From contig NZ_JAGIKV010000003.1 of assembly GCF_017874615.1 (NCBI RefSeq), forward strand, positions 186,001 through 250,000: a stretch of DNA of 64,000 bases, in the 5' to 3' direction. The notes under the pieces are model-generated. The model was given only the letters and a program-made list of their open reading frames with translations, made no database searches and was not told the DNA's origin. Below are positions 1-64,000 of this stretch, piece by piece. Both the position numbers and the translations under genes were made by a program. Source of the DNA: Paenibacillus xylanexedens (GTDB lineage Bacteria; Bacillota; Bacilli; Paenibacillales; Paenibacillaceae). Numbering within the stretch: position 1 is the stretch's first letter; the number at the start of each line of letters is the position of its first letter.

Positions 1-1937
1 TTACACGACTCCGGTTTGCCTTGTACGATGAGAGTAAAGTGGATACTGAAAGTCTGGATCAGAATGATCTGGTTAAAGGACAGTTCTCTTCCCAAGGACA
101 ATTCCAGGTCGTTATTGGGCCTGGTCTGGTGGATAAAGTCTATGATGAGATGATTCAGATTACCGGGGGAGATCGTTCTTCCAAAGATGATGTGAAGGCG
201 GTTGCTGGTAAAAAGCAAAATCCAATCCAGCGAGCGATTAAAACACTCTCGGATATTTTCATTCCGATCTTGCCTGCAATCATTACGGCAGGTCTTTTGC
301 TCGGAATTAACAATATTCTGACAGGTCCAGGCATTTTCTTTGATGGAAAATCACTGGTGGATGTTTATCCAGCCTGGAAGGATCTTGCTTCCATTATTAA
401 TACGATCGCAAGTACAGCCTTCACGTTCCTGCCGGCTCTAATTGGTTGGGCCGCTGTAAAAAGGTTCGGCGGCAGTCCGCTGCTCGGGATCGTGCTGGGT
501 CTCATTCTGGTACATCCCGATCTGCTGAGTGCCTATGGTTACGCTGATGCTGTGAATAATGGCACGGTGCCAACATGGAATCTGTTCGGTTGGGAGATTG
601 AGAAGATCGGTTATCAAGGGCAGGTTCTGCCAGTACTGGTATCGGCCTATCTGCTTGCAAAGATGGAAATTTTCCTGAATAAAAGGGTACATGATTCGAT
701 CAAACTGCTGGTTGTTGCACCAGTTACCTTGCTGATTACGGGATTCCTGGCATTTACGATTATTGGACCGGTTACATTTGCTATTGCAAATGCAATTACA
801 TCTGGCTTGATCTATGTATACGATTCATACGCGGCGCTGGGTGGTCTGATCTACGGTGGTCTCTACGCTTTGCTCGTTATCACCGGTATGCATCACACGT
901 TCCTCGCGGTGGATGTTCAGCTCATTGGTAGTCAGGGCGGTACGTTCCTGTGGCCGATGCTGGCATTGTCCAATATCGCACAGGGTTCAGCAGCACTTGC
1001 GATGATGCTTGTCCTGCGTGAGAAGAAAATGAGAGGACTTGCGGCAACGTCTTCGGTATCGGCCTTCCTCGGGGTAACTGAGCCGGCGATCTTCGGAGTG
1101 AATATCCGTTACCGTTATCCGTTTATCTTTGGTATGGTCGGTTCCGCGATTGGTGGTGTGTTGCTGACGATGAATAATGTTCAGGCAACCTCCATCGGTG
1201 TAGGTGGCGTACCGGGGTTCCTGTCGATTTTCCCTAACAAATGGGGCGTCTTTTTCATCGGCATGGCGATTGTCCTTGTTGTACCATTTGTACTGACCGT
1301 CCTTTTTGGCAGAGCCAAACTGAGAAAAGAAGATCGTAGTGCAAGCAATGAAACCGTTAATGAGCCTAAAGCGGCTACATCGCAGTCTGCTTCGGGTGTT
1401 ACCTCTTCAACTGCAAAAACAGATCCAAACCAGCGCACACGTAGTGCAGCTCAAGTAGGGGACGAAGCAGTGAATACACTGGAAATCATGGCGCCTTTAA
1501 CAGGCCAGGCCGTGTCACTGGAGCAAGTACCTGATCCGGCTTTTGCCGAGAAACAGATGGGTGAAGGTGTAGCGATTGAACCTTCCGGCAACGTTGTTGT
1601 GGCTCCGTTTGATGCTCAGGTGGCTCATGTGATCAAAAGTAAACATGCGGTGATTCTTGAACACGCGAGTGGATTACAAGTTCTGATTCATGTCGGGATT
1701 AATACAGTATCCCTCAAGGGTGAAGGCTTCAACATGCACGTGGAAGCTGGCGAGCATGTAAAGGCTGGACAAAAGCTGTTGGAGTTTGATCGTAAGGTAA
1801 TTGAAGATGCGGGATACCCGCTGATTACACCGATTATCATTCCAGATGGTCAAGATATGGTTGAACGGGTGGAAGTCACGACAGGTGATGTTACATCTAA
1901 TCAAAATGGTGTGTTGAAGGTTCATCTGAAAGGTTAA
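1..1937 (+). CDS. treP: PTS trehalose-type EIIBCA permease, 5'-truncated by window edge
   Basis: This is a phosphotransferase permease that takes up and phosphorylates a disaccharide, most likely trehalose. The frame is open from base 3 and begins with T-R-L-R-F, the residues that directly follow the phospho-cysteine of EIIB domains, so the active Cys lies just outside the window. EIIC follows with about ten membrane segments and the G-V-T-E-P substrate-site motif. A Ser/Thr/Ala/Gln-rich linker then leads to a C-terminal EIIA(Glc) domain. That domain has two histidines in E-H-A-S-G and L-I-H-V-G-I; the second is the expected phospho-His. The order B-C-A in one chain means no separate EIIA is needed. 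EIIC wording (F-L-P-A-L-I-G-W, P-T-W-N-L-F-G) is closest in memory to TreP/TreB, with sucrose permeases the alternative. Starting at the TTG at 21 would be an artefact of truncation. Confidence 0.85.
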   Translation, partial: TRLRFALYDESKVDTESLDQNDLVKGQFSSQGQFQVVIGPGLVDKVYDEMIQITGGDRSSKDDVKAVAGKKQNPIQRAIKTLSDIFIPILPAIITAGLLLGINNILTGPGIFFDGKSLVDVYPAWKDLASIINTIASTAFTFLPALIGWAAVKRFGGSPLLGIVLGLILVHPDLLSAYGYADAVNNGTVPTWNLFGWEIEKIGYQGQVLPVLVSAYLLAKMEIFLNKRVHDSIKLLVVAPVTLLITGFLAFTIIGPVTFAIANAITSGLIYVYDSYAALGGLIYGGLYALLVITGMHHTFLAVDVQLIGSQGGTFLWPMLALSNIAQGSAALAMMLVLREKKMRGLAATSSVSAFLGVTEPAIFGVNIRYRYPFIFGMVGSAIGGVLLTMNNVQATSIGVGGVPGFLSIFPNKWGVFFIGMAIVLVVPFVLTVLFGRAKLRKEDRSASNETVNEPKAATSQSASGVTSSTAKTDPNQRTRSAAQVGDEAVNTLEIMAPLTGQAVSLEQVPDPAFAEKQMGEGVAIEPSGNVVVAPFDAQVAHVIKSKHAVILEHASGLQVLIHVGINTVSLKGEGFNMHVEAGEHVKAGQKLLEFDRKVIEDAGYPLITPIIIPDGQDMVERVEVTTGDVTSNQNGVLKVHLKG

Positions 1938-1956
1938 TTGAATACAACAACAAGAA

Positions 1957-1984
1957 GGGGCTGCGTGATGTGCAGCTCCTTTTT
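1957..1984 (+). terminator. Rho-independent terminator after PTS gene
   Basis: The arms GGGGCTGC and GCAGCTCC (one G-T pair) are separated by a 7-base loop and followed by TTTTT. It lies 20 bases after the PTS stop codon. Confidence 0.8.
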
Positions 1985-2165
1985 GCTGTATGATCGTTAT
2001 TTTCATGACGATCATGGTAAACTGTATATAAAATGGAAGAATCACATTTTTAAAATAATGGTGGTTGGAAAGGTTCTTCTGACAAAGCAAGCTTCAGGCA
2101 TGTTCGAGTCGTGGCGTTCATATGGTGGAGAAAGAGTTCCTAGTCAATCGATGAGGAGGAGAGCC

Positions 2166-3014
2166 ATGACACGTATTGCCGTGATGGTCATTCATGGGCT
2201 GGGTATGCGGAAGGATGGGTACGCGGACAAGTTGATTGCTTGTTTGCATAAGGAATTGGACAAGGTAATGGTCTTGCCTGGAGCCTCCAAACAGATGCTG
2301 GATATCGAACCTGTATATTGGGCGGATGTATTTGAGGAGCGGGAAGAGGCTCTCTTTCAACAGCTCGTCAGCTCTCCGGGATTGAACTTTCAGGCGTTGC
2401 GCCGATTTGTCATCCATTACCTGGCTGATGCGGTTGCTTATCAACCGGTGGAAAATCAAGGCCATAACTACGATGCCGTACATCGAACGTTGAATCAGGC
2501 GATGCATACCCTTTCACAGCGCAATGGACCGGAAGCTCCGCTCTGTGTGGTTGCCCATAGTTTGGGTGCCGTAATCGCCAGTAACTTCTTCTACGATCTG
2601 CAATATCCGTCCAGTCGTATTCCGGAGGTTGTGGATGTGAACTCGGCTCTGGAGCGGGGGGACACGCTGACCAATTTTTACTCGTTTGGTACAACCCTGC
2701 CCTTATGGAGTTTGCGTTATCATGACTTCAGTTGCCCAATTCAGGTGCCCTCTTCCCATGTGAATCAGTATTATGCTGGGCTGGAAGGGGAGTGGGTGAA
2801 CTTCTACGATCGGGATGATATTCTGGGTTATCCATTACGCCCCATTGATCCCGCTTATGAGAAAGCGGTCAAAGAAGACATTGAAGTGAACTCTGGCGGC
2901 GTGGCTATGAGTTGGAATCCGCTAAGTCATGGGGGGTATTTTTCCAATCGAAATATGAATCGGAGAATTGCTCAGGGGCTGGCTCGAACCTGGACCTGGA
3001 TAAATCGCTCATAA
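2166..3014 (+). CDS. Alpha/beta hydrolase, lipase-like
   Basis: A cytoplasmic serine hydrolase of 282 residues; the substrate is unknown. An H-G-L-G oxyanion-type motif appears near residue 12, and the nucleophile elbow A-H-S-L-G-A places the Ser at residue 132. No signal peptide or membrane segment is visible. The frame is open back to the PTS stop, but the start at 2166 is preferred because AGGAGG at 2154-2159 sits about 7 bases upstream and the protein then begins directly with the first beta strand (T-R-I-A-V-M-V-I-H-G). The longer reading passes through the PTS terminator and looks non-coding. It is a single gene between a terminator and a palindromic repeat, so context gives no substrate clue. 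Confidence 0.75.
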   Translation: MTRIAVMVIHGLGMRKDGYADKLIACLHKELDKVMVLPGASKQMLDIEPVYWADVFEEREEALFQQLVSSPGLNFQALRRFVIHYLADAVAYQPVENQGHNYDAVHRTLNQAMHTLSQRNGPEAPLCVVAHSLGAVIASNFFYDLQYPSSRIPEVVDVNSALERGDTLTNFYSFGTTLPLWSLRYHDFSCPIQVPSSHVNQYYAGLEGEWVNFYDRDDILGYPLRPIDPAYEKAVKEDIEVNSGGVAMSWNPLSHGGYFSNRNMNRRIAQGLARTWTWINRS

Positions 3015-3024
3015 TTAAGAGGTA

Positions 3025-3130
3025 GTTCAAAAAGTCCGCTTTTGATTACGAAGGGTGCTTAATGGCATCATCAGCATCGAATATGGAATTCATCCCATCT
3101 TCTTGGTACTGAAAACCGGTCTTTTTGAAC
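3025..3130. repeat. Dispersed palindromic intergenic repeat, full-length copy
   Basis: This 106-base element is bounded by GTTCAAAAAGTCC on the left and GGTCTTTTTGAAC on the right, which are inverted copies of each other. Shorter relatives are at 7194-7238 (opposite orientation) and 14321-14346 (left arm only). It contains no ORF and may fold into a long hairpin. Confidence 0.7.
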
Positions 3131-3168
3131 ATGTATTGTAAGTGTATTGAAATTAGGAGGGAATATGT

Positions 3169-3432
3169 ATGGAATGCAGGACAGGCTGTGCCGCATGTTG
3201 TATCGCGATCTCCATATCATCACCGATACCGGGCATGGCTCATGGCAAGCCGGCAGGTGTACGTTGTGTGCAGCTTACGGATGATAATCGCTGCGGAATT
3301 TTTGGCCAAAAAGATCGTCCTGCGGTATGCAGTGGATTGCAAGCTGAGGAAGAGATGTGTGGTAGCACCGATCAGGAAGCATTTGATATTCTAACCTGGT
3401 TGGAGCAAGAAACTGCACCAAAGGTAATATGA
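3169..3432 (+). CDS. YkgJ-family cysteine-cluster protein
   Basis: A small 87-residue protein of the YkgJ/UPF0153 zinc- or iron-binding cysteine-cluster family. Cysteines are concentrated at the N terminus (M-E-C-R-T-G-C-A-A-C-C) and recur at R-C, R-C-G, V-C-S-G and M-C-G, the spacing typical of the family, which is usually described as a putative Fe-S or zinc protein of unknown role. The start at 3169 has AGGAGG at 3155-3160, eight bases upstream. An overlapping ORF in another frame (3125-3394) lacks a family match and is a shadow. It follows a palindromic repeat and precedes a tiny membrane protein. Confidence 0.8.
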   Translation: MECRTGCAACCIAISISSPIPGMAHGKPAGVRCVQLTDDNRCGIFGQKDRPAVCSGLQAEEEMCGSTDQEAFDILTWLEQETAPKVI

Positions 3433-3511
3433 GAGTGGGTTGTTTTAATGAATTGGGATAATTATACTTAATATGGAAGAAGGTTGATCAGAGAGAGGAG
3501 ACGCGAATAGA

Positions 3512-3715
3512 ATGGGGCTTGTTAAACGTTTTGTATTGGTTGTTGTGAATATGATCGGAGAGTTATGGATGGGATTTTATCGACGTAACTCCGATTATTA
3601 TGACCATCAGACTTCGGAGTCCAAAAGTAAGATTGGCTATTATGCATTTATTATAGGGGCAACAGTGGTTACGGTGGGCATTGTAGGATGGATGTACAAC
3701 CGAATTTATTCATAA
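3512..3715 (+). CDS. Small membrane protein, unknown function
   Basis: A 67-residue protein with a hydrophobic N-terminal segment (about residues 5-22), a polar middle rich in Asp, Tyr, Ser and Lys (25-42), and a second hydrophobic segment (43-62). That suggests a two-pass or hairpin membrane protein. A GAGAGGAG ribosome site lies about 11 bases before the ATG, and a terminator follows the stop. I do not recognise the family. A real gene is likely because of its start signal, hydropathy layout and independent terminator. Confidence 0.55.
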   Translation: MGLVKRFVLVVVNMIGELWMGFYRRNSDYYDHQTSESKSKIGYYAFIIGATVVTVGIVGWMYNRIYS

Positions 3716-3777
3716 TTAGTCATTATGCTTAAAATTGAATGAGGCAAAATGCTGAAGTAGAGTCTGTACAAATATAA

Positions 3778-3819
3778 GAGAGTATCCGCAGGGTGTGACA
3801 TCAAATGGATACTCTCTTT
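3778..3819 (+). terminator. Terminator after small membrane protein
   Basis: Perfect 10-base arms GAGAGTATCC and GGATACTCTC with a loop of about 19 bases and a short T run. Confidence 0.55.
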
Positions 3820-3843
3820 GGCATGGGATCAGACAAAATATGA

Positions 3844-3981
3844 TCATTGAAGATAGGGCTTAGCTTTCTTTTCTTTCAACATATGTACAAGAATCATCTT
3901 CAGTACAGAAGAGAAGATGAAGAAAATAAATAGAATCCGAAACAATTGATACCCGGATACAACCGAAAGATCGGCATTCAC
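3844..3981 (-). pseudogene. 3' remnant of a membrane transporter gene (AbrB-like?)
   Basis: A 45-codon open stretch runs from a GTG at 3981 to TGA at 3844. It reads as a C-terminal membrane tail: polar start, then G-Y-Q-L-F-R-I-L-F-I-F-F-I-F, then a Lys-rich end. The G-Y-Q-L-F-R-I-L-F-I wording recalls the last helix of AbrB-family (COG3180) transporters, but that is from memory. No ribosome site precedes it and a stop lies immediately upstream in frame, so it appears to be a leftover 3' fragment rather than a working gene. Confidence 0.4.
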
Positions 3982-4026
3982 TCATGGGCCATGATACTCA
4001 TCTGATCCATCCGTTTAGCCTACCGG

Positions 4027-5337
4027 TTAAGATCCTGCTAGAGCCGTAGCGGAAGGTTTGGGTTCTCTGAACATTACAAAGTACATCAACGATGAAATAA
4101 CATATAGACAGCCTGTGATGCTGAAAGTGATCGCATAACCCCAATACGTTCCGTATGTAGTGACCAGATAGGATTGAACAGGTCCCATGGTAGCCCAACC
4201 GATCATGAACGAGGTCTGCATCAGTGAATTGGCAATGCCGCGGCGTTTGTCCGAGATCCGATCCACCAGTATCGCTGAATGAATGGGATTGGCTGCGTTC
4301 ATCAATGCTTGTCTGAATAAGAAACTGAGCGAAGCGATGAACAACAGATTGGTGAAGCCTGTTAATAGAAGGAAGGGTAGCGACATGACCTGGAAAATGA
4401 CAACGGCTCTTACGCTTCCGACCTTTGCCGCCAGGGTAGGACCAATCAGCATGGATACAATCGTCATAATCTGACCAAGTGCAATCAGTAAGCTCATGCC
4501 GCTCAGAGAAACCGAGAACCGATTGGTGAAATACAGATTCAGATACGGTACAACCAGTCCAGAACCTAATCCAATTAACAACTGAGTCACTATAAACTGA
4601 CCAATCAGTCGGGAATCTTTTTTCTTCGTGATCGAATCGTCCGTGCTTGGGGTATTCGTTGAACTTTCTTTTAGATCCGCATTGGGTTGAAGAACGGGTT
4701 GCGCCGGAATTGTTGTCTGCGGAGCAGCCTTGCCTTCGGTTACAAATAACAGTGGAATAAACGCAGCCAGTGTTGCTGCACCACCGACAAATAAAACCGT
4801 CTGCAATCCGGTCACTTTGGCGAGTCCTGCCGTATGTAACAAATCTGCGAATACGCCGCCACCCAGGCTACCAAGCACCTGGGAAGCCAGCACAAGGGAT
4901 GAATAATAACTGAACATTTTCAGCCGCTGGCTTTTCTTGACGTTTTCCGCCAGATAAGGAATGGCCAGTACTTGGAATACCCCAGCGAAAAGGCCAGAGA
5001 ATACCGAGAACCAGATCAGTCCTGTAGCCGAATAATCGAAGGAGCGTCCGATCAGAAAGATTCCGCTGAATAACGCCCCTGTAATGAGTAATCGCTTGCG
5101 GCTGAACAGATCACCGCATAGACCGATAGGAACAAACATAATGGCTGTTGCGAGTGATTGAATACTTACAATCTGGCCGTTCATTGTATCATTATAGCCC
5201 AGACCCTGAATGTACAGATTGTACAAGACAGAGAACATGCCATTTCCGATCTGATACAGAATGCTAGCCAGGAAAAACAGTTGAATATTGCGGGACCAGC
5301 CGCGAATTTCATCATTAATATGTTGTAAAACTCTCAA
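4027..5337 (-). CDS. MFS transporter
   Basis: A 436-residue, 12-helix major facilitator transporter. The loop after helix 2 carries the MFS signature in the form G-D-L-F-S-R-K-R, and the two halves are split by a polar central loop (about residues 205-245) rich in Pro, Gln, Ser and Thr. The start is a TTG at 5337, with GGGGGGA about six bases upstream. It lies 77 bases downstream of the O-methyltransferase gene on the same strand, so the two may be co-transcribed under the divergent LysR regulator. The substrate cannot be read from sequence; export of a small molecule is a guess from context. Confidence 0.8.
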   Translation of the reverse strand: MRVLQHINDEIRGWSRNIQLFFLASILYQIGNGMFSVLYNLYIQGLGYNDTMNGQIVSIQSLATAIMFVPIGLCGDLFSRKRLLITGALFSGIFLIGRSFDYSATGLIWFSVFSGLFAGVFQVLAIPYLAENVKKSQRLKMFSYYSSLVLASQVLGSLGGGVFADLLHTAGLAKVTGLQTVLFVGGAATLAAFIPLLFVTEGKAAPQTTIPAQPVLQPNADLKESSTNTPSTDDSITKKKDSRLIGQFIVTQLLIGLGSGLVVPYLNLYFTNRFSVSLSGMSLLIALGQIMTIVSMLIGPTLAAKVGSVRAVVIFQVMSLPFLLLTGFTNLLFIASLSFLFRQALMNAANPIHSAILVDRISDKRRGIANSLMQTSFMIGWATMGPVQSYLVTTYGTYWGYAITFSITGCLYVISSLMYFVMFREPKPSATALAGS

Positions 5338-5414
5338 GTGGTTCCCCCCAGTCTGCCTGTGCAGTGATTCCAGTTTAACAGGAAAGGGGAATTTGCGGAA
5401 GAATTGACCACTGT

Positions 5415-6125
5415 TTATTTTGGTTCAGGGGCATCAATTACACGAGCAATGACGAATCCATCGTAACCTTTGCTACCCACGGTTTGCAGTGCTGTAGCTT
5501 CAAGCCGAGGGTGATCCGCGATCAACTGCAGGAATGATCGAACGCCTTGAACTCTGGGGTCTGTGCTGTCTGTGCGGATCACTTCACCGTCCCTGACGAT
5601 ATTATCACCAATAATAAGACTCCCCGGCCGAGTCAGTCGCAGGGCCCATCTCAGATAATCGGGATTACTCGGTTTGTCAGCATCGATGAAGATCATATCA
5701 AATGGTTCCCTGTATTCTTCCTGAACATCGGGAAGAGTGGTTAGGGCAGGACCAACTCTCAGGTCAACCTTGTGCATCAGTCCTGCTCGTGTGAGATTGG
5801 CTCGGGCCAAGTCTGCATGGTGTGATTCCGATTCCAGTGAGACGATGCGTCCGTGTTCAGGCAGCGCTCTTGCCATCCAGATGGTACTGTATCCACCCAA
5901 TGTGCCGATTTCAAGTACACGAGATGCGCCTTGGATTTGCAGCAGGAGCTGAAGCAACTTTCCTTGATTAGGTGTTACGTCATGTGCAGGGAGTCCAGCT
6001 TCGGCATTGGTTTGCAGGGTTTGCTCCAGCAGGGAATCTGATGGAATCAGCAGATTATTCATGTAGTCGTCGACTTGGGTCCAGGTATGCTGTAGTTCGG
6101 TTGTATTTATATTTTTCATCTTCAC
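5415..6125 (-). CDS. SAM-dependent O-methyltransferase
   Basis: A class I methyltransferase of the caffeoyl-CoA O-methyltransferase/YrrM type, 236 residues. Motif I is V-L-E-I-G-T-L-G-G-Y-S-T near residue 75, which binds S-adenosylmethionine. The metal-site region F-I-D-A-D-K-P and the later G-D-N-I-V-R-D-G match catechol-type O-methyltransferases, which methylate hydroxyl groups using a divalent cation. The start is either GTG at 6125 or ATG two codons later; AGGAA upstream serves both. It is transcribed away from a LysR gene and followed by an MFS exporter, suggesting a regulator, modifying-enzyme and exporter unit for a phenolic or similar compound (inference). Confidence 0.8.
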   Translation of the reverse strand: MKMKNINTTELQHTWTQVDDYMNNLLIPSDSLLEQTLQTNAEAGLPAHDVTPNQGKLLQLLLQIQGASRVLEIGTLGGYSTIWMARALPEHGRIVSLESESHHADLARANLTRAGLMHKVDLRVGPALTTLPDVQEEYREPFDMIFIDADKPSNPDYLRWALRLTRPGSLIIGDNIVRDGEVIRTDSTDPRVQGVRSFLQLIADHPRLEATALQTVGSKGYDGFVIARVIDAPEPK

Positions 6126-6198
6126 ATGTTCCTTTCCTTGTTCCTTGTATTGGATTTCTTATTTCAACTATAAATGGAGTAGATATATAAATAAAATA

Positions 6199-6219
6199 TA
6201 TATTATGTATGATAATATA
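6199..6219. promoter_or_regulatory. LysR-type operator palindrome
   Basis: Perfect 8-base inverted arms TATATTAT and ATAATATA are separated by GTATG and contain the T-N11-A core. The site is in the 135-base space between the divergent O-methyltransferase and LysR genes, where such regulators normally bind. Confidence 0.6.
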
Positions 6220-6260
6220 ACTTTAGATTATGTAATTGACGTGAAAGAGGTGGTGTAAAC

Positions 6261-7157
6261 ATGAATCTGCATGGATTACGATTATTTCATGCCATCGTGA
6301 GATATGGCGGGGTCACTCGTGCCGCAGAGGAACTGAATATTAGTCAGCCCGCGGTATCTTCTCAGGTGAAGAAGTTTGAACGTGAATTGGGAATCCAGCT
6401 TTTTGTTTCGGAGGGAAGAAGACTGGTGCTTACGGATGCGGGGATACAGTTGACAGGTTATGCGGAACGTCTGTTCATGCTGGAGCAGGATGTCGAGAAT
6501 TTTGTGCAGGATTTTCGGGAGGGCAAGAAAGGACTGATCCGTCTTACGGCAACCTACTTGCCTTCGAATTTTCTGTTGCCTGGCTGGATTGCGCGGTTTA
6601 AGCAAATGCACGAGGATGTGGAGATTGTTGTGAGCACAACCAACACCCGGATGGCCTTTGACCAGTTGCTTCGTTATGAGGCAGAGATTGCAGTGTATGG
6701 TGGAAGTGGCATTACACATGCAGGTGTCCAATGGGATGAATTGTTTGACGATGAGATGTGGTTTGTTGTGCACCCTGACCATCCGTATGCGGGAAAAGAA
6801 ATCGAGCTGCATGAGATGATGGCAGAACCGTTCATCATGCGCGAAGAAGGCAGTGCCACGCGTGAGCGACTCGTATCCCTTTGCACAACAAATAACCTGG
6901 CCGCTCCCCGCATTGCGCTTCAGTTCAACGGGCTGAACGAAACGATTAGTGCGGTGAAGGCAGGTTATGGGGCCAACTTTATATCTTCTTTGGTTGTGAA
7001 CGAAGATGTGCAGCAAGGCAGGCTGGCACGAGTGTTTGTTCGAGGTGTACAGCTGAGAAATACGGTTGCCGTATGTACACGAGCAGGGGAAGTGTTGTCG
7101 CCTGCTGCGCAGCATCTGGTCAAGCTTATCCGCCAAGAAGCTGCTTTGATGAAATAA
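6261..7157 (+). CDS. LysR-family transcriptional regulator
   Basis: A 298-residue regulator. The N-terminal winged helix-turn-helix (residues 1-60, containing R-A-A-E-E-L-N-I-S-Q-P-A-V-S) binds DNA. The remainder is the two-lobed periplasmic-binding-like effector domain, with P-F-I-M-R-E-E-G-S in the usual position of the ligand cleft loop, similar to CysL/CbbR members. AGAGG precedes the ATG. It is divergent from an O-methyltransferase and MFS pair with a perfect palindrome between them, so it most likely controls those genes and itself. The effector is unknown. Confidence 0.88.
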   Translation: MNLHGLRLFHAIVRYGGVTRAAEELNISQPAVSSQVKKFERELGIQLFVSEGRRLVLTDAGIQLTGYAERLFMLEQDVENFVQDFREGKKGLIRLTATYLPSNFLLPGWIARFKQMHEDVEIVVSTTNTRMAFDQLLRYEAEIAVYGGSGITHAGVQWDELFDDEMWFVVHPDHPYAGKEIELHEMMAEPFIMREEGSATRERLVSLCTTNNLAAPRIALQFNGLNETISAVKAGYGANFISSLVVNEDVQQGRLARVFVRGVQLRNTVAVCTRAGEVLSPAAQHLVKLIRQEAALMK

Positions 7158-7193
7158 ATAGCGTGATTGTACTTAAAATAACTTAAGGTCCAT

Positions 7194-7238
7194 GTTCAAA
7201 AAGACCCGTTTTCAGTGCCCTATAGTGGACTTTTGAAC
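7194..7238. repeat. Dispersed palindromic repeat, internally deleted, inverted copy
   Basis: A 45-base relative of the 3025-3130 element. Its left arm GTTCAAAAAGACCCGTTTT is the reverse complement of that element's right arm with one change, and it ends in GGACTTTTGAAC. The inside is deleted. It lies between convergent genes and may also serve as a terminator hairpin. Confidence 0.6.
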
Positions 7239-7274
7239 AGCCTCTTAAAAATGAATAGGTTGCTTCTCCAACTA

Positions 7275-7991
7275 TTAACTTTCGCTTTGTTGTGAAGTTC
7301 CCCAAGCATGTAATCGGACGTATAGCGTTACGCCGCCAATGATCAGGACAGGAATCCAGACTGCGATCATGGGCTCGCGGCGGAATAACAATGCGGCTGC
7401 AATGACGCCGATCAAATAGATGACAACAGCACCTGCACGAAGGTAGGAGTCTGTGGACAAGGCTTTGGCTAACGATCGGATATTGGCATGTCGCAGCTTT
7501 TTGAGGATGCTTACAGTATCCTCAACCACAGCGGCCAAATTATTGGTGAGCACGGTTGTTGAGATGCCGGCAATTCCAATGCGGCGTGCCGCAGTTGTTT
7601 GCATCCCCATTGCAACGGCTAGAATGACAATTAACAGATAGGACAGTTGTTCTGAAAATGGACTAATCATGGCGATCGCGAACAGCAGCAGCAATATGCT
7701 TTCAACAGTTAATACGGCTGTGACCTTAGAAGACCAGCCATTTTTGGTCTGCACAGGTCCAACCATATGTGCTGCAATGGCATTGCCGGCAATAAAACCG
7801 ATGAGAGCAAGCAATGACCGCAGCACGACAAATTCCTGAGCACGGGCAATGGCAATACCGAGCAGTACAATATTTCCCGTCATATTGGCTGTGAGCACAT
7901 GCCCCAGTCCCAGATATCCGATTAGATCCACCATTCCGGCAGACATGCAGAGAAGCAACATGGCGTATTTTTGGAGGGTGCTTTGATTCAT
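7275..7991 (-). CDS. DUF1275 (YoaK-like) membrane protein
   Basis: A 238-residue integral membrane protein of the DUF1275/YoaK family, six or so helices, function unknown. The family signature near the N terminus is visible as G-M-V-D-L-I-G-Y-L-G-L-G-H-V-L-T-A-N-M-T-G-N. The ATG at 7991 is preferred over a longer reading because AAAGGACGG lies upstream and homologues begin close to this point. It is 85 bases downstream of an esterase gene on the same strand, so co-transcription is possible. Confidence 0.82.
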   Translation of the reverse strand: MNQSTLQKYAMLLLCMSAGMVDLIGYLGLGHVLTANMTGNIVLLGIAIARAQEFVVLRSLLALIGFIAGNAIAAHMVGPVQTKNGWSSKVTAVLTVESILLLLFAIAMISPFSEQLSYLLIVILAVAMGMQTTAARRIGIAGISTTVLTNNLAAVVEDTVSILKKLRHANIRSLAKALSTDSYLRAGAVVIYLIGVIAAALLFRREPMIAVWIPVLIIGGVTLYVRLHAWGTSQQSES

Positions 7992-8076
7992 CCTATCCGT
8001 CCTTTCAAAAAACGTAGCCCCTCCAGTATACAGCCATAACCCACGCTTCTTCAAAATGAAATTCATCGCGCAAGAC

Positions 8077-8976
8077 TTAAGGTGCAGCGAGCCAATCAAA
8101 CATATTGTTCAGCGCTGACTCATGTATTTTCTCGTGAAAATGATGATCCTGCCCGCCATAGGCGTGAAATGTGACATCCGCACCTCGGCGCTTAAGCCAG
8201 TGATACATCCGGGTTCCGTGACTATAATTCACCTGTGTATCTGATGTACCATGCATGATTAGCACGGGACAAGAAAGTTTGTTCGCTTTCGACAGGGGAG
8301 AACGGGCGAGATAAGCTTCCGGAACTGCGCGTGGGGAGCCACCCAGCACCCGTTTCAATGTGCGCCTCAGGTCGGTTCGCTCATGGTAAGTGCGTTCCAC
8401 ATCGGAGACACCGCTCCAAAGAACTAACTTATGTACTCTGTCCGGTCCCTCATTATAGGCAGTTGAGGTATGTACAGCATTAATGGCTCCGCGGGAGAAC
8501 CCCATTAACGATATCCGAGTCGGATCGACAAAAGGCAAACGTTGCACTAACCGGTAAGCGGCATGCACATCTTCGGCATCTCTTCCGCCATACTCGTCAC
8601 GACCCTGACCGCCTTCGTTGCCACGATAGGATGGGGCGAACACGATATAACCTTTATGTACAAACTGCTCAAGCCAAACGGTATTAACCCCGCCATAGCT
8701 GCCAAGTCCGCCGCGACAATAGATCAGAACCGGCCACTGTTCCGGTATGTTATCCGTATCATGCATTGTTGCAGCAGGGTAGTGGCTAGCGAGTGGTTGC
8801 AAATGTAGAGATGTATGTATGGAAGCGAATTCCGGAAAGGCAGAGGAGACAGAGCCGGGATGAGAAGTTTCATATGTCGTGATATCAGGTAATGAACACC
8901 CTTGTGGCAGGTATAAATAAGCTTTAACCCAAAGTGTATCGGATGAATACGTCACTTGATAGAGCAGTAAAATCAA
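8077..8976 (-). CDS. Alpha/beta hydrolase, prolyl-oligopeptidase/acyl-peptidase-like esterase
   Basis: A 299-residue cytoplasmic serine hydrolase. The nucleophile elbow is G-F-S-R-G-A, the acidic residue is in H-G-T-S-D-T-Q-V, and the catalytic His is in G-G-Q-D-H-H-F-H. R-G-G-L-G-S-Y-G provides the oxyanion region, and a P-S-Y-R-G-N-E-G-G-Q-G-R-D stretch is typical of S9-like hydrolases. The start is uncertain: TTG at 8976 sits directly on the GAGG sequence, so initiation may be a few codons later, but the conserved first strand (Y-L-Y-L-P) requires a start in this vicinity. The substrate is unknown. Confidence 0.75.
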   Translation of the reverse strand: MILLLYQVTYSSDTLWVKAYLYLPQGCSLPDITTYETSHPGSVSSAFPEFASIHTSLHLQPLASHYPAATMHDTDNIPEQWPVLIYCRGGLGSYGGVNTVWLEQFVHKGYIVFAPSYRGNEGGQGRDEYGGRDAEDVHAAYRLVQRLPFVDPTRISLMGFSRGAINAVHTSTAYNEGPDRVHKLVLWSGVSDVERTYHERTDLRRTLKRVLGGSPRAVPEAYLARSPLSKANKLSCPVLIMHGTSDTQVNYSHGTRMYHWLKRRGADVTFHAYGGQDHHFHEKIHESALNNMFDWLAAP

Positions 8977-9085
8977 CCTCTTTCATCGGTAATAACAGGC
9001 CAAATGACAGGGATGCTTCTATAGGATGCGCGTAAAATAAGTTCCCATACCTTCCAGGCTGAATCGCCAGCCCAAATGTAAGAAA

Positions 9086-9115
9086 TTCGTTTATTGGCTC
9101 CATATGATTTATAAT
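9086..9115 (+). promoter_or_regulatory. Sigma-A-like promoter for relP
   Basis: TTCGTT (9086-9091), an 18-base spacer and a perfect TATAAT (9110-9115), about 80 bases before the relP start codon. The -35 is weak. Confidence 0.5.
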
Positions 9116-9197
9116 GGTTCAGGAGACATGTGGATTGACCGCTTGTCCTCATATTCATAAAACTAATTTTAGTGTGCAGAAAGAAAGGGAGAAAGCC

Positions 9198-9944
9198 ATG
9201 ATGAACGCCCCACATCCAATCGATCAATTCAAGAAATTCAAATATGAAATTACCAGATTTATGATGATCTATAAATTTGCTCTGGATCAAATGGAGACCA
9301 AGATTGAAGTCCTGAAGGAAGAATTCCAGTCTTTGCATGATTACAGTCCAATTGAGCATACAAAGTCCAGACTGAAATCACCTGAGAGCATTATGAACAA
9401 GATGTTCCGCAAAAATCATGAGTTAACGTTTGAGAGCATCAAGCAAAATATCAAGGATATCGCCGGGGTACGGATTACATGTTCCTTTATCTCGGATATC
9501 TATCGTATTAAAGATATGCTGTGCAACCAGAGTGATCTGCGTGTACTGGAGGTCAAAGACTACATCGAGAATCCGAAGCCAAACGGCTACCAAAGCCTTC
9601 ACCTTCTGGTGGAAGTGCCTGTGTACATGTCCAATGGCGAGGAACGAGCATGTGTGGAGATCCAGATCCGTACAATCGCGATGGATTTCTGGGCGAGTCT
9701 GGAGCATAAGATTTTTTATAAATACAATAAGGATGTTCCCGAGCATTTGACGAGAGAGTTAAAGAGTGCGGCAGATTCGGCAAATGCGCTGGATCAACAG
9801 ATGGAGCGACTTCACCGGGAAATTCAGGAGATTAAGGACGCCGATAACGAGCGGGATGAAGAAGAATTGCGCCGTATTATTATTAACAATCAACAGTTCA
9901 CACTGCCATCCAACCTGCTCAAGCTGCTGGGTAGCGGGGAGTAG
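9198..9944 (+). CDS. relP: Small alarmone synthetase (GTP pyrophosphokinase), RelP/YwaC type
   Basis: This enzyme transfers pyrophosphate from ATP to GTP or GDP to make (p)ppGpp in the cytoplasm. It is 248 residues and has only the synthetase domain, without the HD hydrolase or TGS/ACT parts of long RelA. Visible motifs are D-I-A-G-V-R-I (Asp near residue 87), N-P-K-P-N-G-Y-Q-S-L-H, and E-I-Q-I-R-T (Glu about 154) followed by F-W-A-S-L-E-H-K. Wording across these motifs is closer to Bacillus YwaC (RelP) than YjbM (RelQ). The start at 9198 follows AAAGGGAG at 7 bases; the next ATG codon is equally possible. A multidrug-type MFS gene begins six bases after the stop, indicating one transcript. 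Confidence 0.88.
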   Translation: MMNAPHPIDQFKKFKYEITRFMMIYKFALDQMETKIEVLKEEFQSLHDYSPIEHTKSRLKSPESIMNKMFRKNHELTFESIKQNIKDIAGVRITCSFISDIYRIKDMLCNQSDLRVLEVKDYIENPKPNGYQSLHLLVEVPVYMSNGEERACVEIQIRTIAMDFWASLEHKIFYKYNKDVPEHLTRELKSAADSANALDQQMERLHREIQEIKDADNERDEEELRRIIINNQQFTLPSNLLKLLGSGE

Positions 9945-9950
9945 TATTTG

Positions 9951-11186
9951 ATGAAAAGTACTACATCTTCATTGAACACAAACTCCACATCTCGTGTACG
10001 GATGGCTTTAATTCTGGGGACATTGTCGGCCTTCGGGCCGTTGTCCCTGGATATGTATTTACCCGCATTGCCCACGCTGGCTGATGAGTTTGGTTCATCT
10101 ACTTCGTATGCTCAACTCAGTCTGACGGCGTGTATGATTGGACTTGCGGTTGGACAGTTGCTTGCCGGGCCTCTAAGTGATATACGTGGTCGGCGAACAC
10201 CGCTCATTGCAGGGCTTGTGCTCTATACCATCGCCTCGATACTTTGCCTGGTCAGCCCGACGATGGGCTCTTTTGTTGTGCTGCGGTTCATTCAGGGTGT
10301 AGCTGGAGCGGCAGGGATTGTCATCTCGCGCGCAATCGTCAGAGACGTATATTCGGGCCCGGAACTGATACGGTTCTTCTCTCTGTTAATGCTGATAAAC
10401 GGCGTAGCCCCGATTGCTGCACCAATCATTGGTGGACAATTGTTGACGTATACATCGTGGCGCGGCGTATTTATTTTGCTCAGTCTCATCGGTATACTGA
10501 CGCTGTTGGCTGTCATTTTCGGTCTAGGAGAGACCTTGCCTTCCAATCGCAGATCAAGCGGGGGATTGAAGCAGACATTACTTACATTTCGCCAAATCGC
10601 GGGGGATCGTCAGTTTATGGGTTATGCGTTAACCCAAGGGTTTGTAGCTGCTGGCATGTTTGCGTACATATCAGGTTCACCGTTTGTGCTTCAGAAAATA
10701 TACGGGGTGTCCCCGCAAATGTTCAGTGTCTGCTTCGCCATTAACGGGTTAGGCATTATTCTGGCCAGTCAGATTGCCGGCAGACTTGCCGGTAAGGTAT
10801 CTGAAACCCGCCTGTTAATTGCGGGGCTGCTAACCGCGGCGCTCGGAGGAACATCTCTGCTCATCGCCATTCTGGCTGGAGGTAATCTAATCTCTGTACT
10901 GATCCCATTATTTTTGGTGGTATCCAGTGTGGGGCTGGTCAATACCGCGTCCTTCGCCCTTGCAATGGCTAATCAGGAGAAGTCGGCGGGCAGTGCGTCT
11001 GCGCTTATTGGAGTGATGACATTCCTGTTCGGAGGTATTGTCGCTCCCCTCGTAGGTCTCGGGGGAGAAGGAACAGCTGTGCCAATGGGAATCGTTATTG
11101 CGTGTGCTGATCTCGGTGCCTTGGTGATTTACTTCCTAATGGTCAGTAGAGGCAGGAAGCGCCAGAACGATCAAGTGTTGAGTTAA
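9951..11186 (+). CDS. Bcr/CflA-family multidrug efflux MFS transporter
   Basis: A 411-residue, 12-helix drug:H+ antiporter of the Bcr/CflA group. L-D-M-Y-L-P-A-L-P in helix 1 and G-P-L-S-D-I-R-G-R-R in the loop after helix 2 are group signatures, and the helix 5 region includes R-F-I-Q-G-V-A-G-A-A-G-I. The start at ATG 9951 has GGGGAG nine bases upstream. It is tightly linked to the alarmone synthetase, so stress-induced (p)ppGpp production and drug export would be switched on together (inference). Confidence 0.85.
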   Translation: MKSTTSSLNTNSTSRVRMALILGTLSAFGPLSLDMYLPALPTLADEFGSSTSYAQLSLTACMIGLAVGQLLAGPLSDIRGRRTPLIAGLVLYTIASILCLVSPTMGSFVVLRFIQGVAGAAGIVISRAIVRDVYSGPELIRFFSLLMLINGVAPIAAPIIGGQLLTYTSWRGVFILLSLIGILTLLAVIFGLGETLPSNRRSSGGLKQTLLTFRQIAGDRQFMGYALTQGFVAAGMFAYISGSPFVLQKIYGVSPQMFSVCFAINGLGIILASQIAGRLAGKVSETRLLIAGLLTAALGGTSLLIAILAGGNLISVLIPLFLVVSSVGLVNTASFALAMANQEKSAGSASALIGVMTFLFGGIVAPLVGLGGEGTAVPMGIVIACADLGALVIYFLMVSRGRKRQNDQVLS

Positions 11187-11260
11187 ATGTACTGATTCTG
11201 TTGTCAGTGCTTTTGCGGATTTTAGTAGTCTAAGGCTGCTTCTGATTAAAAGAACGAATA

Positions 11261-11304
11261 AAGAGCCCCACTTGGAAGGAATCATGCTTCCAAGCGGGGC
11301 TCTT
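11261..11304. terminator. Strong hairpin between convergent genes
   Basis: 18-base arms AAGAGCCCCACTTGGAAG and CTTCCAAGCGGGGCTCTT with one mismatch and an 8-base loop. T runs are short on both sides, so it may act in either direction. Confidence 0.7.
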
Positions 11305-11323
11305 GCTGTAGGTAAGGACAAGT

Positions 11324-11929
11324 TTAGCAGAGCGCAAACAAAATCTGTGTATTGGACAGTATACCTGGCGTGAGGAATGGATAGAAGTACCCCACCACAA
11401 AACCAAACAGATTAATCGCAGGCCACATCAGGTAGACATCATTGTATGTGAAGACAAGGGACCATCGGTTGTAGCAAAAGTTGGGCAGTGCACGTTCTTC
11501 GTTCTCTCGAGGTGCCGCTGCACCAGTCTGTGCAAATTGCACAGCTTGAGTGAGACTTTGCGGCTGTTGCTGGAGGAAGAGCGGAAGCAGACCCGGGCTG
11601 CTTTTGATCAGGTTATACAGAAAAAGCATTTCTGCCGGAGGCTGACCTACCGGACGAGGATAGGCACTAAGCAGGGTGGGCAGATTGCCTTGAGTCAGTT
11701 GCGCAGGTACTCCCGGTGCTGTACCCGGGATTGTACCTGGAATGCCTCCGGGGATATATGGACCGGGTCCTCCGCCTGGAATGTATGGAGGATAGGAGCC
11801 TTGACCGCCAGGTATACCCGGAAACGTCGGACCACCCGGTGTGCCGCCGCCACCTCCTGGGAACAGTGGAGGCAATTGAAAGGAACGGTCTTCTCCATAA
11901 CTTAGATAAGGGTTATATTCGTAATACAT
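11324..11929 (-). CDS. Proline/glycine-rich protein, unknown function
   Basis: A 201-residue protein I do not recognise. Residues about 15-80 are Pro/Gly/Tyr-rich with repeated I-P-G-G and P-G-G motifs, giving a disordered or collagen-like segment. The middle is Gln/Leu-rich (L-Q-Q-Q-P-Q-S-L-T-Q). The last 50 residues are aromatic and hydrophobic (N-F-C-Y-N-R-W, then F-G-F-V-V-G-Y-F-Y-P-F-L) and end in Cys. The ATG at 11929 is chosen because AGGAAGGA lies upstream; an in-frame ATG at 11971 has none. The composition resembles spore-coat or surface proteins, but no signal peptide is present. Confidence 0.6.
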   Translation of the reverse strand: MYYEYNPYLSYGEDRSFQLPPLFPGGGGGTPGGPTFPGIPGGQGSYPPYIPGGGPGPYIPGGIPGTIPGTAPGVPAQLTQGNLPTLLSAYPRPVGQPPAEMLFLYNLIKSSPGLLPLFLQQQPQSLTQAVQFAQTGAAAPRENEERALPNFCYNRWSLVFTYNDVYLMWPAINLFGFVVGYFYPFLTPGILSNTQILFALC

Positions 11930-12022
11930 ATACAGAACATCCTTCCTGTCGTCGTATTCTGCATTCAGCATATGGCGGCATCCGCCTATAGGTGAATTTC
12001 GTCAAGAAGATTTTCTATGATC

Positions 12023-12210
12023 TATATAGTTAACTAATCCTTTACACAAACGGAGAGGATAGAAAAAACCTGAAAAAGCGAAGCGCTCGCATTTATCACC
12101 GGATTTTCCCTTAGAGAAAAGGGAATCGAAAAAATCTGGGGATAACAGCGATGGGAAGGTTGTTCTATCATCGTAGTGTCAGTGTAAATAAATTTTAGTT
12201 CAACTGTATA
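12023..12210. mobile_element. MITE-like element, copy 1
   Basis: About 188 bases with terminal inverted repeats. The left end runs TATATAGTT, AACTAA, then TTTACAC; the right end is its inverse (GTGTAAAT ... TTAGTTCAACTGTATA). The interior holds GAAGCGCTCGC, then an imperfect hairpin made of TTATCACCGGATTTTCCCTT and AAGGGAATC ... CTGGGGATAACAG. The same ends and interior recur at 50799-51030. There is no ORF inside, so any movement would rely on a transposase elsewhere. Confidence 0.65.
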
Positions 12211-12228
12211 GCGCAGAGCATAATCGAA

Positions 12229-12257
12229 TTGACAACTGAACTGATAACAATTATCAT
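12229..12257 (+). promoter_or_regulatory. Promoter with overlapping Fur box
   Basis: Perfect -35 TTGACA (12229-12234), 17-base spacer, -10 TATCAT (12252-12257). TGATAACAATTATCA at 12242-12256 matches the 7-1-7 Fur consensus at all but one scored base and covers the spacer and -10. Iron-loaded Fur should therefore block transcription of the downstream siderophore-binding lipoprotein. Confidence 0.82.
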
Positions 12258-12391
12258 TGTCAATGGAATCGGACAAATGTACATACGGATATTATATGTA
12301 TCAATAATAGTGTCAATATTTTTGAACGTTGATATCTGTCACAATAGCGCCGAATAAGGTTTTCATAATGAATTGAAAGGGGATATATCAA

Positions 12392-13390
12392 GTGTTTAAG
12401 AGAAATAAAAAGATGATCATGCTTCTAATTACGGTGATGGTTATGTCTATCTGGTTGGCCGCGTGTGGAGCGAAGCCTGCAGAGAACGGAGCAGCAGGAG
12501 AGAACGATACAACAACGGAGACAGAGACACAAACAGAAGCCCCGACAGAACGCACATTAACGGATGCAATGGGACACGAGGTTACCATCCCGGCTAACCC
12601 TGAACGTGTCATCGCGTCTTATCTGGAAGACCATCTCGTTACACTCGGTGTTAAGCCAGCGGCACAGTGGTCCATCAACAACGGCAGTGGTTTGCAGGAT
12701 TATCTGCAAAATGATCTGAATGGCATACCTGGTATTGCAAGTGATCTACCTTTTGAAGCCATGGCTAGTTTCTCACCAGACCTGATTATTATGGGTTCTG
12801 AAAGTACAGTTGAAGGGGAGAAATACGAACAGTACAACAAAATTGCCCCTACGTATGTACTCGGAGATGAGGTCAACAAGGATTGGCGTCAGGCTCTGCT
12901 CAAGATCGGCGAGCTTCTGAACAAATCGGATGTAGCGCAGAAGGCGCTTGATGATTATGATGCCAAAGCAAAGGAAATCAAAGAAAAAGTAACTGCTGTT
13001 ACTGGAGGAACAAAATCCGCCGCAGCGTTGTGGTTATTCAATAACAAGTTTTATGTTGTAAGCAACAATGTTTCCAGTGGTGAAGTGATGTACAACGAAC
13101 TTGGACTTGCAGAGCCTAATGTTGTGAAGGAAGCATCCGCGAAGGCAACGGGTAACTGGTCTGAGATTTCATTGGAGAAGATCGCGGAAATGGACGCAGA
13201 CTATCTATTCCTGGTGAACAGTGACAAGGGAGCAGGCTCAGAAGCGCTGAAAGATGCCGTATGGCAGAGCATCCCTGCTGTAAAGACAGGTAATGTGTTT
13301 GAATTTGAAAGCACAAGCAGCTGGTTGTACAGTGGCGTTCAAGCAAATACGCAAATTCTGCAAGATATTCAAAGCAGTATTGTGAAGTAA
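12392..13390 (+). CDS. Iron-siderophore ABC transporter substrate-binding lipoprotein
   Basis: A 332-residue class III binding lipoprotein that captures ferric siderophores outside the membrane. The N terminus has a short positively charged stretch, a hydrophobic segment and a lipobox ending W-L-A-A-C-G, so it should be lipid-anchored. A 25-residue Glu/Thr-rich linker follows, then two lobes. The first contains T-D-A-M-G-H-E-V-T-I-P-A-N-P-E-R-V, the typical FecB/FhuD opening. The start is GTG with AAAGGGG nine bases upstream. A Fur-box promoter drives it. No permease or ATPase gene is adjacent, so it is an orphan binding protein that must use a transporter encoded elsewhere. Confidence 0.88.
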   Translation: MFKRNKKMIMLLITVMVMSIWLAACGAKPAENGAAGENDTTTETETQTEAPTERTLTDAMGHEVTIPANPERVIASYLEDHLVTLGVKPAAQWSINNGSGLQDYLQNDLNGIPGIASDLPFEAMASFSPDLIIMGSESTVEGEKYEQYNKIAPTYVLGDEVNKDWRQALLKIGELLNKSDVAQKALDDYDAKAKEIKEKVTAVTGGTKSAAALWLFNNKFYVVSNNVSSGEVMYNELGLAEPNVVKEASAKATGNWSEISLEKIAEMDADYLFLVNSDKGAGSEALKDAVWQSIPAVKTGNVFEFESTSSWLYSGVQANTQILQDIQSSIVK

Positions 13391-13419
13391 CAACCAAACA
13401 TGTGCGAAACAGTCATTTG

Positions 13420-13454
13420 AACGCTTTGATGCCATGAGCATCAAGGCGTTTTTT
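13420..13454 (+). terminator. Terminator after siderophore-binding gene
   Basis: AACGCTTTGATG and CATCAAGGCGTT arms with a short loop and TTTTTT. Confidence 0.8.
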
Positions 13455-13547
13455 GTTTTTTGAACAGATATGGATATATAATAACGAGGAAGTAAAGTAA
13501 GTGAACCACGTTTAACGTAACACGAGCAAGGAAGGGGATATTTACAT

Positions 13548-14168
13548 ATGTACACATTGGATCCACGTGAAATAACGGGAAGAGACAACTATAAACTGAT
13601 GAGTGGTTCGGTGGTGCCACGTCCAATTGCTTTTGTGACGACACTTTCAGATGAGAATGGTGTAATTAATGCAGCGCCTTTTAGTTTCTTTAATGTGGTT
13701 AGTTCGGACCCACCGCTGTTATCCATATCCATTGCACGTAAAGACGGTATCATGAAAGATACTGCACGTAATGTGCTTGCTCATCAAGAACTGGTCGTGC
13801 ATATCTGTGATGAAGCAATCATAACAGAAGTGAATGAGACAGCAGCCATACTGGAACCCCACGAAAGTGAGCTTGAGCGGACAAAACTGACTACAGTGCC
13901 AAGTACCAAGGTTGCTGTGCCAGGAATTCAGGAAGCACTCATTCGGATGGAGTGTGAGCTGTATCAGCACATTCCCATCACGAATGATGAGGGCAAACCG
14001 GTGAGTGACCTGCTGCTGGTACGCATTGTACAGTATCATTTCAGCGAACAAGTCTACAATCCGGACAAGGGCTATATCCTGATGGATCATTTGAAACCAG
14101 TCAGTCGACTGGCGGGTAATGATTATGCCAAACTTGGGGAGAGATTTACTATAATTCGGCCTGAGTAG
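13548..14168 (+). CDS. Flavin reductase-like FMN-binding split-barrel protein
   Basis: A 206-residue member of the flavin reductase-like domain family (flavoredoxin/YwrF type), cytoplasmic, probably an FMN-binding NAD(P)H oxidoreductase. Visible features are S-V-V-P-R-P-I-A-F-V-T-T at residues 20-32, then N-A-A-P-F-S-F-F-N-V-V-S-S-D-P-P-L-L-S-I, the FMN phosphate-binding core. The start ATG has AAGGGGA upstream. It sits between two terminators as a single gene. Family members may reduce ferric siderophores, which fits the upstream iron gene, but no Fur box precedes this one. Confidence 0.8.
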   Translation: MYTLDPREITGRDNYKLMSGSVVPRPIAFVTTLSDENGVINAAPFSFFNVVSSDPPLLSISIARKDGIMKDTARNVLAHQELVVHICDEAIITEVNETAAILEPHESELERTKLTTVPSTKVAVPGIQEALIRMECELYQHIPITNDEGKPVSDLLLVRIVQYHFSEQVYNPDKGYILMDHLKPVSRLAGNDYAKLGERFTIIRPE

Positions 14169-14179
14169 TTCTGACAGAT

Positions 14180-14231
14180 AGCAAAGGCGGACAGCACGTG
14201 CGAAACTCGCATATGTTGTCCGCCTTTGCTT
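14180..14231 (+). terminator. Terminator after flavin reductase gene
   Basis: AGCAAAGGCGGACA and TGTCCGCCTTTGCTT arms with a loop of about 22 bases. Confidence 0.7.
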
Positions 14232-14320
14232 GTTAATATGAACATAAACAGGACAGGTAGTGAATAGACTTGTACTATATCCTGCACACATGTCATATGA
14301 ACCTATTTTATATATAGGTT

Positions 14321-14346
14321 GTTTAAAAAGCCTACTTTTTAACACG
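14321..14346. repeat. Fragment of the dispersed palindromic repeat (left arm)
   Basis: GTTTAAAAAGCC then TACTTTTTAACACG resembles the left arm of the 3025 element with a few changes; the right arm is missing. It lies 22 bases before the polyketide synthase start. Confidence 0.4.
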
Positions 14347-14367
14347 TACTATAAGGGGGTTAAGCCG

Positions 14368-15522
14368 ATGAACCAGCTTGAGGCAAATACTGGGGCAAGT
14401 ATTATGGGAATAGGAACGGCGTGGCCTGCCCACCGTATTGAGCAAAAGGATGTATCTGCCCGTCTCGCGCAAGCGCTGGAACATGAGCCAGATGCGAGAA
14501 GGTGGGCCAAACGAATCTTTAATCAGTGCGGTGTAGAGACTCGGTATACGTGTGAACCGAATCTGCTTGAGCCTGTTGATTCTTGCCGATATTTACCCTT
14601 TACCAATGCGGACGAGGTTCCGACTACATCCGAGCGTATGGGCAAATACAAAGCTGCTGCTGTTCCACTAGGTCTCGCGGCGGCCGGACAGGCACTTCAG
14701 GATGCAGACGTAACGTCCTCGGAACTTACACATCTCATTACGGTGAGTTGCACGGGGCAATTCCTGCCCGGACTTGATGTTCGGCTGATCCAGCAGCTTG
14801 AACTGTCACCGCAGATCAACCGGATTCCACTGGTGTTTCAAGGATGTGCAGCCGGTCTGAAGGCGATCCAACTGGCGAATTCCATTGTAACGACAGAAAA
14901 GAAGGCTACAGTTCTCATCGTGTGTGTGGAACTATGTACACTTCACTTTCAGCCATCTGCCAAACGGGACGACCTGTATGCCGCATCGTTCTTCGGAGAC
15001 GGCGCCTCTGCCTGTGTTATTGGTGCGTCCGGAACAGACCGCAATGAATGTTTTCGACTGGGTCGTGGGCACTCAACGCTGCTCCCGGATTGTGCAGAAG
15101 AAATGATCTGGGAAGTGGGCAATACAGGCTTTGATCTCTACCTGTCACCACAGATTCCGAAGCTGCTTGGTTTGCATCTCGGTCCAGAGGTAGAACGGTT
15201 GCTGGAGGGGAGCGGTTTACCGGAAATATGGGCGATCCATCCGGGAGGCAGAGGCATCGTGGATGCCGTTCAGAAGTTGTATCAGTTGACAGATGATCAG
15301 GTCTCCTACAGCCGAAACATCCTGCGGGATTATGGCAACCTGTCGTCCGTGACGATTCTTTTTGTTCTTCAAGCCATCCGCGAGGATTACAGACAGAAGG
15401 AAGAACATTCCAGCGGGATAGCGCTGGCCTTTGGCCCGGGATTGACGGCAGAGTTACTTCCTTTTACATACATCCCTGCCCCCATAGCGAACAGAACACC
15501 TGTGAATCATGGCATCCAATAG
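14368..15522 (+). CDS. Type III polyketide synthase (chalcone synthase-like)
   Basis: A 384-residue homodimeric ketosynthase that extends an acyl-CoA starter with malonyl-CoA; bacterial relatives make alkylpyrones or alkylresorcinols. The thiolase-fold catalytic triad is complete: Cys160 in F-Q-G-C-A-A-G-L, His291 in A-I-H-P-G-G-R-G and Asn324 in Y-G-N-L-S-S. The start at 14368 has AAGGGGGT eight bases upstream; a reading from 14260 would run through the repeat fragment. It resembles Bacillus BpsA, but no isoprenylcysteine-type methyltransferase (BpsB) follows. Instead, an MMPL lipid exporter begins 108 bases downstream. Confidence 0.88.
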   Translation: MNQLEANTGASIMGIGTAWPAHRIEQKDVSARLAQALEHEPDARRWAKRIFNQCGVETRYTCEPNLLEPVDSCRYLPFTNADEVPTTSERMGKYKAAAVPLGLAAAGQALQDADVTSSELTHLITVSCTGQFLPGLDVRLIQQLELSPQINRIPLVFQGCAAGLKAIQLANSIVTTEKKATVLIVCVELCTLHFQPSAKRDDLYAASFFGDGASACVIGASGTDRNECFRLGRGHSTLLPDCAEEMIWEVGNTGFDLYLSPQIPKLLGLHLGPEVERLLEGSGLPEIWAIHPGGRGIVDAVQKLYQLTDDQVSYSRNILRDYGNLSSVTILFVLQAIREDYRQKEEHSSGIALAFGPGLTAELLPFTYIPAPIANRTPVNHGIQ

Positions 15523-15630
15523 TTCGCGAACCCGAGTAAAGGAGATATACACTGCAAGTATATGAATGTGCTTATGATCTTACCGATGAGCATAATCGAA
15601 TGACTAATCTGATCGCAGAGGAGCTTAGGT

Positions 15631-17877
15631 ATGGGTTATCGCAGTCTTGCTGCCTTCATCAGCCGATATCCGCGGTTCATTATTCTCTGCTGGGTATTTA
15701 TCATCGGGATGTCAGCGGTCTGGGCATGGAAGTTACCTGACATTGTTCAGGATCACGGATTGAAACGGGTTCACGGGGATGCGCAAGAAGTTGATGCTGT
15801 TCTGGAGGACGAATTCGGTTCTCCTGCTGATCCGGTTATTCTGGTTTTTGAGAAAAAGGAAAATACCTCGCCGTTACAGTTCCGGCAGTGGATCAAGGAT
15901 CGTTTGACACAGGTTCAAGTGTTGCCTGCGGTAACTTCTATCACCTCCCCTCTGGATGCTAGCGAAAGGGTGACGCTGCAAGATCAAAGGGCATATGCCC
16001 TTGTGAAAATGGATGTGCCCGCGCATCAGATGGGTCCCCCACTGGAGCAGTTGCGCGCCGTGCTGGCAACAGACGGTCCAGGTACGGTGCAATTGACGGG
16101 AGAGGCAGTCGTGCAGCAAGATGTCAATCATCTGAGCTTTCGTGATCTGGAACGGGCAGAGATGGTGGGCCTGCCGATTGCCCTGATCGTTTTGTGTTTT
16201 GCATTCAGGGGGCTATATGCTGCATTGATTGCTGTCATGATGGGGATCAGTGCTGTGATTACCGCGATGGGAGTCACGTCACTCCTTGGTTATCATCTGG
16301 AATTGTCCAACTTTATCATTAATGTGATTCCCATGGTGGGTATGGCACTGAGTATAGACTTTGCCCTGATCATCCTGAGCAGGTACAGGGAAGAAGTTCA
16401 GCGGGCCTGTAAAGATGGAGGCCGAACTAATGTTCAGGGCAGAAGTCTCTTTATTCAGAACGAGGTTTTGCGGAGCGAGATTCTTCAGCGAACATTGCGT
16501 ACAGCAGGCAGAGCGGTGTTGTTCTCGGCAGCTTGCGTGCTCCTTGGGCTGCTGGGTCTGCTCTGGATCAGACTGCCGATGTTTCTGAGTGTCTCCTTGG
16601 GGGCCATTATTGTTCTGCTCCTATCGCTACTGTTAAATGTTACGTTGCTGCCAGCTCTGCTGTCACTGTCTGCGGATCGGGTCTTCAGGCGAAAGTCAGT
16701 CCATTGGTTACCCAGACGCTCGGTCTGGTATCGATGGTCAGCAATGGTCATGAAACGACCCGTCCGTATGGCCATTGGAGGTACGGCTGTGCTGCTCCTG
16801 TGTGTATATCCAGTGACCCGGCTGGAACTGTCCGTCCCGGATGCTTCTTCACTGCCAGAGAGAATGGAGTCCCGCCAGGCAGCAGAGCAGTTGCAACATG
16901 ATTTGGGGCAAAAGAATACCTCTACCATCGAGATGGTGATTGGCGGACAGCAGGAACTGTTGACTGCCTCTCACTGGCAGATGGCCCACAACAAAGCCCA
17001 TCAACTAATGCAGGACTCAGAAGTATTAAGCATTGTTTCACCATGGGGCCTATTACAGCCGAATCAAAATGACTCGCAGAGCCTTTTACAAATTCCACCG
17101 TCGGCGCTCACTCCTTCCATAGAAGGCAAGGAGTCAACAAGGACGGCATGGCTGCGTTCAACGGTCTCTGACCATTCCATACGATTGATAGCCACCGTGC
17201 ACGGGGAGCCTGGGTCGGAACAGGTTGCAGACTGGCTGGACCAAATGAGGAATAGCGATCATGCACCAGGTTCCAACAAAGTAAAACTACGTTATGGTGG
17301 GGAAGCTGCCAAGCAGTATGAAATAATGCAGGAGGTCACAAGTCAACTGCCCAAAGTGCTGGTATTTGTAGTGGTCACCAATTATCTTGTGTTACTGGCG
17401 GCATTCCGATCGATGCTCATTCCAATCAAGGCAATTCTGATGAATCTGCTCAGCTTAGCCGCTTCATTTGGCATATTGGTGTGGGTGTTCAATGAAGGAC
17501 ATCTGGGCATGGAGCCGTCAGCCATTGCCATTATGATTCCTGTATTCATTGCAGGATTGGTGTTTGGCATATCCATGGATTATGGTGTGTTTATGCTGAG
17601 CCGTATCCAGGAAGTGTATAGACGAACCGGAGACAGCGATGTGGCTGTCCAACAGGGATTGGCTTCTACAGGCCGTCTGGTCACCTCCGCAGCGGCAATT
17701 CTACTTGCAGTGACTGTGCCGTTTGCCTTTGCTGAAGTCGCAGGTGTGAGGCAGTTAGGGATCGGAATCACGGCAGCGGTGTTGATTGACGTTACATTAA
17801 TCCGTCTAATACTGGTACCTGCATTGATGAAATTAATGGGCAGGTGGAACTGGTGGTTGCCAGGTCAGATGAAATGA
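15631..17877 (+). CDS. MMPL-family (RND superfamily) transporter, YdfJ-like
   Basis: A 748-residue membrane exporter with the MMPL layout: helix 1, large extracellular domain (about 40-180), five helices, cytoplasmic loop, helix, second extracellular domain (about 400-570), then five helices. Conserved helix residues include G-M-A-L-S-I-D-F-A-L-I-I-L-S-R-Y-R-E-E in the first half and G-I-S-M-D-Y-G-V-F-M-L-S-R-I in the second; the Asp/Tyr pairs are the proton relay of MmpL proteins. GAGGAG lies seven bases before the ATG. Relatives export lipids and polyketides, so export of the product of the preceding polyketide synthase is a reasonable inference. Confidence 0.85.
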   Translation: MGYRSLAAFISRYPRFIILCWVFIIGMSAVWAWKLPDIVQDHGLKRVHGDAQEVDAVLEDEFGSPADPVILVFEKKENTSPLQFRQWIKDRLTQVQVLPAVTSITSPLDASERVTLQDQRAYALVKMDVPAHQMGPPLEQLRAVLATDGPGTVQLTGEAVVQQDVNHLSFRDLERAEMVGLPIALIVLCFAFRGLYAALIAVMMGISAVITAMGVTSLLGYHLELSNFIINVIPMVGMALSIDFALIILSRYREEVQRACKDGGRTNVQGRSLFIQNEVLRSEILQRTLRTAGRAVLFSAACVLLGLLGLLWIRLPMFLSVSLGAIIVLLLSLLLNVTLLPALLSLSADRVFRRKSVHWLPRRSVWYRWSAMVMKRPVRMAIGGTAVLLLCVYPVTRLELSVPDASSLPERMESRQAAEQLQHDLGQKNTSTIEMVIGGQQELLTASHWQMAHNKAHQLMQDSEVLSIVSPWGLLQPNQNDSQSLLQIPPSALTPSIEGKESTRTAWLRSTVSDHSIRLIATVHGEPGSEQVADWLDQMRNSDHAPGSNKVKLRYGGEAAKQYEIMQEVTSQLPKVLVFVVVTNYLVLLAAFRSMLIPIKAILMNLLSLAASFGILVWVFNEGHLGMEPSAIAIMIPVFIAGLVFGISMDYGVFMLSRIQEVYRRTGDSDVAVQQGLASTGRLVTSAAAILLAVTVPFAFAEVAGVRQLGIGITAAVLIDVTLIRLILVPALMKLMGRWNWWLPGQMK

Positions 17878-17878
17878 A

Positions 17879-17923
17879 GGGTATTTCCGTAACCTGTCTT
17901 CAGGTTGGAGATATCCTTTTTTT
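17879..17923 (+). terminator. Terminator after MMPL gene
   Basis: GGGTATTTCC-GT-AACCTG and CAGGTT-GGAG-ATATCC arms, 4-base loop, then seven T. Confidence 0.8.
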
Positions 17924-18068
17924 GGCTAGAAATCGTGTGATTCCATTCAAAACAGGCAAACATGTTCAATTCATGTGTGACCTAGATGTTCTATAATGGA
18001 TGGGATTAATTCCATATGACAGTCTTACATCTACGTTATCCTACGAAAAACAGGAGGGACACAGGCCC

Positions 18069-19088
18069 ATGTCGGATATTGAAGCCTATCTACAACAACA
18101 AACGAATCTCCGTGGTCGTTCCGCGTATCATGCAGATCAACCCCTGGATTTATGGCGCAGTCAGTTACGTACACGTGTGAAAGAACGGCTGGGTGGTTTT
18201 CCCACGATGGCGGCCGCACTGAATCCTGTCTTACTGGAGCGCATTACATGTGACGGATATATTCGGGAGCGAATTGAAATTACGACCTATGCAGGACTTC
18301 GCATGCCTGTGTATTTATTAATTCCGGGTGATGGAAGCATTACCGAAAACAAGAGACCTGCTATCGTTGCTTGTCATGGGCATGGCTACGGTAGCCGAGA
18401 GATATCGGGTATGGAACCGGATGGGTCACTACGGACAGGCGAGCCCGGATTACACAAGGACTTTGCAGTAGCTCTTGTGAAGCGTGGATATGTGGTTGCG
18501 GCTCCAGAGTTGCTCGGATTTGGTGATCGAAGACTGGAAGAGGACCGCGATGCGCCACCAGGAGCAAGTTCCTGTACGAAGATTGCTGCGCATCTGCTCA
18601 TGGTGGGGAAGTCCCTCGCCGGTCATAGGGTGTATGAAACAACACGTGTACTGGATTATGTATCGACTCGGCCAGAAGTGGATTCGGAGCGAATTGGAAG
18701 CATGGGTATCTCGGGCGGTGGGCTGGTGACCGCATTTACAGCCGCGTTGGATGAACGGTTCAGGGCAACTGTGGTAAGCGGTTATGCAAATACATTCCAG
18801 GGCAGCATACTGGATCGGAACCATTGTCTGGACAACTATGTGCCAGGTATCCTGCGTGAAGCGGAGTTACCGGATATCATCGGCCTGATTGTGCCTAGGC
18901 CACTTTTTATTGAAGCCGGAAGTGATGATCAGGTGTTCCCAATCCATGCAGCGAGAGAGGCGTATGCCCGTTTGACACACATATATGAGCAGGCGGGAGC
19001 ATCAGAATCACTGGATGCGGATTTCTTTACAGGTGGACATGAGATTAGCGGAGATAAGGCTTATGACTGGCTTGATCAAGTTCTGTGA
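18069..19088 (+). CDS. Dienelactone-hydrolase/acetyl-esterase-like alpha/beta hydrolase
   Basis: A 339-residue serine hydrolase, apparently cytoplasmic. The nucleophile Ser is in S-M-G-I-S-G-G-G, the acid in E-A-G-S-D-D-Q-V-F-P and the His in F-T-G-G-H-E-I-S-G. C-H-G-H-G-Y-G-S-R supplies the oxyanion site. The layout matches the family related to acetylxylan esterases and bacterial S9-like hydrolases. The start at 18069 has AGGAGGG about ten bases upstream; the longer reading from 18000 lacks a site. It lies 51 bases ahead of a secreted SGNH acetylesterase, and both may deacetylate plant polysaccharide fragments (inference). Confidence 0.75.
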   Translation: MSDIEAYLQQQTNLRGRSAYHADQPLDLWRSQLRTRVKERLGGFPTMAAALNPVLLERITCDGYIRERIEITTYAGLRMPVYLLIPGDGSITENKRPAIVACHGHGYGSREISGMEPDGSLRTGEPGLHKDFAVALVKRGYVVAAPELLGFGDRRLEEDRDAPPGASSCTKIAAHLLMVGKSLAGHRVYETTRVLDYVSTRPEVDSERIGSMGISGGGLVTAFTAALDERFRATVVSGYANTFQGSILDRNHCLDNYVPGILREAELPDIIGLIVPRPLFIEAGSDDQVFPIHAAREAYARLTHIYEQAGASESLDADFFTGGHEISGDKAYDWLDQVL

Positions 19089-19139
19089 AGTTGTGCATCA
19101 TGCACTAATATAATTCTGATTCGAGAGGAGAATTCAGTG

Positions 19140-20312
19140 ATGAAATGGTCAATATCGGTTAAGCTTCTGCTCTGTTTTGTTCTGTTTGCGAGTACAATGG
19201 GCATCGGTCTGGGAAGCAGTGGAGGGCAAGTCGCCGAAGCGGCAACGGACAATTACAGATTTGATTTTGGTTCGGGTGCTGTTGAGAGCGGTTACACAGG
19301 CGTGTCCGCAGGAGATGCCTATACGCCTACGAAAGGTTATGGCTTCAACACACCTGCACAGATGAGGAATGTGTCTGCCTCAGGAAGCGGGGTTAAGAGT
19401 GACGCTGTGCAGTTTCTGACTTACGGCACCAAGAGCACCAATACCTTCAATGTGAATCTGTCCAATGGTCTCTATGAGGTCAAAGTGGTTCTGGGCAATA
19501 CAGCCAGAGCGAGTGTGGCTGCAGAAGGTGTCTACCAGATCATTAATATGACAGGCAACGGGGCAACGGACCAATTTCAAATTCCGGTGACTGACGGGCA
19601 ATTAAACCTGCTGGTTACGGAAGGAAAGACAGGCACCGCCTTCACACTTAGTGCACTCGAAATCCGGAAGTTATCCAATCAGACCGTTACCAACCGCACA
19701 ATCTACATTGGTGGTGACTCAACGGTATGTAATTACTATCCGCTGGGTAGCAGTGTACAAGGAGGTTGGGGACAGCTGTTTCCGTCCTATGTGAACAATT
19801 CCACCTTCCAGGTTCGAAATATGGCGTCAAGTGGTCAATTTGCGAGAGGCTTCCGCGATGATGGTCAGATGGAGGCGATTCTGAAGTATATTAAGCCGGG
19901 AGATTATTTTATTTTGCAATTTGGAATTAACGATACCAATGCCAAGAATAATACAACGGAGGCGCAGTTCAAAGAGATTATGCGGGATATGGTGCGTCTG
20001 GCAAAGAACAAAGGAGCGACGGTCATCCTCTCCACGCCACAGGGCCGGGCAACGGACTTTAATTCATCCAACGTACATCAAGCGGAGAACCGCTGGTACA
20101 ATCAATCCACCCGTGCACTCGCTCAGGAAGAGGGGGTTACCCTTGTTGAACTGAACAAGCTGAGCTCTGCCTATTTCACGTCTATTGGTCCTGCGGCAAC
20201 ACTTGCTCTGTATATGACAGGGGATAGTCTGCATCCGAATCGTCAAGGGGCTGCGGAGCTTGCGCGTATTGTGGCTGCGGATCTGAGAAGACAGGGACTG
20301 AATGGATTCTGA
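19140..20312 (+). CDS. Secreted SGNH hydrolase, rhamnogalacturonan acetylesterase-like
   Basis: A 390-residue exported esterase. A signal peptide (about residues 1-34, ending in A-E-A-A) is followed by a beta-sandwich carbohydrate-binding-like domain (about 38-180, starting Y-R-F-D-F-G-S-G), then an SGNH catalytic domain. Block I is I-Y-I-G-G-D-S-T, block III is Q-F-G-I-N-D-T-N, and block V is G-D-S-L-H-P-N with the Asp and His of the triad. This order matches RhgT/YesT enzymes that remove acetyl groups from rhamnogalacturonan. GAGAGGAG precedes the start; GTG at 19137 or ATG at 19140 are equivalent. It indicates plant-pectin use. Confidence 0.85.
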   Translation: MKWSISVKLLLCFVLFASTMGIGLGSSGGQVAEAATDNYRFDFGSGAVESGYTGVSAGDAYTPTKGYGFNTPAQMRNVSASGSGVKSDAVQFLTYGTKSTNTFNVNLSNGLYEVKVVLGNTARASVAAEGVYQIINMTGNGATDQFQIPVTDGQLNLLVTEGKTGTAFTLSALEIRKLSNQTVTNRTIYIGGDSTVCNYYPLGSSVQGGWGQLFPSYVNNSTFQVRNMASSGQFARGFRDDGQMEAILKYIKPGDYFILQFGINDTNAKNNTTEAQFKEIMRDMVRLAKNKGATVILSTPQGRATDFNSSNVHQAENRWYNQSTRALAQEEGVTLVELNKLSSAYFTSIGPAATLALYMTGDSLHPNRQGAAELARIVAADLRRQGLNGF

Positions 20313-20375
20313 CTTTACTACTTAATCAGTCTGCATAATCAGTGCTTGATAAGATCCGTGTATGCAAAATAAAAA

Positions 20376-20428
20376 AAATACCCCCGGGAACAACCCGCGA
20401 AAAGGGCGGCTGATCCTCGGGGGTATTT
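20376..20428. terminator. Bidirectional terminator between acetylesterase and mrp operon
   Basis: AAATACCCCCG and CGGGGGTATTT arms enclose an inner hairpin. An A run on the left gives a T run for the minus-strand mrp transcript. Confidence 0.82.
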
Positions 20429-20447
20429 GTTATGCCTAGGCTCGGGA

Positions 20448-20840
20448 TTACTCCATCATATCCTTGGCTTCATGGTTCACTTTTTTTCCTTTTAACAAGG
20501 GTTCCAGTTCATCTTGCACGCTCTGCTCCCACAGCGGTACATCTGTGCGATAGGCGGCCCGACCATTCAGATGTCCAGCGACCGGAGCCGTGATGAATAC
20601 AAACAGGATACCTAACAACAAGCGGGCACTGATATAGTTATCGAAGTACCAGAAGTAGAAAAATGTAGCGCTTAATACACAGAACACACCAAGCGTCATA
20701 CTTTTGGTTGCGGCATGGGCACGCAGATATACATCAGGCAGACGAATAAGTCCGAATGCACTGAGTGCACTGAGTAGTGCACCGAGCAGTACGAGTAAAC
20801 CTATAGCGGTTTCAGCGGCTACTTTAACGATCTCCATCAT
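20448..20840 (-). CDS. mrpG: Na+/H+ antiporter subunit MrpG
   Basis: Small subunit of the multi-subunit Na+/H+ antiporter, 130 residues, three helices (about 8-28, 38-58, 62-84). The family pattern G-L-I-R-L-P-D-V-Y-L-R-A-H-A-A-T-K follows helix 1. It is the last gene of the operon and overlaps mrpF by 17 bases, ensuring coupled translation. The start is the ATG at 20840 or the next codon; the longer reading from 20876 has no support. A strong terminator follows the stop. Confidence 0.9.
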   Translation of the reverse strand: MMEIVKVAAETAIGLLVLLGALLSALSAFGLIRLPDVYLRAHAATKSMTLGVFCVLSATFFYFWYFDNYISARLLLGILFVFITAPVAGHLNGRAAYRTDVPLWEQSVQDELEPLLKGKKVNHEAKDMME

Positions 20841-21108
20841 TTTTGAATACCGCCCCCCGTTCAATATAACGTGCAAATGCCACTGTGCTTAGAAAGGCCA
20901 AAATACCAATCAGCAAGATAATATCCAGATAGGCTTGGGTTTGCAGCATCATCGACAGAACGGCAACGATGGCAATCACATTGATACCAATGGTATCCAG
21001 TGCCGTGATCCGGTCAGCCATGGATGGTCCCCGAAGCACCCTGTACAAGCAACCCAGAATGGCTAAGGAGAGAATAAGCAATGAGATGAACAACAGTGAG
21101 GATAACAT
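20824..21108 (-). CDS. mrpF: Na+/H+ antiporter subunit MrpF
   Basis: A 94-residue, three-helix subunit. The conserved G-P-S-M-A-D-R-I-T-A-L-D-T-I-G-I-N after helix 1 contains the Asp residues implicated in cation handling in this subunit. Its ATG shares one base with the mrpE stop codon (TAATG), and its 3' end overlaps mrpG. Confidence 0.92.
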   Translation of the reverse strand: MLSSLLFISLLILSLAILGCLYRVLRGPSMADRITALDTIGINVIAIVAVLSMMLQTQAYLDIILLIGILAFLSTVAFARYIERGAVFKNDGDR

Positions 21109-21590
21109 TAACGCGTCACCTCCATAATTGCTTTTTCAAATGTATTTTGGATATCATCTCTCATTTTCTGTTCATCCTTGATATCCAGTGCGTGAATAAA
21201 CAGTTTACGTTGATTACCCGAGATCTCAAGCGGCAGGGAACCTGGTGTCAATGAGATCAGTAAGCAGAGCAGAGTAACCTCCCAATCCGAGGACAATTGA
21301 GTTTTATACGTAAAAATACCGGGCCTTATATCTAGCTTGGGCTTGATAATCTGGCGTATAACCTCAATGCTCGCTCGCACCAATTCCTTGAACAGCAGAT
21401 TAATCAGTTTGATGATGGCCCAGACTCTCACAATATAGAAGCGCTGGGGGAAGAATCGGCGCATCCCCCCGATGAGAAGCAGTCCGAGCAGGTAACCTAT
21501 GAGAAAACCAACACCATTCCAGGCGTTGTTCAGAAACATCCATACAAAAGCAATGATAAGATTCAGTACAATCTGAAAGGCCATAGACAT
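21108..21590 (-). CDS. mrpE: Na+/H+ antiporter subunit MrpE
   Basis: A 160-residue subunit with N-terminal helices (about 5-50), an amphipathic stretch, and a soluble C-terminal part containing T-L-L-C-L-L-I-S-L-T-P-G-S-L-P-L and later H-A-L-D, the pattern of MrpE/MnhE proteins. It stabilises assembly of the complex in the membrane. Its start codon abuts the mrpD stop, and it overlaps mrpF by one base. Confidence 0.9.
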   Translation of the reverse strand: MSMAFQIVLNLIIAFVWMFLNNAWNGVGFLIGYLLGLLLIGGMRRFFPQRFYIVRVWAIIKLINLLFKELVRASIEVIRQIIKPKLDIRPGIFTYKTQLSSDWEVTLLCLLISLTPGSLPLEISGNQRKLFIHALDIKDEQKMRDDIQNTFEKAIMEVTR

Positions 21591-23069
21591 CTACTCCTTC
21601 AATACGGCATCAATATAAATATTGGGATGCAGTAGAATATCGCCTGCGCGGGAGGTCAATTGGAACATGCCTTCAGCCCCCACACCCATTACGATGATGA
21701 ATACAAACAGAATTCCGGCAGGAATCAGCAGGCCGTTCACCGCGTAAGGGCGTCTTGTAACCCCGGCAGGTGGTTCGCCCCAGAACGCTTGTATGAAAAT
21801 GCGTAGTACCGAATATAACATCAACAAGCTCGAAAGCACCGCAATGCCGGTCAGACCATACAAGCCTGCCTGCAAGCCTCCTTCAAATAAGAGCAACTTC
21901 CCCGGAAAACCACTGAATGGTGGCAAGCCCGCCAAGGCAAGTGCGCTAATGAAGAACATCCAGCCGAGCAGCGGATAACGATGGATCAGCCCGCCCATGT
22001 TGTCGAGTTTTGATGTTCCGGCAACAGCGATCAAGGCACCGCCGAGCAGGAAGAGCAGTGTTTTGATCAACATATCATGCAGCATATAGAAGAGCAGACC
22101 TTCCAGTGCAGGGCGACTGGCGGAGGCCATACCGAAAGCGACAAACCCCACACCTGCGACCACGTTATAGATAAGAATTTTGTTCACATCACGGTATGAG
22201 ATCGCACCGATGACACCAAGGACCATCGTTGCACCAGCCATCCATCCGATCAGTGCATGGAAGAAATCAGGATCATGATAGAAGATCAGTGTGAATGTTC
22301 GCACAATCGCATACAAGCCAACCTTCGTAAGCAATCCTGCGAACAATGCAGTGACGACAGCAGGTGGTGCGGCATAAGAGCCCGACAGCCAGAAGAACAG
22401 GAACAGTCCGGCCTTGATGCTAAATACGATCAGGAAGAGTACGGCAATCAGGGTAATGACCCCGCTCTGTCCCACTTCAGCAATTTTGACGGACAAGTCC
22501 GCCATGTTCAGTGTGCCAGTAATGGAGTAGAGGAAGCCGATGGAAGCGACAAACAGTGCTGAAGAAACGATGTTAATCAAGACATATTTGATCGTTTCCC
22601 GAAGCTGTCTTTCCGTACCTCCCAATACGATCAGTGCATAGGAAGAGATGAGCATCAGTTCAAAGCTGACAAACAAATTGAACAAATCTCCGGTTAGGAA
22701 CGAACCGTTAACTCCCGCGATCAGGAAATGAAAGAACGGATAGAAGTGGTGCTCTTCCCGCTCCTTGTTCACACTGCGGAACGCATACAGCAGACATGCC
22801 AGTGCAATGATGGAAGCAGCAACAACAAGCAACGCAGACACCATGTCCGCAACGAGCACAATACCATAGGGAGGTGCCCAACCGCCCATATTAAGCGTTA
22901 GAACTCCAGTTTGAGTCACGCGAGTAATGAGTATCGTTGAAACTGCTGCGGTAAACAAAAGTCCGATGACACTAATGATCCGCTGAATATTCGTTTTCCG
23001 GAAAAACAGCAGAGCCAGTACACCTGTAATCAAAGGCAACAGAATCGGCAGAACGACGAGATTATTCAT
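21591..23069 (-). CDS. mrpD: Na+/H+ antiporter subunit MrpD (NuoM/N-like)
   Basis: A 492-residue proton-pumping subunit with about 14 helices, homologous to complex I NuoM/NuoN. The F-V-S-F-E-L-M-L-I-S-S-Y-A-L motif holds the conserved membrane Glu, and A-L-F-A-G-L-L-T-K-V-G-L-Y-A supplies the conserved Lys of the proton path. The start overlaps the mrpC 3' end by eight bases. It works with MrpA to exchange Na+ for H+, giving pH and salt tolerance. Confidence 0.93.
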   Translation of the reverse strand: MNNLVVLPILLPLITGVLALLFFRKTNIQRIISVIGLLFTAAVSTILITRVTQTGVLTLNMGGWAPPYGIVLVADMVSALLVVAASIIALACLLYAFRSVNKEREEHHFYPFFHFLIAGVNGSFLTGDLFNLFVSFELMLISSYALIVLGGTERQLRETIKYVLINIVSSALFVASIGFLYSITGTLNMADLSVKIAEVGQSGVITLIAVLFLIVFSIKAGLFLFFWLSGSYAAPPAVVTALFAGLLTKVGLYAIVRTFTLIFYHDPDFFHALIGWMAGATMVLGVIGAISYRDVNKILIYNVVAGVGFVAFGMASASRPALEGLLFYMLHDMLIKTLLFLLGGALIAVAGTSKLDNMGGLIHRYPLLGWMFFISALALAGLPPFSGFPGKLLLFEGGLQAGLYGLTGIAVLSSLLMLYSVLRIFIQAFWGEPPAGVTRRPYAVNGLLIPAGILFVFIIVMGVGAEGMFQLTSRAGDILLHPNIYIDAVLKE

Positions 23070-23400
23070 ATGGGCGCCCCCTTACTTCTTCCATATCATC
23101 TGTTTTCAGCTTCAGATAAGAACGATAGGAGAGAACAAAGAAGAACGCAGTGAGTCCGAAATTAATAACAATCGAAGTTAGTATCAAAGCCTGGGGAAGA
23201 GGATCGACATAACGTTCAGCCATCTCCCCAAGCAGGGGTGGTGCCCCGGTTTTGAGACGTGACATGGTGATCAAGAGCAGATGCACGCCATGAGTTAGTA
23301 TGGACATGCCAAGTACGATGCGGAGCAGGCTCCGCGACAAGATTAAAAAGACGGCAACCGCAAACAGAATGCCAACGGCTATACACATCAATATTTCCAT
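23062..23400 (-). CDS. mrpC: Na+/H+ antiporter subunit MrpC (NuoK-like)
   Basis: A 112-residue three-helix subunit related to NuoK. I-V-L-G-M-S-I-L-T-H-G-V-H-L-L in helix 2 and D-P-L-P-Q-A-L-I-L-T-S-I-V-I in helix 3 are the family hallmarks. It begins one base after the mrpA stop and overlaps mrpD. Confidence 0.93.
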   Translation of the reverse strand: MEILMCIAVGILFAVAVFLILSRSLLRIVLGMSILTHGVHLLLITMSRLKTGAPPLLGEMAERYVDPLPQALILTSIVINFGLTAFFFVLSYRSYLKLKTDDMEEVRGRPYE

Positions 23401-23401
23401 A

Positions 23402-26359
23402 TCAGCGATCCTCCCCGATCTGTAGAATGATGGTCATGGTGACACCCAGGACAGCGAGATACACGCCAAGATCAAACAGCATGGCCGTGGCGAGTTCTGT
23501 CTCTCCCAGCAAAGGAAGTTCGAAATAGCCGAAGGTTTGACTGAGGAACGGAACTCCGAAAATAAATGAACCCGCGCCCGTCAGTAAGGCTATACCCAAT
23601 CCGATTCCTGTTAGAATACGGAAGTCAACGGGTAAGGCTTTGCGTATCGTATCAGTACTGAATGCCAGAGCGATCAATACGAGCGCTGCCGCTGTGACTA
23701 AGCCGCCGATGAAACCTCCGCCGGGATTGTGGTGACCTGCAAAGAAGAGGTGCATAGCAAACGTCAGTATGATGAACACCACGACTTTGGTGGTCGTTTG
23801 CAGCAATACATCATTACTCTGCAAGGGGACGGTATCCCACGAGGATGAGCTGCGTTCCCGATTACCATACTTTTTCGTATTGTCTGTTTCATCATCCAGA
23901 TCGGGCTCGGAATCCTTAGTTTCGTCTTTCTTACGGAACTTCAATCGGGCTCCGAGATCCTTCGCTTCGAGGTTCAGATTAATCATGGAGTAGATGGACA
24001 ATGAAGCAACCCCAAGCACCATAATCTCCAATAACGTATCGAAGCCTCGGAAATCCACCAGTAACACATTCACAACATTTTTACCACCAGCTGAGTCATA
24101 CGCTTCCTGAAGGAAAAAGGTAGAAATGCTGTCCAGTGATGCTGTTCCGCTTGCGGCCAATGCTACAAAAGTCATCACGATCCCGACTGCAATCGCTACG
24201 ATCACATTTACCGTGAGATAACTGCGGCTTGATTTGCCACGTTGAAGCTCAGGCAGATGGTAGAAGCAGAGCAGGAACAATGCAACGGACACCGTCTCAA
24301 CAATCATCTGTGTCAACGCCAGATCCGGCGCCCGGAAGAGTACAAACAGCAGGGTTACGAGGTAACCAACCGCTCCGGTCATAATGACTGCTGACAGTCT
24401 GTTCTTGGCAAAAGGAATTGAAACTGCAGCACCGATGAGCGTGACTAGCAGTACCACCTCATAGAATGAGTACGGTGCATTGCCCTGCAGATTCCAGGTA
24501 ATATTTTCTCCTGAACGGAAGAAGGCATAGACCAGCAACGCGACCGTGAATGAGAAAATGTAAACGAGATAATTACGAACCGAGCCATTCATATAGGCTT
24601 CCGTCCATTTGCGTGCATAATGCTGAAGATTATCCAGCACGACATGGTACATATTGTTAATTGTTAATCCTTGTGGATAATGCTCATAAATATTCCTCCA
24701 TCGTGGCAACAGCTTGTAGAGAGTGATTCCGAGAATCACAACTCCGATCGTCATAATCAGTTCCGGAGTCCATCCATGCCACAGGGAGAAATGTACATCG
24801 AAGCGCTCATTCCCATTCAAGAGAGATGGAAGAACAGCGGCCATTGCCGGTTCAATCAGTGATCCGGCCAGCAGATTCGGGAAGAGTCCGAATACGATGA
24901 CAAGAACACCTAGAACAACAGGCGGAATGAGCATGCCAGCGGGCGCTTCGTGCAGCTTCTCGGCAGGGATCTCGCTTTGGCTACGACCGAGGAATGTTTT
25001 GAACACGATAATAAGCGCATAGATCAGGGTAAACACACTTGCAAGCCAAGCGAATACCGGCAATAGAACACTCCAGGACCCAAGTCCAAAGATTCGCAGA
25101 TGCGTGACTTCCACCATCGCCTGGAAGAATAGCTCCTTGCTCAGGAATCCGTTGAACGGCGGAATACCCGCCATGGCAAGTGAACCAATCAATGCTACGG
25201 TGAATGTAATTGGCATGAATGAAGCAAGTCCACCGAGCTTCCGAATGTCACGTGTACCCGTTTCATGATCAACAATCCCTACGACCATGAACAGAGCGGC
25301 CTTGAAGGTCGCATGATTAAACAGGTGAAGCAGCGCAGCGGTTATTGCCACAGTGTACATCGCAGATGATTCGCCATATCCGAAGTAGAGAGCAGCAGAT
25401 CCAACCCCTAAGAGGGACATGATCAGACCAAGTTGAGAGATGGTCGAATAGGCAAGAATCGCTTTGAGATCGTTTTTTTTCACCGCCAGGAATGATCCAT
25501 AACACAAAGTCAGAAGACCAACGCCGGTAACGAGCCAGAACCAGAGTCCCTGTCCACCGAAGATTGGTGTAAATCGGGCGACAACGTACAGTCCGGCCTT
25601 GACCATGGTGGCTGAGTGAAGATAGGCACTAACAGGTGTCGGAGCTTCCATGGCATCCGGCAACCAGATATGAAATGGGAACTGAGCTGACTTGGTGAAA
25701 GCTCCAATCAGGATCAAGATAAGTGCGGGTAGAAATAGTGCGCTTTCCTGAAACTGACCCAATCCTGTAATGGTTGCACGAATACTGAATGTTCCGGTAA
25801 TGAGATACATCATCATGAATCCGGTAAGCATGGCGAAACCGCCAAATACCGTAATCAGGAAAGATTTTTGTGCTCCTGAAGTCGAGGCTTTACGTTTGTA
25901 ATGAAATGCAATCAACAGGAATGACGTAATACTGGTCAATTCCCAGAATCCGTAGAGCACGATCATATTATCAGACAGCACTACGCCCAACATGGCTCCC
26001 ATGAACATCAACAGATACAGGTAGAAACGGTTCAGCGCTTCTTTCATATCCATGTAGAAGATGGAGTAGAGAACAACGAGGACACCGATTCCGGTGATTA
26101 GCAGTGTCAACATGAGGCTCAGACCGTCCAGATACAGGTTAAATCCAATGTCCAGTGAAGGAATCCACGGGATATTTCCGGATACGGTATTGCGCTGTGA
26201 CACAGCGGGTATGAGACTCGCAAAGGTTACAAATAATAGTGCCGGCACAAGGAGAACCGGCCATCCCAAATGTAATTTACGGAAGAAACGATGCAGCATG
26301 GCAAGAAGAATGCCAGCGGCAAAAGGCAGAATAACAGCAACATGAAGCAGGCTCAACAT
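23402..26359 (-). CDS. mrpA: Na+/H+ antiporter subunit MrpA fused to MrpB
   Basis: A 985-residue protein, longer than the roughly 800 residues of Bacillus MrpA. Residues 1 to about 800 carry the NuoL-like antiporter module (Y-G-F-W-E-L-T-S-I-T-S-F-L-L with its Glu; S-A-T-M-V-K-A-G-L-Y with its Lys) and the MrpA C-terminal part. A charged linker rich in Asp, Lys and Ser (about 805-845) leads to a complete MrpB domain ending the protein (F-F-A-G-H-H-N-P-G-G-G-F-I-G-G, then I-G-E-D-R). No separate mrpB exists in the operon, so this is an A-B fusion as in Gram-negative PhaAB. The start ATG 26359 has GGGGGT just upstream. Confidence 0.93.
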   Translation of the reverse strand: MLSLLHVAVILPFAAGILLAMLHRFFRKLHLGWPVLLVPALLFVTFASLIPAVSQRNTVSGNIPWIPSLDIGFNLYLDGLSLMLTLLITGIGVLVVLYSIFYMDMKEALNRFYLYLLMFMGAMLGVVLSDNMIVLYGFWELTSITSFLLIAFHYKRKASTSGAQKSFLITVFGGFAMLTGFMMMYLITGTFSIRATITGLGQFQESALFLPALILILIGAFTKSAQFPFHIWLPDAMEAPTPVSAYLHSATMVKAGLYVVARFTPIFGGQGLWFWLVTGVGLLTLCYGSFLAVKKNDLKAILAYSTISQLGLIMSLLGVGSAALYFGYGESSAMYTVAITAALLHLFNHATFKAALFMVVGIVDHETGTRDIRKLGGLASFMPITFTVALIGSLAMAGIPPFNGFLSKELFFQAMVEVTHLRIFGLGSWSVLLPVFAWLASVFTLIYALIIVFKTFLGRSQSEIPAEKLHEAPAGMLIPPVVLGVLVIVFGLFPNLLAGSLIEPAMAAVLPSLLNGNERFDVHFSLWHGWTPELIMTIGVVILGITLYKLLPRWRNIYEHYPQGLTINNMYHVVLDNLQHYARKWTEAYMNGSVRNYLVYIFSFTVALLVYAFFRSGENITWNLQGNAPYSFYEVVLLVTLIGAAVSIPFAKNRLSAVIMTGAVGYLVTLLFVLFRAPDLALTQMIVETVSVALFLLCFYHLPELQRGKSSRSYLTVNVIVAIAVGIVMTFVALAASGTASLDSISTFFLQEAYDSAGGKNVVNVLLVDFRGFDTLLEIMVLGVASLSIYSMINLNLEAKDLGARLKFRKKDETKDSEPDLDDETDNTKKYGNRERSSSSWDTVPLQSNDVLLQTTTKVVVFIILTFAMHLFFAGHHNPGGGFIGGLVTAAALVLIALAFSTDTIRKALPVDFRILTGIGLGIALLTGAGSFIFGVPFLSQTFGYFELPLLGETELATAMLFDLGVYLAVLGVTMTIILQIGEDR

Positions 26360-26461
26360 TACACCCCCAATGTTTAGTATTTCGATTACTCTCTCTGTGA
26401 CATACAGGCGCATGATCCTTTGAAGGATATGCTTGCTCTCTATATTCATAACCCAAGTATG

Positions 26462-26490
26462 TATATACAGAATCGTGTCTATTCTTTGAA
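26462..26490 (-). promoter_or_regulatory. Candidate promoter of the mrp operon
   Basis: On the minus strand, TTCAAA (26490-26485), exactly 17 bases, then TATATA (26467-26462). It would give a leader of about 100 bases, containing an imperfect hairpin at about 26410-26432, before mrpA. Confidence 0.45.
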
Positions 26491-26657
26491 TGGAAGAAAC
26501 ACGGTGAAGATTTCAGTATAATATTGTATGGGCATGTATAATAAAAAAACACACAAGTTCCGATAAATATGAAAACGATTAGGTGACATTCCGTGTACTC
26601 TTTACAGCATAGTTATGTTGAAAAGCAAGATGGTTTCACCGTGTAATGGAGGAAGTA

Positions 26658-28298
26658 ATGTCATTCAAAATTAGAACTGTGCTTACAGTTATCTTCGCTG
26701 TGTTATCCTTGCTGGTTACTCTGACAATTGGGTCTATTTTTAGCCAAAAGTCATTTGTTGCTGTAGAGACTGAGATTGGTCACTCACTTACAGGCACGGC
26801 CTCACAGGCTTCGGACAAGCTGGATCGATTCATGTCCGCTCGCGCGGGTGAACTGGACCTGCTGGGCCGAATGGCTTCGTTGGAAGATGGATTCCAACCT
26901 GATGAGATTCAGATGCTGCTGGATCAGTTACAAGATAGCTTTCCCTCATTCTCATGGGTTGGATTCATGAACCCGAAAGGAAAAGTGTTAGCTGCCACGG
27001 ATGGTATCTTGTTGGGGGAAAATTTATCAGAGCGACCTGTGTATCAGGAGGGAATCAAGGGTAAATTCATTGGAGATGTGCATAATGCAGTACTTCTTGC
27101 CAAGCTGCTTCCGAATCCAACGGGAGAGCCGTTGCAATTTGTCGATATCAGTTTTCCGCTGAAGGATAGCAAAGGACATATTCAGGGTGTGCTCGCTGCA
27201 CATTTAAGCTGGGAATGGGCGAAGGAAGTCGAGGAATCCGTGCTTGCCCCATTGAAAAGGGAAGAAAAGGACATTGAGTTTTTTATCGTGAGCAAAAAGG
27301 AACATACAGTGCTGCTCGGGCCGAAGGAATGGGTCGGTAAACCGTTGGTATTGCCTGGCATCGAAGAGGCTCAGCTCAACAAAAGCAGTTGGTCCATTGA
27401 AAAGTGGCCTGACGGTGATGAATATGTGACAGGGTTTGCCTACAGCCAGGGCCATCTGGATTATCCCGGATTAGGCTGGACTGTAGTCATTCATCAAGTC
27501 AAGTCATCTGCTTTTGCTTCTGTGTTTGACCTGATGTGGTTTAATGTGTGGTCTGGACTCGCCGTTACCGTGCTGTTTGCACTGATTGGCTGGGTTGTCT
27601 CACGTCTGATCTCTGCCCCACTTGTGCGTCTTACCAGAGTAGCCAATCGACTGCGTGCAGGGGAAGAGCTTGAGATTCCTGCGATTAAGGGGATTAAGGA
27701 GATTGAAGTGTTGTCCCGTTCGCTTCGGGATATGCTGACCTCTCTTATGAATAAAAACTCAGAGCTGGTCGTGATGCAGAATCTGGCGCATTTTGATCAG
27801 TTAACCAGTCTGCCGAATCGCACTGCCCTTGAAGTGTATCTGGAGGAGTCTCTTGAGACCGAAAGTGAAAATCACACGCTGACATTTCTCTATCTGGATC
27901 TCGATGGATTCAAACGGGTCAACGATACACTTGGACATCAGACTGGAGATGTGCTGCTACAGAAAGTGGCCCAGCGACTGTCTGCTCTTGGTCAGGTGAA
28001 GGGTATAACAGTCCGATTGGGCGGAGATGAATTCCTGATTGTACTTCAGTCTGTTGGAAGTCATCCGAGGGAAGAAGCCATGGCTTATGCAGAAGCCATC
28101 ATTCAAAGTCTTAACAAGCCGTTTATTATCGAATACGAGCGAATTAGAATTGGATGTAGCATTGGAGGTGCTGAATATCCAACCAACAGCGACAACCCAA
28201 GTGAGATTATTCGGATGGCGGACGAAGCTTTGTATGAGTCCAAACGTGCAGGCAAGAACAGAATGACATTTTATTCCGAGTTGAAGCAGGATCGTTAG
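26658..28298 (+). CDS. Membrane diguanylate cyclase with sensor and HAMP domains
   Basis: A 546-residue enzyme that makes cyclic di-GMP from two GTP. An N-terminal helix (about 8-30) and a second near 290-310 flank an extracellular dCache-like sensor. A HAMP-like segment follows (S-A-P-L-V-R-L-T-R-V-A-N-R-L), then a GGDEF domain starting F-D-Q-L-T-S-L-P-N-R-T with intact R-L-G-G-D-E-F. The RxxD inhibitory site is not present at the usual position. The start at 26658 is chosen because GGAGG at 26648-26653 then falls about five bases upstream; a reading from 26646 would begin inside that site. It is divergent from the mrp operon. Confidence 0.88.
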   Translation: MSFKIRTVLTVIFAVLSLLVTLTIGSIFSQKSFVAVETEIGHSLTGTASQASDKLDRFMSARAGELDLLGRMASLEDGFQPDEIQMLLDQLQDSFPSFSWVGFMNPKGKVLAATDGILLGENLSERPVYQEGIKGKFIGDVHNAVLLAKLLPNPTGEPLQFVDISFPLKDSKGHIQGVLAAHLSWEWAKEVEESVLAPLKREEKDIEFFIVSKKEHTVLLGPKEWVGKPLVLPGIEEAQLNKSSWSIEKWPDGDEYVTGFAYSQGHLDYPGLGWTVVIHQVKSSAFASVFDLMWFNVWSGLAVTVLFALIGWVVSRLISAPLVRLTRVANRLRAGEELEIPAIKGIKEIEVLSRSLRDMLTSLMNKNSELVVMQNLAHFDQLTSLPNRTALEVYLEESLETESENHTLTFLYLDLDGFKRVNDTLGHQTGDVLLQKVAQRLSALGQVKGITVRLGGDEFLIVLQSVGSHPREEAMAYAEAIIQSLNKPFIIEYERIRIGCSIGGAEYPTNSDNPSEIIRMADEALYESKRAGKNRMTFYSELKQDR

Positions 28299-28369
28299 CG
28301 TATAATAACAATAGCTGGGTTATCCCAATTACCTTTGTGCGAATGTGCGTATAGACAAGGAGGGGTGAA

Positions 28370-28891
28370 ATGTCTGGAAATTATACATCTGTACCTTATG
28401 GTTATGAGCCACCTGCGGCCAGCCGTAAAGGCACACTGACTTTTTATGACTCGTTCGAACACGTGACCGATGAGCAACTTGAACGCGCCGCTGCAACGGC
28501 GGACACCCGTTCATTCGTACAGCTCGTGCTGTATCCTTTACACGAGAGCACGTTTAAACGAATGAGCAAGGATACCATACGGGCATATTACAAAAGAGAA
28601 GACCGCCTGCATGATTGGCGGCGGGAACATCCAACTTCACGTATACGTGTGGAGGGGCTGGAGGGCAAGAGAAAGAAATATACACCTGTGGATAGCGCCC
28701 TGCGCCATATCACTGCGGAATATCCAGCCCCTCACTTTCTTTATTTGACGATAGAGATGGCAAATCTGTTTGCTTCATTTGATTCCTTCAAGGATTGGAT
28801 TAAAGAGCTGCGTCTCATCATTGACGGATCGTCCGAATACCTGCATCCTAGGCTGGAGCAAAATCGTCATCGCTGGGAATGGGCGGAATGA
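28370..28891 (+). CDS. Conserved hypothetical protein
   Basis: A 173-residue soluble protein, no recognised family. It is charged (many Arg, Glu, Asp), has a conserved-looking centre (Q-L-V-L-Y-P-L-H-E-S-T, M-S-K-D-T-I-R-A-Y-Y-K-R-E-D-R-L) and ends in a Trp/Arg-rich helix. No cysteine, signal peptide or membrane segment is present. An AGGAGGGG ribosome site lies six bases before the ATG and a strong terminator follows, so the gene is real. It sits between two diguanylate cyclase genes, which may or may not be meaningful. Confidence 0.65.
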   Translation: MSGNYTSVPYGYEPPAASRKGTLTFYDSFEHVTDEQLERAAATADTRSFVQLVLYPLHESTFKRMSKDTIRAYYKREDRLHDWRREHPTSRIRVEGLEGKRKKYTPVDSALRHITAEYPAPHFLYLTIEMANLFASFDSFKDWIKELRLIIDGSSEYLHPRLEQNRHRWEWAE

Positions 28892-28939
28892 AAACATAGA
28901 CGTATGAAGAAGATCGGCCTGCTGATCGTATTCAGACCC

Positions 28940-28991
28940 AAAAAAAGTTGTGTTGTACAAACCGGAATTCCGGTGTACAGCACAACTTTTT
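28940..28991. terminator. Long bidirectional terminator
   Basis: AAAAAGTTGTGTTGTACA and TGTACAGCACAACTTTTT arms flank an inner CCGGAATTCCGG palindrome. It is positioned between convergent genes, with A/T runs on both sides. Confidence 0.85.
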
Positions 28992-28994
28992 TAT

Positions 28995-30134
28995 TTATAT
29001 TTTCTCTGCCAAGGACGAAGTCAGATCAAGTGATGTTACGGTTTTATTTTTACCTGTTCGTTTGGCGGCATACAGACAGGCATCCACTTCCTCGAACAAT
29101 TTGTCTTTGGTTAGATTAGGACTGTAGCTTTTGAGACCGATACTCACCGTGATGGAAGCTCCTTCAAGTTCCAGATGGCCCATCAGGGCAATCTTCTGAC
29201 GAATCTGTTCCACCAAGGCATAGGCCTGCTTGAAAGATTGCTCAAACATCAATAAGGCGAACTCTTCGCCCCCGTACCGTGCTGCAATATCACTTGAGGT
29301 AATGGTTTCCTGAATGATCAGGGACACTTTCTCCAGAATGATGTCTCCAACCCGATGACCATAAGTATCGTTAATGGATTTGAAGTCATCAATATCGATC
29401 AGGGCCAGATGCAGACTCATGCCACTGTTGGCATACTCAAATGCTTTTTCGTAATAATCCTTGAATGAGCTTTGATTATAAAGGTTGGTTAAACCGTCTG
29501 TTTTGGACTGTTTGGTCATAATTGCATTTCGCACAATAAGGTCCTGCTTGGCAAGCATACTGGCCTGAAGATCATCGAGCACCTCAACGCCGCTGGTTAC
29601 GATAACCTGTGCTACATATGTACCTAGGATTAGAAAAGCAGGAATGGATACCATGTCAAATGAAGACAGGTACAAGCGGTAGGCCGGATCGAACAAAACC
29701 AGAAGGTAACCAGTCATTTGCATCAGAAAGACAATCCAGACTCTTTTTTTACTGAAGAACAGCACCGAAGCAAAGATGGGCAACAGACAGATTGCTAATA
29801 TAATCCGAATGTCATAATTGACATGAATAATCGTCCAGGCGATAACCGTGCTGGCTATAGACATGGTGTAAAAGGAATATGAACTGAAGCGCCGATCAAC
29901 CCAACTCGCGAACAAAATGCATGAACTGCTGACGGCCGTAGGCCAGAACAGCACATTCATCAAGAAATCTATCGGTGTGCGATCATACTCCAGAAACAGG
30001 AAACAGCCAATCTGAATGGCGAAATGTGCAATGATGACAACCCAGTAGGCATGGAGCATTTTTTGAATCCATTTGGAATGCTTGAACTCGTATTCTGTTG
30101 GAATGTGGCTATTGTGCGTATGGAAACCTTTCAT
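28995..30134 (-). CDS. Membrane diguanylate cyclase, MASE-like N terminus
   Basis: A 379-residue cyclic di-GMP synthase. Six predicted helices occupy residues about 28-190 in an integral membrane sensor module without a large outside domain. A short coiled segment leads to a GGDEF domain beginning S-K-T-D-G-L-T-N-L-Y-N, with D-I-D-D-F-K-S-I-N-D-T-Y-G-H and R-Y-G-G-E-E-F intact. The position of the RxxD product-inhibition site reads T-S-S-D, so the arginine is lost and feedback control is probably absent. The ribosome site is weak (GGTGAT). Confidence 0.87.
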   Translation of the reverse strand: MKGFHTHNSHIPTEYEFKHSKWIQKMLHAYWVVIIAHFAIQIGCFLFLEYDRTPIDFLMNVLFWPTAVSSSCILFASWVDRRFSSYSFYTMSIASTVIAWTIIHVNYDIRIILAICLLPIFASVLFFSKKRVWIVFLMQMTGYLLVLFDPAYRLYLSSFDMVSIPAFLILGTYVAQVIVTSGVEVLDDLQASMLAKQDLIVRNAIMTKQSKTDGLTNLYNQSSFKDYYEKAFEYANSGMSLHLALIDIDDFKSINDTYGHRVGDIILEKVSLIIQETITSSDIAARYGGEEFALLMFEQSFKQAYALVEQIRQKIALMGHLELEGASITVSIGLKSYSPNLTKDKLFEEVDACLYAAKRTGKNKTVTSLDLTSSLAEKI

Positions 30135-30438
30135 ATATCACCGCTGACTGCATCATAATGGTACGACAGAATCACTCTCGTATATGATGATTATAAATCA
30201 CAATGAACAAAACGCAAATTAATATATTTGAGCATGAGAACTAAGCTTACATTATATTACATAGAGGATAGAGTATGAAGTACAGGGGTAGCATGGTTGG
30301 CTATAACGTATCTGAGGAATTTGTTCATTCTTGGATGCCATGAGATTACACGAACGTAAATGAATGGTATACTAATTGAATATGAACTCGGCAATCAACC
30401 CGTGGAATCGGGACGTCGGAGTAGAGGAGGCAGCCACA
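30135..30438. other. AT-rich intergenic region
   Basis: About 300 bases between divergent genes. It holds TATACT at 30368-30373 as a possible -10 for the YolD-like gene, with no good -35. A 22-codon ATG ORF at 30275-30343 has an AGAGGAT site but no other support. Nothing else is evident. Confidence 0.4.
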
Positions 30439-30696
30439 TTGGCAAAAGCAAAAGTAGCAAAAAGACCTACACGGGATGAGTTTGAACTTGAAGAGTTGGG
30501 AAATCAGCTCGTTGAAGCCTTTCGGGAACGTTCGGAAGTACTGTTGACGGTATGGGGCAAAGAAGATCAGGTGCAAGGAGTCATCGTCAAAATGGACTCC
30601 CGTACACGACTCGTGCATGTAGAGTATACCGAAGAAGATTTCACGGCGAAGGTGCCTTTTCTGGATATCATGCGTGTGCAATCTCCCCGGTACTGA
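30439..30696 (+). CDS. YolD-like family protein
   Basis: An 85-residue protein matching the YolD-like domain: a charged helix (R-D-E-F-E-L-E-E-L-G-N-Q-L-V-E-A-F) followed by an Sm-like beta barrel (V-L-L-T-V-W-G-K, G-V-I-V-K-M-D-S-R-T-R-L-V-H-V-E-Y, P-F-L-D-I-M-R-V). Family members are often next to UV-damage polymerases of the UvrX/YqjW type, but none is present here. The start is TTG at 30439 because GAGGAGG lies at 30424-30430; the upstream in-frame ATG lacks any site, and the 21 extra residues it would add have no family match. Confidence 0.7.
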   Translation: MAKAKVAKRPTRDEFELEELGNQLVEAFRERSEVLLTVWGKEDQVQGVIVKMDSRTRLVHVEYTEEDFTAKVPFLDIMRVQSPRY

Positions 30697-30755
30697 ACGA
30701 AAAAAACAGCAATCTGAATAATTAGGGCATCCGCCCTGTCAAAGTCGTTCTTCCT

Positions 30756-30765
30756 GCATAAGATA
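30756..30765 (+). promoter_or_regulatory. Sigma-K-like -10 element before yjcZ-like gene
   Basis: GCATAAGATA matches the GCATANNNTA late-sporulation -10 pattern and sits about 40 bases before the start codon. No convincing -35 AC was found at the usual distance. Confidence 0.35.
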
Positions 30766-30796
30766 ACCCATACCTGTTGCAGAGGAGGTACGGTCA

Positions 30797-30916
30797 ATGA
30801 GCGAAGTATTAGGTGGAGAAACAAGAGGCTACGGATACGGAGGTTTCACTTCTGTAGGTGCCATTCTGGTTCTGTTCATCCTGTTGGTTATCATCTCCAA
30901 AGCGTTCTTGGTATAA
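30797..30916 (+). CDS. YjcZ-family sporulation microprotein
   Basis: A 39-residue protein: polar glycine/tyrosine-rich start (R-G-Y-G-Y-G-G-F-T-S-V) and a single C-terminal helix (A-I-L-V-L-F-I-L-L-V-I-I) ending K-A-F-L-V. This is the signature of the tiny YjcZ/SscA-type proteins made late in sporulation of Bacillales and found in the spore. AGAGGAGGT lies seven bases before the ATG and a perfect terminator follows at 30941. Confidence 0.85.
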   Translation: MSEVLGGETRGYGYGGFTSVGAILVLFILLVIISKAFLV

Positions 30917-30940
30917 TTGCATATCTCTAAAGAATGAAAG

Positions 30941-30969
30941 AAGCTCTGCCATCGCGGCAGAGCTTTTTT
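30941..30969 (+). terminator. Terminator after YjcZ-like gene
   Basis: AAGCTCTGCC, ATCG-type tight loop, GGCAGAGCTT, then T run. Confidence 0.88.
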
Positions 30970-31072
30970 GTTCGTTCAGTCATTGGCGAATTTTGTAGAA
31001 AATCGGTGTTAGTCCTGCTTACGTTATGTTAGAATATAACCATCCCTAGAGAAAGAAAGAGGTGTTTTGATT

Positions 31073-31576
31073 ATGAGCCAAACATTAACAGAATCTTTAA
31101 ATGAACAGATGAACTTTGAGTTTTATTCCGCTCATGTATATCTGGCTATGGCAGCCTATTGTTCCAGCAAAAGTCTGGATGGATTTGCGAACTTCTTCAT
31201 CGTGCAAGCGGAAGAAGAGCGATTCCATGGCATGAAAATATACAAATTCCTGAATGATCGTGGACAACGTGCCACACTTGCGGCTTTGCCAGAACCGAAG
31301 AATGAATATGCTTCGATGCTGGATGTATTTGAGCATGGTTATGCTCATGAACAGCAAAACACGAAAAAATTCTACAATCTGGCTGACATCGCTCTGAATG
31401 AACGTGAACATGCAACGATGTATTTCCTGAAGTGGTTCATTGATGAGCAGGTTGAAGAGGAAGCTTTGTTTGACAATATTATTCAGAAGCTGCGCCGCAT
31501 TGAAAAAGACAGCAATGCCTTCTACATGCTGGATGCCGAGTTTGGCAAACGTTCGTTCACTGCTCCTGCTGAATAA
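31073..31576 (+). CDS. ftnA: Ferritin
   Basis: Iron-storage ferritin of 167 residues, assembling into a 24-subunit cage that oxidises Fe(II) and stores Fe(III). The four-helix bundle begins L-N-E-Q-M-N-F-E-F-Y-S-A-H; ferroxidase ligands appear as Glu16 here, E-E-E-R-F-H-G in helix 2, and Glu/Gln in helices 3 and 4 (W-F-I-D-E-Q-V-E-E). The start at 31073 has AAGAGGTG upstream; the TTG two codons earlier is less likely. A TGTTAGAAT extended -10 is at 31027-31035. No clear Fur or PerR box was seen. Confidence 0.9.
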   Translation: MSQTLTESLNEQMNFEFYSAHVYLAMAAYCSSKSLDGFANFFIVQAEEERFHGMKIYKFLNDRGQRATLAALPEPKNEYASMLDVFEHGYAHEQQNTKKFYNLADIALNEREHATMYFLKWFIDEQVEEEALFDNIIQKLRRIEKDSNAFYMLDAEFGKRSFTAPAE

Positions 31577-32047
31577 ATGCACATTGGGAGTCGATAAGAT
31601 TCCAGCGTCAACACACCATTTACATACAGCATGAGGTAATGATCCTGAAAGCAATGGGGGCGATCCCCTTGCAAAGGATGATGGTTTGATGCCATATGCT
31701 GATTGGAGACAAAGAAGCCTGCACTTGTGCAGGTTTTTTTGCATGCACAGATATTGAATGATTGTATTGATTTGCTTGAATTGGAGTAAAGGTCTATCAA
31801 AATTCTGAATGTGGGTAATAGAGGATATGTCACAATTGATCTATCCTGACGGGATCTTTTTTTGCTCAAATCTATCAAATTCGTATTAAATTTTAGGTTT
31901 ATCTGACAAAAGTGTAACTCTACCGTAGTTTTTGGAGCGAGAACAGGAGCCACTATCTTTGATAGTATTAGGATTAATCGCCAAGGGATGAAGGTAGAAC
32001 AACATGGACACCCGGGGAAATATAACACATAAGGGAGACTTTTAATT
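31577..32047. other. Intergenic region with terminator and hairpins
   Basis: This 470-base gap holds a hairpin GCAATGGGG / CCCCTTGC at 31651-31672, the ferritin terminator at 31718, and a perfect small palindrome ACTATC-TTT-GATAGT at 31952-31966, about 80 bases before the deacetylase gene, which could be an operator. No credible ORF was seen. Confidence 0.5.
31718..31740 (+). terminator. Terminator downstream of ferritin
   Basis: CCTGCAC-TT-GTGCAGG followed by seven T. Confidence 0.85.
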
Positions 32048-32788
32048 ATGCTACATATTCGTAAATCTATCATGGTCACACTTGCAATTCTATTGATCAT
32101 CCCACTATTACTGCCGCAGTCGGTATCTGCCAAATCAGCCGCATCCAAGGATGGTGCAAGCAAAGCAAATTCCAAAATCATATACCTGACGTTTGATGAT
32201 GGGCCAACCGCTCACACGGGTCAGTTACTCGATATTCTGGATCAATATCATGCGAAGGCAACCTTCTTCATGCTGGGTCCTCAGATGGAGCAATTTCAGA
32301 AGGCTACCAAACGAATCGTAGCTGACGGGCATGGATTGGGTCTGCATGGTGTGACTCACATTCCAGGCAAATTCTATAAATCTGCATATAGCGGATTGAA
32401 AGAGATACAACAGGCCAATGTAAGTCTGAACAAGGTTGCCGGAGTTAAAACAAGTCTCGTGCGGACGCCATATGGTAGTAAACCTTATCTCAAATCGGCA
32501 TTCCGTAATGTACTGCTGGGCCAGGGTGGATTCCATCTATGGGATTGGAATGTCGATTCGGAAGACTGGAAATACAAGAAAGATCACCAGAAAGTCTATA
32601 ACAGTGTAATGAAGCAGATTCACAATGTGCAAAAGAGCGGAACAACGCCGGTTGTGCTTATGCACGACCAGGAAGCAACGCTGAAAGTATTACCACAAGT
32701 ATTAAAAACATTGAAGGCAGAAGGGTATCGTTTTGAAGTGTTAAGCAAAAAAGTGCAACCGGTTAACTTCTGGAACGACAAGCGTTAA
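32048..32788 (+). CDS. Secreted polysaccharide deacetylase (NodB domain)
   Basis: A 246-residue exported carbohydrate esterase family 4 enzyme that removes N-acetyl groups, usually from peptidoglycan or chitin-like chains. The signal peptide spans about residues 1-28 (ending V-S-A-K). NodB motifs: T-F-D-D-G-P with Asp50 (base) and Asp51 (metal), metal-binding His100 and His104 in H-G-V-T-H, R-T-P-Y-G, W-D-W-N-V-D-S-E-D-W, and M-H-D. All catalytic residues are present. GGGAGA precedes the ATG. A lipoprotein gene follows 44 bases later and is probably co-transcribed. Confidence 0.88.
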   Translation: MLHIRKSIMVTLAILLIIPLLLPQSVSAKSAASKDGASKANSKIIYLTFDDGPTAHTGQLLDILDQYHAKATFFMLGPQMEQFQKATKRIVADGHGLGLHGVTHIPGKFYKSAYSGLKEIQQANVSLNKVAGVKTSLVRTPYGSKPYLKSAFRNVLLGQGGFHLWDWNVDSEDWKYKKDHQKVYNSVMKQIHNVQKSGTTPVVLMHDQEATLKVLPQVLKTLKAEGYRFEVLSKKVQPVNFWNDKR

Positions 32789-32832
32789 TCTTTTGGATTT
32801 TTAGATTGGCTACAACGAAGGAGGTACACATC

Positions 32833-33741
32833 ATGAAGAAACAACCATTATGGATCACCATTCCGGTAACGACAGCCGTTTTACTTGCTCTGGCAGGATG
32901 TGGCGGACCGGATTCAAATGCAGCATCACCAGAGAATAATTCTTCACCAACGACAACGGTGGGTGAGCAGACCGAGACCGGCAGCGGTGGTGCTGATTTC
33001 TCTAATGAAAATGAGACGGGAACCAAAGAGAATGCAAACACAACAGATAATGAAGACACATCAGGATCGAAGGCAAATGACAACCAAGATGCGACTGGTC
33101 AATCAGGTATGAATGATATGATCAAGCAAGTTCGCAACCAGTTGAAGATGAAGGATGCAGCGTTACCCACTTCATTTTCATTGGACAAGGGTACATCTTT
33201 GGGTGCGGCAATACTGTCCAATACTGCTGATGCATTTAAGGTAAACTTCTACGCTACCACTCAGTCTGTTGCCATTAATGATCAATCTTTGACTGCATCC
33301 GACAGTAAGATACCTGTACTGGCTTCCTATGAAGTGAAGACCTATAAGGACCCGGATCAGCCAGAAATATTCCCTGAGACGGACCTGAAAGATATTCCAG
33401 CAGATATGGCTGTGGATCTAGGACATGGAATAAAAGGCATGAGTGAAGGTGCCGCAGGCAGTCAATATCTGACTTGGCAAGAAGGTAGATGGACGTTGGA
33501 AATTCGTTCGGTATCCGAAGATGAAATGAATAATCCGGGCATAGCGAAGAAAATGGTGGAGTACCTGGAGTCACATACCTTGCCTGTACCCAAAGATAAA
33601 GGGTATATCAAGGTTGAATATCCAAGTGGTGGAAAGTCTGTCCATGTAACGATCTCATGGCAGGACGGTAACAAAATTCATCAGCTTAAGACTGATCAAG
33701 TGCCATTAGAAGCTCTTGGCATGGCTGTTTCTGTGAAGTAA
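32833..33741 (+). CDS. Lipoprotein of unknown function
   Basis: A 302-residue probable lipoprotein: signal peptide with lipobox L-A-L-A-G-C-G (Cys about 22), then a 75-residue low-complexity linker rich in Asn, Thr, Glu and Gly (35-105), then a globular domain (about 110-300) with alternating strands (T-S-L-G-A-A-I-L, F-K-V-N-F-Y-A-T, G-Y-I-K-V-E-Y-P-S-G-G). The start at 32833 is fixed by GAAGGAGGT eight bases upstream. It is in the same transcript as a polysaccharide deacetylase, so an envelope role is likely, but I do not recognise the domain. Confidence 0.7.
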   Translation: MKKQPLWITIPVTTAVLLALAGCGGPDSNAASPENNSSPTTTVGEQTETGSGGADFSNENETGTKENANTTDNEDTSGSKANDNQDATGQSGMNDMIKQVRNQLKMKDAALPTSFSLDKGTSLGAAILSNTADAFKVNFYATTQSVAINDQSLTASDSKIPVLASYEVKTYKDPDQPEIFPETDLKDIPADMAVDLGHGIKGMSEGAAGSQYLTWQEGRWTLEIRSVSEDEMNNPGIAKKMVEYLESHTLPVPKDKGYIKVEYPSGGKSVHVTISWQDGNKIHQLKTDQVPLEALGMAVSVK

Positions 33742-33805
33742 TGAGTGTTTTAGGCATATTCTGCAATGTAGAAGAGATGAGTGTAGGATTGTTGCGATAC
33801 ACATA

Positions 33806-33848
33806 AAAAAGCTTGGCTCAGCAATTTTTTCCTGGGCCAAGCTTTTTA
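33806..33848. terminator. Bidirectional terminator before desR
   Basis: AAAAAAGCTTGGCTCAG and CTGGGCCAAGCTTTTTA arms with an A/T-rich flank on both sides, between convergent genes. Confidence 0.82.
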
Positions 33849-33923
33849 TTTTGAGCATGTTATCGCAGCTTGTGCAGCCGGGGGACATGCTTATTTTTGT
33901 TTCAATGGGTTGAAGCGGTACTT

Positions 33924-34523
33924 TCATTTGAACCACCCTTTTTCCTTGGAGCGAGTGATGGCCTCAATGCGGTTACTGGCATTTAACTTGTTGAGAATAA
34001 TGGAGATGTAGTTACGCACTGTGCCCGTTGTGATGAACAGATGCCCGGCGATTTCCTTGGTGTTCTTCCCATCTGCCATGAGGCCTAGGACTGCATTCTC
34101 CCGTTCTGTCAGGGGGTTTTCTTCTACATAAGCTTCATCTACCAAGTCGGGAGCGAAGATGCGTCTGCCATTCATAACTTGGCGGATCGACTCGGCAAGT
34201 TCTTCAATTGGACTGTCTTTGAGCAGGTAACCACGGACACCGCCCTTTAGGGCACGTTCGAAATATCCGGTCCGGGCAAAAGTGGTCAGGATAATGACCT
34301 TACAGCTCATTCCTTTGAGTTCTTCTGCGGCTTCAAGGCCGCTTTTCACGGGCATTTCGATATCCATCAGACAGATATCCGGGGTCAGTTCTTTGACAAG
34401 TGCCAAAGCTTCCTGTCCATTGCTTGCCTGTCCTACCACCTGCATGTCTTTTTCCAGATTGAGCAGGGAAGACAAGGCGCCCAGCATCATGCGTTGGTCC
34501 TCGGCGATTACAATGCTGATCAT
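33924..34523 (-). CDS. desR: DesR, cold/membrane-fluidity response regulator
   Basis: NarL/FixJ-type response regulator of 199 residues. The receiver domain (1-120) has the acidic pair in I-A-E-D, the phospho-acceptor Asp54 in C-L-M-D-I-E-M-P, and the conserved Lys in L-L-K-D-S. A LuxR-type helix-turn-helix (135-195) includes L-T-E-R-E-N-A-V-L and N-T-K-E-I-A-G-H-L-F. Phosphorylated by DesK, it activates the desaturase gene des in Bacillus. It overlaps desK by four bases (ATGA), so the two are translationally coupled. Confidence 0.92.
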   Translation of the reverse strand: MISIVIAEDQRMMLGALSSLLNLEKDMQVVGQASNGQEALALVKELTPDICLMDIEMPVKSGLEAAEELKGMSCKVIILTTFARTGYFERALKGGVRGYLLKDSPIEELAESIRQVMNGRRIFAPDLVDEAYVEENPLTERENAVLGLMADGKNTKEIAGHLFITTGTVRNYISIILNKLNASNRIEAITRSKEKGWFK

Positions 34524-35656
34524 GTTGTATCCTCCTTCATTGGTTTGCGTGTCAGCTTAGGCACCTGGATAACGAGTTGTGTACCTGTTTTATCTGCTCC
34601 GGGGCGAAGATCCAGACAACCGTTCACAAATTCAAGTCGTTCCTTCATACCCAAAATGCCGGTACCGCGTCGATCCTTGTTGCGCGTGCGTTCTAAGCCT
34701 ACACCGTTATCCCGAACAGTTAAAATGTTATCAGACTGTGTCTCTTTAATGATGATGGTGCATACCGTGGCCTGACTGTGCTTGACTACATTGGTGACGG
34801 CTTCTTTCAAGCACATGCCGATCACATTTTCATTCAATTGCGATGTATCTTGCAGCTTTGGATTGCCTTCCAGCTCAAATTCAATCGAAGCGGCCTTCAG
34901 AATCTGCTCCGCCCGGAACAGTTCATCGACCAATTGTGTACCACGCATGGTGGTGACCATTTCCCGAACTTCCTTCAGAGCTGTACTTGCCGTTTGTCTG
35001 AGGTCATTCAATTCGACCTCGGCCTGATCGGGATTATTGCGGAGCAGCCGCTTCGCCAGATCAGTTTTCAGACCGATCAGTGAGAGCTTCTGTCCAAGGG
35101 TATCGTGCAGGTCACGAGCGATACGCTGTCGTTCTTCCATTTTCACAAGATCATCCAGTCGTTTGTTGGCATTCTCCAATTGGCCTTCCAATTGTTCAGT
35201 TTTGTTTTTGTTATACGTACTGATGGGAAGCAGAATGGAGGCCATCAAGCTGATGAATACAAACGGGAACTGACTCACGAGCATTGAACTCTGATTGATA
35301 AAACCATAATTAATGGTTAGGAAACTGGCTCCCAGGTTCACCGAGTAGAGGGTGAAGAAACCGGCTTTATTTTTAATATTCCCAATAAAAAAAGCAAGAA
35401 ACAATGAAAAGTAGGCATAATCATAGGCGATCGTCATCGTAATGGATATGGCAATGAGCAATCCAATCCACATGTATACCTGCCAGCCCTTGGTGATGAA
35501 AGCGAGTAGATAACAGACGAAGAAAACGAGAATGATAATAATGCCTGTTACCATCGTCCATAATTTGGAATATTGTGATATAAAATAGAAGGGCAGGATG
35601 AAAAAGGCGAGCCATACATAAAGGTTCAACCCTGTTTTTTTATAAAAATTTTGCAT
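34520..35656 (-). CDS. desK: DesK, thermosensor histidine kinase
   Basis: Sensor kinase of 378 residues with five hydrophobic segments (about 10-145), a coiled linker (150-180) and a HisKA_3 domain with phospho-acceptor His184 in A-R-D-L-H-D-T-L-G-Q-K-L-S-L-I-G-L-K, closely matching Bacillus DesK. An HATPase domain follows (N-V-V-K-H-S, G-V-G-L-E-R, G-I-L-G-M-K-E-R-L). It senses membrane thickness and order on cooling. The ATG at 35656 has its nearest GGAGG about 20 bases away; an in-frame ATT at 35668 is eight bases from GAGGAGG and gives an N terminus four residues longer, so a rare ATT start is possible. Confidence 0.92.
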   Translation of the reverse strand: MQNFYKKTGLNLYVWLAFFILPFYFISQYSKLWTMVTGIIIILVFFVCYLLAFITKGWQVYMWIGLLIAISITMTIAYDYAYFSLFLAFFIGNIKNKAGFFTLYSVNLGASFLTINYGFINQSSMLVSQFPFVFISLMASILLPISTYNKNKTEQLEGQLENANKRLDDLVKMEERQRIARDLHDTLGQKLSLIGLKTDLAKRLLRNNPDQAEVELNDLRQTASTALKEVREMVTTMRGTQLVDELFRAEQILKAASIEFELEGNPKLQDTSQLNENVIGMCLKEAVTNVVKHSQATVCTIIIKETQSDNILTVRDNGVGLERTRNKDRRGTGILGMKERLEFVNGCLDLRPGADKTGTQLVIQVPKLTRKPMKEDTT

Positions 35657-35755
35657 CCACTTTTGAATGGAATTCTCCTCCTCAAACTTGTACTCAACTT
35701 TAGCATGACTGTAGCATGACTATGGCTTGAACACAAGAAAACGAATCCGACAGAG

Positions 35756-36814
35756 TTAAGGCTTCTCTGTCAGACCCGCTGGATTGGTTACTCGGATAGG
35801 CGGTTGAACATACGGCTTGCGGGATAGCTTTTTGAGCTGTCTGAAGCTAATAAACTGTTTAGAATCTTCATCCCACAGACGGAAGCGCAGGGCAACCAAA
35901 CTGGAACGTAGTGTAATAGTAGTTGCTTTTTGCAAGGGTGGTGTTGCGTTATGTGCTTCTTCCAAGAAATAGTTAGGTACACGTGGGCTCAAGTGATGCA
36001 CATGGTGAAACCCGATATTACCACTGATCCATTGCAATAATTTTGGCAATTTGTAATAAGAACTGCCTTCAACAGCTGCTTTTACATAACTCCACTCATC
36101 TTCATGTTCAAAATACGTCTCTTCGAACTGATGTTGAACGTAGAACAGCCAGATACCAAAGAAACCGGAGAAGAAGAAGATAGGTGCCTGCACCATTACA
36201 AAAGCCTGCCATCCGACTAACCAGGACATGAATGCATAGAGCACTACGATCAATACGGTAGTCAGGTGTGTATTGATACGTTCTTTACGTCTAGCACCTT
36301 TGCGGTTAAAACGGTAAGCCAACAGAAACACGTAAATGGGCCCGATACAAAACAATACAAACGGGTTACGATAAATCCGATAGAAGAGACGACCCCAAGG
36401 AGAAGCTTCTTTGTATTCGTCAACCGTCATAACCCAGATATCACCTACACCACGTTTGTCAAGATTACTGCTTGTTGCGTGATGGATAGAATGCTCGTTT
36501 TTCCACTGTTGATAGGGTGTAACTGTCAATACACCAGTAATGGTACCGAGAATATCATTGGCGCGTTTGCTCTTGAAGAATGAACCATGACAGCAGTCAT
36601 GAAAAATAATAAAGGTCCGAAGTACAAATCCGGATGCCACCAAGGCAATCGGGAAGGTCAGCCAGTAGGAAACCGATAAGCTAAAGTAAGCTGCAGCCCA
36701 TAACAAGAAGAGCGGGAGCAATGTATTGATTAACTGACGGATACTTAATCTGAGATCATTTTTTTCGTAAGGGGTAATTTCTTTTTTTAAGGCCATTTCT
36801 TTTGATCTGTTCAT
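35756..36814 (-). CDS. des: Acyl-lipid delta-5-type fatty acid desaturase
   Basis: Integral membrane di-iron desaturase of 352 residues that introduces a double bond into membrane-lipid acyl chains to restore fluidity. All three histidine boxes are present: H-D-C-C-H-G (about 72-77), H-S-I-H-H-A (about 108-113) and H-H-V-H-H (near 270). About four to six membrane helices are arranged around them. The length equals that of Bacillus Des. AAGGAGG is about ten bases before the ATG. It is the first gene of des-desK-desR, 99 bases ahead of desK. Confidence 0.93.
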   Translation of the reverse strand: MNRSKEMALKKEITPYEKNDLRLSIRQLINTLLPLFLLWAAAYFSLSVSYWLTFPIALVASGFVLRTFIIFHDCCHGSFFKSKRANDILGTITGVLTVTPYQQWKNEHSIHHATSSNLDKRGVGDIWVMTVDEYKEASPWGRLFYRIYRNPFVLFCIGPIYVFLLAYRFNRKGARRKERINTHLTTVLIVVLYAFMSWLVGWQAFVMVQAPIFFFSGFFGIWLFYVQHQFEETYFEHEDEWSYVKAAVEGSSYYKLPKLLQWISGNIGFHHVHHLSPRVPNYFLEEAHNATPPLQKATTITLRSSLVALRFRLWDEDSKQFISFRQLKKLSRKPYVQPPIRVTNPAGLTEKP

Positions 36815-36836
36815 AAAATTGTGTCCTCCTTCAATC

Positions 36837-36860
36837 GTTATAACTGTAATCAGTTACAAC
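36837..36860 (-). promoter_or_regulatory. Hairpin in the des 5' leader
   Basis: GTTGTAACTG and CAGTTATAAC (minus strand) pair around ATTA just upstream of the des ribosome site. It could influence translation or stability of the cold-induced mRNA. Confidence 0.4.
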
Positions 36861-36903
36861 TTGGCGTTTCCCGCTAGACTTTCCTGTAGGAAGCGTTTTT
36901 ATC

Positions 36904-36994
36904 ATTGTAAAACAATCCGAACATGACAGTAAGTCATAAACGTCAGCCTTCTGTAATGACGAATATCAATGATGGACCATGACATTTGTCATGG
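36904..36994 (-). promoter_or_regulatory. des promoter with candidate DesR operators
   Basis: On the minus strand the -10 is TACAAT (36909-36904) with a poor -35, TTACTG (36932-36927), as expected for an activated promoter. ATGAC-AGTAA-GTCAT at 36923-36937 overlaps the -35. A stronger palindrome CCATGACA-TT-TGTCATGG lies at 36977-36994. Repeated GTCAT/ATGAC half-sites upstream of des fit binding by DesR; this assignment is inferred from position. Confidence 0.6.
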
Positions 36995-37050
36995 GTGTAT
37001 GATACTCAATAGCTCTGCAGAAGACAGAAGAGCAGGTTTTAAAAATTCCT

Positions 37051-37091
37051 TTGCACAAATTACGCAACAATTTGTATTATGTATACAAATT
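37051..37091 (+). promoter_or_regulatory. yitT promoter overlapped by a perfect palindrome
   Basis: TTGCAC (37051-37056), 18-base spacer, TATTAT (37075-37080). AATTTGTAT-TATGT-ATACAAATT, a perfect 9-base inverted repeat at 37069-37091, covers the -10, so a repressor could block this promoter. The binding factor is unknown. Confidence 0.6.
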
Positions 37092-37188
37092 TTGTTGAGA
37101 GCATGGTAAAATCTATCCTTGAGTGATTATGACAACTTATGAGACGGGTCGATTAGGTTGATTTCTGATGGATTGGATGGAATGCATA

Positions 37189-38028
37189 ATGAAGAAACGA
37201 ATTACGGATATCCTATTTATTATGGCAGGTGCATTTCTGTTTGCACTGGCGGTGAACCTGTTTGTCATCCCGAACGATTTGGCTGAAGGCGGCGTCACGG
37301 GTATCACGATTATTTTGTATTACCTGTTTGAATGGTCCCCTGGACTGATGAACTTGATCCTGAACGGTATTTTGTTAATTGTGGGATATCGGTTTCTTGA
37401 TAAAACGACTACGGTATATACGATTATTGCAGTGGTATTCAACTCGTTGTTCCTGCATCTGACGGAGAGTTGGACGATTGCATCGGATGAACTCTGGATC
37501 AATACCATTTTTGCCGGATTATTTGCCGGTCTTGGTATTGGCTTGATTGTTAGAGTGGGAGGCACAACGGCGGGAACAGTGATCCTGGCCCGACTTGCCA
37601 ACAAATATCTGGATTGGAATATCAGTTACGGACTTCTGTTCTTCGATCTGATTGTGGCTTTCTCCTCATACTTCATCATTGGACCGCAAGGATTAATGTG
37701 TACAATTGTCTTGCTGTTTGTAGGGACCAAAACAATGGAGTTCATTATTGAAGGGCTCAATCCGAAAAAAGCCGTTATGATTATCTCTTCCAAACAGGAT
37801 GAAATCGCGAAGCAAGTCATTGAGAAGATGGATCGCGGAGTAACCGTCCTGTCCGGTCATGGCTATTACACGAAAAATAAGAAAGAAATTCTATACATTG
37901 TGATTAGCAAGCAGGAAGTTTCTATGCTGAAGAAGATTGTACGAGCAGAAGATGAGATTGCTTTTATCACCATTCATGACGTGCGTGATGTTTTCGGTGA
38001 AGGATTTATTGAACTCTCTAAAACTTGA
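37189..38028 (+). CDS. YitT-family membrane protein (DUF161 + DUF2179)
   Basis: A 279-residue protein with five to six membrane helices (about 8-190), including the family stretch V-I-P-N-D-L-A-E-G-G-V-T-G-I-T and G-G-T-T-A-G-T-V-I-L-A-R. A cytoplasmic C-terminal DUF2179 domain (about 195-275, with S-G-H-G-Y-Y-T) follows, proposed to bind a small ligand. Function of the family is unsettled. The ATG at 37189 matches the usual N terminus M-K-K-R; an in-frame ATG at 37168 is the alternative, and neither has a strong ribosome site. It is divergent from des. Confidence 0.85.
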   Translation: MKKRITDILFIMAGAFLFALAVNLFVIPNDLAEGGVTGITIILYYLFEWSPGLMNLILNGILLIVGYRFLDKTTTVYTIIAVVFNSLFLHLTESWTIASDELWINTIFAGLFAGLGIGLIVRVGGTTAGTVILARLANKYLDWNISYGLLFFDLIVAFSSYFIIGPQGLMCTIVLLFVGTKTMEFIIEGLNPKKAVMIISSKQDEIAKQVIEKMDRGVTVLSGHGYYTKNKKEILYIVISKQEVSMLKKIVRAEDEIAFITIHDVRDVFGEGFIELSKT

Positions 38029-38050
38029 TGAATATATGTATATAAGGAAG

Positions 38051-38085
38051 AAAAAAGTTGCGGTGAATATCACCGCAACTTTTTT
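38051..38085. terminator. Strong terminator after yitT
   Basis: AAAAAAGTTGCGGTGA and TCACCGCAACTTTTTT arms with a 3-base loop. Usable from both directions. Confidence 0.9.
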
Positions 38086-38131
38086 GATAGGTTAATGGTA
38101 TCCGTTATTAATCTAGTTCAATAAGAAAGAA

Positions 38132-38151
38132 CCCTTCTCCGAAGAGAAGGG
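38132..38151 (-). terminator. Terminator after the Cys/His-rich peptide gene
   Basis: CCCTTCTC-CGAA-GAGAAGGG hairpin directly downstream of the minus-strand stop at 38162, followed on that strand by TTCTTTCTT. Confidence 0.65.
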
Positions 38152-38161
38152 CAAAAGAGGA

Positions 38162-38326
38162 TTAGTAATGTCTTCTTTTTTTGACTCCACAATATTCAAC
38201 AGTGACATGACAGTGTTTTTTACACTTTGTAGGGACATATTTCACTTTGGTAACACAAGTTTTCGTAATTTTTTTGTAAAAACACTTTGGTCTTGGATGA
38301 TGACATTTATGATGCTTTCTATACAT
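38162..38326 (-). CDS. 54-residue Cys/His/Lys-rich basic peptide, coat-like
   Basis: A complete small gene: ATG at 38326, TAA at 38164-38162, GGGAGG ribosome site about eight bases upstream and its own terminator. The product has six cysteines (residues 8, 15, 24, 35, 39, 46), an N-terminal H-H-K-C-H-H cluster, many Lys/Arg and almost no acidic residues, giving a very basic, potentially cross-linking or metal-binding peptide. There is no signal peptide. CATAGAATA at 38362-38354 (minus strand) fits the late-sporulation sigma-K -10 pattern. The composition resembles spore-coat proteins of Bacillales; I do not recognise a named family. Confidence 0.72.
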   Translation of the reverse strand: MYRKHHKCHHPRPKCFYKKITKTCVTKVKYVPTKCKKHCHVTVEYCGVKKRRHY

Positions 38327-38687
38327 ATTAAAACCTCCCTGATCGTGATAAGGTATTCTATGAACAGGTCACTGTTTCGGAAATGTATAAACGTCTATTA
38401 TTGTATAATAATTCCTTTATTAGGCTTTTGTGTTACAAGTGAAAGTGTGGTTCTTTCTAGTAAAAGAGTGCAATGACAAAAAGCTGTACACCTACAAAGC
38501 ACGATGATATATTTAATTTAATCAATTTGTTAATAAACTTAACTAACTAAGTATTTAGCATAATTTCCAAGAGCGTTTTACAATCAGCAAGATATAGATC
38601 GAAACGGTGTTATTCGTCTATATTTTGTACCCGAGAGCGACTTTAATCGAATTATGAAAAATGCTGACTATAAAGGGAGGCGATAAC
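38327..38687. other. AT-rich regulatory region before ROK repressor
   Basis: A 360-base gap with the promoter of the minus-strand peptide gene at its left and very AT-rich sequence at its right. ACTTA-N6-TAAGT at 38537-38552, beside TTTGTTAATAAA, is a possible operator for the ROK repressor. No ORF is supported. Confidence 0.4.
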
Positions 38688-39893
38688 ATGGCTGGCACAC
38701 CGCAGTATATCCGCAATCTGAATGAAAATCTCATTATGGATGCTCTGATAACTCAGGGAACCATGTCGAGAGCGGAAATCAGCCGTCAGACCGGACTTAG
38801 TAAACCAACAGTATCTTTGGCAGTCGAACATCTGATTGACCGTAATCTGGTGAGGGAAATGGGGCCAGCTGACAACGCTCAGGGTCGAAAAGCAACCCTC
38901 ATTCGTTTCAACGAAACGGCTTATTATGTCTGTGGTATAGATATCGGCGCAACACGTATTCGGATTGCATTATCCGATCTGAATGGAGAGATCATTGCCT
39001 ATCGAACATATCCCATGGTTGTTCAAGAAGCTTATGAGCGAGCAGAAGCGACGATGTTGGAGCTTCTTCGAAGCCATATGAACGAACTGCTTGATGAGAA
39101 TCATCTGAACTGGGATCAGATTCAGTGCATCGGGTTCGGTATACCAGGTGTAGTGCTGCCTGATTCAGGGCGTATCCATCGTATTGTGGACCCTTTAGCC
39201 GGTCTGGAAGAAGCTTTCTCTTTAGAGTCGTTGTCAGGAGCTTTTCCCTGTGAAGTAATTCTGGAAAATGATGTGAATCTTGCAGCCCTTGGGGAGTATC
39301 GGAGTGGTGCAGCAGCGGGATATCCCTTGTTTGTTTTTTTCTCCATCGGTACAGGGACGGGCGCTGGCATCATGGTACATGGCCAACTGCTTCGAGGTTT
39401 AGGTGGCTTAACTGGAGAGATCGCGGAGATGCTGGTGGACGATGACCGACGTCTGGAGGAAGTGCTGTCCGCTGATGGTCTGATGCAACTGGCGAAAGAT
39501 TATCTAGATCAGCATGATGAACTATTATTGGAGGCTGCAGATTCGGGTGCAGATGATCTTCACAGACACCTGACTCCCGAGAAGTTATTTGAAGCTGCAC
39601 GCAGTGGAGAAGTAGAGGCGTTATACATTCTACAACAATACAGCCAGAAGATTGCATCCGCGCTGCGGCAGATTAGCGTTGTGCTTGCTCCAGATCTCAT
39701 TGTGCTTGGCGGAGGTATAGGAGGGAACGGTGATGTGTTATTGCCTTTACTGAGGCAGATCATATCTGAGCAATTCCCGGTGCAACCACAGTTAATCTGT
39801 TCGAAGCTTGGTGAGCAGGCTGTTGTCACTGGCGCGGTACAGGTAGCCATACAACAAACGATGCTGAACCTTCAGCAGGAAGCCATGGAATAA
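38688..39893 (+). CDS. ROK-family transcriptional repressor (XylR/NagC-like)
   Basis: A 401-residue regulator. An N-terminal winged helix (about 8-70; R-A-E-I-S-R-Q-T-G-L-S-K-P-T-V-S) is followed by a ROK sugar-binding fold with G-I-D-I-G-A-T-R-I, G-I-P-G-V-V, E-N-D-V-N-L-A-A-L-G-E and I-G-T-G-T-G-A-G-I. The usual zinc motif (His plus C-x-C-G-x-x-G-C) is missing: after G-G-L-T-G-E-I the sequence lacks both the His and all cysteines. AGGGAGG lies eight bases before the ATG. It opens a sugar-use island and most likely represses it until a sugar or sugar phosphate binds. Confidence 0.88.
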   Translation: MAGTPQYIRNLNENLIMDALITQGTMSRAEISRQTGLSKPTVSLAVEHLIDRNLVREMGPADNAQGRKATLIRFNETAYYVCGIDIGATRIRIALSDLNGEIIAYRTYPMVVQEAYERAEATMLELLRSHMNELLDENHLNWDQIQCIGFGIPGVVLPDSGRIHRIVDPLAGLEEAFSLESLSGAFPCEVILENDVNLAALGEYRSGAAAGYPLFVFFSIGTGTGAGIMVHGQLLRGLGGLTGEIAEMLVDDDRRLEEVLSADGLMQLAKDYLDQHDELLLEAADSGADDLHRHLTPEKLFEAARSGEVEALYILQQYSQKIASALRQISVVLAPDLIVLGGGIGGNGDVLLPLLRQIISEQFPVQPQLICSKLGEQAVVTGAVQVAIQQTMLNLQQEAME

Positions 39894-39929
39894 GAGATTG
39901 GATATACAACATGTGAGGAGGGAAAAGGC

Positions 39930-40982
39930 ATGACAGAATTCGTGAAAAACGTAAGTAATAATTATCAGACCAATCAGGATGGTACGGTTGGAGGTGATCC
40001 ATCCGGCTGGATTGCAGGTATTGACATTGGAGGCACCAAAACATTAATGCTCTTGTCATCACAACAGGCTGGAAATGAAGTTCATGAACGGATCTTGCCT
40101 ACGCTTGCCAGTGATCAGCCGGATGAGTTCTTCCGATGGTTATTCGCTGAACTGGAAACATTCTGCCGCGAAGTTGGATGCAGTCTGGATCAACTTAAAG
40201 GTGTAGGCTTGGGATTCCCTGGTGTGGTTCTACAGGAGGAGGGAATACTGCGAAGTGCTCCGGCTTTTCAGTGGCCTGAGCAAGATATTCGCCCTCTGAT
40301 TGCGAAGTATTACAGCGGGAATATCATGTTGGATAATGATGTGAATATGGCCGCGATGGGAGAATATGATCAAGGGGCAGCGCAGGGACATCAACATTGT
40401 GTGATGGTCACGGTTGGAACAGGTATTGGAGCTGCTCTTATTCTGAATGGACAGCTCTACAGCGGCCAGAATGGAGCAGCAGGTGAGATTGGGCATTTCA
40501 TTGCAGGAGACGAAGGGCTTTATACCGGTTACGTTGCGGATGCGGATTCCTTTGGCGTATTTGAGCAAGTGACTTCAGGTACGGGAATTACCGAACAGGC
40601 GAGGCGTTATTTTGCTGCTGGAAAGGGAAGTTCCTTATCCCTGATCATGAGTCTGGCAGGAGGGGAAGCGGAACAGATTGAAGCCAGGCATGTATTCAAA
40701 GCAGCCGAGTCGGGTGATCTTGCTGCCCTGGAGATTCTGGAACTACCCATGCGTTATATGGCGAGAGGTCTGGCGAATATTACGGCTTTACTCAATCCTT
40801 CCATTATAGTGATCGGTGGTGGCGTGGCTGCATCCAACCCATCCTATTATCTAAATGAAGTGCGCACACGCCTCCAACGTTACACTGTTCTGCCTACACT
40901 TTTAGCTGTAGCTGAACTGGGGAACAAAGCAGGAGCAATCGGGGCATTGGCTGCAATCAAGTCGAGTCTGACACGCACATAA
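39930..40982 (+). CDS. ROK-family sugar kinase (glucokinase-like)
   Basis: A 350-residue ROK protein without a DNA-binding domain, so probably a cytoplasmic ATP-dependent sugar kinase. ATP motif A-G-I-D-I-G-G-T-K-T is near residue 30, G-F-P-G-V-V follows, and the catalytic Asp lies in D-N-D-V-N-M-A-A-M-G-E. G-E-I-G-H-F retains the sugar-contacting Glu and His, but the zinc-binding cysteine cluster of most ROK kinases is absent. It starts 36 bases after the repressor with GAGGAGGG upstream, in the same operon, followed by an MFS permease. Confidence 0.85.
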   Translation: MTEFVKNVSNNYQTNQDGTVGGDPSGWIAGIDIGGTKTLMLLSSQQAGNEVHERILPTLASDQPDEFFRWLFAELETFCREVGCSLDQLKGVGLGFPGVVLQEEGILRSAPAFQWPEQDIRPLIAKYYSGNIMLDNDVNMAAMGEYDQGAAQGHQHCVMVTVGTGIGAALILNGQLYSGQNGAAGEIGHFIAGDEGLYTGYVADADSFGVFEQVTSGTGITEQARRYFAAGKGSSLSLIMSLAGGEAEQIEARHVFKAAESGDLAALEILELPMRYMARGLANITALLNPSIIVIGGGVAASNPSYYLNEVRTRLQRYTVLPTLLAVAELGNKAGAIGALAAIKSSLTRT

Positions 40983-41031
40983 AAAGAGAGAATAGGCGAA
41001 GCAACTACAGAAATAAAGGATGGAGATCCGG

Positions 41032-42255
41032 ATGAGAAGTAGACATATGAAGGCTTACACAGAGAAAATAAAAGCCGATTCCAATGATGCAAAACGTGTT
41101 TTACTCCAATTGCAGGGCCTATATCTGTTTATGGGGCTTGCCGGGGGGATGTTTAACCCGTACATTAATCCCATATTGGTTGCACAAGGTTTTTCCAGTA
41201 AAGAAACCGGATTTATTATGGCGTTTGGCACACTTGTATCTATTATTCTTCAACCTATATGGGGAATTCTGGTAGATAAGTTTAAAAAGACACGGTTCGT
41301 ACTGGTGATAAGCCTGCTTGTTCCTGCATCGTTAGCGTACTTCTACAATATTCAAGTGTACTTTATATTAATATTGATTTATACTTTATGCACTATATTC
41401 CAAGTGACTCAAATACCTGTGGCTGACTCCTATGCGGTTACCGCCGCGAGAGCCGCGAACACCTCATATGGCATGATCCGACTCTTCGGCAGCATAGGAA
41501 CGGGAGTTGGTGGATTTGCCGCAGGGATGTATCTCTCCCAGTTTTCCATTCACATGTTATGGCTACCATTTCTCCTGTTTAACATTCTGAGCGCTATACT
41601 GGCAAGTACACTTCCCCGGCAGACGAGTATATCCTCGTCCTCGGTAACCTTCTCCGTAGGTTTGGCAAGATTGCTCCGAAACCGGACATTCCTTCTATTT
41701 CTAACAGGTTGTTTCCTGGTTAACCAAACGCTCACTGCGTTTAACTCCTTTTTTGTTATTTCATTTCAGATGGCTGGCGGTTCTGTGACCATGACAGGTA
41801 CGGCGTTGTTGCTTGCGTCGATTACCAATGTTCCATCCATGTTGGCAGCGGCATTCATACTCCGAAAATGGGGGCATGAACGGACGATGCTGCTTGCAGC
41901 GGGGGCGTATATGTTACGTTGGGGGATACAATGGCTATGGCCGACGCCTGAGGTCATGATTGGCGTTCAGGTGCTGCATGGGTTATCCTTCGGATTCTTC
42001 TATATCGCAGCAGTGGAATATGTGGCTTCCGTTACGGGACGGGAGATGCAGGCCACAGGTCAAAGTTTATTTAACATGGTGTTTGCTGGCCTGGGCGGAA
42101 TTGTTGGTAATATGCTTAACGGATATTTACTCGATTCCGGCGGTCCATCACTGATGTATCTGGCTTGCACGATCAGTGCGGCACTAGGATCGGTGATTCT
42201 GTATATCGTCAGCAGGCAGGCCAAAGAACAGAGAAGAGCATACTCATTAGAATAG
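41032..42255 (+). CDS. MFS permease, probably sugar transport
   Basis: A 407-residue, 12-helix transporter. Helix 1 begins L-Y-L-F-M-G-L-A-G-G-M-F-N-P-Y-I-N-P-I-L, and the loop after helix 2 reads G-I-L-V-D-K-F-K-K-T-R, resembling the LacY/nucleoside-permease-like MFS branch. The start at 41032 has GGAG seven bases upstream; alternatives at 41020 and 41047 fit less well. It lies in line with ROK repressor and ROK kinase genes, so uptake of an unphosphorylated sugar later phosphorylated by that kinase is the simplest model. Confidence 0.82.
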   Translation: MRSRHMKAYTEKIKADSNDAKRVLLQLQGLYLFMGLAGGMFNPYINPILVAQGFSSKETGFIMAFGTLVSIILQPIWGILVDKFKKTRFVLVISLLVPASLAYFYNIQVYFILILIYTLCTIFQVTQIPVADSYAVTAARAANTSYGMIRLFGSIGTGVGGFAAGMYLSQFSIHMLWLPFLLFNILSAILASTLPRQTSISSSSVTFSVGLARLLRNRTFLLFLTGCFLVNQTLTAFNSFFVISFQMAGGSVTMTGTALLLASITNVPSMLAAAFILRKWGHERTMLLAAGAYMLRWGIQWLWPTPEVMIGVQVLHGLSFGFFYIAAVEYVASVTGREMQATGQSLFNMVFAGLGGIVGNMLNGYLLDSGGPSLMYLACTISAALGSVILYIVSRQAKEQRRAYSLE

Positions 42256-42276
42256 AAACGGAAGGAGTTGGAGCCT

Positions 42277-44520
42277 ATGAAAGTAAATCTGAAGCGGAAT
42301 TGGCACACCAAGTTGATGTATTCGTATTTTCCTATTTTTCTGCTTACGATTTCCATTCTGATCTTTCTCTCCTTCCTGATTGTCAACGAACTCTCACGTA
42401 ATGAAACAAAAAAAGCCGACATGATCTCCACACGCTATATTGTGGATACACTGGAGCGCTCCCTAAGCGACATTGAACTTCGGTTGCTTGAAGACATTGG
42501 TGCAAACAAAACATATAGTCGCTTTCTGGAAGCTGGACAGGGACAATTATCGAGTCAGTTCATCTATGATGCGGCAAGTGGGCTGGGACGTATGCTGGAT
42601 CAGCAGGATATGATTCAATCTATTTATCTCTATCGTATGTCCGATTCCCAGATTCTTACGCCCAGAGGCATGATGCGTTTGGAAGATTTCGAAGATCGTG
42701 CCTATATTGAGCAAGCCTTGAAAGATCGGGAGAACCTCGGTTGGAATCTGCCGCGTGATTATAAGGAACGTTCCTTCGACGTACCTTCACAGGTGATTAG
42801 CATGAATAAGTTGCTTCCTTTACCGTGGGGCGGGGAAGGTCTGCTCGTCATTACCATCCGCATGTATGCAGTGGAACGGCAGATTGATAACATGACCAAT
42901 GAAAAGTTATCTGTTCTTCAGGTTCGGGATAAGAGCGACAATCTGATCTATACCGCGCATCAAATGGACCCTTCAGCAGGTGAAATTCTTAATCGTGTGA
43001 CTGCGGACAAGCTTGGTCTGATCTTCGAGAGTGGTATTCAATCCGGACAACTGTATTCATGGGTATCCCTTGTTTCTTATGTGTGGATCGGTATTGGATT
43101 ATTAACGATCGTTGGTGCGGTGGCGGGACTAATCTACATTACTCGCAGAAATACACGCCCCATTCAGCTGATCATGAATCGAATTCAGGCGTTACAGCCA
43201 CGTGCCGAGGAGGATGAAGCTGCTCCATCCGTCAAAGATGAACTGGCACTTATCGACCGTGCGCTGGAACATTTGATTGCTCAGACGGTTGACTATGAGA
43301 AACAACATCATGAAAACTTGCTGATTCATCGCAGACAGTTGCTCGTTGATCTGATGGAAGGGGAGCGGATGGATTCGTTCCGTCAGCGACTTCGCCATCT
43401 GCAACCGCTAGAGGAACGATTCATGGAACCGAAGAGTGTTGCTGTCCTCATTGCGGAGATGAATGGTGACGATCTCTCGACCAATCAGAATATTCTGAAG
43501 ATTGCGCTTATGAACGTAGTGGAAGAACTTGTGCAGAATGAGACTCAGTTCGGCGGTTGGGCTGAATGGTTTGGGAACCGCAGGCTTATTGTGGTGATTG
43601 CATCGGATGAGCAGGAAGGATTGGACCGTGAATTGCTTATGGATCTGGCTAAGCAGATGCATATGTGGATTGCGGAAAACTTTCGCCTACGGTTTACGTT
43701 CGGGATTGGACGAACCGTATCGGGATGGGAAGAGATTACTCGTTCCTATGCGAGTGCAGATGCGGGTTTGCAGCATAGACTTACCCTTGGTAAAGATGCC
43801 ATCGTTCTCAGTGAGCAGCTGCCGGATCGTATTGAGCTGCAATCGTACAAGTATTTGCAGATGCTCGCAGACTTTGTCCGTGAATTCAGACTAACCGGCG
43901 ATGGTTGGCGAACGCAGCTGGATCAGATGTTTGTTGCGTTCGGTGAAGATCAGATTACAGATAACGATATTCGCATGTTGCTGCAGGCATTAATCCAGAT
44001 GTTGTCCCGTGAATTCGGGGAGCTGTCTGAGCGGCTGCAAAGCCAATTTGCCGAGGAAATCCTGACTCGTCTTCGCAGTGATATCCAGCAGGTGGAGACA
44101 CTGGAGGGTATTCAAGAGATTTTGCAGGAGTGGCTTAAAGAGGTCTATCGCAATTATGTATCTGTAAATGAAACGAAAAGTCATCGCGCGATGATTAACG
44201 AGCTGCGGATTTATATTGAAGAACATTTTGATGATCCGGATCTGTCGCTGAAACATCTGAGTGATCGGTTCCAAATCTCGGGCAAATATGCGAGTTATCT
44301 GTTCAAGGAAGAGTTTGAGATGAAGTTTGTTGATTTTCTGGTGAAACTGAGGGTCGAAAAGGCCTGTCGTCTGTTGTCTGCATCCGATATGGCTGTTCAG
44401 GATATTGCTCTGCAAGTGGGTTATGCCAATGCCATCTCTTTCGGCAGAGTATTCAAACGGATTATGGGCGTGACACCAGGGGACTATCGCAAGCAGAGTG
44501 GAAAACAAGGGGATCAATAA
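42277..44520 (+). CDS. Membrane-bound AraC-family regulator (YesN/YesS-like sensor)
   Basis: A 747-residue one-component regulator. Helix 1 (about 12-36) and helix 2 (about 265-285) flank an extracellular sensing domain. A cytoplasmic part includes a degenerate GGDEF-like region (T-F-G-I-G-R-T-V, Y-A-S-A-D-A-G-L), and two AraC helix-turn-helices end the protein (L-S-L-K-H-L-S-D-R-F-Q-I-S-G-K-Y-A, Q-D-I-A-L-Q-V-G-Y). Such proteins in Paenibacillus activate neighbouring LplA-LplB-YtcP sugar transporters. GGAAGGAG lies about eight bases before the ATG. It starts 21 bases after the MFS gene. Confidence 0.87.
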   Translation: MKVNLKRNWHTKLMYSYFPIFLLTISILIFLSFLIVNELSRNETKKADMISTRYIVDTLERSLSDIELRLLEDIGANKTYSRFLEAGQGQLSSQFIYDAASGLGRMLDQQDMIQSIYLYRMSDSQILTPRGMMRLEDFEDRAYIEQALKDRENLGWNLPRDYKERSFDVPSQVISMNKLLPLPWGGEGLLVITIRMYAVERQIDNMTNEKLSVLQVRDKSDNLIYTAHQMDPSAGEILNRVTADKLGLIFESGIQSGQLYSWVSLVSYVWIGIGLLTIVGAVAGLIYITRRNTRPIQLIMNRIQALQPRAEEDEAAPSVKDELALIDRALEHLIAQTVDYEKQHHENLLIHRRQLLVDLMEGERMDSFRQRLRHLQPLEERFMEPKSVAVLIAEMNGDDLSTNQNILKIALMNVVEELVQNETQFGGWAEWFGNRRLIVVIASDEQEGLDRELLMDLAKQMHMWIAENFRLRFTFGIGRTVSGWEEITRSYASADAGLQHRLTLGKDAIVLSEQLPDRIELQSYKYLQMLADFVREFRLTGDGWRTQLDQMFVAFGEDQITDNDIRMLLQALIQMLSREFGELSERLQSQFAEEILTRLRSDIQQVETLEGIQEILQEWLKEVYRNYVSVNETKSHRAMINELRIYIEEHFDDPDLSLKHLSDRFQISGKYASYLFKEEFEMKFVDFLVKLRVEKACRLLSASDMAVQDIALQVGYANAISFGRVFKRIMGVTPGDYRKQSGKQGDQ

Positions 44521-44758
44521 CGATCGATATTGGACGTGTCAGACAACCAAGCATCGCATGAAAAGCAATATTCTTAGGATATTTCATGAAATCTCTTGTA
44601 TGAGGGGATAAGATTCGTGCCTTATCGTCCTTTTACAGGAGATTTTTTGATTTTTAATACAAGATCATAGGCTCATTAAGCTGGTACGTTAAGGAATTTT
44701 ACGAATGACCTATACTAGCATTATGACAATCCATTAATTCATAGGGAAGGAGTTGAAG

Positions 44759-45133
44759 ATGATGTATACATACGGACAGCAAGTGTGGGGATCGGTAGAT
44801 ATCAATAGGCGGATTACCATCACAGCAAGCAACAACACATTCACATTTAATGTAGATGACTCGTCATATACGATAATTATACCTGATGGTACCTACACGA
44901 CCACTCGCCAAAGGCATGAATCAGAACTTGTGCAGGCCATTTCGAAGGCGGGGGCAGCCCAGAACATTCCTGTGAAGTTTATTTTGGGCGGAATGCATTA
45001 TGATGAGAAGTATAATGTGTTGATTTTGGAACATACGGATACGAGCAACGAACATGTTATCGATCAATTTGCGGGAAATGCCATCGATACGTTGTTTGGT
45101 CAAGTGAAGTTTAATCTTCCGCCGAGGGATTAG
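44759..45133 (+). CDS. Hypothetical beta-rich protein
   Basis: A 124-residue soluble protein I do not recognise. It is rich in Thr, Asn and aromatic residues with predicted strands (I-T-I-T-A-S-N-N-T-F-T-F-N-V, Y-T-I-I-I-P-D-G-T-Y-T-T) and a helix (E-L-V-Q-A-I-S-K-A-G-A-A). The I-x-D-G-x-Y layout followed by a helix is reminiscent of modules in phage or surface structural proteins, a weak resemblance only. GGAAGGAG lies upstream; ATG 44759 or the next codon could start. A terminator follows, so it is a separate unit inside the sugar island. Confidence 0.55.
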   Translation: MMYTYGQQVWGSVDINRRITITASNNTFTFNVDDSSYTIIIPDGTYTTTRQRHESELVQAISKAGAAQNIPVKFILGGMHYDEKYNVLILEHTDTSNEHVIDQFAGNAIDTLFGQVKFNLPPRD

Positions 45134-45165
45134 TGCATGAAATGCTTTTAAATCTGCTACACATG

Positions 45166-45195
45166 GAGATCACTACAGATGTGGTCTCTTATTGT
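45166..45195 (+). terminator. Terminator after 124-residue hypothetical
   Basis: GAGATCAC-TACAGAT-GTGGTCTC followed by TTATTGTT. Confidence 0.6.
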
Positions 45196-45528
45196 TATGG
45201 TTTGATGGGAGTATCCAGCGGAAAAAGGATTATTGCGAGCTGGGTGATGCCAGATTGTGTATAAGAAATTGAAATGAACAGAACACAATATGTTATTATA
45301 GTTAACATTAAAGGTGTGAAAATTGTATATTGTCAGGAAATATGTTTATATATCGCGGTATTTAACTTAAAAACCGTGGATTTTACATTTTGAAAATAGT
45401 TTATTGTCTGATTATCGGATTATATGTAATGATTAGTGACATTCACAGGTGCGACGAAATGAGATGAACAAAGTGGAGTGGCAATCATGTGAATTCATTC
45501 AGAGAGTGTGCGAAAGGGGAAAGGTCAA
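45196..45528. other. AT-rich leader upstream of sugar ABC operon
   Basis: 330 bases without an ORF. AT-rich, with several TATAAT-like hexamers (for example TTATAGTTAAC near 45297 and TTATATGTAATG near 45420), presumably the promoter region contacted by the AraC regulator. I cannot single out one promoter. Confidence 0.35.
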
Positions 45529-47130
45529 ATGAGATTATTTCAAAGACGTAAGGCAGGCAAGGCAAGTTCAATCCTCGCAGTGGTAACAGCATTCACTCTA
45601 TTATTATCTGCATGTTCGTCAGGAAGCGAATCAGCATCTTCATCAGGAGAGTCGGGTTCGGGGGAAAAAACGACTTTGAAAGTGGAAATCTTCGACCGGG
45701 GAAACACACCGGCGGGCTACACCATTTCGGACAGTTATCTGACTCGCTTCATTCAAGAGAAGTTTGGTGATCCAAACAACATCGATGTTCAATTTGTTCC
45801 GGTACCACGCTCGGAGGAAGTACAGAAACTTAACGTTCTGATGGCGAGTGGCTCTGAAGTACCTGATATCGTCTTTACCTACGATTCGGGAACATTCAAC
45901 CGGTATGCAGAGCAAGGAGGTCTGACCGAACTTACGGATCTGATCAATCAAAGTGGTCCTAACCTGAAGAAGTTCCTGGGAGATGAAACGCTGGCCTACG
46001 GTCAATACGATGGACAACAGTTTGCGGTTCCAGGTAAACGTCTTGTACTTGGCAAGTACGCATCCTATGTTCGTCAGGACTGGCTGGATGCGCTCGGATT
46101 GCCTTCACCTGAGACAGCTGAGGAGCTGCATACAACACTGAAGGCCTTTAAGGAAAAAGATCCGGGTAAGGTTGGCACAGGACTTATCCCAATGGGGATG
46201 TCGATTGCCTCGGCTCAATATGAACCCCTGATCTGGTCATTCATTGAACCACTGACGGAAGAACAAAAATATACATTAACGCAACAACTGGGTTCCAATG
46301 ACTATCCAACGTTGTTGCCTGGTTTCAAGGATGCCCTGAAATATATGAACACACTTTATAATGAAGGATTAATGAGCAAGGACTTTGGACTCGACAAAGA
46401 CAAGAAAAAGCTGTGGGAAGATGTATCTAACGGCAAAGTTGGATTCTACACTGAGGATGCAGGGGAGATTTACATCTCCGGTACGTACAAAAACCTGCAA
46501 ACCAATCAACCGGGTGCAGTGATGACACCGATTGATGCATTCAAAAACTCCGAAGGCAAATTCGCCAAACCGGCATATGCACCCAATGCGATGTATGTGA
46601 TGATTCCGAAATCGAGCAAAAATGCGGAAGCAGCGATGAAGTATCTGGATTGGATGGCTTCGGGCAACAACCTGTTCGATCTGCAATTCGGTGTTGAAAA
46701 CGAGAACTATGAACTTGTGGATGGGGTCCCATTGATCAAGGATGATGCTTCTCCTGAAATCGCAGGCCGTATCTATAATTCCGGTGACATTGCCATTATC
46801 GTCAATGGTAAATACGTTGGGGATGACAAGAAAAATGAAGAAGCTTATGTCGTACAGGTAGAGTCGAAGTATCGGGATGACATGCGTAAGTCGGTAGCGA
46901 TCTCTAACACGGACACGATTCAACCGGTGCGCTTCTCCAAACCGATTGAGGCGGAAGCACGCTACGGTAACGGCTTGAAAGACAAATTTATGGAGTTCTT
47001 CGTAAAAACAACCATTTCCAAACCCGCTGATTTTGAAGCCACCTATGACAGCATGATGAAAGATTACATGGCGAGCGGTGGTCAAGCGATCCTGGATGAA
47101 CGTACAGAAGCTTACAATGCGATGAAATAA
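45529..47130 (+). CDS. Sugar ABC transporter substrate-binding lipoprotein (LplA-like)
   Basis: A 533-residue extracellular solute-binding lipoprotein. Signal peptide with lipobox L-L-L-S-A-C-S-S (Cys about 30), a short Ser/Gly linker, then a two-lobed family 1 binding fold typical of the long LplA-type oligosaccharide-binding proteins (D-I-V-F-T-Y-D-S-G-T, Y-V-R-Q-D-W-L-D-A-L-G-L-P, P-A-Y-A-P-N-A-M-Y-V-M-I-P-K). ATG 45529 is chosen because AAAGGGGAAAGG precedes it; the GTG at 45508 lies upstream of that site. It heads an operon with two permeases. The sugar is not identifiable. Confidence 0.88.
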   Translation: MRLFQRRKAGKASSILAVVTAFTLLLSACSSGSESASSSGESGSGEKTTLKVEIFDRGNTPAGYTISDSYLTRFIQEKFGDPNNIDVQFVPVPRSEEVQKLNVLMASGSEVPDIVFTYDSGTFNRYAEQGGLTELTDLINQSGPNLKKFLGDETLAYGQYDGQQFAVPGKRLVLGKYASYVRQDWLDALGLPSPETAEELHTTLKAFKEKDPGKVGTGLIPMGMSIASAQYEPLIWSFIEPLTEEQKYTLTQQLGSNDYPTLLPGFKDALKYMNTLYNEGLMSKDFGLDKDKKKLWEDVSNGKVGFYTEDAGEIYISGTYKNLQTNQPGAVMTPIDAFKNSEGKFAKPAYAPNAMYVMIPKSSKNAEAAMKYLDWMASGNNLFDLQFGVENENYELVDGVPLIKDDASPEIAGRIYNSGDIAIIVNGKYVGDDKKNEEAYVVQVESKYRDDMRKSVAISNTDTIQPVRFSKPIEAEARYGNGLKDKFMEFFVKTTISKPADFEATYDSMMKDYMASGGQAILDERTEAYNAMK

Positions 47131-47242
47131 GTAGAGTAGAGATCACATCTAATGCGTATGGCAACAAAGAACAGGGATTTCATTAAGGCGATGACAACAT
47201 CGTCTTGATGAAGAAATCCTGAATGACATGGGGGGAAGTTTT

Positions 47243-48145
47243 ATGAAAACAAGCATCTATTTCCGCAGAAACTGGCAACTATATGCGTTGCTCCTACTGC
47301 CCATGATCTACTTCATTATTTTCAAGTATGGGCCAATGTATGGCGTGCAGATTGCGTTCAAGGACTTTAATTTCTTTCAAGGTATCGCCGGTAGTGAGTG
47401 GATTGGCTTGGATGCGTTCAGAGAAGTGTTTCAAAATCAGGGTTTCTACACGGCATTACGCAACACGTTAGTACTTAACATGCTGGATCTACTGGTTTCC
47501 TTCCCGGCACCACTTATATTGGCCATCTTATTGTTCGAGCTGAAGAAGGCTTGGTTCAAAAAGTTGGCACAGACCTTACTGTACATTCCTCACTTTATTT
47601 CGTGGGTTATTATTGGAGGGATCGTACTTCAGGTATTCGGTACGCAATCCGGTTTCATTAACAATATCTTAATGAGCATGGGATTCGATCCATTGCCATT
47701 CCTTTCAGACAAAAACTATTGGCTCTTCACGTATCTTGCGGTAGGTGTGTGGCAGAGTGCAGGCTGGGGTACGATTCTGTATCTGGCATCCCTGACGGGG
47801 ATTAACCGGGAACTGTATGAAGCTGCAGAAGTGGATGGAGCAAGTCGGCTACGCAGAATCTGGCACATCTCCTTGCCAGGCATCAAAACGACGATTGTTA
47901 CCTTATTGATCATCAATGTCGGCAACATGATCTCCATCGGCTTTGACCGACCATTTATTATAGGGAACGTGGCTGTACGTGAATACTCGGATGTGCTCAG
48001 CACATTTGTCTATCGTGTCGGTTTACAATCTGGTCAGGTTACGCTCGCAACGGCTGTAGGTTTGTTCCAGGCATTAGTTGGACTTGTCTTCATACTCGGG
48101 GCAAACTATACGTCCAAGAAATTGACCGATGAGAGCATTATGTAG
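47243..48145 (+). CDS. Sugar ABC transporter permease (LplB-like)
   Basis: A 300-residue inner-membrane permease with six helices. The EAA loop reads E-L-Y-E-A-A-E-V-D-G-A-S-R-L-R-R-I-W-H-I, which contacts the ATPase. F-K-Y-G-P-M-Y-G-V-Q-I-A-F-K-D-F near the N terminus is characteristic of LplB. The ATG at 47243 has GGGGGGAAG five bases upstream. No ATPase gene is present in the island, so a shared MsmX-like ATPase is expected. Confidence 0.9.
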   Translation: MKTSIYFRRNWQLYALLLLPMIYFIIFKYGPMYGVQIAFKDFNFFQGIAGSEWIGLDAFREVFQNQGFYTALRNTLVLNMLDLLVSFPAPLILAILLFELKKAWFKKLAQTLLYIPHFISWVIIGGIVLQVFGTQSGFINNILMSMGFDPLPFLSDKNYWLFTYLAVGVWQSAGWGTILYLASLTGINRELYEAAEVDGASRLRRIWHISLPGIKTTIVTLLIINVGNMISIGFDRPFIIGNVAVREYSDVLSTFVYRVGLQSGQVTLATAVGLFQALVGLVFILGANYTSKKLTDESIM

Positions 48146-48183
48146 TGGATTGATTCACATATGATCTGTAAGGAGTGAGTGAG

Positions 48184-49056
48184 ATGTCTGAAAACACGGC
48201 GAATCGAATATTCAACACGGTAAACGTCATTCTTATTATCATTACGATGGTGCTGTGTCTTGCACCATTCATTCATATTATTGCGATCTCGTTCAGCTCG
48301 AACCGGGCGATCGGTTCAGGAGAAGTTTCCTTTTTCCCCAAAGAGTTATCCTTTGAGGCGTATACCAAAGTATTTGCAGATGGATCGATGATTCGTTCCC
48401 TCATTTATACGATTTGGCTAACCGTCCTGAGTACGGTGCTAAGCATGGCGATGACCATTGCAGCAGCTTATCCACTGGCGAAAAGTAATCTGAAGGGGCG
48501 CAAGTGGTTCATGCTTGTCATTGTGGTGACGATGTTCTTCAGTGGGGGTATTATTCCCGAGTACATTCTGATCAAAAATCTGCATCTACTCGATAGCACA
48601 TGGGGACTTATTCTGCCTGGATTGATTAGTCCGTTCTATATGATCATCCTCATTACCTTCTTCCGAGGGATTCCCGAAAGTCTCGAAGAAGCGGCGGGCA
48701 TTGATGGAAGCAGCCACTTCGGAACCCTTATGCGTATTATTCTACCGCTATCCCTTCCGGTTATGGCGACACTGAGCCTATTTTACGCGGTAGGACGGTG
48801 GAATGGTTTCCAGGATGCACTCATGTATATTACGAAACCTGAACTATATCCTTTGCAATTGAAGTTGTATCAGATGATTCAGCAAAACCAGATTACAGAA
48901 CTGATGCAGAACGAAGGAATCGGCGCCGTTCAGGTCCTGCCTGAGAGTCTGAAAGCAGCCAGCGTTATATTCTCCACGTTACCGATCCTGCTTGTGTATC
49001 CGTGGTTGCAGCGGTACTTTATCAGTGGCGTAATGGTAGGTGCTGTAAAAGGTTAA
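48184..49056 (+). CDS. Sugar ABC transporter permease (YtcP/LplC-like)
   Basis: A 290-residue partner permease, six helices. The EAA loop is S-L-E-E-A-A-G-I-D-G-S-S-H-F-G-T-L, and the ending V-Y-P-W-L-Q-R-Y-F-I-S-G-V-M-V-G-A-V-K-G is the YtcP family C terminus. The start at 48184 has AAGGAG eight bases upstream. It follows LplB closely and precedes an unknown 572-residue protein by 22 bases, placing that protein in the same transcript. Confidence 0.9.
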   Translation: MSENTANRIFNTVNVILIIITMVLCLAPFIHIIAISFSSNRAIGSGEVSFFPKELSFEAYTKVFADGSMIRSLIYTIWLTVLSTVLSMAMTIAAAYPLAKSNLKGRKWFMLVIVVTMFFSGGIIPEYILIKNLHLLDSTWGLILPGLISPFYMIILITFFRGIPESLEEAAGIDGSSHFGTLMRIILPLSLPVMATLSLFYAVGRWNGFQDALMYITKPELYPLQLKLYQMIQQNQITELMQNEGIGAVQVLPESLKAASVIFSTLPILLVYPWLQRYFISGVMVGAVKG

Positions 49057-49078
49057 CAGTCTCGGGAGGTCGCATGAC

Positions 49079-50797
49079 ATGACACAACGAATGGTAGAGA
49101 AGATGTCGAAAGAGCAACAGTATCTTGTAAATCAGTCCATGTTGATGATGGATAGCTTCTATGACAAGGAAATGGATCTGCTTCGTAGTTTCGAAGAAGA
49201 GGATTCATCGCAGCACAGCACACGAGCCAGTGCACATTATGCGCTCGGATTGTTAATTCGAAATGAGTCTGGTGATGTGGAACGCGCGATACGAGTGTTC
49301 CACAAGGTGCTCGATGTTCAATATGACGCTCCAGATGAGATCTATCACGGAACCTTCGCGACCCGACCCAATGAGTTGCATCCACCAGCGGGTCACTATG
49401 CTTGGAAATCTTTTGCGCCAGGCACGGCCTATTTCCTGGAACGCACCTTTGAGAAGGTGTCTGCGCAGTTTATCCATAAACTACAGGAAGAGGGTTCTCT
49501 GCTAACAGAGGTAGCAGACCCCAAACAATTGAAACACCTTTTTTATTCGGCAGTGAATCAGATTCTGCCACCGGTCTGGATCAGTTATGATCCCAACTGG
49601 CGCGAGTTTATCGCTTGTGTCTGTGTGGTTGTAACTGCCGAATTCGCCGAACTTATGCCGGAGACACTCATGAAGCGGATGGATCATGCAATGGAGTTGG
49701 CTGTACAAGGGTCAATAGAACGCAGGTTATCCGACGTAATCCCAATGAACACGAATATTGAGTTGATGCACATTTTCATCACCCACTACTACGGTCACCG
49801 CTTGAACCGGACAGAATGGATTCAGCATTCGGATGAACAGGCAGAAGGATTGATGAAGGAGTTTGAACAATACGACGGTACATTCGCGGAGTTCAATACT
49901 ACAACCTATTATGGCGTCGATCTGTCCGTGCTTGGCATGTATCGAAAGTATGGTCTCACCGAACGTTTGGTTGAAATTGGACACCGGATCGAACACGGGT
50001 TGTGGAATAACATTGCGCTATACTACAATGCCAACCTCGAGAATCTCTCCGGCCCATTCTCTCGGGCGTACGACATGGAGATGCGAGAGCATAGTTCAAT
50101 TGGTGTATTTATCTATCTTTTGCTTGGTGAAGGGTATGAGTATCTGACAGGCATCAACTGTGAGTCAGGCCATGATCCACTGATTGCTCTCCTTGGAGTA
50201 GATGTGCCCGCGGAAGCCGTGCCGTATTTCAAGGCTCATCAAAAGGATCGGCTTGTGCAGAAACAGTTCATGGAACTGTGTGAGCGCAATGATCCAACGT
50301 CTAACCGGAATCTATGTACGGCCAAAGCCTGGGTCGGTGAGGAGCGAATGATCGGGGCCATGTCGGGAAGTGTGAATACGAACGGACAGATGCATCCCGC
50401 CACGATCCACTGGCAGACAGAGACGGGGGAGCGTTATTATCTTCGCTTGATACGCCGTGAGGTAGGCGAGGGGTGGAACAGTCATCTGCGCGGAGTAACG
50501 TTTGATGCGGATCTCACACCAGATTCGTTAACCATTGATGTGGAGCTGGATACGGCGGAAGAGATCGACGTTTATTTTGAAATCAGAGGCCCCTCCCTTC
50601 GTCAGGAGGATATTACACCAGCGTTATGGCAGTTCCCTGGACTTACGTGTACCGTGAAGGCTGAGGCACCTGAACCATCCGTGTTGATGTACGTGAATCA
50701 TGTGGAGATCATCTATCGTTATGTGCCTGGAACGACTGCAAACAAGATGAGATTTGAATTGACCCTCCATGAAGACAACGGTATGAGGAATAAATAG
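49079..50797 (+). CDS. Unrecognised 572-residue protein of the sugar island
   Basis: A large cytoplasmic protein (no signal peptide) I cannot assign. Residues about 1-390 look all-alpha with aromatic and His/Asp-containing loops (H-P-P-A-G-H-Y-A-W, L-P-P-V-W-I-S-Y-D-P-N-W-R-E-F, F-N-T-T-T-Y-Y-G-V-D-L, N-L-S-G-P-F-S-R-A-Y-D-M-E-M-R-E), like an alpha/alpha toroid of glycoside hydrolases or lyases. Residues about 400-572 look all-beta (I-H-W-Q-T-E-T-G-E-R-Y-Y-L-R-L-I-R-R, then long strand repeats), like the C-terminal sandwich of such enzymes. GGGAGGT is eight bases before the ATG. It is in the operon with the ABC transporter and isomerase, so intracellular processing of the imported oligosaccharide is the best guess. 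Confidence 0.75.
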   Translation: MTQRMVEKMSKEQQYLVNQSMLMMDSFYDKEMDLLRSFEEEDSSQHSTRASAHYALGLLIRNESGDVERAIRVFHKVLDVQYDAPDEIYHGTFATRPNELHPPAGHYAWKSFAPGTAYFLERTFEKVSAQFIHKLQEEGSLLTEVADPKQLKHLFYSAVNQILPPVWISYDPNWREFIACVCVVVTAEFAELMPETLMKRMDHAMELAVQGSIERRLSDVIPMNTNIELMHIFITHYYGHRLNRTEWIQHSDEQAEGLMKEFEQYDGTFAEFNTTTYYGVDLSVLGMYRKYGLTERLVEIGHRIEHGLWNNIALYYNANLENLSGPFSRAYDMEMREHSSIGVFIYLLLGEGYEYLTGINCESGHDPLIALLGVDVPAEAVPYFKAHQKDRLVQKQFMELCERNDPTSNRNLCTAKAWVGEERMIGAMSGSVNTNGQMHPATIHWQTETGERYYLRLIRREVGEGWNSHLRGVTFDADLTPDSLTIDVELDTAEEIDVYFEIRGPSLRQEDITPALWQFPGLTCTVKAEAPEPSVLMYVNHVEIIYRYVPGTTANKMRFELTLHEDNGMRNK

Positions 50798-50798
50798 G

Positions 50799-51030
50799 TA
50801 TATAAGATGAACTGAACATTTACACGAGATCGAAGAGTGCAGAACCGATCTGAAGAAGCGGAGCGTTCGCCTGAAAGCTTTCTGCAAGAAAGCTGCATCG
50901 GAAGCATAAGCTATCACCGGATTTTTCCCTTTGAAGAAGGGGATCAAAAAAATCTGGGGATAACAGCGATCGGAAGATGGTACTGCAATTGGAGTGATCT
51001 AGTGTAAAGTTTATTGGTTCAACTTATATA
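50799..51030. mobile_element. MITE-like element, copy 2
   Basis: About 232 bases. The left end TATATAAG-A-TGAAC ... TTTACAC and the right end GTGTAAAG ... GGTTCAACTTATATA are inverted repeats of about 27 bases. The interior shares the GAAGCGGAGCGTTCGC block and the hairpin CTATCACCGGATTTTTCCCT / GGGGATC ... CTGGGGATAACAG with copy 1 at 12023, plus an extra GAAAGCTTTCTGCAAGAAAGCTGC-like hairpin. It begins one base after the stop of the 572-residue gene and ends 56 bases before the isomerase gene. Confidence 0.68.
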
Positions 51031-51086
51031 GATAGAGATAAATGGAATATGAATGGGCGATAGAATGAGAGACAGGAGGACCAATC

Positions 51087-52052
51087 ATGTATACGGACAA
51101 ACAGGAGTATTCGTTCTCAACATGTTGGAATATTAAACGTTATACGAACGGACAAGGTATGATCGAGGAGATCAAGTCTCTTGGATTCAAACAGGTTGAA
51201 CTGAATTATAACGTAACGGAAGAGATGCTGCAGACGATAGAACCGATGATTGAACGGGGACAGATCGGTGTATCCAGTGTGCATAATACATTCCCGCATG
51301 TGGCTGATCCGGATTACGGGACGGATTCCGTCCTGCTTGGATTCGATGATGAGACGCGCCGCAAACGGGCGATTGAGCTGTTACTTCGCTCAGCCGAGTA
51401 CGCACATCGTTATGGTGCCAAGGCTGTTGTTGTACATCCCGGTGAGGTTCCGTTTGAATACAATATAGATGAAGCATTGAAAAAGATATACCACGATCAG
51501 GGGCCGGATTCACCGGCATATCAATCTTTATGGCAAGAGATGCTGGAGAAGCGGGAAGATGGCAGCGCATATTACCTGAGCCGGATTCAGGAGAGTCTGG
51601 AAGAGGTGTGTGACTTGTCGGAGCAGCGAGGATACGGGGTGAATTTCGGTATTGAGACCCGTTCACGCTGTTATCAGATGCCGACTTTGCACGAAGCGGG
51701 AACGATTATTGGACAAATGAAGGGCGCGCCGCTTGGTCTCTGGTACGATATTGGTCACGGCATGATGATGGATCGAATGGGCCTATATGACAATGTACGT
51801 GAGGCCAACGCGTTGATTGATCACGTGGTTGGCGTGCATATTCATGAAACTGTAGGGTTGGCAGATCATTGGTGTCCATACATCCATAGTAAAGACATGA
51901 CCTTTTTTGATTCATTTTTGGATATCATTGATCGTTCGCCAGTGAAAGTATATGAGCTGAAAGCCGCGTGTACACCGGAAGAAATCGATGAGAGTCATGG
52001 AATAATCACGGCTCGTATTGCTGAACGTCATGTGGCGCGTCAGCGCGGATAG
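51087..52052 (+). CDS. Sugar phosphate isomerase/epimerase (xylose isomerase-like TIM barrel)
   Basis: A 321-residue cytoplasmic TIM-barrel protein of the AP-endonuclease-2/xylose-isomerase-like superfamily. Probable metal ligands follow the family order: Glu in F-G-I-E-T-R, Asp/His in Y-D-I-G-H-G, His in V-H-I-H-E-T and a C-terminal Glu in Y-E-L-K-A. Members interconvert ketoses or inosose-like sugars. ACAGGAGGACC precedes the ATG. It lies at the end of the sugar island, separated from the upstream gene only by the MITE-like element, and a terminator follows. Confidence 0.82.
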   Translation: MYTDKQEYSFSTCWNIKRYTNGQGMIEEIKSLGFKQVELNYNVTEEMLQTIEPMIERGQIGVSSVHNTFPHVADPDYGTDSVLLGFDDETRRKRAIELLLRSAEYAHRYGAKAVVVHPGEVPFEYNIDEALKKIYHDQGPDSPAYQSLWQEMLEKREDGSAYYLSRIQESLEEVCDLSEQRGYGVNFGIETRSRCYQMPTLHEAGTIIGQMKGAPLGLWYDIGHGMMMDRMGLYDNVREANALIDHVVGVHIHETVGLADHWCPYIHSKDMTFFDSFLDIIDRSPVKVYELKAACTPEEIDESHGIITARIAERHVARQRG

Positions 52053-52105
52053 GGAGCACACGCATCAAGCATGAATGCACCTTATAGGAAAGTAAACCAA
52101 CAGAT

Positions 52106-52160
52106 AGAGCGGTTCAGAACAAACCTCAGGTTGTATTACAGGGTGTTCTGCCGCTCTTTT
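52106..52160. terminator. Terminator ending the sugar island
   Basis: AGAGCGGTTCAGAACA and TGTTCTGCCGCTCT arms with a 22-base loop, then TTTTG; between convergent genes. Confidence 0.75.
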
Positions 52161-52187
52161 GTTGTTCTCGTAAAAATGTTCCATGCT

Positions 52188-52823
52188 TTAACGTTTCTCA
52201 GGGAGTATTACGTCACCGAGAATCCCTGCCTGATAGCCTTTGACTACAGCACCAATTCTGGACTTAACACCAAATTTCTGTGTAATAGAGGTTATATGAT
52301 ACTCCACTGTACGTTGACTGATCGCCAGATCCTGTGCAATCTCCTTGTTGGTCATCTCCAGTGCAATGCGGTTAAGCACTTCCCGTTCAGTTGCTGTGAG
52401 GGATTCCTCCAGATTAGGGGATAACATGGTCTCTGGAATAAGCACATGACCCAACATACTTTGGTGAATGGCGTTGATAATCTGTCCAAACGTTGCTTGT
52501 TTCGACAAGTAGGCATGGACGCCCAGATCATAAGCTTTTAACTGGAATTCGTGATAGTTGTATCCGGATAGTAATATAATTTTGACGGATAACCCGTATT
52601 GATCTTTCAATCTTCTCACAACCTCGAACCCGTCAAGCTGGGGCATGCGGATATCCATCACAACAACATCTGGTCGCAACGCCTCTACTTCGGATAAAAA
52701 AAGCAATGGATCGCTGAATGTTTTCAGTACCTGTATGCCGGGTTCGCGGTTTAAGCGGTTGTTGAGACCTTCCATGACCAGGGGGTGATCATCAAGCAGT
52801 ACGACTGTAATGGGTTCGCTCAT
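52188..52823 (-). CDS. Response regulator, ComA-like (NarL/FixJ family)
   Basis: A 211-residue regulator. The receiver domain has L-D-D-H-P-L-V-M-E-G, the phospho-Asp in V-V-V-M-D-I-R-M-P and Lys in L-S-K-Q-A. The C-terminal LuxR-type helix-turn-helix reads L-T-A-T-E-R-E-V-L-N-R-I, T-N-K-E-I-A-Q-D-L-A-I-S-Q-R-T-V-E-Y, where the S-x-R-x-V/I-E-Y wording is close to Bacillus ComA. It overlaps the kinase gene by four bases (ATGA), so it is the cognate partner. Target genes are unknown. Confidence 0.85.
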   Translation of the reverse strand: MSEPITVVLLDDHPLVMEGLNNRLNREPGIQVLKTFSDPLLFLSEVEALRPDVVVMDIRMPQLDGFEVVRRLKDQYGLSVKIILLSGYNYHEFQLKAYDLGVHAYLSKQATFGQIINAIHQSMLGHVLIPETMLSPNLEESLTATEREVLNRIALEMTNKEIAQDLAISQRTVEYHITSITQKFGVKSRIGAVVKGYQAGILGDVILPEKR

Positions 52824-55189
52824 TGTTCAGTTGCTCCTTTGGTTAAAGGCAAACGGATGTTGATTGAGGTTCCTTTGCCAAGGCTGGAATGTATGGTGAA
52901 TTCTCCACCGAGATGCTGAATGCTGCTTTGTATGGATATCAAACCGAAGTGCCCTGTTGCAGTATCAAATGTGGTATGAACATTAAACCCCAAGCCGTCA
53001 TCCTCTACTTGGAGAATCAAGTCAGTATCCCTTGTATGTACCTGAATAGAGCAGAACGACGCCTGTGCGTGCTTCATCACATTCATGATGAGTTCACGGA
53101 TCGTCCGAAAGACGGTGGACTTCAGAGGTTCGTGCTTCAACTCTTCAGAGAGGGCGTTGTAGTGTAGTTCCATTCTGATGCCACTTTGTATTTGAAGTGT
53201 GCGGATGAGCCATTGCAACGCTTCCTCAAGATCACTTCGATCCATAATATGAGGGTAGAGATCATCACACAATTGACGTATATCTCTCTGGGAAGCATAC
53301 AGGCACTCCAGCCAAACAGCCGTTTGATCCTTATGCGTCTCTCCGGTATCGTGTAATTCCTCCAAATCACGAGACAGGAAAATCAGGTTTTGAAGCAGTT
53401 GGTCATGAAGGAAATAAGAGGTTTTCATACGCTCTGCCTGTTGGGCTTCCATCATAATATCATTGAACTGCCGATGACGGCGTATCTGGTGTTCATGAAG
53501 AGCTGTCTGGTCTACACGGTATTCATATCGCTTCTGCAGATCGGATAAGAGTCTCCCATTGACGAGCATTCGAATTGCTTCCAGCCTGCCTTTATTAATG
53601 ATATCCTGTTCCTCTGCTGAAAAAAGGGTGCGATTTTCTTTGTGACCAATGCCCAGAAATCCTATTGTCTCCGTAGTGGGTTCACCTGACAGCTCCCAAA
53701 TCTGTGCCAAATCAACTTTCTGTCGTAAAACTTCAATATCCAACGCCTGGTTATCTATATTCTGAATGGAAGTAAAAATCCCTGTACCTTCCTGAGAATA
53801 TCTGTGCTTATCATCAATCCATATGACAATTACACCTTCAATATCCAGCATCTTGTGGAACATCTCGGCAAACACGTGAATCATGTCCCGCATGTTTTGC
53901 TGTTCAGCCATTCGCACAGTCAACCGCAGCTGTTGGTGTTCCAACCAGTCTTTGTTAAGTTTGTTTTTCTTGCGTGAGCGGGTGAGCATGTACTGATACA
54001 CCCAAGTGATCAGCAAAAACGAGACAAAGAGTAAGCTGATATGAATTAACGAATGCAGGTGAGAAGCAGCCAGAAACAGTAAAAATACGATCAAAACATA
54101 TAGTCCATGAATCATCAATCTTGGCATCACCAGTTTGAGGTCAAGCATACTCCGTTGTACAAGTACATAAGTGAACATCCATGACAAAGGCAGAAATCCA
54201 ATTAATGTGTACTCTACAGGCAATAATGGTTCACCTTGAAGCAGGGTTGGAATAGCAAAACAGATGATGAAGGGAATCAGGCTAACAAGTATTCCTGTTA
54301 ACATGAGCAATAGCTGGTTCTGCTCCTTGCGATTGTAGCTTTTACGATTAACCCATGTCATCCAGATTAAGATCAGAAGGGTTGCACAAAGAATAAAGTT
54401 GAGCAGATTGGTTGGACCAGACGGTGCAACAGGAGTACTGACGGTAGTAATACCTTGATTGATTTGAACATCGGTCATCATCCACTGCTTGATGTACAGA
54501 AAGGCAAGGCCAGTAGAGTAGGCAACGGCAATACATCTGCTGATGATTAATAACCATCGAAAACGATGCAGACGGGTACGGAATACAAAAGACACATAAA
54601 AAGCAGTTAGACAGTAAGGTAACCATGCCGCACAAAAGGCCAAAATATAATTGGATAAAGGCAACTGGGATGTGTACATCGTCAGTATACATATGGCCAT
54701 GGACAAGTTAAGGAGGTAGAACAGGCGCATCACTCGTGAACCGGGTTGGCTAAACAAGGCATAGGTTCCGGTCAACAATAGCAATAATTCTACTATGGAT
54801 GAGAAGCCGATGTTGAACCATTCACGTGGTCCAGGCTTCATTGTATGTTGGGATGCCTGACCGTGAGAATTCTCAACGTCGATGGTGTAGGCTTCAGTCA
54901 CTAGAAATACACCTTTTTGATGGAGTAAGCGGACTCGTCCTTTGAGTTCCAGCGAGATAACGGTGTCACCTGATCTAATCCCGGATGTATAGGCTAAACC
55001 TTGCGGATCTACATCATGTACTGCCCAAGAATTGGAGGCATTTGGTGTCAACGAAAGTCCGATATAAGGATTCATAAATGAAGAGATATGGATGTACGTG
55101 GCTGTCAGTATAAAGCACAACATCGTTACAAACCACACGAAATTAAATTTAGTTTTCATGAATCTATGTAATGAGAGTTTTAGTCGCAT
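52820..55189 (-). CDS. Sensor histidine kinase, ComP-like
   Basis: A 789-residue membrane kinase. Helix 1 (about 15-32) leads to an extracellular PDZ-like domain (D-P-Q-G-L-A-Y-T-S-G-I-R-S-G-D-T-V), then about nine more helices (130-410), a GAF-like region, a HisKA_3-type phospho-acceptor in S-Y-F-L-H-D-Q-L-L-Q-N-L, and an HATPase domain (N-V-M-K-H-A, D-D-G-L-G-F, G-L-I-S-I-Q-S). This is the ComP architecture used to sense extracellular peptides. The ATG at 55189 is chosen because longer in-frame starts lie inside the upstream gene's terminator hairpin; GGATGA is the only site. No pheromone (ComX/ComQ) gene is adjacent. Confidence 0.85.
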   Translation of the reverse strand: MRLKLSLHRFMKTKFNFVWFVTMLCFILTATYIHISSFMNPYIGLSLTPNASNSWAVHDVDPQGLAYTSGIRSGDTVISLELKGRVRLLHQKGVFLVTEAYTIDVENSHGQASQHTMKPGPREWFNIGFSSIVELLLLLTGTYALFSQPGSRVMRLFYLLNLSMAICILTMYTSQLPLSNYILAFCAAWLPYCLTAFYVSFVFRTRLHRFRWLLIISRCIAVAYSTGLAFLYIKQWMMTDVQINQGITTVSTPVAPSGPTNLLNFILCATLLILIWMTWVNRKSYNRKEQNQLLLMLTGILVSLIPFIICFAIPTLLQGEPLLPVEYTLIGFLPLSWMFTYVLVQRSMLDLKLVMPRLMIHGLYVLIVFLLFLAASHLHSLIHISLLFVSFLLITWVYQYMLTRSRKKNKLNKDWLEHQQLRLTVRMAEQQNMRDMIHVFAEMFHKMLDIEGVIVIWIDDKHRYSQEGTGIFTSIQNIDNQALDIEVLRQKVDLAQIWELSGEPTTETIGFLGIGHKENRTLFSAEEQDIINKGRLEAIRMLVNGRLLSDLQKRYEYRVDQTALHEHQIRRHRQFNDIMMEAQQAERMKTSYFLHDQLLQNLIFLSRDLEELHDTGETHKDQTAVWLECLYASQRDIRQLCDDLYPHIMDRSDLEEALQWLIRTLQIQSGIRMELHYNALSEELKHEPLKSTVFRTIRELIMNVMKHAQASFCSIQVHTRDTDLILQVEDDGLGFNVHTTFDTATGHFGLISIQSSIQHLGGEFTIHSSLGKGTSINIRLPLTKGATEQ

Positions 55190-55237
55190 GGTACAATCAT
55201 CCGTTCTTATAAAATGCATCATTGGTAAAATGAAGTG

Positions 55238-55269
55238 GAAAAACAAGCCATGTAGCAATGACATGGCTT
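55238..55269 (-). terminator. Terminator after SLH serine hydrolase
   Basis: On the minus strand AAGCCATG-TCATTGCTA-CATGGCTT followed by GTTTTT, 20 bases after the stop at 55288. Confidence 0.75.
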
Positions 55270-55287
55270 GCCGAGCATCACTCTATG

Positions 55288-57324
55288 TTAATGTAGCAGA
55301 GTGCCTAACATTTTGTACATCAAAACTGATGATTCCTGCCTGAGCATAGGTTGCTTCGATCTATAATTCACAGCACCGGTGCTGGATACAGATACTTCAG
55401 GACCGTAGAGACCTAGAGCAACCACAAACTGGACACCTTCTTCAGCCCAACGATCCTGTGAACCGATGAGATCGGCAGTTACGGCAGGTGCGCCAAGGAG
55501 TTGTTGTGCCGTTCTCGATATGATCACCGCGGCCTCTTGCCTTGTTATGGCTTGGTCAGGATGGAACAATCCACGGGTATTACCTTGCACAATACCCAGT
55601 TCAAGGGCTGTTTGAATGTAGGCGGCATAGGGACTTGATTGGGTATCTTTAAATGTTGGTGATTGAGCTGAAATGGACATTCCGCTTATACCCACGACCT
55701 GTGCTACAAACTCCCCACGACTTACAGGCTTCTCTGGTTCAAATAGGGATTGATCCTGTGGATACAGGCCAATCTGGGTTAAGCGATAGATGTACGGAGC
55801 ATAGGGATGGTCTTCTGGCACATCTTCATAAGGTCTGGCTTCTGGCAATTTTTCGGACCAGCTATCTGACTTGTTGTAATAGAAATATGTGATTTCACCT
55901 GACTGGTTTTTTTTGAAACCAGCGAGCTTGCCTTCCTCATCCATGAACAACATGTCCTTAACGGGGGTTAAGGTGTGAGTGCCATAAGCATCTATAACCT
56001 GAAGACCTTTCTCTGTTGCTAAAATATCATACAACCATGCAGGCAAACGGATATCCCGATATAGTCCCTCATAGGTACGGAGTGAAGACTTGGTTACGCT
56101 ATAATCACTATAATGCGTCTCGTTGTTTGGATAAAAATGATCCATAAATGCTTGAAAAAGCGCTTCTCGCACATCTGGTCCATCACTGTTGGAGACGATA
56201 AATAGTCCAGTCTTCTCGTTAGGTAACAACCACAGATTGGAGTGGAATCCGTCAAGATCGCCTGCTTTACTCACGACTTTCCGTCCATGATTATACTGCG
56301 AATAGGTGGATTCGAATCCGTAACCTGTGCCAGGTATATCCGGGTGTATGGACACATCCAGGGTTTGCATCGCTTGGACGGATGACGGTTCGAGTATACG
56401 TGCACCCTGGTACGAACCTTGATTGAGCTGCGCAAGCATAAAGTGAGCCATATCCCGTCCAGTCGTAATTAATCCCCCCTCAGGAGAGCTGTCCGGTACA
56501 TTGGGATATTGCGGAAGTACTTGTCCTTCAGCGCCATAAGGAGTTGCGAGTTTACTCAGCGTGTCTTTGCTTAGTGTAAAATGGCTATCCGACATATCAA
56601 GAGGGTTGAATATATGCTGTTGTACATAAGTCTCAAACGGAAGTTTGGACTGTTTCTGAACGATGTAGCCCAAGAGTGCATAACCGTAATTGTCATAACG
56701 GAAAACTTCTCCTGGATTGCGAACAACGGACGGTTTGTTGTCCTGGATGAATTGCTCAAGCGGATAAGAATGATTCAACTCCCTGGGTATAGCTGCTGCA
56801 TCTGTGAAATCAAACCCGCTGGTGTGGGTCATCAGATGTTCCAATGTTAACGCTGTTCCGGTGTGGTTGGTCAGATGCAAAGCGTCTGTGTATGCGCTGA
56901 TATCCTGATCAAGCTTTACGTTACCTTGCTCGGCCAATTGCATAATAGCGGTTGCTGTCAGCGTTTTGGAGATGGAGGCTACACGGAATAGAGTGGAGTC
57001 GGCGTCGACGGGGATTTGTTTTTCCACATTGGCATAACCATATCCTTTATTCAAAATGATCTGTTGATCGTGAACAACGGTGACTACCGCACCTTTCAGA
57101 GCAGACTTCATTTCAGGCTGGGCGAAGAATTGATTGATGAACGATTCAGTTTCCTGAGGGCTTACCTGAGGAAGAGGGAGACTGCTCTCTGCCGATACAC
57201 TGGTCATCGTGGTGAAACTTAGAGATGCAACCAGGAGGATGTTGGCTACGGCACGTTTCCAATTAGGATTTGATTTGTAGCTGTGTTGTTGTCGAGTTGG
57301 ACATGTTGCTACGTGAGATTTCAT
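55288..57324 (-). CDS. Secreted class C beta-lactamase-like serine hydrolase with SLH domains
   Basis: A 678-residue exported protein. Signal peptide about 1-45 (ending V-S-A-E). Serine-hydrolase domain about 55-395 with active Ser117 in S-I-S-K and Tyr in Y-D-N-Y-G-Y, as in penicillin-binding-protein-like esterases and D-aminopeptidases. A linker beta domain (about 400-505) precedes three SLH repeats: Y-E-D-V-P-E-D-H-P-Y, F-K-D-T-Q-S-S-P-Y-A, and a divergent third ending in L-R-Q-E-S-S-V-L-M-Y-K-M-L. SLH repeats bind pyruvylated wall polymers, so the enzyme is displayed on the cell surface. AAAGGAG precedes ATG 57324; the longer frame has no site. Confidence 0.87.
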   Translation of the reverse strand: MKSHVATCPTRQQHSYKSNPNWKRAVANILLVASLSFTTMTSVSAESSLPLPQVSPQETESFINQFFAQPEMKSALKGAVVTVVHDQQIILNKGYGYANVEKQIPVDADSTLFRVASISKTLTATAIMQLAEQGNVKLDQDISAYTDALHLTNHTGTALTLEHLMTHTSGFDFTDAAAIPRELNHSYPLEQFIQDNKPSVVRNPGEVFRYDNYGYALLGYIVQKQSKLPFETYVQQHIFNPLDMSDSHFTLSKDTLSKLATPYGAEGQVLPQYPNVPDSSPEGGLITTGRDMAHFMLAQLNQGSYQGARILEPSSVQAMQTLDVSIHPDIPGTGYGFESTYSQYNHGRKVVSKAGDLDGFHSNLWLLPNEKTGLFIVSNSDGPDVREALFQAFMDHFYPNNETHYSDYSVTKSSLRTYEGLYRDIRLPAWLYDILATEKGLQVIDAYGTHTLTPVKDMLFMDEEGKLAGFKKNQSGEITYFYYNKSDSWSEKLPEARPYEDVPEDHPYAPYIYRLTQIGLYPQDQSLFEPEKPVSRGEFVAQVVGISGMSISAQSPTFKDTQSSPYAAYIQTALELGIVQGNTRGLFHPDQAITRQEAAVIISRTAQQLLGAPAVTADLIGSQDRWAEEGVQFVVALGLYGPEVSVSSTGAVNYRSKQPMLRQESSVLMYKMLGTLLH

Positions 57325-57510
57325 GAAATTCTCCTTTGAGTTGAGATATGTTCGTTCTCTTACATTTAAGTACATCTATAATCTATCAGTTCGAATGTAA
57401 TGGCGATTCCGTAGTACGCACTTATTACGGCAGGACTTCCGCAAACCTTTTTGCGTGATCCCGCAATTGTGGAGGATGAAGATTGAGTTTTGAATGATCT
57501 TGAATATATG

Positions 57511-57567
57511 AAAAGAGGTATTTGTCATGATGGACCCAACGGGGATCTCGACAAATACCTCTTTTTG
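57511..57567. terminator. Terminator hairpin downstream of the P-loop kinase
   Basis: AAAAGAGGTATTTGTC and GACAAATACCTCTTTT arms with a loop of about 23 bases. Confidence 0.7.
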
Positions 57568-57634
57568 TTTCGTCTTTTTATTTTCCATGCAAAGCGACAT
57601 CGTGCAAAGGAATTGGGAAGTAGATTTTATAAAA

Positions 57635-58219
57635 CTACTCGTACATCCATCGTTCAAGTTCAGCATAGGCAATCGCAGGATCATCACTGGAATTATCAAT
57701 ATAAGCGACGGATGAAGCAGGGAGCGGCCAGGCTATTTCTTTACGGACGAGAGAAGCTGTGAAGGCATCCCAGTTGGCTAACTTCCATTCATCTAGTGGG
57801 GATTGTCTTGCAGAGATCCGTTTGTGGTACAATGCTTCATTCTCCAGATAAATATAGGCCACCCGCACATCCGTATCTTCCAAGGAACGTCCAATTCGTG
57901 CAAGTTCCTGAGCAATCCAATCGGGAGTTCCAATTTCTTTGGTGAATGGCCCCACAACGATCGTATCGATACCCAACTGTACGTTATCCAGAGCGGCGTC
58001 CATCGTAATGCGATACCCAAGATCACGGCACAGCCGTTTGTATTCCGGTGAATCCCGATCAGATGGATCAAGTCCCTGAAGGGTCATGATCGCCTCAGCC
58101 GCGGGACGAAGCAGAATATCCATATCAAAGAAAGCCGCTTTATGTTTACGGGAAAGGGCTTTGGCAAGGGTGGTCTTGCCGCTTCCGGCCCCGCCGAGAA
58201 AGAAAAGTAGTTTGCTCAT
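57635..58219 (-). CDS. P-loop NTP-binding kinase-like protein (AAA/shikimate-kinase type)
   Basis: A 194-residue cytoplasmic P-loop protein. Walker A reads G-G-A-G-S-G-K-T-T near residue 10, A-F-F-D-M-D-I-L-L-R follows like the shikimate/gluconate kinase Asp site, and V-A-Y-I-Y-L-E-N-E is in the later substrate region. It probably phosphorylates a small molecule or polynucleotide end; the substrate cannot be read. The start at 58219 has AAAGGAGG ten bases upstream. Confidence 0.75.
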   Translation of the reverse strand: MSKLLFFLGGAGSGKTTLAKALSRKHKAAFFDMDILLRPAAEAIMTLQGLDPSDRDSPEYKRLCRDLGYRITMDAALDNVQLGIDTIVVGPFTKEIGTPDWIAQELARIGRSLEDTDVRVAYIYLENEALYHKRISARQSPLDEWKLANWDAFTASLVRKEIAWPLPASSVAYIDNSSDDPAIAYAELERWMYE

Positions 58220-58503
58220 GAATGTAATGCCTCCTTTAATTAGATTCAAAAAATAGGATATGTAATTGAAAAATACACGAGTATATAGAGTCATCATTAG
58301 AGTTCGTGAATGAAAGGACTTGTTTATTTTAACATAAATAAAGAAGCTTGTTGGCTAGACAGAAAAGGAAGGATAAGGTAATATCATACCTAGTTGTTCT
58401 ATGCATAGGTTTCCGATGTATATAAAAAGAAGAGATTTAAAAGTGTATTTTTCAAAATCTAAAAATTCTTGCTAAATGAATTAAAAAGGAAGGAGTGAGC
58501 GCG

Positions 58504-58839
58504 TTGCAGGTTAACAAACAAATGATTAAAGGCAGTACCGAAACATTGATTCTGACCCTGCTTCAGGAACGACCGTTGTACGGATATGAATTAATTAAGG
58601 AATTACATCGTCAATCCGAGGGTGTGTTTAATCTGAAAGAGGGCACGTTATATCCTATTTTGCATGCTATGGAGATTGAAGGTTGGGTAGAGTCGTACTG
58701 GATGGAGGTTGAAGGCCGTAAACGGAAATATTATTCGATTCGTGACAAGGGCATGGAGGCCTTACAAAGTAAAAAAGCAGAATGGAATATGTTCCGTAGA
58801 GCTGTTGATCGGGTGCTTGGGGAAGGAGGCCTGACATGA
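58504..58839 (+). CDS. PadR-family transcriptional repressor
   Basis: A 111-residue winged-helix regulator: M-I-K-G-S-T-E-T-L-I-L-T-L-L, L-Y-G-Y-E-L-I-K-E-L, L-K-E-G-T-L-Y-P-I-L-H-A-M-E and R-K-R-K-Y-Y-S-I are the standard PadR landmarks, ending in a short dimerisation helix. The start is TTG at 58504, eight bases after GGAAGGAG; the GTG at 58495 is too close to that site. It overlaps the next gene by four bases (ATGA), so it almost certainly controls that membrane protein and itself. Confidence 0.88.
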   Translation: MQVNKQMIKGSTETLILTLLQERPLYGYELIKELHRQSEGVFNLKEGTLYPILHAMEIEGWVESYWMEVEGRKRKYYSIRDKGMEALQSKKAEWNMFRRAVDRVLGEGGLT

Positions 58840-60188
58840 CAAATCGACATGAGCGAATTCAGCATTATCTTGATCACATGTGTGTTCAGGTTAAAGCTCG
58901 CGAAGTACATAATGACTTGCGTGATGAGTTGGGAAACCACATGGAAGAAATGATGTTGGATAAAGAACAAGAAGGTTATACAGAGGAAGAAGCAATTGCA
59001 TATGCCATTGAACAGATGGGTGATCCAGCTGTCGTAGGCAAGAGTATGCACCGATTGCATCGCCATCGTATGCATTGGGGCATTGTGTCTGGAATTATTG
59101 TCTTGGCTACAATCAGTCTGATACTGATGTGGATTTTTACGACTAATACGACACAAGCAAGATATCAATATTTATACAGCTATCATGTGAAAAACACCGT
59201 TGTTGGATTGATGATGATGTCTTTCTTTATTTTCTTTGATTACCGCAAATGGAAAAAAGCTGCCTGGTGGATTTATATTTTGTTCAATGCCCTGTTGTGG
59301 ATCAATCCGATGCTATCTTCAGCCTACAACGGTATAGACAGGTACTTGTCATTACCATTCGGCTTTGTACTTGATGTAACCACGGTTTCAATGTGGATAT
59401 TGCCTCTCGCCATAGGTGCAATTATGCTGGATAAACTTCGAACAAGTTGTAGTATACAGTCAGTACTAAGTTACATTGCAATGGTGGCATTACCGGCAGT
59501 GCTCTTGTTTCAAATATCAGATTGGGTTCGTATGTTATTGTTTGGTATTGTATCGGTCATTCTATTTGGCTGGATTACACGAAAATGGCTTTATATGATC
59601 ATCGCTGCCATAACTACTGGAAGTCTGTCACTAATATTGTTGCTTTTCATGGATGAATACAGACGTTTGGATAGATTCTCTGTCGTGTTCAACCTTCAGG
59701 ATGACCCCAATGGAAATGGTTTTGTGTATAATTCGATTATGGATATCGTGCGAACAGCCGGATGGTGGGGCAATGGACTAGATACACGGTTTGACCTGAT
59801 CAAAAGTAATTATTTCGATTTTCCCGGTGTAATGCTTATTGATGTGTTTGGTTGGTCTGCAGGCATACTCTTGTTGATAGGTATTTTCTGGTTTGTAAGT
59901 AGTATGGTGAAAATACTCCCTCGTATTCGGGATGATTATGGTCGCATGATCATCTTGAGTGTCACTACGATATTGTCTTTGCAGATGATTTATTCTCTTG
60001 TAGTAATTACTGGTAAGGTTCCAATCATCAGCATTGCTTTTCCTTTCATTGGATATGGTACTCATCTGATCTTTGAATATGCCATGATTGGATTACTTCT
60101 CGGTATTTACCGCCGCAAGGATACTATTTCGAAGAAAAATGAAAAAATACGGCAGAAGGTGGATGCCGACCCAATGACCAGTTCATAG
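58836..60188 (+). CDS. Permease-prefix-domain protein with SEDS (FtsW/RodA)-like membrane part
   Basis: A 450-residue membrane protein. Residues 1-75 form the soluble permease prefix domain 1 (L-R-D-E-L-G-N-H-M-E-E-M, A-I-A-Y-A-I-E-Q-M-G-D-P). About ten helices follow. The last third follows the SEDS pattern: G-W-W-G-N-G-L-D, then Y-F-D-F-P-G-V with Asp328 at the place of the catalytic Asp of FtsW/RodA (usually H-T-D-F), and the end V-P-I-I-S-I-A-F-P-F-I-G-Y-G. The protein is therefore a divergent SEDS-family candidate, perhaps acting on wall precursors. It is translationally coupled to the PadR repressor, suggesting induction by cell-envelope stress (inference). Confidence 0.75.
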   Translation: MTNRHERIQHYLDHMCVQVKAREVHNDLRDELGNHMEEMMLDKEQEGYTEEEAIAYAIEQMGDPAVVGKSMHRLHRHRMHWGIVSGIIVLATISLILMWIFTTNTTQARYQYLYSYHVKNTVVGLMMMSFFIFFDYRKWKKAAWWIYILFNALLWINPMLSSAYNGIDRYLSLPFGFVLDVTTVSMWILPLAIGAIMLDKLRTSCSIQSVLSYIAMVALPAVLLFQISDWVRMLLFGIVSVILFGWITRKWLYMIIAAITTGSLSLILLLFMDEYRRLDRFSVVFNLQDDPNGNGFVYNSIMDIVRTAGWWGNGLDTRFDLIKSNYFDFPGVMLIDVFGWSAGILLLIGIFWFVSSMVKILPRIRDDYGRMIILSVTTILSLQMIYSLVVITGKVPIISIAFPFIGYGTHLIFEYAMIGLLLGIYRRKDTISKKNEKIRQKVDADPMTSS

Positions 60189-60230
60189 GCATCCAAAATC
60201 ATTACCGCATCATGAAATGAAAGTATTATT

Positions 60231-60249
60231 ATGCTCGTTTAACGAGCAT
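60231..60249. terminator. Short palindrome between convergent genes
   Basis: ATGCTCGTT-T-AACGAGCAT, perfect but with a one-base centre and no T run. Weak candidate terminator for both flanking genes. Confidence 0.35.
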
Positions 60250-62034
60250 TCACGGAAACCAGATATGACGGAGGTTCACCCAGCCCTGGCTGTTGAAAGA
60301 TAGACCACGCACGGAAGGCATATAAGCCGTCTCTACCGGTTTTTCAGATAAATGGAACAGTAGGTTCTGGCTTACCAAGAATTGTTCAATGCGGTCTAAT
60401 TCACTAGTTCGATCCGCAGCGATGGGAGAGGCGACGATGGTTTGCAAGATCTCATGGATCGTTATACGAGTAGAATCTTCCAGATGCTCAGACAACGTGG
60501 AGTAAAGATCATACCTGCGCAGTTCTTCATCCCTGTCCCGAATCAGTGAGAAGAGAATCAGATCGGACTCCAGCCGCAGATTTCCTTTGAACTGCTCCAT
60601 CGTAGCAGTACGGACGGTACAAGAGAAACCGTACTGCTCCAGTATGGACGCCAGATTTTTAGCATCCCTGCGATATTGTGGAATGGTTGCAATGTGCAGG
60701 GAGATGGGACTAGTCGAAGTGAGTCGTTTAGTAATATCTCTAAACCCTTCCGGGTCAACCATTCCGGCATTCACCGCACTAAAATCAGTCTCCACGATCT
60801 CAGAGTTATCTGCATGTCCGTCATCTCTATACATCCCAGCAAGGCATGACTGAAAGTGTGCTCTTACTTCCGGATCGTTTAACGGTCCGGTTTTTTGCGT
60901 ATTACACGTGAGTAATTTATGAACCATCACACCTGCACTAATCTGTGTCCATTCTGCACCCGCAGACGAAGACGGATTATGAACAAGATGAAAGAACGGA
61001 GTTTCGATATCTTGGCTATCATCCATTTTTGCCGAGGCACTCCACGGAATTTGCAGGATATCTACCCGGTCCATATGTGCTCTACCCTGAAAATACGATG
61101 AAAAGGCTTCAAGTCTGCACAAGTGATCATCCCAGGCGGTGACCTTGAACGGTCCCGTCCCAACAGGTTTTTGCATCCCATGTACATCACCCGCATGCTT
61201 CATCTTATGTTCGTTTGTTCCTGGTGAGGGTACAATCGCCGCACGACTTGTTGTCAGGAAGGACAAAAACAATTCATGAGGATCTTTAAGCTGGAAACAC
61301 ACGGTTAAGGAATCGACCGCTTCAATAGATAGAATCTGTTTACTTACATCACGGTACAGTGTCCGGCGATCTGTAGATTGCAGCCGTTCAAACGTATGCA
61401 CTATATCATGGGCCGTCAACAACTGACTATCGTGAAATGTAATACCTTTTCGCAAATAAAAGATCCAGGTCTTTCGGTCTCCACTGACATCCCAGGTATG
61501 AGCGAGACAGGGAAGAATCTCTCCTTGTTCACCCCGCTGAACCAACCCGTCAAAGACATGGCTGGTAACAAAGGATTCAGCTAATAGATTAATGTACAGC
61601 GGATCAAGCGCATGAAGCTGTTGGCGCAGGGGCAACCGAAGCGTATCAATCTGCTCATTATTGGTGCCGGCTTCCGTATGATGTCCTGAATATCCAAGCA
61701 ACCACTGGTTTAGATGATCCTGCATGATTGTTGAACTGGAGAATGCGCTTACCTGCTCGGCAGCTTCCTGTAACTCCCGGCGATTCATGGCCTGCATCAT
61801 ATATTCTGCGGCGATTTGATCAGCCGGAACAAGCAAAGTCAGTGAAGAACGCCGACCCCGGCCACGCTGGGAAACCCAACGAATCCAATCATGGGCAACC
61901 ATCTTTTTGACAATCGTTAACGTATTGCGGTGTGTACAATTTAGCAACTCAGCGAGATCGGCGAGTGTAAGTTCATGTTCTGTATGGTGACCGTAATGGC
62001 GATGCAACAGCAGATATTGCTGATGTAATTTCAA
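60250..62034 (-). CDS. SgrR-like regulator with solute-binding domain
   Basis: A 594-residue protein with an N-terminal SgrR-type winged helix (L-T-L-A-D-L-A-E-L-L-N-C-T-H-R-N, then W-I-R-W-V-S-Q-R-G-R-G-R-R-S) and a C-terminal family 5 extracellular-binding-protein fold used as a ligand sensor (S-H-V-F-D-G-L-V, R-K-G-I-T-F-H-D, V-G-T-G-P-F-K-V). No signal peptide is present, so it is cytoplasmic. Start TTG 62034 with AGGAGGG nine bases upstream. Relatives respond to sugar phosphates or peptides and often control a nearby MFS transporter. Here it is divergent from a DUF4173 membrane protein, the probable target or a bystander. Confidence 0.83.
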   Translation of the reverse strand: MKLHQQYLLLHRHYGHHTEHELTLADLAELLNCTHRNTLTIVKKMVAHDWIRWVSQRGRGRRSSLTLLVPADQIAAEYMMQAMNRRELQEAAEQVSAFSSSTIMQDHLNQWLLGYSGHHTEAGTNNEQIDTLRLPLRQQLHALDPLYINLLAESFVTSHVFDGLVQRGEQGEILPCLAHTWDVSGDRKTWIFYLRKGITFHDSQLLTAHDIVHTFERLQSTDRRTLYRDVSKQILSIEAVDSLTVCFQLKDPHELFLSFLTTSRAAIVPSPGTNEHKMKHAGDVHGMQKPVGTGPFKVTAWDDHLCRLEAFSSYFQGRAHMDRVDILQIPWSASAKMDDSQDIETPFFHLVHNPSSSAGAEWTQISAGVMVHKLLTCNTQKTGPLNDPEVRAHFQSCLAGMYRDDGHADNSEIVETDFSAVNAGMVDPEGFRDITKRLTSTSPISLHIATIPQYRRDAKNLASILEQYGFSCTVRTATMEQFKGNLRLESDLILFSLIRDRDEELRRYDLYSTLSEHLEDSTRITIHEILQTIVASPIAADRTSELDRIEQFLVSQNLLFHLSEKPVETAYMPSVRGLSFNSQGWVNLRHIWFP

Positions 62035-62168
62035 GTGTTGATTCCCTCCTGGAGGTGAACTCTGACGTATTCCTCTAAAATAAGAAGTTTTGTCGATTTT
62101 AATTTCTATTTATATTCCCATTTTATCATCTAGAATATAGCATAGAAAGGTTAATGGAGGTTTTTCCC

Positions 62169-63788
62169 ATGATTGATAAAATAATGGCTTCACCGCAACG
62201 CGCTCTAATCACGCTACTGTCTGCATGGATGCTGGCGATCATTCACCAGTATTTATTCTATGGTAATGAGATTGGCGTATCGTATCCTATCTTTGTAATT
62301 CTCTTTTATGTGTTCATGTATCTGTTTGCAAGGGATCGCATGAGGTCTTTCAAGTTCATTGATGCTTTTGTAGCGGCTGTAGTGCTATTGTTGTCGCTAA
62401 CGTTTCTGTTATACGACAATGAACTGCTGTATGTTCTTAATTTTCTGGTCATACCTGGCGTAGTTATCTTACATATGACGTATCTGATGGGCAGAAAACA
62501 GAAGCAGTGGTGGGAGATTGGCTTGATTGGTACGGCTATTGACCACTTGCTACCTCAAGCCATACGTCATTGGGGGACTGTTGCTGCTATTGCTGTGAGA
62601 GCAGGCGGGCGTGGCATGGGCAAATCCCAGAAAACAGTTGTTTTCAAAGTACTCATTGGTCTTGTGGCGTCCTTGCCTATCCTCATTGTAGTCGTTGCAT
62701 TACTGTCCTCTGCTGACGGGGTCTTTGATCAGTATTTAGCCGGTTTTCCGGAGTGGCTGAATCAATTGGCTTTTACTCCAGGGATACCGAGAATCATCTG
62801 GATTGTCATCGCAGGTGTATTGCTGTTCGGTTATGTATGGGGATTTGTACAGCCAATGCAATATGAGGCAGAGAAGAGAGCGAACGCACATTGGAAAAAT
62901 GGAGCAGTATCCACGGTTGATAAGCGTGATCACACCTATATATTCTCTCCTGTGGACCCGGCCACTGAAGGTAAGGTTACCAATAAGATTACACCCGAGC
63001 CCGAACGCACTCCGGTCCAGCGGGAACCATTCAGATTGGACCCCATCATTGTGGGGACAATGCTGATTGTCATTAACTGTGTGTACGTTTTGTTTGTACT
63101 TGTGCAGTTTTCGTATCTGTTTGGTGCAGGAGAGGGGCACCTTCCGGTAGATCTGTCTTACGCAGATTATGCGAGAAGTGGATTCGCAGAGTTAATTCTC
63201 GTCACAGGTATTAACTTCTTTATTCTTATTGTTGCTTTGCAGTATACCCGTTCGAGTGGCAAAGCGGGTTCCATCGTACATCAGGTACTTCTCCTGATTC
63301 TGGTCAGTTGTTCAGCAATTATGTTGTATTCCGCGTTTATGCGCCTAAATCTGTATGAGCAGGCATATGGATATACGTACATCCGCTTCCTGGTACACGC
63401 ATTCATGATCTTCCTCGCACTCCTGTTGCTGATTGCTGGCCTTCGTATACGGTACACATCAATACCTCTGATCCGCTGGTATATTGTGCTTGCGCTCACT
63501 GCATATGTTGCTGTCAATTATGTGGGCATGGATAAACGGATTGCCGATCTGAACATAGAACGTTATCATCAGACTGGCAATATTGATGCAACCTATCTGG
63601 CAAGTCTGTCGGCAGATGCAGTTCCGTTACTTCGAGAGTTTGCTCAGGAGGAGTATCCGGATCTCAAAAGGGAAATGCTAGAACGTCAAGCCTACTTGGA
63701 CGAGGATTCATCAGATCGTTCATGGCCTTCTTATAATGTAGCGAGACACAGAGCCGAGATAGAATTGTCCAAATTGAGAACAGAATAG
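62169..63788 (+). CDS. DUF4173 (DUF4153-like) membrane protein
   Basis: A 539-residue integral membrane protein of the DUF4173 family: about 12 helices with a charged cytoplasmic loop (about 240-290, rich in Lys, Thr and Pro) and a soluble tail (about 460-539) rich in Leu, Asp and Arg. Function unknown; family genes in firmicutes are often under a sensor kinase or PadR-like control. The ATG at 62169 has GGAGGT eight bases upstream; the ATG at 62154 overlaps that site. Confidence 0.8.
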   Translation: MIDKIMASPQRALITLLSAWMLAIIHQYLFYGNEIGVSYPIFVILFYVFMYLFARDRMRSFKFIDAFVAAVVLLLSLTFLLYDNELLYVLNFLVIPGVVILHMTYLMGRKQKQWWEIGLIGTAIDHLLPQAIRHWGTVAAIAVRAGGRGMGKSQKTVVFKVLIGLVASLPILIVVVALLSSADGVFDQYLAGFPEWLNQLAFTPGIPRIIWIVIAGVLLFGYVWGFVQPMQYEAEKRANAHWKNGAVSTVDKRDHTYIFSPVDPATEGKVTNKITPEPERTPVQREPFRLDPIIVGTMLIVINCVYVLFVLVQFSYLFGAGEGHLPVDLSYADYARSGFAELILVTGINFFILIVALQYTRSSGKAGSIVHQVLLLILVSCSAIMLYSAFMRLNLYEQAYGYTYIRFLVHAFMIFLALLLLIAGLRIRYTSIPLIRWYIVLALTAYVAVNYVGMDKRIADLNIERYHQTGNIDATYLASLSADAVPLLREFAQEEYPDLKREMLERQAYLDEDSSDRSWPSYNVARHRAEIELSKLRTE

Positions 63789-63839
63789 ATGAATAGTAGT
63801 TGTTTTCACGTACGGATTTATGCAAAAACAATATGTAAG

Positions 63840-63848
63840 TGTTATAAT
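63840..63848 (+). promoter_or_regulatory. Extended -10 promoter
   Basis: TGT-TATAAT extended -10 located 33 bases before the TTG start at 63881. No clear -35. Confidence 0.5.
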
Positions 63849-63880
63849 ATAAAAACTAACCTATAAAGGGGGTGAATCCC

Positions 63881-64000
63881 TTGTTTGAACTGCAGGAGTT
63901 ATTACCATATTTATTTTCGATTGGACTCATCTTCACCGTCAGTTATGCCTATATTGCCCATCTTCATTGTGGCATGACAGAGTACTGGATGGAAGGTGGC
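63881..64000 (+). CDS. Start of a membrane protein, cut by window end
   Basis: The reading frame opens with TTG at 63881, six bases after AAAGGGGGTGA, and stays open for all 40 codons to the window end. The product starts M-F-E-L-Q-E-L-L-P-Y-L-F-S-I-G-L-I-F-T-V, an N-terminal membrane helix, then H-L-H-C-G-M-T-E-Y-W. There is too little to assign a family. Confidence 0.6.
   Translation, partial: MFELQELLPYLFSIGLIFTVSYAYIAHLHCGMTEYWMEGG

Follow-up and report, generated by a model that had tools for sequence, protein, structure and literature searches.

For bacterial MITEs, the ends usually serve as the definition, and the inside is treated as filler. The Paenibacillus repeat family described here has ordinary ends and an inside that is conserved across genera and shaped on the sense strand. 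We found no paper on this family in open-licence PubMed Central, and we set it beside the described features of known repeats. RUP of Streptococcus pneumoniae, as presented in the relevant parts of its source, is a 107 bp repeat with ends like those of IS630-Spn1 that folds as RNA (PMC3049150). Our element shares with RUP a short, non-coding, high-copy form, IS630-family-like ends and RNA folding, but it is longer (190-270 bp), and the IS630 partner that is resident in pneumococcus was not found in the genome studied here. In the same account, pneumococcal repeats are over-represented between convergent genes (PMC3049150), whereas the Paenibacillus element lies in sense orientation in co-directional gaps. 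BOX of S. pneumoniae is described there as a structured RNA with a variable number of boxB modules, much like an arm that our element carries zero, one or two times, but BOX ends resemble ISSpn2 and not IS630 (PMC3049150). The bcr1-bcr3 repeats of the Bacillus cereus group are MITE-like and often lie in UTRs or operon gaps, with up to 130 copies of bcr1 per genome; their mobility is tied to a TTTAT motif, however, and the descriptive parts of these sources give no IS630-type ends (PMC3446304, PMC6542083). Judged by these descriptions, RUP appears closest by mechanism, BOX by its repeated inner module, and bcr1-bcr3 by copy number and location in mRNA.

The window analyzed here is a 64,000-nucleotide stretch of the Paenibacillus xylanexedens genome (G000). 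A sequence-only reading had picked out two stretches in it as copies of one MITE-like family, with shared terminal repeats, a common block and a long hairpin. We find each of these features in place in both stretches, and both belong to the same family, but they are not like copies: copy 1 is a short form without a hairpin arm of ~38 nt that copy 2, a long form, possesses. The features are:

12023..12210, plus strand: copy 1, short (armless) form, both terminal TAs included (DNA and profile comparison)
50799..51030, plus strand: copy 2, one-armed long form, both terminal TAs included (DNA query and profile)
50799..50815, plus strand: left terminal inverted repeat of copy 2, TATATAAGATGAACTGA (ends as in IS630-family elements of related genomes)
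51014..51030, minus strand: right terminal inverted repeat of copy 2 (ends as in IS630-family elements of related genomes)
11324-11971, minus strand: ORF left of copy 1
12392-13390, plus strand: Peripla_BP_2 gene right of copy 1
49079-50797: gene upstream of copy 2, its stop 2 nt before the copy
51087-52052: AP_endonuc_2 gene downstream of copy 2, its start codon 56 nt past the end of the copy

Both copies fold more stably than shuffled sequences (z -6.55 for copy 1, 12020-12211; z -7.45 for copy 2, 50798-51031). The earlier statement that they contain no ORF is true in substance, as the frames listed across them are only short or overlapping ones, such as a 56 aa frame in copy 2 that starts with GTG and, crossing copy 1 on the minus strand, a TTG frame of 80 aa. 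A Fur-box-like palindrome, GATAACAATTATCATTGTC, lies at 12243-12261, in the gap that separates copy 1 from the Peripla_BP_2 gene (12392). Since this site is downstream of copy 1, its position suggests that copy 1 lies upstream of its neighbor gene's promoter and outside the leader of that gene.

With copy 2 as a DNA query, scoring 40 of 183 candidates yielded at least 43 matches in G000. With a sequence-only profile built from 31 copies and a limit of E 0.001, scoring 150 of 2567 candidates gave at least 157 matches in G000, of which copy 1 is one (E 1.8e-33), and the relative G016 gave 156 matches; one match is not always one whole copy, as some are halves of copies with two arms. The two window copies are thus not a chance pair, a point on which the sequence-only reading had proposed a whole-genome search. 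For analyses with flanks we used 113 of the 157 G000 matches, dropping those weaker than about E 1e-22, which included left halves of two-arm copies. Across 106 copies, identity to the nearest paralogue has a maximum of 94.8% and a median of 86%. All 60 Paenibacillus genomes drawn contain a profile match, eight of them with one or two only; in most of the rest, scoring ran to its ceiling of 36 candidates. At the level of the order, 45 of 79 genomes match, strongly within the genus and more weakly beyond it, in the family's other genera and a second family. Five genomes from four other genera gave at least 112, 45, 50, 31 and 16 matches (150 candidates scored each). An exact core pattern occurs in at least 80 records, which among the matches listed are all titled Paenibacillus and include P. 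amylolyticus, P. xylanexedens, P. pabuli, P. tundrae and P. illinoisensis. We rejected carriage by phages or plasmids: no phage record matched, and the single matching Paenibacillus plasmid record, a 2.7-Mb record of Paenibacillus cellulosilyticus in the plasmid collection (NZ_CP054613.1:434424-434467), matches the arm alone, at 91%. The 16-base core word AACAGCGATCGGAAGG occurs in twelve viral-contig stretches (L538-L549).

The element is built from nested inverted blocks. Inward of the common terminal inverted repeat, CTATATAAGTTGAACTAA, lies a second inverted block (TTTACAC/GTGTAAA), then an internal loop with CGGAG on either side, and then a closing stem in which GACAGAA..AACCT pairs with AGGTT..TTCTGTC. 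The closing stem encloses a small hairpin, GCGAAGCGTTCGC, an optional arm that carries the hairpin AGCTTTCTGAAAGAAAGCT, and a long central hairpin, TTATCCCCGGATTTT/AAAATCTGGGGATAA. There are zero, one or two arms, and a single arm may occupy either of two positions. Among close species the arm comes and goes at the orthologous sites of both window copies, and its presence likewise varies at no fewer than 7 of 15 further orthologous sites; armed and armless forms are both present in other genera. Three G000 copies (C8:6940-7207, C8:29652-29916 and C5:250444-250710) have the arm twice in tandem, and their profile matches are two overlapping halves. At another G000 site, C25:95351-95538, the orthologues in G002 and G016 hold a different subfamily, a swap that is due to gene conversion or repeated insertion.

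Comparison of orthologous sites shows that copies are present in some close relatives and missing from others. The copy 1 site is occupied in G000 and G011 and empty in G002, G022, G008, G016 and G023; the copy 2 site is occupied in G000, G002, G022, G011, G023 and G008 (in an armless form in G008) and empty in G016. More distant genomes also have neither copy, with flanks that align poorly there. We looked up 15 further sites, all with a sense gene just downstream, in G002 and G016, obtained 28 of the 30 loci, and found several sites empty in one or both genomes. At C3_149809 the empty site has a single TA exactly where the occupied site has a TA at both ends, and the empty sites of C7_172951, C9_209114 and C1_30497 have the same TA pattern with minor flank differences. 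The empty copy 2 site contains the TA with a differing left flank; for copy 1 no TA was seen at the empty site in relatives, the empty C5_269549 site reads TC, and C6_154468, C12_57543 and C13_144714 gave no clear reading of the junction. In the 113 copies, 58 left and 59 right ends could be read outward of the TA; the adjoining base is C in 62% of these left ends and G in 64% of the right ones, so that the target resembles CTAG, the target preferred by IS630 elements.

The sequence-only reading had also proposed looking for an IS with the same ends, and such elements exist in three related genomes. The transposase domain of IS630, DDE_3, was matched in 13 of 40 Paenibacillus genomes, and 4 of the 30 DDE_3 loci carry the element's 19-bp end on both sides with 0-4 mismatches per side. 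These loci, and a weaker fifth, are:

L253, G006: 1166 bp, end mismatches 0 and 1 of 19
L242, G037: 1167 bp, end mismatches 2 and 1 of 19
L267, G034: 1128 bp, end mismatches 1 and 2 of 19
L246, G034: 1135 bp, end mismatches 4 and 4 of 19
L245, G004: weaker fifth, end mismatches 5 and 3 of 19

The first four share with the element not only the 19-bp ends but also the TA with C and G flanks, and unlike the element they carry transposase frames. Their similarity to it covers only the first ~19 bases, and none of three core words tested is present in them. L267 has a GTTCAAC variant that is also found in some element copies. In 25 or 26 of the 30 DDE_3 loci, at least one side is without such an end; L259, L241, L240 and L251 keep one matching end. 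No DDE_3 match was found in G000, G002, G011, G016, G022 or G023, nor in most high-copy genomes, and in 11 regions (300 nt per side) we saw no autonomous element flanked by half-length matches.

As expected of an IS630-type MITE, then, the family shares its terminal inverted repeat with an IS630-family element, inserts at TA with the TA duplicated, has occupied and empty sites, and contains no transposase gene; an autonomous partner in the same genome is missing from G000 by the DDE_3 search. For the same reason a resident IS630 transposase is not supported as the present mobilizer. Because G000 has no DDE_3 match and most DDE_3 loci lack the ends, sequence comparison indicates that the element's ends are those of one IS630 branch, whose partner is not resident in the window's genome. 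With no mobilizer found there, spread in this genome is probably over, and the age of the copies, as judged from paralogue identity, fits the absence of a transposase. That the partner occurs only in related genomes lowers the estimate of current activity, not that of the kinship of the ends. Further copies and empty sites, whose consistent absence the sequence-only reading had named as evidence against its proposal, both exist, and its two suggestions, that the family is mobile but non-autonomous or that it is a structured RNA, each hold: the first through scattered copies, occupied and empty orthologous sites, TA at the junctions and IS630-family elements with the same ends, the second through the covariation and folding asymmetry described below.

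The core is retained in other genera while the ends change: copies in G122 have long terminal stems of quite different sequence, whereas those in G101 retain ends like TATAGATTGAAC. In 31 copies, 91.6% of 1637 cells in the stems pair and 23 of 54 stem pairs change on both sides, values that none of 500 shuffles reached in either case (3/500 for further pair types), although related copies can beat such controls without selection and the structure derives partly from the same alignment. Versions of the structure slid along the alignment pair at 37-47%. In an unsupervised covariation analysis the three highest-ranked pairs are due to the arm variant and several more, down to rank 17, to subfamily linkage; helix pairs are interspersed with these from rank 4 on, lending the helices weak support. 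The sense RNA is predicted to be more stable than the antisense RNA in 90/106 copies in G000, 90/107 in G016 and 27/28 in other genera. By context, the G000 counts are 53/58, with 8/9 for reversed, 19/24 for divergent and 9/14 for convergent copies. The asymmetry persists with the terminal parts cut off (76/93). Such asymmetry would not be expected for a DNA palindrome kept for a transposase, and it argues that the sense RNA, beyond the palindrome, is kept folded. As the copies share descent, p values are overstated, and the agreement of other genera is better support for strand asymmetry than they are. In a duplex test, only 8 of 106 copies reached the 1% mark.

We next consider where the copies lie, using gene contexts from our own ORF caller. 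Genes flank 112 of the 113 G000 copies on both sides: 61 copies are sense with both genes, 9 are antisense to both, 26 lie in divergent gaps and 16 in convergent gaps, and three copies were flagged within an ORF. From G016 we used 131 of 156 matches, 115 of them with flanks, and counted 76 sense, 11 antisense, 11 divergent and 17 convergent copies; co-directional gaps hold 87 of these 115 copies versus 232 of 365 copy-free gaps (loci of named Paenibacillus). Where a sense gene lies downstream, the right end of the element is 15-45 nt before the called start codon in 47/87 copies in G000 and 44/87 in G016. We saw no good -35 by eye when looking for a promoter in the right end. In 28 copies from other genera the bias is 20:8 with respect to the upstream gene and 16:12 with respect to the downstream gene, so placement before start codons is a feature of the genus and is not demonstrated family-wide. 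Replication strand is not supported as the cause of orientation. Assuming an origin near contig position 0 and a terminus at the middle, the leading strand carries 98 of 131 G016 copies and 284 of 363 ORFs. Next to co-directional genes on the lagging strand, however, the element has the orientation of the gene in 8 of 9 cases, a small number.

Taken together, we consider it probable that this is an IS630-type MITE with an RNA-selected core, a MITE-like family moved in trans by IS630-family transposases whose cargo is a conserved, asymmetric RNA hairpin and whose sense copies are tolerated in transcribed gaps. An IS630-family transposase would recognize the shared end CTATATAAGTTGAACTAA and cut there, and the element would insert at a TA; shared ends and empty sites with TA are observed, and the movement itself is what they imply. 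When transcribed in sense, the element would fold as a closed hairpin that, according to folding predictions, leaves the adjoining ribosome-binding site open. For the 19 nt that precede the start codon, openness is predicted to be 0.523 with the element in sense, 0.529 with it removed and 0.445 with it reversed (p 0.011; 49 copies), and 0.510, 0.516 and 0.419 in a second set (p 0.0007; 51 copies), values that may favor the sense form since the real flanks evolved alongside it. Sense copies could then stay in transcribed gaps, often right before the start codons of unrelated genes, while reversed copies would be harmful and lost, as orientation and predicted folding suggest. If sense copies are quiet and reversed ones harmful, the observed sense bias is what would be left over, but as the youngest copies are biased as strongly as the others, it may also reflect an insertion preference. 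The core may in addition have an active role, for example in stabilizing mRNA.

The conservation of the core under changing ends also permits a broader view, which we put forward tentatively: the core may be an RNA unit older than the transposon ends, a portable, modular Paenibacillaceae leader RNA with zero, one or two exchangeable arms and different mobile ends in each genus, present in more than 100 copies, many of them before housekeeping genes, with a common RNA-level role such as shielding or stabilizing mRNA.

We think it rather doubtful that the core is an active cis-regulatory or mRNA-stabilizing leader that binds a protein or nuclease and benefits downstream genes, with the IS630 ends as its vehicle. 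Retention of the core across genera under differing ends, the sense bias and position before start codons, and the covarying stems would all be in keeping with such a role, as would the B. cereus repeats found in mRNAs, where bcr3 is correlated with mRNA decay rate in the part of the source that treats it (PMC3446304). The downstream genes, however, include those for thymidylate synthase, SAICAR synthetase, an SMC protein, anthranilate synthase, UvrD helicase and L-arabinose isomerase, and among 16 outside the window tested with Pfam no common pathway was found. A given gene can also have a copy in one species and none in a close relative, so that no individual copy is required, and 27 of the 112 placed G000 copies either have no sense gene after them or are reversed (16 are convergent and 9 antisense, and the others lie far from a start).

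It is unlikely that the family is a plain IS630-type MITE whose hairpin matters as DNA only and whose orientation reflects an insertion preference near start codons. The ends, TA and empty sites fit this explanation, young and old copies are equally biased in orientation (21:4 in the youngest third, 21:2 and 16:3 in the others), and terminal stems alone are symmetric between strands (sense more stable in 43/93). It does not account for the folding asymmetry of the core, seen in other genera as well, for the conservation of the core while the ends change, or for the departures from Watson-Crick pairing in the closing stem, which in 106 copies are G-T in 35 cases versus A-C in 10. Corresponding counts are 159 versus 80 in the inner part and 170 versus 142 in the terminal stem; by pairs, G-T is ahead in 33 and A-C in 17 (p 0.03), and one pair is G-T in 77 of the 106 copies.

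Movement by a Y1 (REP/IS200-like) transposase or by reverse transcription, which hairpin shape, high copy number and sense bias might recall and for which we have no direct evidence, is very improbable and was rejected, because the ends are of IS630 type and both enzymes are absent from high-copy genomes: Y1_Tnp has no match in 25 of 60 Paenibacillus genomes, including copy-rich G016, G003, G023 and G033, and RVT_1 none in 8 of 23, including G002, G003, G008, G011, G033, G048 and G056.

An IS630-type MITE with an RNA-selected core makes a standing question testable, namely whether a quiet RNA lets such repeats be tolerated or a useful RNA causes them to be kept. Many matched pairs are available, as a genome can hold more than 100 copies, close species naturally differ in having or lacking them, and some copies are reversed. 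Rfam covariance models gave no match to the element in the window at gathering score, and six loci holding copies likewise had no match with E as high as 1; many Paenibacillus intergenic regions and probable 5' leaders therefore hold a 190-270 nt insert outside Rfam families. Near one copy, a cobalamin riboswitch (RF00174, 56.5 bits) lies on the minus strand at L003:1860-1991.
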